A stretch of 64,000 nucleotides of DNA from Loxodes magnus (lineage: Eukaryota > Ciliophora > Karyorelictea > Loxodida > Loxodidae). Each line of letters opens with the position of its first letter. The stretch's first letter is position 1. A program made the position numbers and the translations under genes. Below are positions 1 to 64,000 of this stretch, piece by piece. Location of the stretch: positions 868,001 through 932,000 of the forward strand of contig CAMPDV010000061.1 in assembly GCA_946699065.1 (NCBI GenBank). Reading direction: 5' to 3'. The notes beneath the pieces were generated by a model that made no database searches, was not told where the DNA came from, and saw nothing but the letters and a program-made list of their open reading frames with translations.

Positions 1-274
1 AAGTAAAATACTTGTTATGCATAACTCACAATATAAAAGAATGATTTCCTTATGAATCAACTAAAGCATACTCCCTCATTATTATCATATGCTTTAATAG
101 TTATGAAAAGCCCTTTAATTAGTATTCTATTTTATATTCCTTAGTTATCATTATAGTATTATACTCACTTAATAGAATATAAATTAAGTAAATTTCAGAG
201 TGATAATTGATATTAAGCACTTAGTTATTTGGTTTAGATCTTTTTAAATAGAAACCATGAACTTAATATATAAG
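1..274. other. AT-rich left edge, no gene seen
   Basis: AT-rich sequence before the first tRNA gene. No frame with Gln=TAA/TAG and Trp=TGA gave a recognisable protein on either strand. Confidence 0.4.
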
Positions 275-346
275 TCCGCATTAGTCTAGTGGTTAGGATA
301 TTCGGCTCTCACCCGAAAGACCCGGGTTCAAGCCCCGGATGCGGAA
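275..346 (+). tRNA. tRNA-Glu(CUC)
   Basis: This is a complete 72-nt cloverleaf. The acceptor arms TCCGCAT and ATGCGGA pair, and A is the discriminator. The anticodon stem TTCGG/CCGAA encloses the loop CTCTCAC, giving anticodon CTC (reads GAG, glutamate). The T arm carries GGGTTCAAGCC, which also matches the internal RNA polymerase III B box. There is no intron and no encoded CCA. It stands alone, upstream of a long AT-rich stretch. Confidence 0.95.
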
Positions 347-2288
347 CTTTTAATGGATAATAAGAGCATTAACAATTAAGCCTAATTAACTAAATATAAT
401 CATAAGTTTAACTCTCTCAAATGGATTTTCTTATACTAATTAAATACCTTTTTACTCTTTAGTGCTTGCATATAATGGCTTAAGTATTTAGCCCTAATGC
501 TTAATAAAATCTATACTAAAGGTATAAGTTCATTCCTTTAAAAGATACCACCAGAATATTATAATTCCCTTCTTTCTCTTTTTTAGTTATATTGATATAC
601 TTTAAAATATCTCTAAGTTACCTCACATTTATGCTTGGGTAGTAAATGAGTCTTTATATAATGAAATGATGATAAGTTATTCATCAATATAAAACAAGCT
701 GCTTAATTCACTTATAGAAGCTCTAATGAGTATCTAACTAAGTTATTATGATTTGTAGGAGTAAGGAAGACTTATTACTAAGCGAAATTCATTTTGATAG
801 TATAATTAGCTGGCTTTATGAAAAGCATTCTCATTTCCTGGTTATATAATATGCTTCATTTAAACTAGCTCTATTAAGGAAAATGTAAGTAATAAGCAAT
901 GCCGTTAAGATATAATAGAAAAAGGTATATCAATCTATAAAATTGAGACCTGCTTAAAATAAAAGGATTAAAGTAGTCTATTTCTTAAAGTGTTGATGCT
1001 ACATTTTTATACTTTATACTGATTTGCTTTTATTCATAAATTTGATATAATTAGTCATGCAATCATCTATATTCAAAGTCTAATCTAATCTTTTATTATC
1101 TTTAAACAAACTTTCGTATATATACAGACGAACCTCATGAGTCTTATGATAATTATAGATTTATCAGACAGCTAAAGAGTCATTAGTGGAAACTAAATAA
1201 TATTCCTTTGCTTTAAATATTCTTGCAACATACAATATTTTCAATAAGCAAAGACAATAATTTTATTAAAGGCACAGAAAATCTTAAATTTATACGTAAC
1301 CCATGCAAATGATGCTAAATAGTTAATTGGTCCTTTAATATTAACTCACTCAGAGAATAATTTATACTTATACGAGGTAAGTAATACCTTTCATTGCTTA
1401 AGTTGATTTACTTAATTAAATAGTTATAAACAATCAATTTATTCTAATAGACTGATAAAAGGAAATTCATCTTAAAATAAAAGCTTAATATAGCAAAGCG
1501 CTTTCTTATATTAGATACTCTTAATCTTAAGAAACTTTCATTAAAGGAAGGTACATTATGGGATTGAAACCTTTATCCTTTATTATATAACTAAGATTAT
1601 TAAAGCTACTAATCATCATATTTTGTTCTAACTTTAGCAGTGAAATACTTTAATATTATATCTTAATTTCACTAGATAATATCTCAGTATTATGAACTTA
1701 AACATTATAATACTCAAGTATAAACTAAAGAGATCTAGTAATATTATCCAATCTAATAGAGTGCTATTATGAACTCTCATTTTAATGCTTAATATTAAAC
1801 TTACTCTATAACCATAAAAAAATAAATTAATAACTGAGTAATTAATTAAATAAAGCTTCTCGGGCTTTAAAGCAATCAAATGCAGAAAATAGAGTTTAGC
1901 AGGAAAATTGAAATTAAATGGAAAAGAAATCAAAAAAGACAAATAACTGTAATTTACTGGGTTTTACTCTCAATAGTCAGAAGTCTTAAAGAGTTAGCCC
2001 ATAATCCAAGCAATTACTAGCAAATGAATTATTTAGAGTTAAAAGAAAAATCTAAGATGATGAGATTTTTTCATTTTATTTGAAATGAAATATAGAATAT
2101 AGAAATATAAATGAAGATAATAAAAAAGAGTAGCATACTATTAAAAAAGTTGCAGCTACTTAATCTAATATATGAAGATATGATTATATCACTTAATATA
2201 TTTATAAGACTTTAAATAATAAAGGTATTAGGAAGTTGTAGAAGATTAAATAGATCTTTTATAAATAAAAAATAAAAATAAAAAAAAA
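347..2288. other. AT-rich intergenic, nothing recognised
   Basis: About 1.9 kb of AT-rich DNA with many TTTAAAG/CTTTAAA-type words. Conceptual translation with the ciliate code gives only low-complexity Phe/Leu/Lys/Asn frames with no family resemblance. A 102-residue standard-code frame on the minus strand (1634-1942) looks like chance. Confidence 0.4.
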
Positions 2289-3059
2289 ATGGAATAATCT
2301 ATTCGCCTTTCCAAAAACCAAATTAAGAACGCAAAAAGGAAAGCTGCGAAACTAACGCAGAAACAATAACAAGAAGAAGATAAATCAAGTTCCTCATCTG
2401 AAGGAAAAGTTATAATTGGAACAATAGAGACGAATCCAGTAAAAGTACAAAAATAATCAGAAATCTAAATATAAATTGACTAAATGAAAACAATAATACA
2501 AAATTATTAGGAAACAATTTACAATCAAGGGGAAAAAATAAGAGAACTAATGAATACTATCGAAGATTAAAACAACGAGCTACTAATAATAAGACGACAA
2601 TTGATTTAAAATAATTTAGTCACGGAATAGTAACTATATGAATAATCTCAATCGAATTTTAAGCAAGAACAAAATATGATTATTGAAAAAATTTCTACAT
2701 AAACAAACATCCAAGAAAAATAGAATGACGAAAAGATTAATATAGAATTACTCCAAAGAATCGATTAACTTGAAAAAAAAGTATTTCTGAAGAGATTCAA
2801 GAAAAGACCAATCAAAAATTGCTATTATTGCAAATCAAAGTGACACCTATTACAAAATTGCGATCAGTGGAGATAAATTTAGATGAAAGAACAACAAAGA
2901 ACGTTAAGAATGCTTAGCAGACTCTGAATCACCGAAACGGGAATTTACAAGAAGAAGATATTCTTATAAAAGACAGAAGATTCTCAGTGGTTCCATCCAC
3001 AAAAAAAAATGGCGTGGTATCCATCCACGCTAAAAAAATGGTAGCAAAAACCTGGTTGA
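2289..3059 (+). CDS. gag/ORF1-like protein with CCHC zinc knuckle
   Basis: This intact 256-codon frame (Gln=TAA/TAG, Trp=TGA) starts at an ATG directly after a run of nine A. The order is a basic N-terminus, an acidic Ser-rich patch (about residues 33-45), a long Gln-rich coiled coil (about 60-165), then a zinc knuckle CYYCKSKWHLLQNC (CX2CX4HX4C). The Trp before its His is encoded by TGA. The tail contains GIYKKK, as in the other window members. The TGA taken as stop lies inside a short hairpin (CCTGG...CCAGG). Such proteins usually bind retroelement RNA (family knowledge). No polymerase frame follows, so this is either a non-autonomous element or a domesticated gene. Confidence 0.7.
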
Positions 3060-3085
3060 AAATCCAGGGAATGCTAAACTTTAAT
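2975..3085 (+). mobile_element. 3' structured tail of the gag-like element
   Basis: This stretch has repeated small hairpins with CCATCCAC motifs, A-runs followed by TGG, and the hairpin CCTGG-loop-CCAGG before GCTAAACTTT. A similar series recurs at 38630-38740 without the protein part. It is therefore probably the element's 3' end. Confidence 0.5.
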
Positions 3086-3983
3086 TACTTTTAGTTTACT
3101 ATATATATATAAATAAAAAATAAACTTAAATAAGGGATGATCTAAATAAAGAGATTGTGGTATTAGGTTTTTCTTTCCAAATAACTAAATTAAAAAATAA
3201 AATAAGGTTTATTTTCTAATTCCTAGTTTTTAAATGATATTATGAAGATGATCTACTGAACATTAATCTTTGCATTAATAAATAAAATAAATGCTCAATA
3301 ATATGCAAATATCTTGCTTAGATTTGTTGAAATATTAATTTTGGAGTGACTAGAAACACAAAATGAAGAAGGACTAAACTTAATAACAGGAAATTTTTAA
3401 TTGACTGCTGTAAGTATTTACACTTGAAACTTCTTAAAATTAATTGTGTTACCTAGAATACAAAAGAAAAATTAGAATCATCAATTTATTTATTCTAGCA
3501 ATTCAATAAGTATTCATATTAGAGAACACGAGTGACAACAAATTTTTCTCATATTCGATATGAAATTTTTTAGAAAAAAAGAGCAACTCTACAAATAAAT
3601 TTTTTTTCGATAAATCACCAATAAAAATGTATTAATATAATGCAAATAGCAAAATTTCCTTCAAAGCTATAATTCTAAAATAACTAAAAAACAAAAAAGC
3701 TACAAAAGCCAATCTAAATTATGTTTAACCAATTAAGAATACATTATAGGTTTTTTTAAAATTAGTTAAAACAATTAAAAAAATGTATATAAGGGTTTAT
3801 CAAATAATGGCTCTATGAAGCAAAGCTTTATTCATTTTAAATTAAATAAGTAACCTAAACTGTATATCAATATTGATGACTTTGAAGCTTGTAATTATAT
3901 GATTTTGATGGTTATTTAAAGTTTTCTTCTATATCATTAGTTATTTTGTATAAACTTTAAAAGTTAATTTATATTAAAAAGAA
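3086..3983. other. AT-rich intergenic
   Basis: About 0.9 kb of AT-rich DNA. No recognisable coding frame, RNA or repeat was found on either strand. Confidence 0.4.
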
Positions 3984-4064
3984 CGACACCAGCAGGATTT
4001 GAACCTGCGCGGGAGAACCCAACAGATTTCAAGTCTGTCGCCTTAACCACTCGGCCATAGTGTC
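3984..4064 (-). tRNA. tRNA-Ser(UGA), copy 1
   Basis: An 81-nt class II tRNA with a long variable arm (GGGTTCTCCCGC). The anticodon stem ACAGA/TCTGT holds the loop CTTGAAA, giving anticodon TGA (reads UCA, serine). The acceptor GACACTA pairs with TGGTGTC with one G-T pair. The body is identical to four other copies in this window. Its 5' flank, read on the minus strand, contains AGTGTTAAGTGTTTATGTAAG, which is shared with the other copies. Confidence 0.95.
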
Positions 4065-4491
4065 TTACATAAACACTTAACACTTTCATTTAAATACTTT
4101 CCTAATATCTTTTAATAGACTAAAGCAATAATGAAATAAACTGGTAAATCCAAAAATATTGTAAAACAAATGAAAAGAAAACTTAAATAGATTTCATATA
4201 TATAGCTAGCATTTTTATTTTAAGCAATTATTTTAATTTTTTCCCTAATAACGCTAAATAAAATCCTAGCTAGTAAATTTAAGTTCTATCTAAATATCTA
4301 AATATGTATTTATATTTATTATACCTAATATACATTTAACTATATTATGATCTTAAGTACTCTTTAAGTTTAACTACATATAAGTATTTCTACTTTAACT
4401 TTATTTTCTCTAAATTAATATACAATAGAGGAAGCTGAAATAAATAAAGGTCTGTATATAAAAGCTTTATCCAAAGAAGTATTAATATCAT
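4065..4491. other. AT-rich spacer
   Basis: Upstream of tRNA-Ser copy 1 and downstream of LRR gene A. The part next to the tRNA carries the shared tRNA-Ser upstream element. No other feature was seen. Confidence 0.4.
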
Positions 4492-6907
4492 TCAATATAT
4501 GCTAACTTGTTTTTAAATTGAAAGAACTAAGTAAAATAATGAGAAAGTACTTAAGTCTAAATTTTATTTCAGTTTAGATAAAACATAATAGACAACATGG
4601 TCTAAATAGTATATTTATTTAATGATATCCTTCAGTAAGATCTCTTATATTAGTGACTTATTCTTATAATCCTTTTACATTTTCTCTGGATTATAGCTTT
4701 AAGTAGTAAACTGTAAGATCAGTATGATAGATCTTTAAGTTTATTATGAAGTTGCTTGTAGAAGTTTTATTATGATTGAATGAAGATCGAAATAGAAGTC
4801 GCTATATACTTAAAAATCATATGATATGGAAGGCCATTTCTTTAAATTTGGGATTTGAGTGATTAAATAATTCAATAGTGTAATCCGGCATCCAAATAAT
4901 ACATTTAGAAGAACCTTAAAAAAGAAACTTTTTCTAATATTTTATAATAATCGAACTATGCATTAACTATATCTAAAGATATAAAGGATTTAAGTATAAA
5001 GACTACCTTACTATTTAATCATTAATGGCTTAAGCTTAAAGGAACGTCTTAAATAAAATTAAAAGGTATTTGAGTTTGAGTTTTCATCTCAGATATCTAA
5101 ACTTAAATTAAAATCTAGTTATTTTCTATTTTTGAAAAAGAAGATTATTTGAATTTATTTAAAATGCTAACTTAGCTATTCAGTAAACTATTCAGATATT
5201 TAGGTTCGAAGAATATTTAGACTTCTTAAGCTTCTATAAATTGGGTATATCTAACCTTATTAGTCCTTTATCAAGAAAGCATTTTCAGTTAATCTTTAAT
5301 TTTTGAATAAGTTCAAATGCTTTAAGCTTCTACAACTAGTAATGATTTAGATAACATGCTCATCTTATAAATCACATCCCTACAATTCCAATTTTTTGAG
5401 TCTTTTGATCTATACTATTTCGCTTATTTAAGGAGTACTCAAGTTATTAAAGTTACTTAAAATAAGATTTTCTAGCTAGATATTAGTTGATTTAATAGCA
5501 TTAAAAGTTTCCCCTTAAATTCCTTCTATGGCTGATAGCTTGATAGTCTTTAGTTTACTACATCCTTTAAAAATCGCTTATAAGTTTTCGTTTGAAAGAG
5601 ATAAATTTGAAAGCGATAGTTCTTAAATATTTAATCCGAAGCTTATAATTTATTGCTAAGTTACGCTTGAAATACTTTTTTGAAATTCTAAGCTTAAAGA
5701 TCTAAGATCAGGATAATTAGTCAGTAAAAATTACAAATTTTCTATGCTGAGTTCTTCACAAAAAGTTAGCCTTATTTTCTCAAATTATTTATTCTAACTT
5801 GGGAAAAAGTTCTATAAAGGCTAACTTGAGAAATTAGCTCTTTTTACTTCTAACTCCTTTAACTTATTTGATTTCAACTTATCTTAAATCTAACTCTGTG
5901 ATTCTTAAGCCCATACACATAATCTACTTAGATTAGGACAATGATCGACTAGTAGTTCCATTTGCCAACACTCATTAATATCAATCTCTTCTATGTATTA
6001 TCCTTTACGCTTTAAATACTTTATAACTTAATCAAAATCAATAGAATTGCTTTGAATCTTAATAACTCTCAAATTTAAATTCGAGCAATAATCGTTTAAG
6101 AAGCTTCCACTCAATTCCCCTTCATAAGAGAAAATAGTAATTTCCTGTACTTTTTCTAGCTTATTCATAAATTACAAATCTTAGTCTTTTTAAATGATTT
6201 AGTTATAAAACTCTAGTGTTTAAAGGTTTTGGAAGCAAGCTATATTTTATAAAATTTAACTGTCCAGTTCGTAAAACATGCTTAATTTAAGTTTAGTTAG
6301 TTTTGAAGAGTTTTTCTGTTGGTCTTATAAGTATTTCTTATATTTAACCATTTAAACTTTCTGAAATTCTATTTTCTAATGTTATAGATAGAGCATTCAA
6401 TTCAGAATGGGCTATTTATTTTAAAGTTCATGTAATTTTACTTTTAAGATAACCTTCATCTGAGTATTCTTTAAGGGATAGTTTATCAAAGGTATAAATA
6501 AAAGTTCTGAAAAACTAGTTTGCTTATTACAATCTACAAATATCTCGTTTCTTCAAGAATGAAACTATTTATTTACTGATATAGGCTAAGCTTAAAACAT
6601 TTTACTATATGTTTTTATACTTTTTGTTTGCTCTACTATCTGATTATTTACCTTCTTCACAATAAGTAATATCTCTTTTTAGTGGTATCTTATCACTGTC
6701 TTCTCTTTGTTACAAATTTAAAGTTCCTTAGTTTCTGTTAACTTTAATTTGCCTATCTTATTAAAGTTTCGATTCAGCGTTAGTTTGAGCATTTTCCTCT
6801 TATTGTACTTTTTACTACTAAAGTTATAGTTCTTTAGTTTAGCTAGCTTCCTAGCTATTTTCTTATTATTTAGAATCCTCTTTTGATTCATTTCTGCAGC
6901 TTTACAT
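4492..6907 (-). pseudogene. LRR gene A: F-box-like leucine-rich-repeat protein, one frameshift
   Basis: A member of the four-gene LRR family. It starts at 6907 (MQSCRNESKEDSKQQ), has a Gln-rich leader, then the F-box-like core SFLKKRDICRLQQANQFF near residue 115. Degenerate LRRs follow, ending with the family block LTENAFLIKDQQGQIYPIY. Homology to genes B and C shows a one-base phase change at about 6325-6350: upstream codons start at coordinates equal to 1 mod 3, downstream ones at 0 mod 3. TGA encodes conserved Trp (KITWTLKQIAHSE, DIWDEN). After the last block the frame stays open to a TGA at 4492. How much of that tail is protein is unclear. It may be a recent pseudogene or carry an assembly indel. 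The LRR array suggests a protein-binding or ubiquitin-ligase adaptor role (inference). Confidence 0.65.
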
Positions 6908-7135
6908 TTTATATAATTAAATAAGTTTTACTCCTATTATATCAAATAGTTATAGTAGCAGCTAATAAATTACTTCACTTAATTTCGTTAAAATCATTTT
7001 ATATCACAAGTTTGCTTAATGATTCTATAATTTGGACTCATAGCTAGATTAGTTATTATGTACTTTATATGAAGAGAAGCCTTTAATGTGTTTTTAGTTT
7101 TAGTATTTAAATGAAAGTGTTAAGTGTTAATATAA
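6908..7135. promoter_or_regulatory. bidirectional spacer between LRR gene A and tRNA-Ser copy 2
   Basis: About 230 bp separate the divergent starts. The tRNA-proximal part reads AGTGTTAAGTGTTAATATAA immediately before the tRNA. The same words precede every tRNA-Ser copy in the window, so this is a candidate external polymerase III element. It could instead be a by-product of recent duplication. Confidence 0.4.
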
Positions 7136-7216
7136 GACACTATGGCCGAGTGGTTAAGGCGACAGACTTGAAATCTGTTGGGTTCTCCCGCGCAGGTTCA
7201 AATCCTGCTGGTGTCG
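7136..7216 (+). tRNA. tRNA-Ser(UGA), copy 2
   Basis: An 81-nt class II tRNA identical in sequence to copy 1, with anticodon TGA in loop CTTGAAA. It is divergent from LRR gene A. The T arm GCAGGTTCAAATCC supplies the B box. A short T-run follows (GTTTTTACTTTTTTT), which fits polymerase III termination. Confidence 0.95.
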
Positions 7217-8769
7217 TTTTTACTTTTTTTCTATATATTCCAATATAATAGAAGAATATTTAAAAAGCTATTCATTTTATACATTAACTTTGCATCTTAT
7301 AGCTCATATAAAAATAATTAATTCTTCCTTATGAAATTTCTTAAGCACTACAGTTAGTCACTAGTAAACTAAATGATCAACTGTATAGAAAGCTATTCAT
7401 ATTTTTAGATTTTATAAAATAAAGTTTTTAGCTATTTTATTTTATTATTCTAGCTACAAAGCTAATTAAATTTAATTTCCCTCGTTCGATTAAATTTAAT
7501 AACTAAAACTTTAAAAGGCGCAAAGGATTTTAAAGTCCCTTTCCAGACTTTCAATGTTCATTTTTTAAATGTTCTATTTATTCTGGTAAACTCTTAAATA
7601 TTTTGAACTCTTTTATCTTAAGTTATAGAAATCCCTACATCTAAGTTTTATTTCTTTTGAGAAAAGTATTAGATACTTAATCCTTGCATTTGATATATCT
7701 AAATAAAATTTATCTAAAACTATAAAGAATAATATTCCTGTGAGAGTCTACTAATTGCTAATCTTAATGTCTATTTAAACACTCTCAGTTAACTCTACTT
7801 ATACTGTTAAATTTGACAGCTCAGTAAAAAACTGTAATATTAGTCCTATTAATTAAAGTATGATTCAATAGCTTTCTATTAGCTATAATACACTTATACT
7901 AAATGACTAAATTTATGATATATTTATGTTTACTAATTAATTTTCATTGAAGTGCTTTAGTTTAATAAACTTATACAGCAAGATTTTATTACTTTTTTAT
8001 TCTTCCTATATATTCTTACCTAACTTTTAATTTATCATGCTCTACTTTATCTTAATAATGTACTTTAGGACCTAAATCTCTAAAATGATATAGTTATAAT
8101 ATCTCAAATCTTCTTATTTAAGCTCTTCGCTATCTTAAAAGCAAATAAAAACTATTAAATCTTTCCTCTATTATTTTATAAGCTCAATCTATTCTCATTA
8201 TTAGTTTTCTTTACTCTATGACTAATATTGAAGTATTTATTTCATGAGAAACTTAGAAATTTATTTTTATTTGTAAGAAAGAAGTAGAAGACAAGCATCA
8301 GATATTTTAAGTTTTAAACTTCATTCTACTTTATTATGTAAAATACACTGACGAAAGTTATTTAAGTAACCTAATTTTTTTTATTCGAATTGGTTTTCTC
8401 TCAGAAGGCTTAGTGTCTAATCAATGTTCTTCAAATAAATGAAAGCGTAGTTTATTTATCTAAAATTTTCCTTTCATTTTATTTCAATGCTTGAGTCTAA
8501 AGTTAATTCTAATCTTTAAAAGTGAGTTATTAAGATCTATTAGAATTAATTGATATTTATAAGAAAGAAAGTTAAAAGGACTTAGAGTGATAAATAAACC
8601 ATTCATGTCGTTTTCATAAATTCTTAAGTAACTTGATACTCAAAATTATGTACTTTTCATTCTTTTGTTTCTAGTAATTTTTTAAGTTTAAAACGAAAAT
8701 AGAAAGTTTAGAGAAAGAACTATAAATCATCATTTTAATTAGGTGAAATACTTAGCTTTTATTAAAAAA
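7217..8769. other. AT-rich intergenic between convergent tRNA-Ser genes
   Basis: About 1.5 kb of AT-rich DNA between two convergent identical tRNAs. Composition resembles the flanks of the other tRNA-Ser copies. No coding frame with recognisable features was found. Confidence 0.4.
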
Positions 8770-8850
8770 CGACACCAGCAGGATTTGAACCTGCGCGGGA
8801 GAACCCAACAGATTTCAAGTCTGTCGCCTTAACCACTCGGCCATAGTGTC
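8770..8850 (-). tRNA. tRNA-Ser(UGA), copy 3
   Basis: An 81-nt tRNA identical to the other copies, with anticodon TGA. It is divergent from LRR gene B, whose start codon lies about 370 bp away. The upstream flank again contains the GTTTATATAAGACAC-type element. Confidence 0.95.
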
Positions 8851-9217
8851 TTATATAAACACTTAAACATCCCTTAAATACATTAATTATCTTCTCATTT
8901 CTATTACTATATTATACTAGCTAAAGTTTTAAAATATCCCAAGTAGTATAATAAAAGCTAAAGCAGATTACTAAAGTTAGTCTTATAACTAATTTAATTT
9001 AAACCACTAAGTTTTTTATTATCCTAACAGGTTAATTTTAAGGAATTAGCTTCAGTTAATTATAATAAGCTTTTCTTATTTCTTAATATCTTCTCTTTAT
9101 TTAAGTTCAGAATTTAAATCAAAACTTTAATATTCTATCATTTGTAAAATTAGTTGGGTATACCATATAAAGTATAACTATTAACTCTAATTATTAAGAA
9201 ACTAAGTTAGATATAAA

Positions 9218-11242
9218 ATGTAGGAGAATAGAAATCCTTCTTTAGAAAAGGAAATTTAACTTCATGGTGAAAATACAATTTTAAGCTAATTTGAAGAGAA
9301 AAAAATTGATAATTTAGTGGTAAATGTACTTAATAAAGTATAAGCAGAAGAAGCTTAAGAATATAACCCACAAAACTTAAAACTATAAGAACATATGAAA
9401 ATAAACTAAAGCTAAGTATCAAATGGAAGTAATATTGTTCAAGCTAACTTAGAACAAAAAGTAGAAGTGTAAAATTTATAAAAGCAAGAGAAAAAAAACG
9501 AAGATTTTGATTAGAGCATTTTTAAAAAAGCTTATATTGCATCTTAAATATTTTAGTTCTTAAACTAACGAGATATAAGTAACTTGTAATAGACAAATAA
9601 ATTCTTTAAGAACTTTACTTACACCTTCGATAAAGTGCAAATTAAAGAATACTCAACCAATTAAGAATATAATAGTAGCAAAATGAAATGAACTTTAAAT
9701 CAAATAGGACATTCTGAAATAAAATCTCTTTTTATAACCCTTTAGATTCACACCTCTTAAAGATAAAGTAAATAAATAATCGAATAATTAAACTAAATCT
9801 TATAAGAAAATTGCAGTTAAAGTTAAAAAAAATCTAGCTTAAGTAGATTGACTAAACTCTAAATAAGAACATTCTGTGAAATAGATACTTTAGGACTTTA
9901 AAATTTAGTTTTATTCCAAAACTTATAAAAATTAGAACTTCATAATTTAGCTATAAGCGATCAAGATTTACACTTTTTGAGTAAATTAGAAAAACTAGAA
10001 GCAGTGAGCATTATTTAATTAAATAGAAAATTTAAAGGAAGCTTTTTATATGATTACTGCTTAAATTTAAATTTAAGAGCTATAAAATTAACTTCTTAAT
10101 AGCTAAATTTAGAAAGTATTGTAAAATACTTACAAATAAAAGGTTAAGTCATAGAAGAAATTGATATAAATGGAAACTGCTTATTAGAATTAATGATTGA
10201 TTATGTCCCTAATTTAAAAAAGTTCTTTGTTATTGAGTTTGATTAAAAAAGCGAAATTTTACAAAAAGTGAACTGAAACTAAATAAAAAATTTAGAAATT
10301 TGGAATTAAAATTTTTCAAACTAGGCTCATTAGAAGATAATCTCCACTAAGGTTTAATAATTAGAAATTTTAAAAATTTCAACCTGCGAAGAGTTTAAAG
10401 ATGAGCTTCTAATCTCCTTACTAAAGAACTCTCCTAATTTAAAAGTGATTCAATTAGAGCTTTAGAAAGAAATTACAAACTAATCTCTTCGATAAATAGG
10501 AAATTACTGCTTGAATCTCTAAGAATTATATCTTTAAGGATTGAATATTAGCAATGAAGCTTTATAAGTAATTTTTTCTAATTGTACAAAGATAAAATAT
10601 CTTTAGCTTAATTACATTAAAGGAATAGCAATAGAAAGCTTCTAAGCGATTTAATAAAATAATTACTTGCTAGAAAACCTAATAATGAGAGACCTAGAGA
10701 CACTCGATATTTCAGTAATAAGAGAAATAATAAAGATAAAAAGACTAAAAAGGTTAGAGATTTCAAAATGCTCATTAAAAAATAAAGAAACTGTTTAGAT
10801 AGTTACTAGTTGCAGTAACTTAAAGTCCTTAGTTTTATCTCGAAATTAAGAAATAACAGAAGAAGCCTTTCCTATAAGCGACTAATAAGGTAACCTATAT
10901 CCCATTTGAGGAAGGTTAAAAATACTAAATATAAGATATACTAAAGTGAGTGAATTGTTTGCTAGCTAACTAAGCTGAAAGCTAAAGAGATTATTAATAG
11001 AATACAATTTCAAAAGCACAAATTAAAATAATAATTTAAGCAATATCAGCTGAGAAAAAATCGAGATAACTATAAATTAACTTTATTTAAGGTAATCTTT
11101 CTAAGTATTTATATAAAAGTCTTCCTTGAAATATTAATATTCTAAAACATTTTTCTCATTAAAATAAAATATAAAAGAAAAGATATCGAGTAAAGAGGGT
11201 CATTTGAATCAAATTGTCTTATTTTTATTGAAATAATAATGA
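9218..11242 (+). CDS. LRR gene B: F-box-like leucine-rich-repeat protein
   Basis: An intact 674-residue frame in the ciliate code. It starts MQENRNPSLEKEIQLHGEN and has a Gln/Lys-rich leader. The F-box-like segment QIFQFLNQRDISNLQQTNKF lies near residues 112-131, followed by about 450 residues of RNI/AMN1-style LRRs (for example SNLKSLVLSRNQEITEEAF). TGA encodes Trp at positions shared with paralogues (MKWTLNQIGHSEI, ISWEKIEI). The chosen stop is TAA TAA TGA. However, the same frame stays open beyond it, with coding-like sequence from 11354 onward, so this TGA could be another Trp. The function is probably a substrate adaptor or scaffold (inference). No enzymatic motif is visible. It is paired divergently with tRNA-Ser copy 3. 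Confidence 0.8.
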
Positions 11243-12747
11243 TTTTAGAAGAATTTAATAAACCCTTATTATCCGCTTATAATTAAAGTCTAAATCTAAT
11301 TATATTCAGTACTAATATTTTAAGAATAGTTATTTAAAAAAAGTTTCTTGGAAATGAAAAAGAGAGATTTTAAAATTTTTATTTTTATAAGTTGCTTAGT
11401 ATGTGATTGCTTCAATTAAAGTTAATAATTGATATTTAGCGAAGGAGACTATAAATATAAAAGTCAATTAAGAAATGAAAATAATTTAAAAGAATGTAAA
11501 ATAATCAAGTTATATTAAAAGCGAAAAAACTAATAATATCCCTTTTAAGAGAATCAAAATCTTTCTTCAAAAGAAAATACTGAAGCATCTAATTAGTTAT
11601 TCCTTAAATTTCATTTTGACGTTTTAAAAAAACTCATTTTTATTATATTTTTAGCTCTAAAGATTTAAATTTTTAAAACTCAGGCTTATTTATTAAAAAA
11701 TTATATAAGTATGGCTTTGTTTATCTGGTTGGAGAACATTGTATTATAATAAAATTTTTAAAAAGCACCTTTGAAATTTATTTGAAATGGAACATTAAAA
11801 TATTAATTTGATCAAATTAAAACTTAAAGATTATAGTTAAAAACAGATAAAATCAAGTCAGTTTAGGTTGCAAATATCAGCATATCAAGAGGAAGTGAAT
11901 AGCTTAAATATACGATATTAACTATTGCATTATGAATGAAGATTTAATGAATCTCAAATTATCGTTCATTTTAATTTCTTGGATAACTTCCTAACTTTCC
12001 AAGACTCGCAGCTACCCAATAAAAGCTAAGTCGAAAAAGCTTTTTGTATATATCAACTATTATAACTAAAAATAAGCAGCTATAATAAACATTCAGAGCT
12101 AAGTTTTTTAAACAAGTCTTCAAAATTAAAAATTGAAATAGATTTCCTCGGATAATAAAATGACATAAGTAAATATTATGAAATAATTAAATTTAAATAA
12201 AAAAGAAATTAAACTTATTTTTTAATAGATATACCATTCTCACGAAATCCATAAAATCTAAACTAATTTAATATCTATTTAAATTATTTTCTTAATATCA
12301 TTATTATAAATATTTAATATACTATAGAAACTCCTTTTCAATTAAAAAATAATTTTTTAATTTATAATTAAACAAAATTTAGATGAGCAGAATATAAAAA
12401 ATGTAAATATATCTAAAATAGAAATATGCTATGCTGTTTTTAAATTAAGTTATTGATTAAATATATATAGAATAAAATAATTTTTATATATTAAGAAAAT
12501 AAAATTTTGCTCCAAATCAATTTTTATATTTAATAACTGAATATTTTTTATGGAAATTAAAAAATTAAATATTTTATTAGTTTTGTATAATAATAGTCTC
12601 ATTATTAATTTTAATAGTTCAAATATAATTATTTAAATTTATGCTGCTGGTCTTTATCATATTCATGGTTTAAAAATCAAAATTAAATCCAGAAATTAAA
12701 GAGAATCGGAGGTTTTATTTTGATTTTTAAAAGAAAAGATAAATTGA
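11243..12747. other. intergenic or C-terminal extension of LRR gene B
   Basis: The frame of LRR gene B remains open here. From the ATG at 11354 it gives MKKRDFKIFIFISCLVCDCF, a possible signal-like hydrophobic start, then SEGDYKYKSQLRNENNLKEC and later FIWNGTLKYQ with Trp=TGA. This looks more coding-like than typical spacer. Either a separate small gene or readthrough of the TGA at 11240 could explain it. Candidate ends are TGAs near 11935-11960. No family was recognised. Confidence 0.35.
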
Positions 12748-14715
12748 TCATTCAAAAAAAATTTATTTTATATATAACAATTTGAAAATAGAAGATATGG
12801 GCAGCACTCTAATCATTTGAATATAAAGCCATTCAAAAGTTAGATTCCTGAAATTATAATTTAAATGAAATTAATATAATAAAGTTGATATAATGTTTAT
12901 GTCTAAATATAGCTTTATAATTGAAAAAATGATTTTAAAATATTACCCTTTAAGTATAAACTTAAAAATATTATAATAAAGCTTCATTTTATTTTTTAAT
13001 AATTAATATATTAATTTTATAAAAGTGAAATTTATCATTTCTCAATCAAGTCATAAATCAAGTTCTATCTAATCTCTATCCTGAAAATCATATTCTATTT
13101 GTAATTTTTTGAATTGTTTACTTAGTTGAGCAACAAATGGTTCTTCAACTTAAGTACCTATAATATTTAAGTATCTTAACTTTTTATAAATAGGGTATAC
13201 TTAGCCTTGTTAATTGATAATAGGAAAAGCGTTTTCTGTTATTTCAGTATTTTCAAACAAGTTCAAAAAATTTAAATGACAACAATTAATAATTATTTGC
13301 CTAACACCTTCATCCTTTAGATCACTTTCCTTAAACTCTAACTCTTTTAAGTTTTTTATCTCTACTATTTCCTAAATTATTTCATTATTGGAAGAATATA
13401 GAAAGTTACCTAGTATTAAGATTTCTAGCAGTTTATTGTTCTATTAAATTGTCTTAAAAGTTTAGACCGAAAGATTTTTTATAAAAATAAGCATTATTAG
13501 TTTAAGCTTAATACAGGCTTTAAAGATGGTTTGTAAAGTTTCATTTTTAATATCTAAATCTGAGAGAGACAATTACTGGATATTAGCACAGTAATTTCCT
13601 ATTTACACCAAAGAAATATCAGAAATGTTTAGTAAGTTTAGGTTAAGTGATTTCAAATTAGGAGTGTGCTTTAGTAAGGTAGACAAATTTTCGTCGTTAA
13701 ATTTTTCGCATCTATATATTTCTATGTTTTCCACTTAGTCGTTTTAGTTAGATAAAAAACTTTGAAAGTCTCAACAAGAGAACAAAGCGTTTCACAATAC
13801 AAAATTTTTTATTCTGTTCCATTAAAATTTTGAAAGAATTTGACTTTTTATTAATCCTGAAGTTAAATAAAGCTTCTATAAGTTAGGACAAAAGTCAATT
13901 ATTTTATCGAAATATTTGTTCTCATTGATATTGATTTCTTCTAAATTTTTTCCTTTAACTTGAAGATATTTCCCTATAATCTCATAATCGATTGTATCAC
14001 TATGTATTTTTAAAATTTTTAAACTTTAACTCTAGCAGTAATCATTAAGAAAGCTCCCATTAATTTAGCTCTCATAAGTACAAGTAATTTTAATTCCCTA
14101 TAATTTTTCTAGTTTATTTAAGAAATTTAAGTTTTTGTCTTCTCTTATACTAACATCTAAAAGAACCAAAAATTGTAGGTTTGTGAATAATGAAATGCTT
14201 TATAAGATCATATTATCTATATCATAAAATAGACTTATTTTAAACTTAACCAATTATGAAAACTTTTACTTTTGGTATTTTTATTCCAGTTTTTTTTAAA
14301 TATTTTTATTTACTTTTTCTTATATTTTTTAGCATAATTTTTCTGATATTTGCTCTTCTAAAATTATAGATAAATATTTAACTTCAGAATGTCCTATTTG
14401 TTATAAAGTTCATTATAGTTTGCTTTTTATATAATCATCATTAGTGGAATAATCTCTTATTGACAATGTATCAAAAATATAAATGAAGTATCTAAAAAAT
14501 TTGCTCGTTTGCTGTAAGTGGCAAATATCTCGTTTGCTTAAGAATTTAAATATTATCTATGTTATGTAGGCTTTAATTCAAATATTTTCTTTCGCATTTT
14601 TTTATTTTTTAACTAATTTTTCTTCCAGTGATTTGTATTTTTCATCTTAATTTAAATTTCTTTTAAGTGAACGAATTTCATTTTCTTCTTATATGCTTGC
14701 CTTTTCATTATCCAT
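12748..14715 (-). CDS. LRR gene C: F-box-like leucine-rich-repeat protein
   Basis: This 655-codon frame starts MDNEKASIQEENEIRSLKRN. The F-box-like core IIFKFLSKRDICHLQQTSKF lies near residues 58-77, and LRRs run to the family block ITENAFPIINQQGQVYPIY. Trp is encoded by TGA at homologous positions (LQWTLQQIGHSEV, LDLWLDWEMINF). The frame is continuous by phase (14715 to the TGA at 12750). The last roughly 100 residues are AT-rich and poorly conserved, so the true end may be earlier. The gene faces away from tRNA-Ser copy 4, at a larger distance (1.26 kb) than in the other pairs. It converges on LRR gene B. The exact start is uncertain, because no other in-frame ATG is close upstream. Confidence 0.75.
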
Positions 14716-15970
14716 ACCATCTTCCAAATGATTTTTTTATTTCGTTTTTATTTTAATTTTTTTTAATTTTTCTAGCTCATTTGGTATATTTTATGAAATT
14801 ATTTCTTTTTAGATTAAGTTTTAATTATCATAAACTTATTCTTCGACAATTTATTGGTTTATTTCCTCCTTATATGCTTACTCACTTCTACTCCCTTTCA
14901 TTTTTTTTAATTTTATTTTATTTAAATAAAGTGCCTTTTAACGACCTAATTAAAAAAAGACTTTAATTTTTTTATTTAAATTTATATAATAATATTTAAA
15001 ATATTACTATATAAATGAAAAATATCGGAATAACGATATTACTTAAATAATATAAATATTAATTAAATTACGAAGATCATATTATAATATCTACAGGATA
15101 TTTAAAAATTAAATAGCTCTCACCAAAATTGTATTTTTATTCATCACCCAAATATAAATCTGACTTATATACTAATTATTTATTTATAAATAGCTTTAAT
15201 TTTGTTAATTTAAATATAATAATTTTATATCAATATCTGTTCTAAATTTTAACTATTTTAAATATTCTAGCAACTATTTTAGATTTTGCTACAAAAGTAA
15301 ATTCTTTTTAATTATTTTGCTTTATCAATTATCTCTCTATATTAATTATTTTAATATTAGAATTAAGATTTTAAATTTTATATTGTGAAGGTTTATTTTT
15401 TAATTTCATTTAAAATATTAAACTAAATTTAATTTTTTTGATTTATGATAATTTTCTTACTGTCGTATACTAACATTTAATGATTATTCGATATTTTATC
15501 AATTTATAATATATAAAAAATTAGAATTTTAAAATACAAATTTTACTCTATTTTGTTTTATTTTTTATGCTTTGAAGTATTTATTGTTAAAATAAGGGAT
15601 ACTAATAATAGTTAAAAAATTAGAGAAAATTTAAATAGTTTTGAATAGATAGAATTTTAATATTTTTAAACTATTTCTAAATTAATTTCTAATATTTGAT
15701 TAAATATATTATAATCAATATATTATTCACTTTTTTAATAGTGTATTTCTATCTTTTTAAACTAAATTTTTTTATATTAATTCTAGATTTTTTTTTATGT
15801 AGTACACTATTTTGAAAATTATGGATAATTGAGATTGATAGAAATTTTATTTCATGGTTTTCTAAATTTAATTTAAATTATTTAAGTTGATTCTTCTTTA
15901 TTTTATGAATTATTTATATATCAGATCCTAGATTTTATGTATTTAAGGGATGTGTTAAGTGTTAATATAA
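14716..15970. other. AT-rich spacer upstream of LRR gene C and tRNA-Ser copy 4
   Basis: About 1.25 kb of very AT-rich DNA with no supported gene. The 60 bp just before the tRNA (from about 15912) match, in reverse complement, the 5' flank of tRNA-Ser copy 5 almost perfectly (TATATCAGATCCTAGATTTT and following). This marks a shared duplicated segment. Confidence 0.45.
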
Positions 15971-16051
15971 GACACTATGGCCGAGTGGTTAAGGCGACAG
16001 ACTTGAAATCTGTTGGGTTCTCCCGCGCAGGTTCAAATCCTGCTGGTGTCG
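15971..16051 (+). tRNA. tRNA-Ser(UGA), copy 4
   Basis: An 81-nt class II tRNA identical to the other four copies, with anticodon TGA. It lies upstream of LRR gene C in divergent orientation. Its 5' flank contains GGGATGTGTTAAGTGTTAAT just before the mature end. Confidence 0.95.
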
Positions 16052-16204
16052 TTCTTTTTAAATTTTAATAAATAGATTTCTCTTTCTATTAGATTCTAAT
16101 TTTAAATCAAAACTTTTTTATTAAAATTATTTAATTCCTTACCTTTAAAATATGTGATATATTTTTAAGTCAAATTTTTATTTATTATATATAAAAAATA
16201 TAAA

Positions 16205-16942
16205 ATGGCTTCTAAGAAATAACAGAATTTTGAACAAAATATTTAAACAGGAAAATTCTCTAAAAAATAAAAAAAACGAAATAGTTATAATGAGTGAAAG
16301 TGAGAAATATGATTGATATGACGAACACTAACCACTTGGAAATCCAGAATTAAAAAACTTCCCACACAAACTCAAATAGAAATATTATCTAAGTCATTAA
16401 AGGAGTTTATGTTTAAAAATAGATAGCTCACAGATAAAGTAGAAAAATTAGAAAAACTAATAACGTCTTTACTTGAGAAACAATATTAATAATCATAAAA
16501 AATGGAAGATAAACTGGAACAAAGAATTCTTTAAATTTAATAATAAATTCAGGTTACGCCATTTTCGATTTAACAGAATTAATCAGATCCTATGGAAATA
16601 GAAAATGAAACCTCAAATTAAAATAAACAGTAAACGTTTATTTAAAATAAGTAGTAAATTTAAATTAAATAAGTGTTACAGGAATGATAGTTTAAAAGAA
16701 GTATAAAATGTTACGTGTGCAATAAATAACATCAATGAAAATACTGCTACTAACTAAGCGAAATTTAAAGAAAGAATAAATAAGATATTTTTAGAAAACT
16801 ATTTAGGATATATCCAACATAAAGCGGAGAAATTTATAGAAAACAATTCTTTAATTCAAATCTTAATCCTTGGATAAATAATTAGGAACGCTACATGCAA
16901 GATGAAAACTATTCAGAATATTAAAGGATGGTGCGCTAATGA
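16205..16942 (+). CDS. gag/ORF1-like protein with CX2CX3HX4C knuckle
   Basis: An intact 245-residue frame that starts MASKKQQNFEQN and has a coiled coil at about residues 75-125 (LTDKVEKLEKLITSLLEKQY). It carries the zinc knuckle CYVCNKQHQWKYC, a CX2CX3HX4C variant with Trp=TGA, then GEIYRKQFFNS. It ends TAA TGA. The stop sits in a hairpin-like 3' sequence (GTGCGCTAATGAAGTGCTAC) that resembles the shared SINE 3' hairpin. A related, damaged copy begins about 140 bp downstream. The family role is probably nucleic-acid binding in a retroelement (inference). No polymerase was found. Confidence 0.7.
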
Positions 16943-17079
16943 AGTGCTACACCGCCTAACTAAGCCTAGTAGAAATTCAAGACAAACTAATGGAGACAAC
17001 CTGATAGAATAGGTCAGATGGCTGGCTACTAAGGCTTTAACAAAACTTTTTAACTTTTAACTTTTTTATATATAAAAAA

Positions 17080-17810
17080 ATGGCACCTAAGAAATAATCC
17101 TCTCTTGGCTCTTTCGTAAAAAAGAATAATAATCTAACATAATTGAATAAGAGCATCAATAATATTAAGAAATAGAATCTAAGGAAGCTTTTGCATAATC
17201 TGTGAAACAACGAACTACTAATATATAGTTCGAATCAAAATAACAAAGATAAAGGATATAAAAACTAGAAAAAATGTACGAAGAATTGATTTAATCACTA
17301 GATTATTAATTTCCATAATTGGAAGAAACAATCGATAATTCGAATCGTAAATTGAAATTAAATTGGAATAGATTGATAAAAATTTCATAAAATTCCTCAA
17401 ATGTTTTAAATCCAATTTTCTAAACTTGAAATAGAAATGAAATAATTTAAGGAAAAATAAGAATAATGACAAGTATAATCAAGTATTCCAATGGAAATCA
17501 AAATGGAATATTAATAATAAGAGACAAATAAGATATATTCCTATCTTAGAAAGATCCGGTACTACATATGCTAGAAGAATCACTGCTGAAGAAAATGCTG
17601 AAAAAGGCAGAAATTGAAAGAATTAATAAGAAATAAATATTAGAAGAACTCTTATGCTTCTGACCAACAAGGACAGGACAAATTTACAGAAAGAAATTCT
17701 ATAATTCAAGATTCAACGAGGAGAATAACAACTGGAGAAGAAACTAAACGGAAAATTATTTTTTGAGGGGGATACAAGGAAGTCGGATTAATGAAGTCCT
17801 ACGACATCCA
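17080..17810 (+). pseudogene. gag/ORF1-like copy, frameshifted
   Basis: It starts MAPKKQSSLGSFVKKNNN after seven A. A degenerate knuckle YICQKNHCWRKC near 17560-17600 lacks its first Cys (Tyr instead) and keeps the CX3HX4C spacing of the copy at 16.2 kb. The homologous tail GQIYRKKFYNSRF is in another phase, so an indel lies between about 17600 and 17640. The end carries AGTCGGATTAATGAAGTCCT, parallel to the end of the 16.2-kb copy. The two copies are in tandem and the same orientation. Confidence 0.6.
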
Positions 17811-17916
17811 TTTAGCTTAGGAGAGAGCAGGAACAAATAGAAGTTAACTGTGAGCTCTTCTCTGAGACTATAAACTTAATTTCTCTTTTTTTTTATAAAA
17901 GAAATTAGATTAAAGA

Positions 17917-18205
17917 GGGCGAAATTCTTTAAAGATTTTTTAAACTCTCAATTGTTCTTCGTAAATATCCAATGGGCTAGCATTCCCTTAAATTACCATA
18001 TCTTCTAAAGGAGATCTAATCGAAACGATTCCCCAAAGATCTTAGAGTCTGAACAACTATCAACCCGTTGTTATTATACACTCTATTTTTAAGCTTCTTC
18101 TCGGTTCCTACCAAGATTCTTAACCGATTCTTCGCATCACAAGGTATTTCCAGGCACCAAAGTTATTGTCGAATTCAGTGTAAGAATTGCTCCTCATTAT
18201 TTAAA
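17917..18205 (-). mobile_element. SINE-like repeat, family 4, degenerate copy
   Basis: In reverse complement this matches the copies at 55.3 and 60.4 kb. Shared words are TTCAGACTCT-AGATCT, TTTCGATTA, TTTAGAA-ATATGGTAAT and GAAGAACAATTGA. The 3' hairpin region is decayed (TTTAAAGAATTTCGCCCTCT). It is moderately GC-richer than its surroundings. Confidence 0.55.
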
Positions 18206-18714
18206 TTAAATACATATAATATTTTATCTTATATCCCCTCTATATTCTAGTATTTTTAATTTTGTTAATTTTAAATAATTTTAAACTATTTCAATAATAA
18301 ATTCTTCTTTCTTCGACTCTTAAAATGCAATTTCTTAAATTTATTAATAAAGCTATCTTACAAAAATGATTCAGCAGTTTATTAAACCTTTATATTTTAT
18401 AGAAATTAATAATTAAGTTAAACTTAAATAAAAGATTAAAGCATATTAACAATATATAACGACAGTTTAATTAATAAGAGCATGATATTATACTTTAAAG
18501 GTTTATTATATAGGAATATATTAATATAGCTTGCTTTTCTTTGATCTATTAGTAATATTTTTACGCTTTCATTTGAATTATGATTTAAAAACTTAATACC
18601 TTCCGAAATTTTACTAGCATTGTTAATTACAATCTTTTTTTCATTTAATTGAGAAATTAATTTCAATAAATTCTAAAATTAATAAACTAAAATGTCTATT
18701 ATTACATTATGCAT
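18175..18714 (-). CDS. small hypothetical protein
   Basis: From the ATG at 18714 the frame reads MHNVIIDILVYQFQNLLKLI, then SQLNEKKIVINNASKISEG and ESVKILLIDQRKASYIN. The mix of residues is more protein-like than nearby frames. TAA/TAG appear as Gln. The first TGA is at 18177, inside the adjacent SINE-like repeat, so the real end is probably nearer 18400. I do not recognise the family. It could be a fragment. Confidence 0.35.
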
Positions 18715-18999
18715 TTTATTGATATTAACTATAAACATTTATTAAAACTACTAATCCTTTTCGAGTGATTTCTTTCAATTTCATTTATAAAATTTGCTAG
18801 GATTATTATATTATAAACTATACTCCTTTATTTATTAATCTTAATAGCATAGTTTTATAAACTCTGGATTTTATAACTTAGTTCTATTATGTTCATTGCT
18901 TATAATTTTTAAATATTTGTCACTGTTTTCCTTACTAATTAGTTAATATTCTTATTCATTATTATAATATATTTTTATACCAACTTAAACATAGAAAAA

Positions 19000-19893
19000 A
19001 TGGTAGAAGGCTTCAAAAAGGGCTTCTATAACTCCTCTTTTTTAGCCAAAAAAGAAGAGAGGAAGCAGGAAACTAATTCTTAGCAGTTTTCTTTTTCATA
19101 ACCCTAACTTTTTCTTACTTAATAACCTGGAAATTAACAAGAGTAACGAAAGCAAGACCTAAAGATAATCCATATGGAAACTCCAACCTCAAATGAGAAA
19201 GCAAGGAAGCAGATGAAGTCTGCTTTACACCAAGAGGTATCGGAGTTCAATCCTTCTTGCCAGATGAGCATGGAATAGCTCATAAAAGTGGTACTAAACC
19301 TCCAGGAAGAGGTTAAAAAGCTTCGTAAGGAGAACACGAAGTTGACAGAGCAGATCTCTCATGGAATTTAAGATTCAGTTGATCTTAGAATGGTCAATTT
19401 TGAAAGGGAGATTGATGCTTTATGAAAGTACCAGCAAGAATAAAATAGTTAGACAAAATCTTAGATACAATAAATTCAGAGCTAAAATACACAATTGGAA
19501 TTTAAAATTTCAAGTCAACAACAAGTGGAACAAATTGAAAAGGAACCTAACTAAAACTGCGAAATGGAGATTGAGGAAATAGGAGGAAGCAAGTCAAACG
19601 GAAGAACAGTAAGGAAGATTAGATTTTTAAAGAAATGCTACTTTTGTTGCTAACAAGGTCACTTATACAAGTAAAGCAAGAAATTTTATCAATTCAAGAA
19701 AAAATACTGAATCAAGGAAAAAAAGGAAAGAGAAATGCTGTTTTGAAATTGGGAAGGAGGAATCTATAAGAGAAGATTGAATCAAGATACACTGAGACTG
19801 ATTTTAACAAGAACTATTGGAAGAAGACGACAAGGAATAAACCAAATGGAGGAGAGATAAAGCTTATAAACTTATTTTAAGCGGCAGATGTGA
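19000..19893 (+). CDS. gag/ORF1-like protein (MVEGF subfamily), intact
   Basis: This 297-residue frame starts MVEGFKKGFYNSSFLAKKEE after six A. The conserved middle MSMEQLIKVVLNLQEEVKKL begins a coiled coil of about 90 residues (about 105-195). The zinc knuckle CYFCCQQGHLYKQS has Ser in place of the last Cys. The tail has GGIYKRRLNQD. Trp=TGA in DALWKYQQ and KKYWIKEK. The stop chosen is the TGA at 19891. The copies at 31.5 and 44.3 kb are close relatives. No pol frame follows. The tail after the gene has TTAAATAAA repeats. Confidence 0.7.
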
Positions 19894-21698
19894 AATCTAC
19901 TGCTAAACAATATTAAATAAATTAAATAAATTTAGCAACTTAAATCAAAAAATTCTCTTTTCACAAAACATAATAAATAAGTAAATTATTATAGATATAA
20001 ACCAATGTAGTTTAAACCTTGATATTATGCTAAAATATATAAAGAATATTTTAGTCTTTTAAATAATAAGCTTTATATCAATATTTCAATTTATTTATAG
20101 TATTAAGACCATTTTATTTATTTCTTTTATTTAAGCGTTAATAAGAGACTAATATATACTTCTATTTAATTTTATAGATAATGTTCGTAATAAGTATTTA
20201 TAATATAAGAATTAGGAATTTCAATCTTTGCTTCTAATTTTTATTCATTTTATTTTATTCATTTTAAGTTAAAATTTTTACAGTTTTATTGTATTTTGAT
20301 GACTTAGTTTAATTTCCCAGTGTGAGTAGCTTCAAAATATCTTGGTTTGAATATTTTATTTATAAGAGTAATTTTTACTATGGAGGTTATTCTTAACTTC
20401 ATAGTGATATATTTTTAAAAAATAGGCTACATAATTTAAGTTTTTAGAGTTAAAATCTACAAAAAAGCGATAATTTCCTTTATCTTAGGCCTCATGAGAA
20501 TACTTACAACCTTTATTCAGATATGGAATTAAAATACTCAATAATTACTTATTAATATCTTAATTAATTAATTCTTGAGCATGTAGGCTTTATTAAAAAA
20601 GTGATTTATAGTTTATTAAACTATTTTTATTCCTTTCTGAAATTAAAAATGAACTTTGACTTAAAAATCTTAATATCTCTTAGAGATAGGATATATTATA
20701 GATTTAAAAGCATTCATATCCTATCTATAATTACTTCTTTCATTCATTTTTAAATTAATTTGATATCTTAGTTACAAGGGGTTTGTTAGGTAGCCTTGAA
20801 TTTAATTGGAATCTTTACAAAATGCATTTGCGTATTTTATTTAGCTGATTGAATAACGAAGAACTTAAAATAGTTTCCTATCTCTAAAGTTTTAGTGGCT
20901 AATAGAGGATATTAATGATGCTGGTAATTTTAATTAGTTTTTAGATTCTCTATCCCCAAATAATTAACAAAAAGTGAATATTTTAAACTACAAGATAAAT
21001 ATACTTAGATTAAGCTAATATGTAATATTAGACTCTTTTATCTAGAGTTCTAACTAATATCTTGTTAGTTTTATAATTTAACTTAAATTAAACTATATAA
21101 GGGTTTTTTTATTTAATTATTGTTGCTTTTCAAGTCATAATTATTAAGACTTAGAACCATTCACTTATAAAATGCTAATAAAAAGAATTATACAGATCTC
21201 CTTATATTCTGATAATTTTAGATAGAAAGCAGAAGGTAATGTTATTACTAGGTAACTTACTCATTTTTAATAAGTTTATTTTAGCAAAACTCTCATTAAT
21301 GCCCTTTTCTTAAAAGGATTAAAATAGCCAGTTGTATTAATACAGTTAAAAGATTTTAGGAAAAATAGTAAAAACCAATTTAAATGATAAGCATTTTTAT
21401 TATCTTCTCATTGTTTTATCTATCTTTGATTTGATTGAAAGGAAATACTATTAGATTTAAAAATAGCTTGTATTTTTCAATAAATGAAAAGCTAAAAAGG
21501 CATATCCTTTGCTTCTAAGATTCTATTCAATTATTTCAAACACTTTTTAGATCAAAAGACTGTAAATATTTTACGCTTATATATGTTCTTAACAATTTAA
21601 TATACTAAGCTTAAAGCAATTTATAGGAAGCTTAGATTAGGTTCAGATAATAACCATCTAATTGTTAAAGCTTTATTTTAATTAAGATTTTAAAAGAA
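19894..21698. other. AT-rich intergenic
   Basis: About 1.8 kb between the gag-like element and tRNA-Ser copy 5. The beginning holds the (TTAAATAAA)n tail of the upstream element. No supported gene was seen on either strand. Confidence 0.4.
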
Positions 21699-21779
21699 CG
21701 ACACCAGCAGGATTTGAACCTGCGCGGGAGAACCCAACAGATTTCAAGTCTGTCGCCTTAACCACTCGGCCATAGTGTC
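21699..21779 (-). tRNA. tRNA-Ser(UGA), copy 5
   Basis: An 81-nt tRNA identical to the other copies, divergent from LRR gene D (277 bp to its ATG). Its 5' flank to about 21835 is the near-perfect counterpart of the flank of copy 4, which indicates duplication of a segment larger than the tRNA. Confidence 0.95.
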
Positions 21780-22055
21780 TTATATTAACACTAAACACAT
21801 CCCTTAAATACATAAAATCTAGGATCTGATATATAAATGGATTTTTCCTCTATAGTTCAAATATATCATTTTTTGCCATTCTACTAATTATAAAATAATA
21901 GCATCAACTTATCTTATAAACTTCTAACTAAAATAGAAGTTAACAGCAAAAGACAATTAGATAGCTTAATTAAGTACTTAGTAGAAATGATTTAATCTAA
22001 TATAATAATTATAGAGAATAAGCTATAAATCTAAAAGTGTATTTAAACTATAAAA

Positions 22056-24374
22056 ATGAAATAAGATTGTTATCTATTATCTAGTTAGAAAAATAACCTT
22101 CATGGAGAAAATTAAATTCTTGCTTAATCTAAGAATTCTGATGGTTATAAGATTGCTATTTGTAAAAGTAAATAAGTAGCAGAGAAAAATAAAGCAAATT
22201 AGTATCAGAGAAATTAAATTTAAAAGAAAGATAAAAGAAATAGATAAGAATAGGAAGATAGTATTAGTTTACCTCTAAAAAGAAATTCGAAGCAAATCAA
22301 AAAAGAAAGAAACTGGGAAAATAAAGAAAATAAGAAAATAAAAACCAGTTCAGAAGGAATCTGAACGAAAGTTTATATATCCCAACTAATATTTGAGTTT
22401 TTAACCAAGCGAGATATTTGCCGACTTTAGTAAGTTAGCAAGTACTTTAAAAGATTCATTTACAGTTTTGATTCTTTAAATATAAAAGTAGAATCAGTAT
22501 GCTAAGATAATTTTAAGAATAAAACGGAATGAATGCTAAAGCAGTTTATACATTCAAATGTAAAGTCCATAAATCTGTATTTCAAAGTTTGGATATTATA
22601 AAAATAGTGTGATCAAATCTAAGAAAAGTTCAATAGATGCATATTAGCAAGAAGGAAGTTGAACTAGCAGTCTTATAGTTTCTTAAAACTAACTAAACTA
22701 AAGATAGATTTATTTTTAGAAATAAAGACTTAAACTTTGAAGAATATCTCTTTATTCAAAAACCTTTAAACGTTATAACTCTAGAATATAAAGATAAAAA
22801 ACGACTAAGATCTACAATTTATCAGTGGATTGGAGAAGCTATAAGTAATTTATATATCTTCTTTCGAGTGTGAGCTGAAAGGAAGTTTTCTATATGATTA
22901 CTGCCAACTTTTAAATTTGAAGGTTATAAAACTAGTGAGTAAGGAAATCAGAAATGAATATATCATACGATATTTAAAAATAAAAGGACGTTAAATAGAA
23001 GAAATTACAATTAATGATAACTATTAATTAGACTAAATAGTTGAGTTTTGTCCTAACTTGAAGAAAGTATTACTTGAGGCTGCCAGACTAAGACAGAATA
23101 TTCTAGAGAAAATAGATATCCAAAAAATGAAAGAAATCATTGTAAAAAACACGTTTTTCTCAAAAGAAGCTTTTTAGAAATTCTTTTCTAATTAATGTAC
23201 TTAATTGGAAAAAGTTGTACTATCAGATTGTAGAGAACTCAATGATGAAAATCTAACTTCATTGTTTAAGAATTCGCCCAACTTAAAATAATTAAAGCTT
23301 GAATATTTAAATAATATCTCTAGTATATCAATGAATAGCATAGGAGAAAACTGCTTAAATATCTAAAGTCTTACTCTTTCAAATTTATGCATTTCAAACA
23401 TAACTCTTAGAGAAGTTTTCAAAAGTTGTGCTAAACTAAAGAAAATAAAGCTTAGATTAATAAACGGTATTTCGAAATAAGTTTTTAAAACAATTAAAAA
23501 AACTAACAAATAGCTGGTGAATTTAAATCTGGATAGTCTTAGTAAAATTAATATTACTAGAGTGATAAAATAAGTCCAGGAGATTAAAAGCTTGCAGAAA
23601 TTATCAATTAAAGGATGCAATTTATAAGATGAAAATGTGGCTTAAATTGTTGCTTGCTTCAATCATTTAAAGTATTTGAGTATAGCCTATAATTGAGATA
23701 TAACTGAAGAAGGGTTTCCAATTTATGACAACTAAGGCTAAATCTTTCCTTTTTATAGAAACTTGAAGCTTTTAAACATATTTGATACTAATGTAAGCGA
23801 CTTGTTTGCTGAATAATTGAGCTAGCAGTTTAAGAGATTGTAAATAGAGAAAGAATATAGCAATAAAAATGAGATAAGCTTTGATTTAGACAAATGAGAA
23901 CAAATTTAAGATTTAAATTTCACTTTAAACTTCTTTATTATTATCTTAGTTTAAAAAGCATTAAATGTAAAAGCTGTATGTCTCTAAAATAAGTAGATAT
24001 ATTTAGTAAGTTGCACAAGATTAGAAAGGACTAAATTTAATTATTAAACAAGAAGTGATTAATAAGCAAAATAAAATAGTTAGCAATAGAGTAAAAAAGA
24101 AGCAACTAATAGAAAGGCTTATTCATTAAATAGAGGAAGGATTAATATATTTTATTAATTGATATCCTTTTAAATCATCTTAAACATAATTACAGAAGAG
24201 TATACTTTATTATAGAGTTGCTAATACTTAATCTATTCAATTATTACTCTATTAAATCTCTTTAAAATCTTAATAATTTTTAGCTTAAAATAAATTAAGA
24301 GACTCATGATAAGCTTTATTAGCAGTATATTAAAAGATAAAAATAAAAGCTTTGTAAGATATATTTAGATATGA
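22056..24374 (+). CDS. LRR gene D: F-box-like leucine-rich-repeat protein
   Basis: It starts MKQDCYLLSSQKNNLHGENQ and shares the LHGEN motif with gene B. The F-box-like core LIFEFLTKRDICRLQQVSKY lies near residues 111-130. LRRs end in the family block ITEEGFPIYDNQGQIFPFY. TGA encodes Trp (GIWTKV, TEWMLKQFIHS, YNWDITEE, DKWEQIQ). No TGA in phase was met before 24372. Compared with gene B this leaves an extra C-terminal tail of about 100 residues after 24050 that is AT-rich. A stop nearer 24050 with an indel is possible. The gene pairs divergently with tRNA-Ser copy 5. Confidence 0.75.
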
Positions 24375-27295
24375 AATAAGCTTAGATTATAAATCTAAAA
24401 AAAGATGCAAATAAATAATCCAACTTTTAAATAGCGGCTTTAATACTTAGAATGTGATTATAAGACTTTTTAGTCTTGGATTTGATTTTTGTACTAATAT
24501 AGTCATTTTTATGGTATCTATGCTTATTAAATGCTTTAAATCTTCTAGGATTCTAACGTTAATTTTCTTATCATTATCTGAACTTTTAGATAATAGCCGA
24601 TTTTGATTATAGATTAAACAGATATAGCTAAATCAAAAATCTTATACTTCTCTCCATTTATTTAATCAAAAGCTTCGAATGCTTCTTAGATTACTTCAGA
24701 TGTGAACTTTATATAGCTTAGGATTATTTGTATAGTGGATTGAATGAAACATAATATTAAATCGCATACTTCAAACTAAAAACAATTATAGAGGCTTTAA
24801 ATTTAAGAAAGCCTTGCTAAATAATGGGAGCTTAGTTCTATATATCTACAGTCACTTTAATTTAATAATTGCTTTAGATCTATTTAGAGTTCTACTGCTA
24901 GCACTCATAATCACTTTTTTGTTCGAATACTCTTGACACTTTTTAAGCTTGAAATTTAAATAAAACAGCCTTTGATAATCCATAACCATTTAGGTCCTAT
25001 GATAGAAAATGCTAATAAGATAGTCTTAGAGATCTTTCTACAGATTTTAGTTAAGTCAAACAACGAAAATTCAATTTAACTTAATGCTTTTCTTTTCTAG
25101 AAAATTATTCGATTATTAGTAGAAAACTAGAAATGCAACCAATATAAAATGAATATAGTTCACTAAAAATAGTCCAAAACTATATAGATCTGAAATAATG
25201 AGTAAATATAAGTAATTAGTATTATATAAGCATTTCTCTTCATTTTTTCCCTAAAATCAAAGAGTGAAATTACTCAGCTTTTTCTAAGTCATTGCTTTAC
25301 TAACTTAATACCAGAGTTTTTGCTTTTAATAAATAGCTTAAAAGAGAACTAAGAAATTTTGAGCACTTTGAAGTTAAAAATGTAGATATGAATAGAATCT
25401 ATTAATTAGGAATAACAAAGTAATAGAAGTAGAAGATCTAGTTATTAAGAATAGAGTAAAAGATAAGGGCTGTGCTCCTTAGCAATTATTAGGGTAATAA
25501 TATAATATAAATTATAATAAAACAGCTAGCATTATAGATAGCTTAAAAGCTTTAAATTGTGCATTTAAGTTAAACTATATTGCACTTTATCTAATATATC
25601 TATGCTATGTAAATCAAAATTCACCTTTCGAGTTGTTTTAATACTTATATATAGTGTCTACTTCTGATGATCAAACAAAGTGATAATGTAATGTAAACTA
25701 AGAGGCTTCCTTTCTAAGAAGCTTTCTAAACTAGAATTGTATTCCAGTGGCTTCTCTTAAAAAGGTTTGAATTTTTAAGGAAGCAAAGCTATCAACTTAA
25801 TAAATAGCAGTGAAGATGAAAGTATTTCGACTTATTTATTGGAAGTTTAATTAGAAATGATTTATTAATTAGAATTTAAGGCTTATTCATATAGATTAAA
25901 TAAGTCAAATGTATAATTCAATTATAATGATATAAGCAAAACTTAATGAATGGAGTAACTTTACTTTAGCACTTGTTAAAAACTTCTGAAATCATCCTTA
26001 ATTTTATATTCATATTATTGAGATATATTGAGTATAAACTTACAAGGGTAATTTCCAAATACCAAAATTAGATCTGGGGCGTAATGATAAGAAATGAGCA
26101 TTACTCTAGATTATATCTACGAAGAGTAAAATCAGAAATTTATTCTGTTTGATATGAATTATTTTTTAGAAAGGATTATTGTAAAGAAGCTTCAATTAAC
26201 CTTTATTAACCAGATCTAAAATTAAATTTTATTTCTAAACTATACAATATTGATATTCATTAAAATAATTATAAAATATACCATATAGAAGCAAAGCTAA
26301 TTATTAAAGTCATATCGCATAGTTATAGATCGTTTAGATGAATCAACAACCTTTTATTGCTGCTTTTATGTTCTAAATAATTGAAACTCAGTTTCACTTA
26401 GTTATGCCTATTTATGTTTATATAAAAATCGAAACTAAACTTCTCAAATTATCCTGTCAAACTACTGGTCTTAATAAAATGCAACTCTAAATAATTCGAG
26501 GCAAAATTATTTAGGATAATAACAATAAGAATGCTAGTTTAAAATAAGCTTATATAAACAGGTAATATGCTTAGACTAAAAGAAAATTTAAATTATTCTA
26601 GTTATTTTCAATAAGATATATAATCCCTAAATTGGTTATTCTTATATCTTCAAAAAAAACTAAATTTAACAATATAAGACTAAATATTCTGTGCGATTTA
26701 GAGCTTGAGTAGACATTATAGCTACATAGGAAATTCTGTATTCTTTCTTTATAAATAGATAAAGATCGATTGACTAGAAACTAAAGTTAAGTCTGATAAT
26801 TAAACATTAAGTTCTAGATTAGTTTTTTGTTCTTTTTTTACCTTTTTCTGAGAACTTAAATATAAAATGTAACTATTTTTCTGAAATGAATAATTGAATA
26901 TAAAGTAGGTTTCAAATCGCTTTTTATAGCTAGTTTGTTCAGTTAAGTTGTATCTGTTTATTTTTTAAATGTCTTAATCTCCTAAATTTTGCTTATGAGT
27001 TTTACATAAAATCTCTATTATAAAAATCTTAATTTCGGAACTTTTCTCTCTAAGGTTTTATCTGGTAAAAAAATCATTCGTTTAAACTTAAACAGCAGAT
27101 ATGTAGATAATATTAGTGTAGATGCTAATTTAATAAGATAGAGGAAGGAAAACAATATAAAGATATGACATATAGCTTTAAATTAGAGGTGATGGTTGTA
27201 TAATAAGATGGATAGGAAAGTTTATGATATTAAGTTTATAGTTAAGTTCATTTGTTTAATTTAGGATTAAACTCCTTATTATTAAACTAAGAGCC
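24375..27295. other. intergenic, with coding-like minus-strand patches
   Basis: This 2.9-kb stretch has no intact gene that I can support. On the minus strand, 24440-25050 gives coding-like pieces in two phases, such as EVIQEAFEAFDQINGEKYK and KINVRILEDLKHLISIDTI, with Trp=TGA nearby. They might be a decayed protein gene, but I could not align them with the LRR family. 25300-27295 is plain AT-rich DNA. Confidence 0.35.
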
Positions 27296-29983
27296 ATGAA
27301 TAATAAAATGCAAGAGTCTATTAAAGATTCCATTATATTTTATGACTAGTCTCTTTCTTTAGTCTAAAACCGAGAGATTAAATTTAAAAGAAGACAGCAA
27401 AAGCTAGATGATTTTTGCATGTAAGAAGAGTAAATAAGCCATGAAACTTTAGATGATTTATAAAGGTTTAAGTTTGTTAAGTTTAGAGAAGGAAATTTTT
27501 CAGAATGGCATGACAATACAAAAAAAATAATGAAAACAGCGAAAAAATTGAATTAAGAGAGTAAAAAATAAGAGGATAAAGCTCAAGAGCAAAACGACCT
27601 ATCTTTAAATATTCAAGGTATAGGCTAGATTTATATGCCATAAATGAAAAAAGGAATGAAATCTATTTCTAGTTTAAAAATCAAAAATCAAAATAAATTG
27701 TAGATTGATATCAAAGTACCAATAGCTAAGGTTCTAATCCAGAATGAAAATCAGCAAACTAAAGAATTTAGTTTTGAAACTCAGGAAGACCCTTCATAAA
27801 ATTAAAATTTCACTAAAATCTATAAATAAATCAAGCGGAAGCGTCTACGATTTAAAAAGAGAAAATCAAAAAGCATTAATGTTACACCCTAAAAATAATT
27901 TGTTTAAACTCAGCAAAAATATCTTATTAGAAATTAAAGCGAAATTTAAGAATCGGGAATCCAAGAAAAGTAAACAGAATCTCAATAAGATAAAAATGGA
28001 AGCGATTTATCAAAATTAAAGCTTTTATCTATGAGTTGGATTGGCTAGCCTCCTGTTAAGATGATTTAGGTCAATAGAGCATCTAAGTAATAAATTCCTC
28101 AATAGTTCAAAAATTAAATCAAACATATATTTAATAAAATGAAAGAAGAAAAAACAAAGGATACGCAACTTAAAAACGAGCTAGGGATTTATTTTAATCC
28201 AAAATTGAGTTAAAGTTTTGATTTAAACTTGGATTAGAAACAATATCATAAGCTCCGAAACGGACTTTTTCCATAAATTAGACAAAGAGATATTTTCAAT
28301 ACTGCAGAAAAGAGAATATATCGAAATCAATATTCTCTTAATTAATTTCCTTCTCAAGAAAAGAAGATTAAAATAAAAAGGAACAAAACTAATAATGTTC
28401 TTTTCGATACTTAACCTAGTTATAATACGTTGGAAACAATAAACTTTATATAGAAGCGTGACTAATAAGCAGAATTTACTAACTTGGATTCAAATGAGAA
28501 AATTAACGTGTCATATTAAGAAGTTTAAGAAAGATAAACAAAAAATCAAAGATATAAACAAAAAATACATAATATAGCTAGTTAAGATACTTTTAACTTT
28601 GAAATCAAAACAAAAAATGGAGATTTGAAATAATAGCAAAATAATAGTTTCAGTTAAAATACTATTAAATAAATCGAAAAATCTAAATCCAAAGCAAAAA
28701 AAAGATTATCGATTTTTTAAAATAGTTAAAGAAAACAAGAAAAGGAATCGGAAAAATTAGAAAATATTTAAGACTAAAAAAGTTAAAAGAAAAACTAATA
28801 ATCAAAGGAAGATAAATCGCTAAGCGTCAAATCAACTTTTGAAAATTAATTTTAGAAGAAAGTAAAGAATTTAATAAATCCTAATTAATCAATCACTAAA
28901 GAATTGACTAAGAATGAAATTCAACAAAAAATAAAACTAGATAAAGATCGAGCTTTAAGATCTTTCGAAAATTTTGTAAAATAATAAAGTGAGATGCTTA
29001 AACTAAAAAACTAATGCGATAACAAGGATAAAGATATTTTGCTTTAATATGAGAAAATGCTTTAATTTGCCATTGAGAACAAATCTTTATTTTAGCAAAT
29101 ATTTCAGCAGCAAGAGAAATTTTCTTGCTAGTGAATAAAGAAAATTATATTCAACGACATCTTAAATTTTATCTTTAACCCTAATCTCAATTTTCAGAAA
29201 ATTATTACATAATCAAATAAAGACTTTAAATGTTAAGAACAAGAGAACCTTAAAATCTAAAATGAAGTTATAACTGGAGATTAAGTTTAAAAAATGGAAT
29301 CCCATTAAACGAAATAGTAGATTCAAATACTTCTTAAATTTATTCATAATATTGTACAAAAGCTATCATAAGAAGTGCTAGCTTTACCAGATAATTTTAA
29401 ATTATTCCTCAAGTTCCTTTTTATTCGAAACCAGGCGATGACGGAAAATTTAATTTCTCCATTTGAAAAGTTTAGAAATATTCCCAGTTAAAACTGCGAA
29501 AGTTAAGAAAATACCCGGAAAGGAGTAGAAATTTAGCTGATATTTTATATAATTAGTAGAAAAGTAGTTTAATACTTGTATTAATACGCACATAAGCAGA
29601 GATAAAGAAAGCATTTGAGTTAATAGTAGCTTTCTAACCTGGAAATATTCTGTAGCCTGTTTTAATTCCTTGTATTAATGAGTTTAGTTACAAAAAATGT
29701 AGAACAAAGCCGATTAAATGACATTTAAGCAGATCTTTATAGTGGAAATTACTAAAATGCCTAAAGTGTAATTTTTTAAATTTAGAATAATTATGATAAT
29801 ATTTCTGATAAGCTATAAGTCTATTTTAACTTTAAGACTATTTTCGTAGAATAATACGAGTATGTCTTAACAATTCTTGAAGCAATTGAAAATTTAGGAA
29901 CAAAATTATTTGACGTAGTTAATGAATTCAATTTGTAAAATAGCCAAGAAATAAGTTAAAGGATATATAAGGATGAAAGCTGA
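27296..29983 (+). CDS. large Gln/Lys/Asn-rich protein of unknown function
   Basis: An intact 895-residue frame from the ATG at 27296 to the TGA at 29981, with no internal TGA. Its two Trp are both TGG, unlike its neighbours. Gln is mostly TAA/TAG. The N-terminal third is basic and low-complexity. The middle (about residues 380-530) is charged and probably coiled. The C-terminal part (about 550-895) looks globular and helical (for example IQILLKFIHNIVQKLSQEVL, and VEQYEYVLTILEAIENLGTK). No catalytic motif, transmembrane segment or signal peptide is visible. I do not recognise the family. A cytoskeletal or scaffold role is possible but not shown. Confidence 0.7.
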
Positions 29984-30641
29984 GGGCTTAGGACTGAGGG
30001 ATGTATTATAAAATATTTTTATTTTCATTAATTTGAAGGTTTATTATTTTTCTATATGATACCAAAAAATCCTATAAATAGTGATATTTTACATTGCTTT
30101 ACTTGTTTTGTTTTATATATCAACACTTAAATTTCTTGCATGAAGTAACTAATATTGAGAAGCACATTAAATAAAAATTTATTATTGTATTTGACTTCAA
30201 ATTTAACTTCATAGATATACTATCAAATTCACCGTATGATCTTTTTACTCATTTCTATTGTTAAATATACTTTTACATAAATTATCATATAATTTTTTAT
30301 AGGTTTATGTCTATCTGGTATTAATATTACAAACACTTAATTGATTTTATTATTTTTCATCTTATAAAAATAGATATTTTGAGATAGGATAAAGAGAAAA
30401 TTATTTTTATATGCAATTAACTATCTGACTTTGAAAATAAGATTCTCATATATCTTTCAATTTATTTAAAAGAGTATCAACAATTTTTTCTTAATATGAA
30501 AGCCAAACAATTTCAACCTTATTAGTTAGTTCTAAAATTATTCATATGAAATAACTTTTATGAATTGTAGTAAAATTATAGAGAAAAGCATTATATAATC
30601 TATTATTAACCTAGTTAATATTTATTTGCTTACTCTTCTTC
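29984..30641. other. AT-rich intergenic
   Basis: About 660 bp downstream of the large Gln-rich gene. No gene or repeat was recognised. Confidence 0.4.
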
Positions 30642-30668
30642 TAATAATAATAATAATAATAATAATAT
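30642..30668. repeat. (TAA)n microsatellite, tail of the adjacent element
   Basis: About nine uninterrupted TAA units lie at the 3' side of the minus-strand gag-like copy at 30.7-31.5 kb. Tails of this kind are typical of target-primed retroposons. Confidence 0.7.
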
Positions 30669-30679
30669 TAATTTTAAGT

Positions 30680-31472
30680 TTTAGGGATTTCCAATCCCGT
30701 CAGGAATACAGCAGTTCATGCTCCCTGCTGTTAAATATAAAAGTTCAGGTTGCCCAATTTTAGCGAGATTGGAAACTCGGATTTTTGCAGGTTTTCCCTC
30801 CTTTAACTTGCCTTGGTTCCATCTTAATCTTGCATATTGAAATATCCGGGTTGCAATAAATTCTTTTCATTCTTGCTTCTTCTTTCTCTTCTTTTGTTGT
30901 TCTTTTATCCAATATTTTCTTTATTTCTATTAGAATTTCTAACACTTCCGATAAAAATGTCATACGCATATACAACAGAAACATTTCTTTTTTATTTTTA
31001 ATTATTTTCCTTGATTTTTTGCTCTTTCTAGGCTTCGATTTCCATTTGTATAGCTCCAGTTTCGCTTTACTCTTTCTTAAAAGTTTACAATTTCTCTTCT
31101 ACTTTTCCGAGTCTGTTATCCAGTTCAGTCTGCCTCTAAAGCTAATTTTAGGATTCGTTAGTCTGACTTTGTGAGATATTCCAAAAGGCGCTAAGATCTC
31201 TTTCCTAGGACATAAGTCTTGACTCAATTCCTTCTGCTAGGTCTAGCTTTGCCATCAGCTTATCATTGTCCTTCTTCAATCTCTTGACCTCTTCCTGGAG
31301 GTTCAGTACCACTTTGACGAGCTACTCCATGCTCATCTGGCCAGAAGGGTTGAACTCTGATACCTCCTGGTGGAGAACAGACTTCATCTGTTTCCTCGGT
31401 TTCTTGCTTCCTCCCTTCCTTTTTGGTTTAGGAAGAGGTGGTATAGAAGCCTGACTTGAAACCTTCAACCAT
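30680..31472 (-). pseudogene. gag/ORF1-like copy (MVEGF subfamily), two frameshifts
   Basis: It starts MVEGFKSGFYTTSSQTKKEG after A7. The coiled-coil signature MSMEQLVKVVLNLQEEVKRL is in another phase (indel at about 31390-31440). The perfect knuckle CFCCICVWHFYRKC is back in the first phase (second indel just before 30990). The Trp before the knuckle His is TGA. The 3' end has inverted-repeat segments (GGGATTTCCAATCCC) and then (TAA)n. It is closely related to the copies at 19.0 and 44.3 kb. Confidence 0.65.
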
Positions 31473-32489
31473 TTTTTTATGCTTGCTAACTGTACTTCTA
31501 TTATTTTAAATATCTAAATAATTTATTACATAAGCTTTAAATTATAAAATCATTAAGCTTTTATTTAAAATTAGATAGTTTACTATTTAAAATAATTTTG
31601 CTTTTTTGTATGTTTGATTTTACATTTATTAGATTTTAAAATTGGGGTATTATACTTTTTTTAAGGTTTATAAAAAATTTCTTGAATAGAATTTCTTATT
31701 TAATAAAGTAGAATTTAAGATAAAGCTAGAATGGCTAAAGAAAATACTCTCAGTACTAAAAGAAATTTTTTTCTTTTAAAAGCTAAATAACTTTCAAGAA
31801 ATTTGCTTAGTACAACAATTGAAAAATGAATATTCTTTATTCCAAAACTAATTGTAGATTTATTTAATAATCACATGAAATCAGCCTAAGTATAACTTAT
31901 TTATTTATGATTTAAATAGTTGCTCTAAAACTAAATTTATATGCTTGCAACTGGAAGTAACTAATAATAGTCCCATAATTTTAAAAAACTTTTACTTTTT
32001 AAAGAGTTGGAAATATGACTTAAAAAACTAAAAAAAGAAAGAATTGTAATACTAAAAAATTATTTTTCTTATTATGTTCGTACTAGAGATAAAAAATTAA
32101 AAAGGTAAATGCTTTCTCATTCTATATTTATCTTAAATCGATTAAAGAAAATTAAAAGATTAATAATCAAATTTCTTTATCTATTTTTACTTGAATTAGT
32201 TTTACTTTTATCAAATAACGCAAAGAACAAATACTAGTATTTAAAAACCAAATTGAATTTAAAAGGAACTTGAGTTTATAAATTTAATTTTTTATAATTT
32301 TCATTTTATTTAATTTGCTTGGATTTCAGAAACTTTTCTATAACTTAATAATTATAGAGGAATTAAAAGAGCATTCTAGCAATTTTATTTAAAGCAATCT
32401 TTTTTTTGTAAATGGTAAAAAAAGATAAAAGCAAAAATATATTTAAAGTATTATAGTTTTTAATTTTTTAAAATAGGATAATTCTAATT
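31473..32489. other. AT-rich intergenic
   Basis: About 1 kb of AT-rich DNA upstream of the gag-like copy. No gene or repeat was supported. Confidence 0.4.
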
Positions 32490-33032
32490 TTTTAATGGAT
32501 GTCGGATTCTAATCAAACGAGTAGATAATCCGTTACAGTGTAGACAGCATTAAAAGTACTCTTGTAATAGATGCCACCACAAATAAATAAGGACGTGCCT
32601 TTGTGTGATAAGTCTTACTTATTTGAGGTGCTCTCTATTGATACTAGAATCTGACAAGTGTGCTGAGATCCAGGTCTCTTAGTTATCCTGCTTCTACATG
32701 ACGTTAATCTGGTCGAAAATTGGAAAAGCCTAAAAACATGTTCAAGACAAATTTATTTACAAGTAGAAAAATTTAATTCGGTTGTGACATTTGACACTAA
32801 AATCGGTATTTATTCTAAGTCCTTCTTACTCCAGCCTTCAAAAAGAAACACAAAAATTATGAAATTGAAGATAATAAATTTTTATTTCAAAAACGGGGAG
32901 AAAGAACTGGCCAAAGAGGCCAGAGGAAGCTAGAAACATTTCTAGACTATTTCAACAACAAAATTTGGCTTTCTTATTAAATCAAAGCAAAACTAATAAA
33001 TATGGAACCACGTTAATTAATTAATTAATTTA
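32490..33032 (+). mobile_element. SINE-like island with hairpins and (TTAA)n tail
   Basis: A GC-richer island in AT-rich DNA starting near GGATGTCGGATTCTAATC. It contains perfect small hairpins (CTGGCC-AAA-GGCCAG; CTAGAAA-CAT-TTTCTAG). It ends in a (TTAA)n run, like a retroposon tail. No second copy is present in this window and no open frame is evident. Orientation is inferred from the tail. Confidence 0.4.
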
Positions 33033-33496
33033 TAAAAAATAAAAATTCATAAAGGAAAATAAAAATAAGAATTATAGTTAATCTATTTAAATCAATTAAA
33101 ATAATTTTATTCTCATCTCTCTATTTCTTTCTAATATTTTAAATAACCTTATATATTTTAATTTAATTTAAACTTCTATAAAAAATTCTAGATATATTAA
33201 AAAATTATGATGATCGTTTACGAATTTAATTTAATTTAACTTGATCGAAAAAATTATTTTGATTTATTAATAAAAATATTTCTTTAACCCTTTAAATAAA
33301 TAATTGAATATTAGTATAAAGGAAAAAAATTGAGATACTTTATTTTTCTTTAGTAAATTTTACTTTACGAGCAAATAATTTATAAATGAATCTAATTTTT
33401 TATTGTACATGAATTTATTAATCTTAATTTTTTTTCTAGTTATTCACTTTATAGTGCTTTAATTATTAATTTTATTTATATAATTTAATTTAAATA
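33033..33496. other. AT-rich intergenic
   Basis: AT-rich sequence between two SINE-like islands. Nothing was recognised. Confidence 0.4.
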
Positions 33497-33780
33497 GACT
33501 GGACCTTACCTTTTAAAGTCGAGAAAAATTCCCCAGAGATGAACTGATTATGAAGCGACCTGTTCTAAATTTTGGACCTGATTAATCTCTTCATCATGGG
33601 TTGGAAATCTACCTGTAATCGCCTGTTGACGTCCTGTGCTTTGGAGATTTTGAAACGAAATCTTGCCCGTAATTAGAAGAGAGAATGCTTTGGGAATATT
33701 GGAGACTGAAGGGACTTATAAATTAACATTTTTTTAAAGAGATGTGCCCTATTGAAGGACTATACACTCTATAATAACTT
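33497..33780 (+). mobile_element. SINE-like repeat with the shared 3' hairpin
   Basis: The GC-richer body begins near CTGGACCTTACC. It ends in the shared hairpin module TTTTTTAAAGAGATGTGCCC...CACTCTATAAT (33731-33776). The body has no second copy in the window, but its 3' module recurs at seven other sites. Confidence 0.55.
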
Positions 33781-33993
33781 TTTTAAAATATTTTTTTACT
33801 TAAGATTGTATTTTTAAATTTTGGAATTAAAAAAATTGAATTTAATAATTTTATCAAGGAATTTTTACACAAACGTTAAATTTTCTTCTAGGACAAAAAA
33901 AAAGTGTGAGTGCAAAAGCTTGTATAATTTAATCTTAAATGGCTTAAAAATGTTCTAAGATAAAGATCTAGATATAAATTTTTTTTAATAATT

Positions 33994-34288
33994 AAAAAGA
34001 TGGTGGGAGCTAGATTGACCTTCTGAATCATACTTTCTGGTTTTACGGCTAGGAACAAGTTCCATTCCTGTCGCTGAGAAAGTCCCTGGTCAAAGTCAAC
34101 CTTTACAAGGGAACACCTTCCTCTTGATTATCCACTCCTAGTAGGGGCTTGAAGCCTGGCTGCCCATAGCGATGGAGCTCCCTGGCAGCTGCTTTTCGAA
34201 AGCAATAGGATATCCCCGTTATCCCATGAAGGGAGTGTTGGGGTCGTTAAACTGCAAGAAGTTGCAGTCCAAAAACTCTTTAAGTTTA
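33994..34288 (+). mobile_element. SINE-like repeat, family 1, copy a
   Basis: A roughly 290-bp GC-rich element starting AAAAAGATGGTGGGAGCT. Landmarks are GGCTAGGAACAAGTTCC, GCTGAGAAAGTCCCTGGTC, GGCTTGAAGCCTGGCTGC and AGGATATCCCCGTTAT. The frame is not conserved between copies because of indels, so it is not protein-coding. The other copies are at 36.7, 47.1 and 58.4 kb. The complementary strand holds GGCTTCAAGCCC, which looks like a polymerase III B box, but no convincing A box was found. Confidence 0.7.
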
Positions 34289-34455
34289 AAATAAAAAAAA
34301 TAAAAAAAGAATTTATAAGTTATAGTAACTATAATGGATTTAGTTTATTTTTTTAAAGTATTTACTATCAATCACTGAAATGTTTATAAGAGTGAACTTA
34401 ATCTTTGCTTAAATTTATTGAAAAATATTTATTTATTATATATATAATTTTTAAA

Positions 34456-34974
34456 ACCGCCATAGTTGTTCGAAGGTGAACAACAAGGTCATCTTCATCA
34501 GAGGTTGGGGAAGTTAAGTACCCATAATCGACTTATGTCTTCCTCTGCTTTGGTTTGGCCTCGAGACATAAGATTCTTAGACCTTCGACGTTGGCTTGAC
34601 TTGGATTCGTTTATTTTTAATTCTGGAACGAAAAAGAAATAATATTGCGAGCTTCATCAGAGGTGGGGAATTTAAGTACCCATAATTGACACATGTCGTC
34701 CTCTGCTTTGGTGATGTAATGAGACACAATCCTGCCATGTCCTTGGACCTCCAACAAGCATTAAAAATTACGAGTATTCTAAAATTATATTAGTATTGAA
34801 CATTTTTATCAGTACTGAATAATTATACCAGTATTGAACAAGATCTACCAATATCTGATAATTTTATCAGTAACAAACATTCTTGTCAGTATGAAACATT
34901 TTTTTAAAGAGCTGCGCACCAATGAGAGTGCTACGCGCTCTATAATCAAATTTATTTATTTATTTATCTATTTG
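34456..34974 (+). mobile_element. SINE-like repeat, family 2, with duplicated 5' module
   Basis: The 5' module (CGCCATAGTTGTTCGAAGGT...CCTCTGCTTTGG) appears at 34456-34600 and again, shortened, at about 34650-34750. A run of degenerate 20-22-bp units with CAGTACTGA/ACCAGTATTGAAC (34775-34895) follows, then the shared 3' hairpin (34903-34946), then a (TTTA)n tail. The copy at 58.0-58.4 kb on the other strand has a single 5' module. Confidence 0.7.
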
Positions 34975-35370
34975 GATCCAAGGTCTTAAAGAGAATACAT
35001 CTAGAGATTATACAGTTTTGGTAAGGGTTTGAAGTCCATGATTATGGAATAAGCATTTATTATACATGATAAACCCTGTTTGCTGGAACTTATTAAAAAA
35101 TATTCATAATATATCTATCAAGAGATTGCTAAATGAATGCAGTACGAAAAGAGCTAGGTAGTCTTCAAACTCTAAAAGTTAATAATTAAATTAATTAAAC
35201 TTTTTTTTTCCTTTTCTAATCTATTTAACTGATTATACTTCTATAATTTTGTCGATTTTTTATTTTATAAATTAAATTTCAAAAATGATCTCTATAGTTT
35301 TTTTAAAATTCAATAACTAATTTTGAATTAATTGTGATAAGTTAAAAAATTATAATTCTATACAAAAACA
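34975..35370. other. AT-rich intergenic
   Basis: Sequence between a SINE-like tail and a possible coding region. No supported feature was found. Confidence 0.35.
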
Positions 35371-36130
35371 AAATAAATAAAACTATTTTAGTTGATGAAG
35401 GAAATAGATTTAACCAATATTTGTATCATTAAGGAATATAAAATAGCCTAAGAAAAGATTCATATAAAATTAATCTCCTAACTAGCAATAAGATTCTTGA
35501 TTGAGTTTAATCTTTATAGATTGAGAAAAAAATATAGGATGAAATCCAGCTATTAAATAAAAAGCCTAACTTTGAAATGATTATAAAATCCTAAAAACAG
35601 AATTCTGTTTTTTAAGCTTCTATGCGTATATTTATCAAAATATTAAAAGATAGGAGAAAAATATTAGAAATTCAAAATCTCAATTTAATCAAAAAAAGTT
35701 ATGATTAAAGTCTTGCACAATTCAATGGAGATTGAGTAATCAAACTTAAATATTAATCAAAGAAAAAAATTATGGATTTTAATCAAAAAGATTAATTATG
35801 CGCTGATTCTGTAGAAAGCTAGAATTCATAAAAAAATTTTAGAGATACCAAAAATTGTAAAGAAGAGAAAAAAAATTCTGAAAAAACCTTGCCAAGATTA
35901 TTGTACGTTTTAAGGTAACCTATATATAAAAAACGATCGGCGAAAATCAAATATTCTATTAAATAGTAGACGTATAAAATAAAAGATCCAAGCAAACGCT
36001 TGAAAAAGACTAAAATTGGAACAAAATATCAACTGTAAAGAAAGAATATATTAGCAGCCATATATATGTAATCAGGAATATGAATCTGTAGAAGAAATGA
36101 AAGATTTCAATGAATTATACGTTAATTCAT
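35371..36130 (+). CDS. possible hypothetical protein or gene remnant
   Basis: One phase stays open in the ciliate code and reads like protein: EGNRFNQYLYHQGIQNSLRK, then NKKPNFEMIIKSQKQNSVFQ and SMRIFIKILKDRRKILEIQN. Trp=TGA occurs (NGDWVIKL). No clear ATG opens this phase. A neighbouring phase has coding-like sequence just upstream, so a frameshift or small intron is possible. No family was recognised. Both ends are approximate. Confidence 0.35.
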
Positions 36131-36726
36131 TTTTGAGACTTTTTTTAAATTAATATGTGACAATTCAAATAAAGACGATGTATCATTAATAAATAATGTT
36201 ATGTAATGCCAACTTTTCTTATTAAGTTGTTTAGTATCACATTAAAAAAGGATCAACAAAGCTTCAATTAATTTTAAATAATATAATTTTGTACATGCTA
36301 GTTTAGGATTTTTTAATTTAAATACCAAATTAAATTAAAATTTTAATTATTATTGATAATTTAAGAATAAATATTTAGGATTTTTATGAATAATTTATTA
36401 ACTTTATATTTTTAATTATTAACAAAATTAAGAATAATTTTAAAAATTATTATTTTGCTTTCTACTTCAATATTTTAAAATCTATTAAATGCGAAAATAT
36501 TTAAATTTATTGAACAGAAATATCTTAAAAATCTAAATGAAAAATATAAAATTTATATTTATTTAATTACTTATCTTTTCATACTTCTAGTAAAAATCAG
36601 AATCAATTCATTTTAATTTTTAATTGTTTTGTAATAAAATCTAAAATTTTTTAATTTTTTAATCTTTTTTAGAATACTATTTAAAAAAGATATTTTAGAT
36701 TACAATCATTTTATTAATTAATTTCA
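36131..36726. other. AT-rich intergenic
   Basis: Very AT-rich spacer with homopolymer runs. Nothing was recognised. Confidence 0.4.
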
Positions 36727-37021
36727 ACTAAAAAAATTTTTGGAAGAAAACTCCTTTCCGATTGCACGACGACGCTCTCTTTTTATGGAATAACGGGGAT
36801 ATCCTGTCGTGCTCCAGGCACAGCTGCTAGGGAGCTCCATCGCTATGAGCAGCCAGGCTTCAAGCCCCTACCAAGAGCGGATAATCTCAAAGACAGCGTT
36901 CCTTTCAGAAAACGACTCAGACCAGGGACTTTCTCAGCGACAGGAAAGGAACTTGTTCCTAGCCATAAAACCAGAAAGTTTAGTTACGAAGGCCATTTCA
37001 GTTCCCACCATCTTTTCAATT
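36727..37021 (-). mobile_element. SINE-like repeat, family 1, copy b
   Basis: This is a reverse-complement copy of the 290-bp family 1 element, nearly identical to the copy at 47.1 kb over most of its length. It ends at CCCACCATCTTTTC, the complement of the A-run-ATGGTGGG start. The 96-residue standard-code frame across it is not conserved in copy a and is unlikely to be a gene. Confidence 0.75.
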
Positions 37022-38560
37022 ATTAAATTATTTTTTATAAAATACGAATTGCAAGTTGGTAATAAAATGGCTTTTGATAAATGGAAATTTTATTTTTAAT
37101 TTGAATAATTTATAGTATAATTAATATTAATTACTTATTTTAAAAATTTTATGCTATTTTTAGCTATTAAATTTATTCATTACTGGTAAAAATTTATATC
37201 AAATAGTTTAAAATAATTAAATAAAATTTGAATATAAAACTATTTATTTTTGATATATTTTTCTGGTTAAGAATCTTTTATGTATTATAAGTTAAAAACA
37301 AATTTCTTGATTTTTTTGCATTTTTATCAATTAAAATTTTATATCTTAATGTTTATTTTAAACGATAAATTTATTTTTAGTCTAAAAAGGTTTCTCAAAT
37401 TAATTTCATATGCTTTAGTATATTTATTTAATTTATGAATCTTTAATAGAAAAATTGCTTCAGTTATAGTAAAATGGAAATAAAAATATCGGGATAGTTT
37501 GTTAATGTTTTTAATAAAAATGAAAAAAAGGGAGTAAAATAATTTAATTTTAATCAAATTTCGCCTTAAGATTATAAGATAAAACTTTATGAAAAAGATA
37601 AGAAAAACTAGAAATTTGGTATAAGATATTAAAATAATAAAGTTAGAAACTTATGTAAATTGTTTCAATATAAGTTTGAAGAAGCAAATATATATATATG
37701 ATTTTATCTAATTTTTATTAGAGTAATAGAATATTATATACAAGTATAATAGTTTTATTCCAAATTAATTTTTTAAATGAAGTTTATATAATTAAAAATA
37801 TTATAATTGAAACAATCAAAATGAATTTAGATTACTAAATTTTATTATTTTCATATTTTCACTTTTAACTTCATCTTAATTGTATAAATAGACAAATTTT
37901 AACAAAAATAATTAGAAAGGGAAATAAAATATTTTGATATTTTGATAATAATTATCGAGTTTTACTCTCTTTAATATAACAAAATTAACAAAAATATTTA
38001 AAAAAAATTAAAATTAAGCACATTAAATGATAAAATTACTATAATTTTTAAACAAATATTATCACCTTCAAATAAAATTATTAGTATAGATTAGTATACC
38101 TTTAACTGAAATTTAATATGGAAAAGCAGATATTTATTTAATCATTTACTAAAGATTTATATCAGATTTAAATATTAAGGAATATTTTTACTTTTTTTCA
38201 ATATTTTAGATTTTTACAAAAATGCTTTATATCATTTTCGAGTATAAACACAGTAAAATTAAAAAGAAAAAACTTATTTTTACATTAATTATAATTTTTT
38301 TTAAAGTATTTTATGCTTATAGTTTATAACTATTTTTCCAAAACTTCTTCAAAAACTTTTATCAAATAATCAAAAAATAATCTCAAGCTTAAATTTTTAT
38401 TTACTTTTAAATAGCTTTTTTAATTAAAATATTTAATATAGCATATCACTCTATTTTTTCGAAAGTAAAAATAAATAATTTATATATAATACAGTAAAAT
38501 ACAAATCATAAAAATAATTATTAGAATTTACAGATAAGAGAAGAGCAGAAAACATGAAGA
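37022..38560. other. AT-rich intergenic
   Basis: About 1.5 kb, extremely AT-rich.  No supported gene was found on either strand. Confidence 0.4.
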
Positions 38561-38740
38561 GCTTTAAATAAACTATGGATTACTGAAAATGGGGTTTACA
38601 GACAAAAACTTTTAATACGCAACAAAGAAAATTAACAGTGGTAACCATCCACTTACAAAAAAGGTCGGGGAAGACTTACCACGTAAAAAAATTGGTCTGC
38701 TGGTACCTGGTTGAAAGCCCAGGGATAGCAAACTTTTATT
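38561..38740 (+). mobile_element. 3' fragment of a gag-like element
   Basis: This resembles the 3' end of the element at 2.3 kb. It has AACAGTGGTAACCATCCAC hairpins, A-run followed by TTGGT, ACCTGGTTGAAAGCCCAGGG and then CAAACTTTT. The protein part is missing, consistent with 5' truncation. Confidence 0.5.
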
Positions 38741-39284
38741 TAACACTAAGTTAATTTATTATTATTAAAAATAATTATTTTAATTAAAAATGTTTATTTA
38801 AAGCATTTAAGCATTTAAGCATTTATCTAAAAAATATTAATAAATAATTAAATTAAATCTTTATCGAATTGTTAGTCACTTATTTAATTATCTTGTTTTT
38901 ACCAAAAATTTCAATTTAATTTAATTTATAAATTTGTTAATTTTAGTAATTAAAAAAGAACTTTCCGCTTTTTAGGAAAAATAATTTGACTGATATAAAT
39001 AAAATTGATTAAAATTTTTATTTTTTAATTAAAAATAGATAAGCTCTAAACATAGTTAAACATAATGCATGAAGAAACAATAATATATTAAAAGTTAGTT
39101 GAAACTAATAGTTTTGCATTATTTTTCTATTCAAATAGTTGATTACTAAAGAAAGCTTTGTAGTATAAAAATAAATTGATTATAGATGAAAGATAAAAAG
39201 TGAATTAAATTATGTAATGCTTAATTTTATATTTAAATGAAAATAAAATAAATTTTTTTAATTAATTAAATTCAAGGGGTTTTG
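38741..39284. other. AT-rich intergenic with a short tandem repeat
   Basis: It holds three tandem 8-bp units (GCATTTAA, about 38801-38825). Otherwise it is AT-rich with no recognised feature. Confidence 0.4.
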
Positions 39285-39590
39285 CTTGTTTAAAATCAGA
39301 ACAGTAAGCTGCTCGCGCTGTAATTTACAATACATATTGTAATAAAAATCAGCTCTGCTGTAAAATTTGTCTTCTCCGGCCCCATGAGCTGCCTAGCCTA
39401 GTGGTACTCTGTAATTGAATTCATGTCGAGCGAGAATTAAGCTCTATCATCATTATCGAAGCCAGAAAAAAGATAAAAACTTCGCTCCAAGGAAAAGAAC
39501 GCAGATAATAAGCCAGTGAACCTTGATTTCGAAGAACGCATCATCTCCATCATTTCCTTATTTATCTATTTATCTATTGATAAATAAAAT
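39285..39590 (+). mobile_element. SINE-like island with (TTTATCTA)n tail
   Basis: A GC-richer island with CAGAACAGTAAGCTGCTCG, a palindrome-like ATTTACAATACATATTGTAA, and GCCTAGTGGTACTCTG. It ends in TTTATCTA repeats. The tail type links it to the other retroposons here, but the shared hairpin is not obvious. There is a single copy in the window. Confidence 0.4.
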
Positions 39591-40082
39591 AAATAGCGAA
39601 AATCCCATTTAAAATGATTTAAGATGAATGAAACCATATAAATTTATGAAAAATCTTAAATTTTTTACTAAAAACGAAAAATGTATTCATGAAATATTAA
39701 AAAAAATGATTAAAATTAATGGAATTAAATTCAAAATAAATAAAATTTGAACTGTAATAACACTAATCTATAATTATAATGCTTTACATTACTTAAGCAA
39801 CTTAATAATGTTCAAAACTTTAATTTTAATCTTTAAATTAAATTTTAATTTATAAATCTTTTTGATTACAGTTAAGCATTTTTCTTCGTAAAAGAAAATC
39901 ATGGTTTTTGTTTAACGATTTCTAAATTTAAAAAATTTGAAAGAAAAATAATGAATTTTGACAAAAGATTTAAATTAAACTCGAAATTATTTTAACAAAA
40001 AAGTGAAAATCTATAGTGAAAATAGATATTTAACATTTATTTAAAGACATTAAATAAAGACATAAAAATGCAAATAACTTAA
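39591..40082. other. AT-rich upstream region of the kinase gene
   Basis: About 490 bp of AT-rich leader between a SINE-like island and the kinase start. No clear promoter motif was found. Confidence 0.35.
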
Positions 40083-41774
40083 ATGAGTCACATCATTTCT
40101 TTTGAAGATTTGTCATTTGAACAAATGATTGGACAAGGTGGATATGGAAAAGTTTATAAAGGAAAATTAAATTAAAGTGTTGAAGTAGCTATAAAAAAGT
40201 TATATAAGAAAAAGAAAGAAGAAATAAATGACTTGGAAAAATAAGAATAAGAACTTAAAGTTATGCTTTAGATGCGGCATACTAATATTGTTAAAATTTA
40301 TGGATTCTGCCCTAATCCTTTATGTCTAGTAATGGAGCTTTTACCTCATTCACTTTTTAATTACCTAGACAGTGTATAAGAAATTCCTTGAGATGTGAGA
40401 ATTCAAATTAGCCTCGATATAATTGCTGGGTTAAAAAATATTCATGATAATTAGTTTCTTCATAGAGATCTAAAAAGTAAAAATATTCTTCTTAATGAAT
40501 AATTAAGAGCCAAAATTGGTGATTTTGGCCTAGCAGATTTGAAAAAAAATTTCACACAATCGAAAAAAAATAAGAAAGAAGGAACTACTAGATGAATGGC
40601 TCCAGAGTTATTTTAAGCAGGACCAGAATACAGTTGCTAATCGGATATCTACGCTCTAGGAATAACTTTATGAGAGATTGCAGCTAGAACATGACCTTTT
40701 TAAGGTGTTGATGAAGAAGATTTAATTGAAAGTATAAAGGACGGGGAAAGGCCTTAAAAACCAGAAGATTGTCCTGATAAATTTTGGTTTCTAATCTAAG
40801 AATGCTGAAAGTAAAAACCCAAATAAAGAATTCGCCTTGAAGTTCTATATTTAAAACTTGAAGATGTGAAAAACTAACTTGGATAAGGAAATTACCTAGA
40901 AGAATTAGAAGAAGAAGAAGAAGAGTAAGAGTAAGAGTTAGCTAATTAGTAAAATACATATAGAATCCCATAAAAAATTAAATTTATTTCAACTTTTAAA
41001 AGAGATTCCAGTATAAAAATAGACTATAATCTAAAAAGAAATTAATTAGTTACTTAAGAAACTCCTACAAATAAAACTGATTATAATGATACCTAGATCG
41101 AGTAAATTGGAAATTAGAGCCTAATTATTTCTGGAGGTTGGCAAGATATTTAAGATGTTTTCCAAATTTATGATGATGGTAAAATTTAAACTTTTAATAT
41201 GCTAAACAAAAGATATTGTCACAGAACTATTTTCGACATTTAGAATAGAGTATATATTATATCGGGAACTAACCAAGTTAAATGCGAATTTTTTGATTTC
41301 CAAACTTCACAGTTCTAAAACCTAGCAGATATTCCTTAAATCACAAGATAATTTGGAGCTTTTTTAAAATAAGAAGATATTTATATTACAGGAGGATTCT
41401 GAGATTCTAATTTTTTAAGGGATATTTAAATTTTTAACACTTAATAAAATTCATGGAAGTTTCATCATTCGACACTTCCTGAAGCAGCAAATACAACTGC
41501 GGCATTTCTTAAAGAGAAATAAACATCAATTATCTACTATAATGGTGCATTGGATTTTAACAAGAATACTTTAGTGTTTGATTTAAAAAAGATAGAAACA
41601 CATGGAAATTAGTTTTAAACAATGCGTAATGTTTTTACATAGCCAGTTGTAATTAAAGACAGAGTTTACTAATATAATTTTTCGAATGATTTATACCTAT
41701 ACGATTTTTAAAACGCTTAGTGGGAAATAATAGGATAATTTGAAAAAGCACATCATCTCAATACACAGTAGTGA
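40083..41774 (+). CDS. TKL-like protein kinase with C-terminal Kelch repeats
   Basis: An intact 563-residue frame. Kinase domain, about residues 8-275: Gly loop IGQGGYGKVYKG, VAIKKL lysine, catalytic loop HRDLKSKNILL, DFGLAD, and activation segment TTRWMAPEL followed by SDIYALGITLWEIAAR. The last two are typical of the tyrosine-kinase-like group, so activity on Ser/Thr is expected. An acidic linker (about 278-300) leads to a Kelch-type beta-propeller (about 335-560) with repeated GG-type blades (LIISGGW, YIISGT, YITGGFWD). Trp in WMAPEL, LWEIA and TWPFQG is TGA, and Gln is often TAA/TAG. The stop chosen is TAG TGA. The frame is open again to a TGA at 41922, so a short C-terminal extension is possible. 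A paralogue lies 3.3 kb downstream. Confidence 0.88.
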
Positions 41775-42239
41775 GTGATACGATCTTTTAAGACAATTTA
41801 ACAATTTTTTTTATAACTTAAACTAGTTCTATTAGTTATATAAAATCAATAATATAGAAACGAAAGAAAAAATCGCTTTTAGAATTTATTAAACTTAACT
41901 TATTGTTAGATGAAAAAAAAATGATAATTCATTATTAAATTTTTGTTATATTTAAAATACTAAAAATAAAAGGTTAAAATTTAGATTAAAAAGTAATTTT
42001 ATTTTTTACTTTTTTTTCTCTTTTTAATACAATAAAAATAAATGGCTTAATTTTTAGTTATACTATCTAATTTGTTTAAATGAAAATTTTTTAAAACCTT
42101 TCTGAATACTAAAATATTTTTATTTATTTAGGAATTAAATTTTTTATAAATTACTAAAAGGTTTTGAATTTGTCTTTAGGGTAAATTGGTAGAATATAAT
42201 TATAGTTAATAGAATTAGTTAACTATTAATAATTTAAAA
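41775..42239. other. AT-rich 3' flank of the kinase gene
   Basis: AT-rich sequence. The kinase phase stays open to 41924, then nothing recognisable follows. Confidence 0.35.
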
Positions 42240-42560
42240 TATGGACGGTGAGGTTTTATGCTAGTCTCTGGCTTGAGACTCAATATTAGAACAAGAGAGT
42301 CTTATTCTGTAGGTCGCATTCTGGATGAAATAAAGACATAGCTAAGACTACAAAATAAAAATTAACTGAGATTTTTAATTATAGAAGACTACTAAAGACT
42401 GACATTTGTACAAGAATGAGAATTCTGTAAGAGCTTCAACTTCAGCCTTCGACAGTATCTACAAGATTCAAGAGAAGAGTGTTTAAAATTTTTGAGTTAA
42501 AACATTAATCTATGTCTATCCTAAAGATAAAAGATGTCATGATAATAAATAATTATTATA
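42240..42560 (+). mobile_element. GC-richer island, possible SINE-like element
   Basis: It contains the hairpin AGTCTCTGGCTTGAGACT and ends near AATAATAAATAATTATTATA. No second copy is in the window and there is no shared hairpin, so the assignment rests on base composition and tail only. Confidence 0.3.
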
Positions 42561-42679
42561 TTATTTGGATATTTTTAAACTGTTTTTGAATCAATTAATT
42601 TTATCAATAATTATTTAACTTTATATATCAAAATAGTTATTTATAAGAAAAAAAGAAATTTTGATTCAAATTAGTAACT

Positions 42680-43350
42680 TTTGCAGTTCGAAAAATAAGA
42701 GTTAACAAAATCCTAGAGAGGATAGAATCAGAAAAAGGATAGAAAAAATTACCATCTAATCGTGATTTCCATCTCTAAAGAAAGGTTTAGGAAATAGGCT
42801 AAAATATAATGAACAAGGATGTCCATGGTTTCAATATAAAAAAGTAAATAAGTTATGGTTAGCTGACTATATTGGAGGTGGACCTCTAGGATGAAGTCAA
42901 AAAATGAAGAAGAATAATAATTGATAGAAAAATTTTAAATAGCAGAAGAATATAATCGAGATTCTCGGTACAAAAAGATGTCTTAACACCTTCTGAAACA
43001 TTTAACGAAGACTAAAACATTTATTCATAAAAATAGTAATAGGAGCAGAAAAATCTGGGTACTAAGATAAAAAAATAGAAAAAACAGCAAAAATTGTAGA
43101 GTTAAATGATACTAAGAGAATACGAAAATAAACTAATGATAATAAAGAAGAAAAACTCAAAATTTAAATATAAATGAGAAATGAAAATATTTTATTACTG
43201 CAACTCTCGAACAAATCTTTGAAAAAAAAGGATAGAAATTTACAGCTTCAAATTAGAGTATTAAATCTACTAGAAGATGTTAGAGAACTAAAAAAATAGA
43301 TAAAATAGTTAGTACTAAAAAGAGAAAGAGAAAGATTATATTAATTAATA
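42680..43350 (+). pseudogene. possible coiled-coil gag-like fragment
   Basis: One phase is open, with GLGNRLKYNEQGCPWFQYKK, then ADYIGGGPLGWSQKMKKNNN (Trp=TGA) and a strong C-terminal coiled coil LLEDVRELKKQIKQLVLKRE. No zinc knuckle was seen. It converges with the minus-strand gag-like gene at 43.3-44.3 kb. This could be a degraded retroelement gene or a chance frame. Confidence 0.35.
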
Positions 43351-44298
43351 TTGTTAAAAAGTGTCTGTGGTGTCTAACCGATCACCATTTAATAAAGGTT
43401 TTTGAGTTTAAATCTATTTTTTACGAGCCCTACCACTCGTGAGTCTTGTATTCAGAATTCTCTTTCTCCTTCCGGTATTAATTCAAATTAATTATTCTGG
43501 TTCTTTTTATTCAGAAGGCTTCTTAATTCTATAAACTAACCCTTTTTTAGTTGCACCAAATCTAGTTTTTCTTTTTTCGTATTTATTATTATAATTATCT
43601 CTTCCAAGATTTCACTTGAGTTTTATAAAGTCGTTACATTTCTTCCAAAGGCGTTATTTACTTTTACAGTAGTAGCATAATTTCTAAATCTTGAGTTTTG
43701 GTTCAATTATTTTTCCTTGATGAGGATTCTTCTCAATCTCCATCTTACCAGAATTTACTTACTCTAATGGGATCTGCCAACTTCTCTGACTTTGCAAGAT
43801 GCTTTCAATCTGCTGGCTCTAATCTTGTATCCTTTGCACTTAAGAGTTAGTCTGGCTAAACTGCTCCTGGTGATACTTCCATAGGACATCAATCTCCCTT
43901 TCATAGTTAGCCGTTCTGAGATCTAAAGTATCCTTCAATCTATGCTGGATTTGCTATGATAGCTTCTCGTTCTCCTTTCTGAGCTTCCTGACCTCTTCCT
44001 AGAGGTTTAGGACCCCTTTGATGAGCTGCTCCATGCTCATCTAGCCAGAAGGATTGACATCAGAGACCTTCTCGTGGTGAAGGACAGACTTCATCTGTCT
44101 CCTTGGTTACTCCTCCGACGTTGGCATTTCAGTATGTTTCGCTTTCTTAGGCTGTTTCCGTTCTTCTTGTTATATTCCAGGTTATTAAGAAGAAAAAGAT
44201 TAGAGTTAGGCATAAGAAAACTGATGAGAAGAGGCTTCTGGATTTTTCTCCTTTTTTGCTGAGGTAGTATAAAATCCCTTATTGAAACCTTCAACCAT
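43340..44298 (-). CDS. gag/ORF1-like protein (MVEGF subfamily)
   Basis: An open frame of more than 300 codons starting MVEGFNKGFYTTSAKKEKNP after seven A. The coiled coil follows the signature MSMEQLIKGVLNLQEEVRKL and runs about 100 residues. The knuckle reads CYYCKSKQRLWKKC, with Arg in place of the metal-binding His, so zinc binding is probably lost. The tail has NTGRRKRIL, matching the 19.0-kb copy. Trp=TGA in KLKWNLGRD and QLIWINTGR. No TGA follows soon after, so the lower end is taken at the hairpin-like GGTGATCGGTTAGACACC. It sits between the two kinase-Kelch paralogues. Confidence 0.65.
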
Positions 44299-45074
44299 TT
44301 TTTTAAGTGAAAGATTATATTGAAACAAATTAAGAAACATGAACAAGAAAAAAGATATAAAGCAAAATCTAAGTGGAAGAGTAACTAAAGGATCACATGC
44401 CTAAAAAGGAGAAAGTTTAAAGATAATTAAAATCTTTTATATTTAACCTCTAGAGACATCTAGAGGTTAACAAGAAAGTGATCGAAATGCCTCCAAGACT
44501 TCCAAACATCAACATTTTTTATTTTATTATATTGCACAATTATTTATACTATACTAATTTTAATTTAGCCTTAATTTAGGATTCATCAAGTCTTTTAAAT
44601 TTTAAATTTTGAAGAAAGATAAAAAACAAATATCCATTAAATTAAAATAGTAAAAATGGTTAAATAATCTTACTTATATTTTAGATTAATTTCAAAACTA
44701 TTAAATTTTATGAATTTCAAATAATTTAGAAATCAAAACTTATTTTAATTAAAAAAGTCTGAAATTAAAAAATTATGACTTACATAAAAATCGAGTGCAT
44801 TCAATTAAAACTTTAGTTAAGTGGCTCTAGTTTCATCTTTTACTACGAAAACAAAATTTTTTTTGTATTTTACAAGAAACAAAAAAATATTATAATTGCT
44901 GAGATAAATAGAGTGAAATTTTTAAAAGGTAGATCTACTAGAGTTATTTAAAAATAAATAGAGGTATTTGAATCTTAGAACAGTAAACTCAGAACTAAAT
45001 ATTAGTTAGGAGATTTCTAAATTCAATTATAAGCTTAAATAAAAATAATCCTTTTTAAACTTAATTTTAATAAA
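44299..45074. other. AT-rich intergenic
   Basis: It includes a perfect inverted repeat near 44450-44472 (AACCTCTAGA-GACAT-TCTAGAGGTT). No gene was found. The last part is the leader of the second kinase-like gene. Confidence 0.4.
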
Positions 45075-46834
45075 ATGTATTCGTCAAACGAATAAAGCAT
45101 AATTATCCCTTAAAATAAAATAAGGACAGAAAAAAAAATTGGCAAAAGCTAGCTCTGGAAGGTTTATCAAGGAAAGTGGAACTAAGATTAAGTAATTATT
45201 AAAAAATTTTAATAGTTCGAACTTTCAGAAAAGACTGCTATATAATTTTAAGCAAATTTTACTGCCATAATACAAATGCGACATGCCAATATAGTTTAAT
45301 ATTTAGGATATTGTCCATCTCCTCTTTAAATAGTAATTGAGTATATACCTACAACTTTATAATAATTGTTGTACAGCTAACAAGAAATGTCTTAAAAATA
45401 GAAAATCTAATTAAGCCTTGAAATAACTTAGGGATTAAAATATTCTCACGATTTAAATATTATTCACAAGAACCTAAAAAGCACTAATATCTTAGTAGAT
45501 GATTAAATGCATGCCAAAATAAGTGATTTTGGACTTTATGAAGTAAATTTATGCTCCGAGTCTATAAGTATGAGCAAATAGAAAGAAATTAGATGAAAGG
45601 CTCCTGAATTGTTTGGTACTTCTCCTCAAATTAGTAAATAATCTGACATTTATGCACTTGGAATAATTCTATGGGAAATTGCTGCTAGAAAATTGCCATA
45701 TAATGGCGATAGTAACCAATAAATTAAATAAAAAGTTAGATAAGGAGACAGAGAATGCTTTCCTGAAGACTGTCCAAGCGAATTTTGAGATTTAATATAA
45801 TAATGTTGAGTATAAAAGCCATAGTGAAGAATAGATCTGGATACTCTAAAACAAAAATTGATGTAAATAAATTCCGAAAACATGTGATTAACAAAAAAAA
45901 GTGCACAACAAAAAATAGTAACAAATTAATAAGAAACTTCTGGGGAAATAATAGGTACTACAGAAGAAGAATCTAAAAGCAGTTTTTTAGGAGCAGAAGA
46001 TACTTTTGATGAAACAGCTATACAAATTTAGTTTCAATAACAAATAGATAACTTTTAATCCGAAATAAAATAAATATAAACTTTTATATTTAGTTCGTCT
46101 TTTAAGAAAACTTATGATATAAAAACTAATTCATTTTTAAAATAGGAAATAAACATAAAATAAACTGATTTTAATGATACTCAAATAGAGCAAATTGGGA
46201 ATGATTATATGATTATATGATTATATCTGGAGGTTTATATGCCCGAAAGTATAGATTTACAATTCTTAAAAATAACGAAATCCAAAATTTATAAATGCGC
46301 AGCAATAGATTTGTTCACAGAACTGTATACAATTATTTAGACAAAGTTTATATTATTTCTGGAGCTAAAACTGACAAATGCGAAGTATATGATTTGCAGA
46401 TAGAGAAGTTTGACTAAATTACTGAAATATAGTAAAGAACTTAATAGTTTGGAGCTTTTTACACTGAAAAAGATATTTATGTTACTGGAGGAATTTTTGA
46501 CTAGATTTTTCTAAACTTAATTCAGACTTACGATATTTAGCTAGATGAATGAATTATATAATAGTACTATCTTCCAGAGCCTGCAAATACGACATCTGCT
46601 TTTTTATATGATAAAAGTGGTGCAATAATATACTATAATGGAGGTAGGTAATAAAATAAAAATACTTTATTTTTTGATTTCAAATCTATCACAAATCATG
46701 GAAACTAATTTACAACAGACCGAAGTTCTTTTACACAGCCTATAGTCATTCAAGAAAGGGTTTTTTAATTTAACGACAGTACTCAACTATATAGTTACGA
46801 TTTTAGAAAAAAAGAATGGGAAAGAATGGAATGA
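45075..46834 (+). pseudogene. pseudokinase-Kelch paralogue with an 8-bp repeat frameshift
   Basis: Paralogue of the kinase at 40.1 kb with the same kinase plus Kelch layout. The Gly loop is lost (IGKSQLWKVYQG), and the catalytic HRD is HKN (IIHKNLKSTNILV), while DFG is kept (KISDFGLYEV) along with RWKAPEL and SDIYALGIILWEIAAR. Phosphotransfer is therefore unlikely, and it may act as a pseudokinase. At 46201-46224 the unit ATGATTAT occurs three times in tandem. With two units the frame reads IGNDYMIISGG as in the paralogue. The third shifts the Kelch part into another phase, which continues to EWERME-TGA (46832). It is either a young pseudogene or a repeat-length error or polymorphism. Nothing suggests programmed frameshifting. 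Confidence 0.75.
46201..46224 (+). repeat. three tandem 8-bp units ATGATTAT in a coding frame
   Basis: Three perfect copies. Removing one unit restores the reading frame that homology with the kinase-Kelch paralogue predicts. Confidence 0.9.
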
Positions 46835-47130
46835 AGACTTATTAATTTATAACTAATTAAGAAAAAATTTATATTTTAAGGTATAGTTAAATAAATAAAT
46901 ACTAGTGATAAAAGATAAATAATTAGAAGCTTTAAACTTTTTCCATAAATTCTTTTTCCTTTAATATACTTTTTATTAAATTTAAAAACTTTATTTATTT
47001 ACTCTTTTAGCTCTTTCATTTTATTTTTTAAATGTAATTAATTTATTATAATATAAGCTTTATTTTTTTCATAGTTTAACTAGAATTTAAAAAGTAAATT
47101 AATACTTATAATAGAAGCTTTTATAGATAA
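46835..47130. other. AT-rich spacer
   Basis: 3' flank of the pseudokinase gene, AT-rich. The frame reads IIRSFKLFPQ here, weakly like VIRSFKTIQQ after the first TGA of the 40.1-kb kinase. Both genes may therefore extend further. Confidence 0.35.
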
Positions 47131-47430
47131 TTGAAAAAATGGTGGGAGCTGAGAATGACCTTCGTCATCACACTTTCTGGTTTTATGGCTAGGAACAAGT
47201 TCCTTTCCTGTCGCTGAGAAAGTCCCTGGTCTGAGTCGTTTTCTGAAAGGAACGCTGTCTTTGAGATTATCCGCTCTTGGTAGGAGCTTGAAGCCTGGCT
47301 GCTCATAGCGATGGAGCTCCCTAGCAGCTTTGCCTGGAGCACAACAGGATATCCCCGTTATTCCATAAAAAGAGAGCGTTGGGTCGTGCAATCGGAAAGG
47401 TATTTTCGGTTCAAAAACTTTTTTAGTTGA
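47131..47430 (+). mobile_element. SINE-like repeat, family 1, copy c
   Basis: It starts TTGAAAAAATGGTGGGAGCT and has the same internal landmarks as copies a and b, nearly identical to b. Two short standard-code minus-strand frames (47080-47391) are not maintained in copy a. Confidence 0.75.
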
Positions 47431-47749
47431 ATTTAAAAAAAACAGAAGCTTTTATATAATCAATCTGAAAAAATAATTTATTGCTGTCTAATAATATAAT
47501 ATTTTTAACTTTCTATCTAAAATAAAGAAATATAAGAAAAAAAATGTAATAAGATCATTAAATTTACCTAAATTATTAAAATTTCTTTCAATTACCGTTA
47601 GAAATTTATTTTTAAGATAATTAAATATATTTACCAAACCTTAGAGCTAATTAATTATTAAATAGATATACAATAGATAAATTAATATTTTTCATTTCCT
47701 GTTAATATTTTAATTGAGTTAAATTTGTTTTTCTTATTTTCTCTTAAAT
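47431..47749. other. AT-rich spacer
   Basis: AT-rich sequence between two SINE-like elements. Nothing was recognised. Confidence 0.4.
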
Positions 47750-48176
47750 AAATAAATAAATAAAAGGATTATAGAGCACGTAGCACCTCATCGGCGTGCA
47801 TCACTTTCAATATTAATATTTAATATTAAGAAAAATATTCTCATGTTTATTGTTAAAATTCTAGAGGTTTGATGAATCATGTAAGCTTCTCTAAAAGGGG
47901 AATCTTCTTATTAAAAATTATTCTTAAATCTTGAGTCAAATGCTTCAGTCTTCTTGAATAAGGTCCAAATAAGAATTAGTTATTAAGTCGGTAATTAGAA
48001 GGCCCGTCAGTCAAACTTTCAAACTGCTAGAGAGAACCCACGGAGTAAGTTAGGCTTTTCTCAGCAGAGCTTATCCACCCTTCCCCGTGGTGGCATCTAG
48101 TGCGAGATTATTCACAATGCAGTATACACTGCACCAGATTACCTACTAATTTTTCTGACGCGGCCGACATGCATTT
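47750..48176 (-). mobile_element. SINE-like repeat, family 3, copy 1
   Basis: About 425 bp. Read on the minus strand it starts near GCATGTCGGCCGCGTCAG and carries GTGCAGTATACTGCA-type palindromes and GCCACCACGGGGAAGGGTGG. It ends with the shared hairpin (47768-47805 on plus) and a (TTTA)n tail. A closely similar full copy is at 60.96-61.39 kb and a diverged partial copy is at 56.19-56.35 kb, all in the same orientation. Confidence 0.75.
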
Positions 48177-48298
48177 TATATAATATTTAATAAAATTAAT
48201 TTTATTTAAGATTTTAGTTTCTTTTGTCAAAAAAAAGGAAATTTTAATGTTAATTAATCTTTTTTATTTTTTACTGTAATAATACTACTATGAAAAAA

Positions 48299-49066
48299 AT
48301 GGCGCCTAAGAAATAATAAACTTCTTCAATAAATCTTAATAATTAACCAGACCTTTCTATCGAAGTTTATTTGCTACAATTGGACAGAAAGAAGCTAATA
48401 AAAGAAGTTTAAGACCTTGAATAAATAACCTAATCTCTAATGCTAACAATTAACAATTTGTTAAATGAATAAAATCCTTAGAAACAATAAAAATAGCAGA
48501 TATTTTCTTAAGAGATGGAAAGATAAATTTTACTCAAATTGAGTAGAATTTAAGACTAAAGTTTGGCGAGGGGATAAATTAACTTGAACAAATCCAAATT
48601 AATTAACGATCGGATTTAGAAGCAAGAGGAATGCAGAATCCTTACTTCTCCTACTAGAAATAGAATAAAAGATGTCGAACTGTAAAAAGCTTGGACATAA
48701 GGTAAACCAATGCTATAGATTCAAGGGAAAACAATATTATGATACTAAAAGAGAAATTCAAAATTTATTTAAAATATATTGCATACCAAATGGAAGATTC
48801 TATTAAAAAAAGATTTTAATCTTTCTTAGAACTTCAAAGATTACGCAACACTGAGACAATTTGAGAGATGACAAGGAGGATTTGATTTCCAAGCACAAGT
48901 AAGAGGAAAAAATAGGCAATTTATAAGAATTTACGATTCGGAAAAACCAGATGAATATGACATCGAATATTTCTGTTAAGAAAAAACGTTTACAAACTCT
49001 AATTCTGTAATTACCCAGATAAAGGTGAGATCAATTAAATAAATTATGTTATGTTATTAAGTAATT
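48299..49066 (+). pseudogene. gag/ORF1-like copy (MAPKK subfamily), frameshifted
   Basis: It starts MAPKKQQTSSINLNNQPD after seven A and has a coiled coil over the first 120 residues. The knuckle region at 48673-48710 reads as C..CKKLGHKVNQC only if phases are joined across an indel between its first two Cys. Then come GRFYQKK and, in the original phase, LRQFERWQGGFDFQAQVRGK and NRQFIRIYDSEK. That C-terminal block is shared with the partial gene at the right end of the window. At least two indels are present. Confidence 0.6.
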
Positions 49067-49392
49067 TTTATTTAAATATTTCTATAACCTTCATTATGAA
49101 ATTAAATATAATGAAATTTGTTATATTTACATAATAATATTTAAATATAAAATTTTATACTTTTATATTTTATAATAATACTAGATTCATTGAACATTTG
49201 TTAGATAAAATTTTTTATATTTATTGGGTGGGATGGAATAAGTGGCTTTTAAGAAACAATAGATTTTTCTTAAAAAATTATTAAAAAAAATAAAAAAAAA
49301 TAACGCATTATAATGATTCTAACTTCATTAAGTCATCACTGTTTTAAAGCTTATTAGTTGTGTTATATATTATTTTTCAATTTTCATCTGAA
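49067..49392. other. AT-rich spacer
   Basis: About 325 bp of AT-rich DNA with a small GGGTGGGATGGAAT patch. Nothing further was recognised. Confidence 0.4.
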
Positions 49393-49995
49393 TCAACTTC
49401 TTTAAATATATATCTGCCAGTACTAAATTAGCCCATTTATATTAAAGGTATCTTGCTCCAATCGAGTTCAATTCCAAGCATATTTAGATTCATTCTTTAT
49501 TGAGCAAATGTAATCTTCATCTAGATTTCATTCTCTTTTCATGTCTTTTTCTATAATAGACATTATGGAGTGCAGTATATATTACTTATTGATTTCCATA
49601 TTCTAAAGTTTTCTTGCTCGTATTTTTGTTAGAATCTTTATCATTACCTTAAAATAAGAAATATTTTCTTGAAATACCAGCATTCCTTTCTTCTCTTTAG
49701 CAAAGGAAATTTTATTAACTGAATATTCGGTTCCATGTCTATGGCGTCATTTGTAATTATATTTTTTAAATAATTCTCCAGTAGCTAATTGATTAAATTA
49801 TATTTCAATTTATTTAATTCTGAACGTTTTTATTGTCAATTTTCATTCTTTAGTTTTAAAGATGCATGAAATAAGTAACTGTATTTTGTCTTCAAGTTCT
49901 TGTAACTGGCTTTAAAGTTTATCCTTTTCATTATATATATTCTTAAGTTCTTAGAGGTTGATTTGCTGATTGTTGTTTAAGAGAAAGTAATCCAT
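49393..49995 (-). CDS. hypothetical protein with N-terminal coiled coil
   Basis: An intact 200-residue frame starting MDYFLLNNNQQINLQELKNI. The first 45 residues form a predicted coiled coil, followed by a mixed alpha/beta-looking part (KGMLVFQENISYFKVMIKIL) and a Trp-rich end (SKYAWNWTRLEQD). All TGA inside read as Trp, and the frame ends at TGA 49395. It lacks the A-run start and a visible zinc knuckle, so it may not belong to the gag-like group. I do not recognise the family. Confidence 0.45.
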
Positions 49996-50473
49996 TTCTA
50001 AGAGATTTCTGCAAGAAATTTTAAATTTTTTATATAATACTACATGCTGACCGAACAAAATTCTTACTAATAATAGTTACATTAATCTTAAGAGTCGCTA
50101 ACACAATCAGCGTATAAAAGAATAGTAAACCTTCAATTAAAGCTAAAATAAAGTAAAAAAATTGAAAAATTAAGATAGATACTAGGAAAAGAGCAAAGAG
50201 TTGAACCTATATTTTCCATTTATAGAGGAGACAATAAATAGTGTCAATCGTAAGAGAAATGCTTTAATTTCAGTTTTATCAATTTCAATATCAAATAAAT
50301 TAACTTTAAGGAAAGAAAAAACTTTAATAAGAAAGTGATTAAAAAATAAATGGATGACAAAGAAGTATACATTTGGAAATAGAGACAAATGATTAATAAT
50401 AAAGAATAGGAAGAAAAATAAGCTGTCATAAATGTCAAAAGCTGCATCATTGTAAAGAATAAATAAAAAATGA
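49996..50473. other. AT-rich spacer
   Basis: Standard-code minus-strand frames here (50182-50478) are Phe/Leu/Ser-rich, as expected by chance in A-rich DNA. Nothing is supported. Confidence 0.4.
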
Positions 50474-51304
50474 ATCAAATATGAATAAAGAAAGATTCAA
50501 GATACCAGCGAAAAAATCTTAAATTAAGATAAAATAAAAATAATTTAGAACTTAATTGTTAAAAATCAATTAATAATGACGAAATGTTTAATCATTTATT
50601 TATATATAAAAGTAAATTTAACAACTTTAAAAATATTTTTTAGATGAAATAGATTTTGCTGTAAAATGTAAACTTTAAAGCAAGGATGGCAGATTAAAGA
50701 AGCCCTTAGTCATCCTTTAGTTTAGGAGATGACATTTTTCAAGATTACCGGATAAGGACCAACTTTTGAAATTATTAATATCTTTAAATAAATTTTTTTC
50801 TATAATTTCGGAAGAATAAAGCTCTATATTTCTTCAAACTTTTAGTTATTTCAGTTCATTAAATTTCTGATTCTTCATTGTTTAAATAGTCACAATTCCA
50901 GTATAGCTAATTATAAAATATGAATTTTCCTCCATCTATCTTGATAAATTTAACACAAAGTTGATCTTCTGTTATGCTTTTTTAGCAAGTTTTTTCCTTA
51001 AATATTTAATTTTTTAAATAAATTACTATATATGATTTATGAACTATCTAGGTTTCTCTAAAATATTGTAAATTAGTTCATCCTACTTACTGAGAATTTT
51101 CTTAATTTTTCTCATTTCTCATAATAAGATCTATTTTTTATACGATTGATGAAGTGCTGACCTAGCTTCCTTGTAGTAATTTATTCTGAAAAGAAAGTAG
51201 ATTCTAGTAACTTTTTATTTTCTCTTTTAGTCTTGCTTATCTTCTAGCTTTCTTTGCTAACTTTTCTATACTTTGCTATTCTTCATTTTCCCTACTCTTT
51301 TCAT
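50474..51304 (-). CDS. possible hypothetical protein
   Basis: Open from the ATG at 51304 (MKRVGKMKNSKVQKSQQRKL) to a TGA at 50476, 276 residues. It has a Lys/Arg-rich start and a helical middle (LSKQDELIYNILEKPRQFIN). From about residue 150 it is more globular (FIISYTGIVTIQTMKNQKFN, NNFKSWSLSGNLEKCHLL). Trp=TGA twice. The last 60 codons are probably not coding. The opposite strand also has a short open frame from the ATG at about 50685 (MADQRSPQSSFSLGDDIFQD), so strand choice is not certain. Confidence 0.35.
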
Positions 51305-51549
51305 AAAATTAATTTTAAGATCTAATCAAAACAATTAATTAACGAATAAATTTTTCAGTAGTAGAGCATTGAACTGCAGATCCATAAGTTGAAGGCTAGA
51401 CCCTTTCTTGTCCTTTTAGTATCTTAATTACAGAAAATAATTTATTCTTATGATGAAATGCTTAATAGAAGTGAAAATTAAAAAAGTTAAATTTTACTAG
51501 TTCATTTGAAATTCTTAATTGGTGAAAATGAGAGTTACTAAAAAATAAA

Positions 51550-52376
51550 AATAACATAATTATTGTTGCGGTGTCAACTTTATTTGGCTTACCACATATT
51601 TGTTTATATTTAAAAATAGCATTAAAATCAAGTAAACATGGTTTTTCACATTTAGAGTTTTGATTACTTCTTATTATTTCTTCCTATAGGTAAAACTTCA
51701 ATCATTTTCTAATAAGTTCATTAACTATTTTTAGATATAGGAAGCTTCTTTATTTGCTTGATGTGATTTTTGACCTGTAAAGCAAACATTCCTAATTGAA
51801 ATAAATTTTAAATAAATTTTCCTTAATTTTCTATCATTCTCTCTTCTTTTTGTCTTAATTTAAGCAATTTCTTACTTAATATCCTATCCATTTGCAGTAT
51901 CAATATATCGATTCTCTTGGGAGGTAATTAATTTTTTTATAGGTTGTTGTTCAATTTCTATTTGGTCTTTCATATTTAGGATTATTCTGTTTTACAGTTT
52001 CCAGTATCTTATACTTTCCTCATGATCTTTTCTTTCTATAATATTCTCTCTCAAATTATCTACAATGACTAATTTAGAGCCAATTCATATCAAAATATTT
52101 ATTTTTAAGATTTAAAAAATTTCGTAAAGTCTAATAAATCTTAAATTCGCTTTTAAAGATCATTTACACCGTTAAAAATTTTTGGTTTTCCATCTAAAGA
52201 AGGAAAAAATAATTGGCTTCATCCTACTAAGAGTTAATAAATTCAGAGTGAGAAATTTGTTTTTTAGAACCTTATAATTTTATATATATAAAACTAAGTA
52301 AATTAGTTAAGAATGATAAACTAAATAACCATTATCCATTTGAAATAGAAATAGATAAATAGACTAAATTTGCCAT
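51550..52376 (-). pseudogene. gag/ORF1-like copy, degenerate
   Basis: It starts MANLVYLSISISNGQ after seven A. A weak match to the family coiled coil occurs around QFEREYYRKK. In another phase, LRENIIERKDHEESIRYWKL leads to a decayed knuckle CFTGQKSHQANKE, with CX2C and the last Cys lost and His kept. There is at least one indel. It lies just upstream of the RING gene on the opposite strand. Confidence 0.45.
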
Positions 52377-52702
52377 TTTTTTATATTATAATTTAACTTA
52401 AAAGAAAACTATATATATCCCCTGAATTCCAAAATTGTCTTATATGGTAAGTAACGATTTTTACACAATAGCTAGATATAATAAATAAATAAAAAAATGA
52501 ATTTGAAGAAAATAAATTTTCTAGGAAATTAAATCCAAAAATAGTTAAATAAGTTAGTATAATTAAAAAAAGGATATAAAATAAATAAAAAACAAAGCAT
52601 TTTAGATTAATAATAAGGATAATTTAAGTGAGATAATGATTTCTGTTTAGTTTAATTTCTAAAGATCTGAATTAAAAAACTATTTTAACCTTATAAAAAA
52701 TT
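52377..52702. other. AT-rich upstream region of the RING gene
   Basis: About 325 bp separate the divergent gag-like remnant and the RING gene. No motif was recognised. Confidence 0.35.
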
Positions 52703-54153
52703 ATGAATTCTAAGTGCCTTTATTGCGACTAGAATTTTGATTTGAATTTAAAAGTTCCTAAAATTCTTCAGTGTGGTCATAGTTTTTGCCTTTCCTGCTG
52801 TAATGATTTTACTGTTTACCTTAACTAAATTATGTGTCCTATTGACTAGATTATTTTTTAGTAGAATTTACATTTGATATCAACTGACTAGCACATTTTG
52901 AAAAATTTATAGTAATAAAGCCAGGAGATCTAAAGGATAGCTACTTTTTAGTAAGAATTTGCAAACCTTCAGAACAAGCTCAAGAATCATTAAGTTCTAT
53001 CTCAAAAATAGTATTTTTTAAGTTGTAAAGAGTAAGCCTTTTAGTAAATTTATGACTCTTAAATCAAATTAACTTAAAAAATAGCCATGAAAAAGGAATG
53101 CAGCTTATAGCAATTCTAAGCATATTGTAATAAGCAGTTAAGTAACTAAAATGAAACTTACTTAAAGAATCTTCAAGTAATGAGTGGATTAAAGTAAAGC
53201 AGTATGTAAATGTATCAAAACTTAAATAGTCGATAATCATGAAATTACTATAAACACTTATGCAAAGCTATAAAATAATAAGCATCTTCTTTGAAATAAA
53301 ATTTAACTGTCTAATATAAAATTGAATTAAAGCCAATATTTCCATAATTATAGGACTTATAACTTGTTAAAATAAAACTGAATGATATTTTAAAAATAGT
53401 TAGAATAAAGCAACAGGCGAAAGAAAAAACAGTTGAAGAATTTTTAAAAGAAATTATCGACTATGATGATGAGGCTAAGAAGCTGTTTGATATAAAATAA
53501 AGACTATTAAATAAGCAAGAAAAAAATGAGGAAGATATATAACTAGAAATATGCTTAGTAGAATATTTTTCAAGTATTTGAGGATCAGAAAATGCTAGAT
53601 AAAAAAATGAAATTTTGAATATTTTGATATAAGATTTTGATAAAGAATTCAAAATCATTAATCTAACTTTAGTTTAAAATTAAACTGAATTTTAAACAGT
53701 TTGGAAATCATAAGGATAAAAAAATTTTATAACTTTTAAAACAAATTTTGATTGTTTTTTACTTAGTGCAATTTTTGTAATTGATTCCAAAATTAATTAA
53801 AAATATTTTGTAAAGGAATTTTTAATTTATTAAGGTAATGAAACTAGAAATGAGAACCAAAGCAATTTAGTTTTTAAATAAGAAGGACTAGTTTAGTTTA
53901 AGATAGTTGAAGACTGCATATTTTTTTATAAATTATAAGAATATAAAATATTATTGAATCAAATTAGTTTTACACTCTTATGATTGTATTTGCAGGAAAT
54001 GATATGTTGTGTTTAGGGAAAAGTTCTCTGAAATCATCAAAAATCGAAAATGATTTAACTTTTGAAATCTTCGAAACGAAAAATATTCAATCAGGAGATC
54101 TTTCTCTTTATAGACAAGGACCATTTGTGGGTTTCAAGACTTTTCATGTCTGA
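52703..54153 (+). CDS. RING-finger protein, probable E3 ubiquitin ligase, with one putative intron
   Basis: The N-terminal RING finger at residues 5-53 reads CLYC, then CGHSFCLSCC, then CPIDQ, where the last ligand is Asp in place of Cys. A long Gln/Lys-rich coiled coil (about 65-260) follows, as in TRIM-type E3 proteins, then a C-terminal region without clear motifs. RING proteins usually recruit E2 enzymes. The Asp substitution may still bind zinc. Trp=TGA in RQSWNYYK and SSIWGSE. Exon 1 (52703-53966) and exon 2 (53996-54153) join in phase if the 29-nt segment 53967-53995 (GTTTTA...TTTGCAG) is removed. Exon 2 then reads NDMLCLGKSSLKSSKIENDL to a TGA. Without splicing, the protein ends at TGA 53981. 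Confidence 0.75.
53967..53995 (+). other. putative 29-nt spliceosomal intron
   Basis: It starts GT and ends TTTGCAG. Removing it restores phase between two coding-like blocks and skips the TGA at 53981. Very short introns are known in several ciliates. The 5' site GTTTTA is not the usual GTA/GTG, so this is moderate evidence only. Confidence 0.45.
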
Positions 54154-55295
54154 ACTTAGATTTATATCAACTATAAAATCTCATATTAATAAATAATTAT
54201 ATTATAAATTTTCAATATTAAAAATCCAATTTTTACATTATTTAGTATAGTTTTAAATGATTTTTTAGAAATAAAAAAAATGCTATTTTCGTTAAAAAAG
54301 ATAAAAAAATCATTATATATAGCTTTCAATTAATTTTAACTTTATTTTATTTTTTAAGAAACTTGAAATTTTAAATTTAAACATTTAAGAAAAAAAGAAA
54401 TTTTTTAGAAACAAAAAATCTAATTTTTTATTATCTGCTTAATTATAAAAATAGTTATTACTTTAGAATCTTTTATTCAAAATAAAATTTTTAATTGAAT
54501 CTCAAATTTTGATGATCATAATTTTATCAAAACTTTTTCGCTTTTTTTTATTATAAGCAAAAATGTTGAGAAAAAGTAAAACATATAAATAATAAAAATT
54601 TTGATTATTTGTATTTAAATATGGAACTAATAAATATAAAGTTAGAAATACTAGATTCTAATATATTAATTGTTAAGACTAAGAAACTAAATAGACTTTA
54701 TTTATAGAACAGAAATGATTATTTTTAACCTTTTTAAATAAAAATTAAATTTTATATTTGTGCTTTTTTCATTTTCATTTGTAATGTATCTTCAGGTCTA
54801 GATATCTAAAGCTCATCTGATTTATATTTTAAATAATTTACATTTCTCATATTATTTCGTTATATTACTAATTTTTTCTCTTATTTGGAATCCTCAATAA
54901 ATAATATCAGCTTCAATTGGCAAAATCATTTCTTGGAAAAAGAAAAATCAAAGAAATTATAAAGAGGATTTAAGTTATCAGCAATAGATGCCATTTTAGC
55001 ATATTAAATAAGAAAAATGTGATATCTCCACTTAATCTTATTATATAATATATTAAATGAATTATAAGCATTCAGAAAAATAAATAACTTCTACATTGAC
55101 TTACTAAAATTAAATATAGCAACTGTTCTCAAAGAATCAGACCTTAAAAACTTAAGTTTCATTAAACGAAAAAATTAGGACCTTGCTACTTAACTTTAGT
55201 GAAGATTCAGCATGAAATAACTAATTAAAAAAGAAAATTAGCTGCAGATCGGAAACATAAGAAATATGTCTTTTATTTCTATAAAATATTAATAA
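54154..55295. other. AT-rich, with a weak minus-strand frame
   Basis: From an ATG at 54994 on the minus strand a frame reads MASIADNLNPLYNFFDFSFS with Trp=TGA, then KYKSDELQISRPEDTLQM. It could be a further gag-like start, but no coiled coil or knuckle follows. The rest is AT-rich with nothing recognised. Confidence 0.3.
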
Positions 55296-55611
55296 ATAGG
55301 GAGGAGAATCCTCCAATTTAAACTGACTTAAACTCTGGTACCAGGAAGTACCCTGTGGGGGAGAACCAGTCAAGAGAAGACAAGATCGAAGAGACATCAA
55401 GTAGCATTAATGATGAAAGATGTCAGTTATAAGATCTCTTAGGGTAGCATTCCGATTGCGGCCCTATAGAAGATAAACTCACAAGGGAAATGCTAGCACT
55501 GTGGAAGACTTCAGCAAGGAATTTTTTTAACTTAAAAAAATCTTTATTAAAAAGCTGCGCACGTTTTAGGTGCTACGCGCTCTATAATCTCATTTATTTA
55601 TTATTTACTAA
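55296..55611 (+). mobile_element. SINE-like repeat, family 4, copy 1
   Basis: The GC-richer body starts AATAGGGAGGAGAATCCTCC, with GGTACCAGGAAGTACC and AGATCTCTTAGGGTAGCATT. It ends in the shared hairpin GCTGCGCACG...GTGCTACGCGCTCTAT (55545-55590) and a TTTA-rich tail. Relatives are at 60.4 kb (same strand) and 17.9 kb (opposite strand). Confidence 0.7.
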
Positions 55612-56189
55612 GATTTAAATTCCTCCCTTTTAATTAAGAAAAAGGGAAAAAATTGAAATATATTAAATCTTAAAAGATATGGAATAATTCCAATATTATA
55701 TTTATAAGTGAAGTACTTAGATTTTGATCAATATAAATAATTATGAAAGAATTAACTTATTTTATACAAGTAATCCGGAGATTTTGCTAAGCTACAATAT
55801 AATTTTATAAACTAATTATGTTTAAGACAAATATTATGTGAGTGCTAATTGGTTTAAATTTTGTATTTACTTTTGAGAATAGTATGATCCATATAATTCT
55901 CCAAAATTTATAAATAGATGTACAATTTAAAATTGATAAGTAAATAATTAAATAAATAATAATATCGTGACTTCATCGTTAATGGATTAGTCATGATTAA
56001 GCTATTTATGCTAATTTAAGTGTTCTCCTTATTCATATTGTCTTAATATATTAATTAAATGAGACAAATAAGCTACTCCAAATAGAGATCTTCTTATGAA
56101 ATTATTATTTTTTAATCTTTTTATAAATACACAACCTTCTAAAATAAATCCAAATAAGAGCTAAAATTGAAATTCCTTCATTCAAATTT
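55612..56189. other. AT-rich spacer
   Basis: AT-rich DNA between retroposon copies. No gene was recognised. Confidence 0.4.
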
Positions 56190-56350
56190 TTGTACAGCTT
56201 ACGAGAACCCTTGATAAAGTTATTTATGTCTCTTTTGTTTTTGTCCACTCTTATCAGTGATGATGTTTAGCGCGAGATTATTAAAAATGCAGTATATACT
56301 GCACCAGAATACCGAACAGCTCTCTCAATTGTGGCGTCATCCAAATTTCA
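56190..56350 (-). mobile_element. SINE-like repeat, family 3, diverged partial copy
   Basis: It shares TAGCGCGAGATTATTAAAAATGCAGTATATACTGCACCAGA with family 3 in a diverged form (longest exact words are under 20 bases) and lacks the hairpin and tail. It was probably separated by later rearrangement. Confidence 0.5.
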
Positions 56351-56513
56351 ATTAATAATAAAAAACATGTTTCATAATTTCTATTCAAAAGTGATTAATT
56401 TCAATGATATCTACATTAGTATAAAGAAAAATATTTAATTATTATATAATATCGATTAAAAAAAACAAAACAAATTATTATAAAATTAAGATTTAAAGAG
56501 ACTTAAAAATTGA

Positions 56514-56562
56514 CTTTTTAAAGAGATACGCTTTATCGAAAGGCTACACACTTTATAATAAC
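56514..56562 (+). mobile_element. isolated shared SINE 3' hairpin
   Basis: TTTTTAAAGAGATACGCTTT...CTACACACTTTATAATAAC matches the 3' module of the 33.5-kb element. The preceding sequence has no recognisable GC-rich body, so this is a severely 5'-truncated copy. Confidence 0.55.
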
Positions 56563-57298
56563 ATCTTTTTTAAATAAAACCTTACTTTAAATTAAATAGA
56601 TTTAACTATTTCTCATTTTTATCTTTAAAATATTTCATTATAACTTTAATTATTTACTAAACAATTTAAAATATAAAGTAAATTGAGATCGTGAAGATTC
56701 TGTAAATAACAAAATAATTTCATTTTTAAAAGAGAACCACAAAATGAATTAAATTTTTTTAAGTTGACAAAAAAATAAAAAAGGTGATTTTTCATTTGGT
56801 AAATTAATTTTGCTAGCAAGATCTGTTCAAAAATAATAGCTTTCTTTTATTCTTTCGAATATTTAGGTTTGAAAATATTAGATATCTATAAATATCTTCA
56901 AAAAGAGTGTTCATTTTTCAATTTGATATAAATGATATTTAAAGTAAAAAATAGGAATATCACTTACTATCTTTTACTTAGTTCTTTTATCATTTTCATA
57001 TGAACTATGACTGTTTCCTTGTAGTCTATTTTTTTGAATAAAATCATATTAAAAAATGTAGTTTCATTATTTTTATTTCTGTTTTACTTGAAAGTAATTA
57101 GTATCTTTGAGATATAAGTATTGAGAGATTATTTTACTTAAAATGTGCTAGATAATCCTAACCTAATATCCAATATCATTTGATTATATTTAATTTTCTA
57201 AAACGAATATAAAAGGATAGACTACTTTTACAAGTTTAGCTTTATGAATAAAATTGAGTAAGTAAACTTAAATAGAACTCTAATGATTATAATTAACA
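56563..57298. other. AT-rich intergenic
   Basis: About 735 bp before the tRNA-Ile gene. No supported feature was found. Confidence 0.4.
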
Positions 57299-57371
57299 GC
57301 TCTTGTAGCTTAGTGGTTAAAGCGCTGGTCTTATGAGCCAGAGATCGTGAGTTCGACCCTCACCAGGAGCA
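57299..57371 (+). tRNA. tRNA-Ile(UAU)
   Basis: A 73-nt cloverleaf with GCTCTTG paired to CAGGAGC with one G-T pair. The anticodon stem CTGGT/GCCAG holds the loop CTTATGA, giving anticodon TAT (reads AUA, isoleucine). The T arm carries GAGTTCGACCC (B box). It is single-copy in the window, with no intron. Confidence 0.93.
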
Positions 57372-58029
57372 CCTTTTACATTAAAATTTTAGATTAATTA
57401 GTTTTCTAAATATCTTGAAAATAAGAATTTTAATCATAAACTATACTTTCTAAGTAAAAATAACTAAAACGATAAATTTAATTATTTAGTTTCTATAAAT
57501 TAGACCGAAAAAAATCATCAGCTTCAAAAATAAAATATGGGAATAAGTTAAGAATCAGAGAATAAAAGAGATATTTGCGAAGAAAGATACTCATCTAATC
57601 TTAAAAAGGATTGTAGAATACAAAATAATGATTTTAATTTGTCTTAAAGAATCTTAAATTTAATAATTTATTAAAAAAATTTAACTTAATAAAGATAAGA
57701 TTATTTATAAAATAAGCAAATTAATTGAAAATAAAAATTTTATTAAATAAATCTAAAATATTCTAAAACCTGATAATGTCTAAAAAGATACCGTGAAATC
57801 CTAAATTTCCATTTTAATTTTTATAAAAAATTAAAATTGAATCAAGCACTTAATATATAAATAAGAAATTAAATATCCATTCCTATATAAGAAATAAATA
57901 TTTTGTAAAAGAGAAACATGTATTTTAGTTTCATTTTCTTTATTTATTTCTTGCTTAAAAATATAATTAAGATTGGTTTCACTAGTTAATTAATTCTTAA
58001 AGAAAAAAGCATATATTTTTTGCTTTAGT
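57372..58029. other. AT-rich intergenic
   Basis: About 660 bp, ending in the (TTTA)n tail of the next element, read on the opposite strand. Nothing else was recognised. Confidence 0.4.
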
Positions 58030-58366
58030 TAAATAAATAAATAAATTTCATTATAGAGCGTGTAGCACTCTCATTGGTGTGCAGCTCTTAAAAAAAAATG
58101 TTTCATACTGACAAGAATGTTTGCTACTGATAAAATTATTAGATACTGGTATAATTTTTCAGTACTGATAAAAATGTTCAATACTGATATAATTTAAGAA
58201 TACTCGTAATCTTATCTACTTGTTGGAGATCCAAGGACATGGCAGATTGTGTCTTATTGCCTCTCCAAAGCAGAGGACGACATGTGTCAATTATGGGTAC
58301 TTAACTTCCCCAACCTCTGATGAAGATGACCTTGTTGTTCACCCTTGAAGAACTTTGGCGGTTTTA
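58030..58366 (-). mobile_element. SINE-like repeat, family 2, copy 2
   Basis: A reverse-complement copy of the 34.5-kb element with one 5' module (CGCCAAAGTTCTTCAAGGGT on the minus strand), degenerate AGTACTGATA units, the shared hairpin (58049-58092) and a (TTTA)n tail. It is complete at both ends. Confidence 0.75.
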
Positions 58367-58449
58367 AAAAATAATATTAATAAATAATGATCTAAATTAA
58401 TTTTTCTATAAAATTAATTAATTAATTACAAACTTAAAAAATTTCACTT

Positions 58450-58734
58450 TCTAGGGACTGGAAAGAAGTTTCCAGTAAAACAACCCAGGATACTCTCTTG
58501 AAGCAGATCGCGAGGATATCCTTTTGGTAAATTAAATAAACTTTTGCCATGGAGCTCATAGCTATGGACTGGTTGGCTTCAATCAGCTAGCAAGAGTGGA
58601 TAACCAGAAAGATTTTGCTCACTTACTGAGATTGAATCTAACCATAACTTTCCGAGCGACAGAATAGTAACTTGACCTATTATAAAACTAGAAGATTTGA
58701 TCAAAAATCAACCTCATCTCATTCCATTTTTTTA
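58450..58734 (-). mobile_element. SINE-like repeat, family 1, copy d (diverged)
   Basis: A minus-strand copy clearly related to family 1 (AGGATATCC, CCATGGAGCTC, GGCTTCAATC) but much more diverged than the others. It sits next to the family 2 copy in the same orientation, the same family 1/family 2 order as at 34.0-35.0 kb. Confidence 0.6.
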
Positions 58735-59445
58735 ATAAATTTTTCTATAAAAAGATCTTCTTTCATTTCTTTATTAAAAATTCGCACATAAATATTAAAA
58801 AAAGGTTTTTTCCTTTTATATATCTATTTATTTTTTAAAAGACAACAAATTTTGAAGCATAAGAAAATAAATCAAAACTAAATTTTAATTCTAAGCAATT
58901 AAACACAAAACTTGGTAAAAAATTTAAATTAAACTTCTTTTTTATTCTATTTTTATAAAAAAGGTTTTAATAGATATCTTCATTAGTTAAGTATATTTAA
59001 ATCTTCATTTAGTTAAAATTTAGATTTTCTTTTTCATTGTGGCTGCTAGAAATAAAATAACTTTGGACAAACCTTCATATTATTATTTGAATTTCTTTCA
59101 TCATTAAAAAGTATTTAATTTTAAATAATTAGACTAATTAGATTCAATAAGCATGTATGTCTATTAATAGGAATTAGATAATACAATATAAAAGCATTTT
59201 TTTAAGTTTAAGTTAAATATTTCTTTAGCATATAAATTTAGATGTTTATTTTTAGTTATGTTTTCTAAAATAAAAAATATAGCTTATTAAAAATAATATT
59301 TTCAAATGAATGAAAATGCCTATAAAGCATAAAGAATTCTTTATAGAACTAGGTTAAAATGCTAGCATAGGTTTATTTTATTAAATTGAGATTTTATTAT
59401 AAGTATAAGTATAAGTTGTTAATGTTAGAAAAGTTTTCAATTCTA
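58735..59445. other. AT-rich spacer
   Basis: AT-rich DNA downstream of the minus-strand gag-like gene. No feature was recognised. Confidence 0.4.
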
Positions 59446-60318
59446 TCATGAACTGAATTTTTTACATCTTATCTACTTGTAGATGGGTTTATTAAACTGG
59501 TTTTCCTTCCAGCTTTGCAACACAGGTCTTTAGTTGCCTTGAGGGTAGCTTAATGCATTCTAAGTTTTAATTTTATAAATATATCCATTAGGGCTGCAAT
59601 ACATTTTGTCTAACCTTTCTTATTAAAGTCTTGCTCTAGCCCTTTGTGCTGCTAGGTAGTTCTGCTATAGTCGATATTACTTATTTCAATATTGCTATTG
59701 AACCTACCTGAATTTTTTGCACTGGCGAAACAAATGTCAGATGTTGCCGCATTGGAAACATTTCTTAACAGGTCTTTTTGTAGCCTACTTCTGAACATTG
59801 TGGCCGAGAGGCTGAACCGGTTCAATTTCCATCATAACTTACCTCACAGCTGGCACTGGATCATTTTAAATCTTCAGTACTGAGACCGTTTTCTAAATGT
59901 CGTCGATCCTGCCATTTGTTATTTTTTATTAACGGGACTACTCTTCAGTCATATTTCACATAACCTGTAGCTCCCGTTCGGAGTTGATAGCTCGTTGATC
60001 AGAAAGTTGAGCCTCCTTCTCAGCATAAACTCTGAGCTATTGCAGCTCCTATTTAAGTTTGGCAACCTCCTTGACTAAGTTCAAAGCCAACTATTTGTAG
60101 TCTATTTCTTCCTCTTCTTCAAGAAGGACTTAGTCAATGGCAAAGGAGCGAACTTACGTTTCTTATTATTCCTTAGGTTGCTCTTAGACCACTGAGGTAC
60201 TAGGTAAGTGCTAGATTCTTTTGCTTGGTTAAATTTGTACATTTTACTAGCCACTCTTCTACTCCTCCTTCTTGGCGGGAGCAGGATAAAAGCCTTTTCT
60301 TAATCCGGAACTTTACAT
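59446..60318 (-). CDS. gag/ORF1-like protein with perfect CCHC knuckle, intact
   Basis: A 290-residue frame starting MQSSGLRKGFYPAPAKKEEQ, after eight A and a G. GFYPAPAKKEE parallels GFYTTSAKKEK of the MVEGF subfamily. A coiled coil spans about residues 75-125 (LNLVKEVAKLKQELQQLRVY). The zinc knuckle is CFQCGNIWHLFRQC (CX2CX4HX4C) with the Trp encoded by TGA, followed by NGYIYKIKTQ. It is GC-richer than the other copies and uses many non-TAA Gln codons, so it may be the youngest or a selected copy. It ends at a TGA (59448). No pol gene was seen. Confidence 0.75.
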
Positions 60319-60399
60319 CTTTTTTTTGAGATTTTATTATTTAAATTATATCTAACTAGATCTTTTTGTTGTATTGATTTAATAATTAAAGCAAATTAA

Positions 60400-60716
60400 T
60401 TTAAATAGGGAGGAGATAAACTCATGTGTGAATCGACAAGAGCTTTGATAGAGGGAAGTACCTTGTTGTGTGAAGAACTGATAAAGAATCTTGACAGGAG
60501 ATAAGAAGAAGCTCAAGAATAAGAAATCAAGTAACAACTAGTTGAAAGACGTTCAGACTCTTAGATCTCCTGGGAAGCATTTCGATTATATCTCTTTAGA
60601 AAATATGGTAATTCAAAGTATGTTAACAGACGGAAGATTTTTGAAGAACAATTGAAGCTTTTAAAACTTTATAAAGAGCTACGTACCAGTGAGATGTCAC
60701 GCACTCTATAATCTTA
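60400..60716 (+). mobile_element. SINE-like repeat, family 4, copy 2
   Basis: It starts AATAGGGAGGAGATAAACTC and has TCAGACTCTTAGATCTCCTG. The shared hairpin AAAGAGCTACGTACC...CACGCACTCTATAAT is at 60669-60714. It begins about 80 bp upstream of the gag-like gene start, facing away from it. Confidence 0.7.
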
Positions 60717-60959
60717 AGTTTTTTAAATTCTTTAAAGAGAAATAGTTTTTTATAACAAGTTTAATTAAAAAAACGACTTTATTATGTTTAAAAATATTTA
60801 TTTAAATTAGTTAAAAAAGCCAAAATATTCAATTATATTTTAACTTTTTAAATCATAAAGCAGATCTTTTCAAAGTATAATATATATCTTTTAAAATAAA
60901 GTATCAATTAAAAAAAAATTTAATTCTCATATCTTAATTTAGTATATTTGATTGATTGA
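60717..60959. other. AT-rich spacer
   Basis: Short AT-rich interval between two oppositely oriented SINE-like elements. Nothing was recognised. Confidence 0.4.
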
Positions 60960-61388
60960 TTTATAAATAAATAAATAAAAATGATTATAGAGCGTGTAGC
61001 ACCTCATCGGCGTGCATCACTTTCAATATTAATATTTAATATTAAGAAAAATGTTCTCATGTTTATTGTTAAAATTCTAGAGGTTTGATGAGTCAAGTCA
61101 GCTCCTCCAAATGGGGAATCTTCTTATTAAAAATTATTCTTAAATCTTAAGTCAAATGCTTCAGTCTTCTTGAATAAGGTCCAAATAAAAATTAGTTATT
61201 AAGTCGGTAATTAGAAGGCCCGTCAGTCAAACTTTCATACGGCAAGAGAGAACCCTCGGGGTAAGCTAGGCATGTCTCAACAGAGCTTATACACCCTTCC
61301 CCGTGGTGACATCTAGTGCCAGATTACTCACAATGCAGTATACACTGCACTAGATTACCTACTAATTTTTCTGACACGGCCAACATTC
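60960..61388 (-). mobile_element. SINE-like repeat, family 3, copy 2
   Basis: A full-length copy closely similar to 47.75-48.18 kb through body, hairpin (60984-61020) and (TTTA)n tail. Differences are scattered substitutions (for example CGCGGCC versus CACGGCC), which suggests recent amplification. Confidence 0.75.
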
Positions 61389-62049
61389 ATTTTATTTATA
61401 TTATAATAAGCAATACAAATATATAAAAATAATAATAATTTTATACTTTTAATTAATTTTTAGTTTGTCTTACTAAAATACAAATTTATTTTCGATAAAA
61501 AATTTTTAAAAATTAGCATTAATAAAAAATATTAAAAGGAGGGATATTATGGTATTCAAGCATCATTAATTTTAAATTACATATTTCTTATTAAATTAAT
61601 TGTAGATGATTAAGTTGATTATTTTGAAAACATAAATGAATGTTAATTTATAACTTTAAGAAATATTATTTTTTAATTTATTACTTTACTTTCTAAAATT
61701 TTTTCCTCAAAATGATTTAAATTAATTTCTTTTCAAAATTGTATATTTATTTATCATCTAATGAAGTCTTCGCTTATTCAAATTTACAATCTTTCACTAA
61801 TATCTAATTCTTTCGTTTTAAATAGCATATTAAAAATTTGAAATTAATAATTGCTTTATTTTTATATTTTAAGAGCTAGCTATTTTGTTCTAACAAAATA
61901 GAGAAGCTTGAAGAAGAAAATATTTAAAAAGAGCTAATTTAATTTTTTAAAGCTATTACTTATATATTTTTAACTTATCTTCTAGTATAATTTTTTATAA
62001 TGAAATACTCGTTAACGATTTTAATAAATTATACTACTCGCATTTGTAG
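61389..62049. other. AT-rich upstream region of the nucleotidyltransferase gene
   Basis: About 660 bp of AT-rich leader. Nothing was recognised. Confidence 0.4.
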
Positions 62050-62826
62050 ATGGAATAAGTAGAACTAACTCCATAGTTTAAGTAGGAAGTTACATAGTTA
62101 ATACAAAATAAATTTTCTAAGGTTAAGGTGATTCATATTGCTCTTCTTGGCTCTTCTGGAAAGGGATTAAGATCGATAGGATCAGACTTTGATATTTAGG
62201 TAATGACAATGGATTAAGTTGATAACTATATCTTAGGAAGATCTTTTGAAAATAAAAAAGTAAAACTTAATTATAATGAAACGTAAATGGAAGGAATAGC
62301 TTTCGATTTAAGATTCGCTCTTGATAAAATAGCAGAGTCTAATCCAACTTTAATGGAAATTTTGAATGCTCCTGCAATTTATCAAACTGAGTTGAGTACC
62401 TAAGTTCTTGACTTAATAAGATAGTGCTTTCATCCAAAAACTATTCTTATAGCCCATTAAGGTCTGATAAAATAAAATATCAAAAAGAAGATAAATTAAG
62501 AGAAAAAATGCCCAGCTAAAATAGCAGCTGAGTGTATTTATTTAATTTTGCAAATAAGGAGCATCATTCAAAATTAAATTCCTGACTATAACATTAATGA
62601 TTTGATGCTTAAGTACTCATAAGATAATTTCGACTTATTTAATGAAGTGATTTAAGCAAGAAAATAAGATAAAAATCAAGAAATTCAGTTAAAGCCTGAG
62701 CTATTCCAAATTATCACTGATATTGCAAACCTGAAAAAAATCAACTTTAATTGGCATAGAGAAGAAGAATATATTTTAAGAGAAAAACTTGATGAATTGC
62801 TTTTGAGAAACGTAGAAAATTAGTGA
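62050..62826 (+). CDS. RlaP-like predicted nucleotidyltransferase
   Basis: A 258-residue frame starting MEQVELTPQFKQEVTQLIQN. Residues 27-50 hold IALLGSSGKGLRSIGSDFDI, the GS...SDxD signature of polymerase-beta-type nucleotidyltransferases. ESNPTLMEILNAPAIY at about residues 97-112 is the helix typical of the RlaP/PF10127 family (family knowledge, recalled and not searched). A helical region with CPAKIAAECIYLILQIRSII follows. The expected activity is nucleotidyl transfer, with substrate unknown. The stop used is TAG TGA at 62824. If that TGA is Trp, the frame continues coding-like (WYEIQTKLNDQQNQ) to a TGA at 63025. No internal TGA occurs before 62824. Confidence 0.75.
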
Positions 62827-63389
62827 TATGAGATTCAGACAAAATTAAATGATTAATAAAATTAAAAAATAATTACCTTTGTTTTGCTTCTAAGCAGATT
62901 AACTTTAAATAAATCGTTTTAGTTTAAACATTTATAGCAGTTATTAAATGATAGGCTGCATTAGTTACAATAAACAAAGGATATAATAATAAATAAATAA
63001 TAATTGAATAATAAGAAATATAATTGATATATAAAAAGGAATTTAAACTAAGTAAGCATTTTTTATATTTTGCATATAAAATTATATAAAAAGAAAGCTT
63101 AAATGAAAATTGATTGCTTAGATAGTATGGTTTAAAAATAGATTTAATCAACTTAGACATAAATCTATAACATTTTTATATAAATAATTAACTTAATTTT
63201 TAGCTTTAATTTCCTTTTCTAGTTATCATATTAAAAATTATGTTCTATTGAAAAATATTAAATTTTAATCTAAGATTTACTGATTTTCAGTTTTAAATTT
63301 TAGATTTTTAAGTTAAATAATATTTTATTATATCAAGCTTTTATTCAATCTATCTTTTAAAGTTGAAAAATATTATATTTAAATATGGA
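62827..63389. other. 3' flank of the nucleotidyltransferase gene
   Basis: The plus-strand frame stays open to 63027 and may be a C-terminal extension. A 78-residue hydrophobic standard-code frame on the minus strand (62924-63160) is its complement and probably chance. The rest is AT-rich. Confidence 0.35.
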
Positions 63390-63640
63390 AGAGAACAAAA
63401 GTTGTGAGAACTAGTTTGTAATATGAGCTTTTAATACTACATTGAGAGTAATATAGTACTAGATGCTCTCATGGATAAGAGTGTACAAGCTTGGAAAAGA
63501 CACGCCTAAATTGCCCGAGGGTTCTTGTTAGCGGTATGAAAATTTTATGGATGATATGCTCCTAATAAAAGGTTTCTAATAACTGCATAGAATCTTATAT
63601 TTGTTGTAAGGTGGAACGATCAATTTACTATATTTTAATT
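63390..63640. other. GC-richer island of unknown nature
   Basis: It contains GCTCTCATGGATAAGAGTG, GACACGCCTAAATTGCCCG and GGGTTCTTGTTAGCGG. It resembles the SINE-like bodies in base composition, but no shared hairpin or repeat tail was found. An RNA gene or an unrecognised retroposon is possible. Confidence 0.3.
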
Positions 63641-63847
63641 ATTTTATGGAATTTATTTTAGAAAATTGATACATTCGCAACAGATTCGAGATTATGATAA
63701 TAAGAAAATCCCCTTTTGAAAAAATCTAAATGTCTCATTTAATGGCTATACAACGAAAAGTTAATAAATGAGAACATTTTAATTAATATAATAATATATT
63801 AGCATTTCGTCTCCTTTATTTTATTTATCACGAATTAGAGTTTTTCA

Positions 63848-64000
63848 TCATAAGGAGGGCTTTGAGGATATATTCCTACGGTTTTCTGAGTCGTATACTC
63901 TGATAATTTACTTATTTAATCCTCTTAATAATGCTTGAAAATCAATGCAATATTATCATTTTTCAAATCTTCTCAGTGCATCAATAATTTTTGGAGATTC
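63848..64000 (-). CDS. partial gene with the gag-like C-terminal motif, runs off the window
   Basis: The last 50 residues of a protein: ESPKIIDALRRFEKWQYCID, then FQALLRGLNKQIIRVYDSEN, ending SKPSL with two consecutive TGA. The block LRxFExWQ...DFQAxxRGxNxQxIRxYDSE also occurs near the end of the gag-like copy at 48.3-49.0 kb. It is therefore probably another member, though a cellular gene is possible. The Trp is TGG or TGA at the homologous position. Confidence 0.5.

Follow-up and report, generated by a model that had tools for sequence, protein, structure and literature searches.

The closest described system is the karyorelict nuclear code as given for Loxodes magnus. A macronuclear assembly of 706 Mbp has been reported for this species, and karyorelicts including Loxodes are assigned NCBI translation table 27, in which UGA is the only stop codon and also encodes Trp when positioned at a sufficient distance upstream of the poly(A) tail (PMC11441545). 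According to the same report, the 3' UTRs of L. magnus are very short (median, 41 bp), and UGA and UAA are depleted in about 20 codons before the stop, while UAG is not (PMC11441545). In Parduczia sp., a karyorelict of a different genus, UAA and UAG encode Gln and UGA is both Trp and stop (PMC4967479). Swart et al. (2016) described UGA as having three meanings in Condylostoma and Parduczia, namely Trp, stop and selenocysteine. They proposed that these codons are translated by default and that eRF1 prevails where the end of the transcript is near (PMC4967479).

Here we analyzed a 64-kb stretch of DNA (the window), positions 868001-932000 of contig C61 in an assembly of 705,730,643 bases in 7843 contigs. 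The size of this assembly matches the 706 Mbp reported for L. magnus, and we assign the species from this size together with the code. With a probability of about 0.95, the window is macronuclear DNA of L. magnus that follows table 27, with TAA and TAG as Gln and with TGA as Trp inside a gene and as stop near the mRNA 3' end. The L. magnus code has the same assignments (PMC11441545), and we found no difference from the window; the Parduczia code likewise matches. The window resembles Condylostoma magnum, for which three sense codons and a context-dependent stop are described (PMC4967479), in its three sense codons. The nonstop code of Blastocrithidia shares with the window UGA as Trp and the reassignment of all three codons, but UAR is Glu there (PMC12153298), whereas Gln is favored here. 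The table 27 code has already been published, very probably for this very assembly, and is therefore not new. The features are collected in Table 1.

Table 1. Genes and single codons of the 64-kb window
Feature	Position	Strand	Remarks
F-box/LRR copy F1	5089..6498	-	Stretch read, true start not meant; ends at TGA 5089-5091; LRR match only
F-box/LRR copy F2	9302..11053	+	Stretch read; contains four TGAs in frame, of which the last lies 25 codons upstream of the stop TGA 11051-11053; LRR match only
F-box/LRR copy F3	13051..14799	-	Stretch read; ends at TGA 13051-13053; another in-frame TGA follows three codons later
F-box/LRR copy F4	22101..23897	+	Stretch read; ends at TGA 23895-23897
Gene 1	40083..41774	+	Tyrosine-kinase-like domain and kelch repeats; six predicted sense TGAs; last codon TGA as presumed stop
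TGA of RWMAPEL	40593..40595	+	Residue 171 of gene 1; conserved Trp before APE; W in 3/4 distinct solved kinases, Y in IRAK4
TGA of LWEIA	40671..40673	+	Residue 197 of gene 1; W in 2/4 solved kinases (the other two have Y and L); gene 2 has TGG here
TGA of ECWKQKP	40806..40808	+	Conserved Trp; W in 3/3 kinases covered; TGA also in gene 2
TGA, presumed stop of gene 1	41772..41774	+	TAG before it; nearest sense TGA 124 codons upstream; GC 0.28 before, 0.20 after
Gene 2	45075..46834	+	Paralogue of gene 1, about 5 kb downstream; TGA read as Trp; presumed stop TGA 46832-46834
RlaP-like nucleotidyltransferase gene	62050..62826	+	TAA and TAG read as Gln; sense TGA absent; presumed stop is the TGA met first in frame, 62824-62826

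Sense meanings of TAA, TAG and TGA in the window

When TAA and TAG were translated as Gln and TGA as Trp, the frame of gene 1 ran from 40083 for 563 codons to 41771 and was followed by TGA. This frame is open solely with TAA, TAG and TGA all read as sense. The stretch 40083-41924 contains 59 codons that are stops in table 11, and TGA accounts for residues 103, 171, 197, 204, 242, 440, 564 (41772-41774) and 614. Pfam searches of gene 1 returned PK_Tyr_Ser-Thr (E 4.5e-61, residues 11-256) and Kelch_6 (E 2.5e-13).

We then aligned gene 1 with solved kinases after masking the three codons as X, so that no codon meaning was presupposed. The masked translation of 40083-41774 still matched solved kinases (best E, 1.5e-40). 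The residues opposite TGA were counted by eye from the printed alignments, with one row per distinct protein and with repeat domains and second constructs of one protein left out. Opposite the five TGAs of the gene 1 kinase domain, W was found in 10 of 19 cells (EGFR, Src-Abl ancestor, roco4 and IRAK4), and opposite four TGAs of masked gene 2 it was found in 5 of 12 cells (EGFR, Src-Abl ancestor and CTR1). Three of the nine TGA sites had no W opposite (gene 1 residue 204 and P0002 residues 268 and 281); at the remaining kinase TGA sites the non-W cells were S, A, Y, Y, L and I, and one gene 2 cell appeared to be two positions out of alignment. These results agree with the sequence-only reading, which had placed TGA at the Trp positions of RWMAPEL and LWEIA (Table 1).

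In a seven-kinase alignment, W was opposite TGA in 2 of 60 cells, and the five kinases other than genes 1 and 2 had Y, L, K, P or E at most TGA columns of the two genes. Since these five presumably belong to other kinase groups, the masked alignments with solved kinases are the fitting comparison.

To obtain a codon table from the window itself, masked six-frame translations were compared among themselves, again with no code presupposed. The table held 3363 aligned codon pairs, with one coding frame per gene, from four F-box/LRR genes, two kinase-kelch genes and the gag-like segments. An earlier table of 5377 pairs, which took in off-frame alignments (R opposite TGA in 25 of 128), was superseded by it. 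Opposite TGA (24 sites, 39 cells) we found TGA in 12 cells, W in 6, TAA in 4, and F, Y and K in 3 each; TGG faced TGA in 6 of 24 cells. W was thus enriched 43-fold over background opposite TGA, a figure that comes from six cells, with cells within one family not independent: 2 of 27 in the F-box/LRR genes, 3 of 11 in the kinases and 1 of 1 in the gag-like segments.

Q was the most enriched sense residue opposite TAA (30 of 363, 3.2-fold) and also opposite TAG (18 of 122, 5.6-fold); for comparison, Q was enriched 7.5-fold opposite CAA and 11.5-fold opposite CAG in the same table. E reached 0.9-fold opposite TAA and 1.6-fold opposite TAG, and Glu was dropped as a meaning of TAR on these values. 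Tyr for TAR and Cys for TGA were also dropped, as Y was outside the top five enriched residues for TAA or TAG and C outside the top five for TGA. The W columns ruled out TGA as stop alone. At the level of sequence comparison, the predicted sense meanings, Gln for TAA and TAG and Trp for TGA, are demonstrated in the window. The earlier proposal that all three stop codons are used as sense was therefore upheld by the open kinase-kelch frame, the masked alignments and the paralogue codon table.

The internal stops might instead reflect decay, in pseudogenes or through assembly errors, rather than a code. We consider this extremely improbable, given that TAA, TAG and TGA stand at W and Q columns above chance, and that gene 1 carries its 59 such codons in one frame with clear domains. 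Furthermore, 136 kinase places were scored in this genome out of 5592 first-look candidates, and all but one (135) carry TAA, TAG or TGA at least once. The observation that fits decay or error comes from gene 2, which is 40% identical to gene 1 over the first part and 49% over the kelch part. At 46201-46224 it contains three copies of the 8-base unit ATGATTAT, and the similarity frame changes at the same place. The threefold ATGATTAT with its frame change could reflect expansion of the repeat, decay into a pseudogene or an error of the assembly.

TGA at the ends of genes

Similarity among F1 to F4 extended nearly up to a TGA in all four genes, and gene 1 and gene 2 also end at TGA (Table 1). 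For the RlaP-like gene, the stop is probably the TGA at 62824-62826. The sequence-only reading had named 62050-63027 as the second stretch in which to look for the terminating TGA. This stretch has no in-frame TGA before 62824-62826 and does not itself show TGA as Trp, unless that TGA is read through. Two CDPK-like genes on another contig (L001 and L003, contig C71), each of which we read as a kinase domain plus EF hands (the EF hands by eye), both end at TGA. TGA is thus also the predicted stop in F1 to F4, in gene 2 and in the two CDPK-like genes. The claim that genes end around TGA is supported by the paralogy of F1 to F4 and by the CDPK-like genes elsewhere.

In the mechanism taken from print, termination at UGA would be set by nearness to the poly(A) tail. 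On our reading, tRNA-Trp would outcompete eRF1 at an internal UGA, and near the poly(A) tail eRF1 would win.

The stop was taken as the TGA where similarity ends, so that the seven window ends cannot serve as a blinded test; the starts were not fixed. Over the final 20 codons of each of the seven window genes, with gene 2 counted from 46217 only, TGA was found in 0 of 140 codons versus 19 of 3118 further up (Fisher p = 1), the ends having been picked by TGA. TAA was found in 4 of 140 versus 180 of 3118 (p = 0.19), and TAG in 4 of 140 versus 57 of 3118 (p = 0.33). These counts go in the same direction as the printed ones for L. magnus, and none is significant. The GC content was lower past six of the seven ends, the exception being F1, after which it rose.

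We also considered a code of the Condylostoma type (NCBI table 28), in which all three codons would be sense and stop, and TAA and TAG would also end genes in the window. In two of the seven window genes, TAG is the codon directly before the final TGA (41769-41774 in gene 1 and 62821-62826 in the RlaP-like gene); either codon could terminate there, so TAG itself could be the stop of these two genes. However, the 17 codons before the terminal TGA contain neither TAA nor TAG in gene 2 and F4, where the nearest TAA is 22 and 18 codons back, respectively, and the same holds for the two CDPK-like genes as printed. While UAA and UAG are also stops in C. magnum (PMC4967479), at least four ends here are TGA with the last 17 codons free of TAA and TAG. 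Together with the description of UGA as the only stop in L. magnus (PMC11441545), this makes a Condylostoma-type code highly improbable, and table 27 remains the preferred assignment.

Under table 27, the UAG before the final UGA would be an ordinary Gln codon. That it is instead part of the stop signal, either as a UAG-UGA pair or by itself terminating, is highly improbable. If true, it would mean that a second, position-dependent stop is kept beside UGA in this ciliate.

The codon table and the gene ends agree with the earlier proposal of a karyorelict resembling Loxodes in which TGA has both meanings, Trp and stop; the further proposal that context decides which TGA terminates follows the printed account. 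The analysis supports the view that the sequence alone had led to the right code and the right type of organism.

Other genes, tRNAs and repeats

The LRR genes of the sequence-only reading were recovered, as Pfam gave an LRR match in F1 to F4 (4 of 4); F3 and F4 also had a weak F-box match. An LRR pattern search of the window gave no match, the LRR genes having come from Pfam. The gag-like genes stood in part. Three CCHC zinc-knuckle motifs were found, at 2820-2861 (+), 30942-30983 (-) and 59719-59760 (-), and the segments contributed one TGA cell, which was W; in the frame used, however, Pfam matched 0 of 5 gag-like segments. The codon before His is TGA in all three CCHC motifs. A codon-usage gene finder chose a frame that differed from the similarity or CCHC frame in three of the five gag-like segments, and its segments were therefore not taken as genes. 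The RING gene was not recovered: a search of the six frames of the window with a C3HC4-type pattern, a kind of search that can miss, gave no match.

Pfam searches of seven further stretches, each in a single frame and not in six, gave no match (0 of 7). The masked RlaP-like gene had no significant match in the PDB (best E, 0.24), and no relative turned up when viral contigs were searched with P0001.

Seven tRNA genes were found in the 64-kb window, one for Glu, five for Ser and one for Ile, with no tRNA-Trp or tRNA-Gln among them, the Loxodes tRNA-Trp(CCA) with its 4-bp anticodon stem included. The five tRNA-Ser(TGA) genes are identical in sequence (3984-4064 (-), 7136-7216 (+), 8770-8850 (-), 15971-16051 (+) and 21699-21779 (-)), and each is preceded by a similar AT-rich motif (approximately taagtgttaatataa). 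They are interspersed with the F-box/LRR copies F1 to F4, an arrangement that would fit joint duplication of tRNA and gene. Two dispersed repeat pairs were also observed, 36691-36996 with 47155-47472 and 47718-48176 with 60937-61392. Parts of the former pair have a GC content of about 0.5, compared with 24% for the window.

How the ribosome discriminates between sense and stop is put to a natural test in an organism that sets aside no codon for stop. This case has already been made in print for the karyorelict lineage, and the window offers a single clean example.
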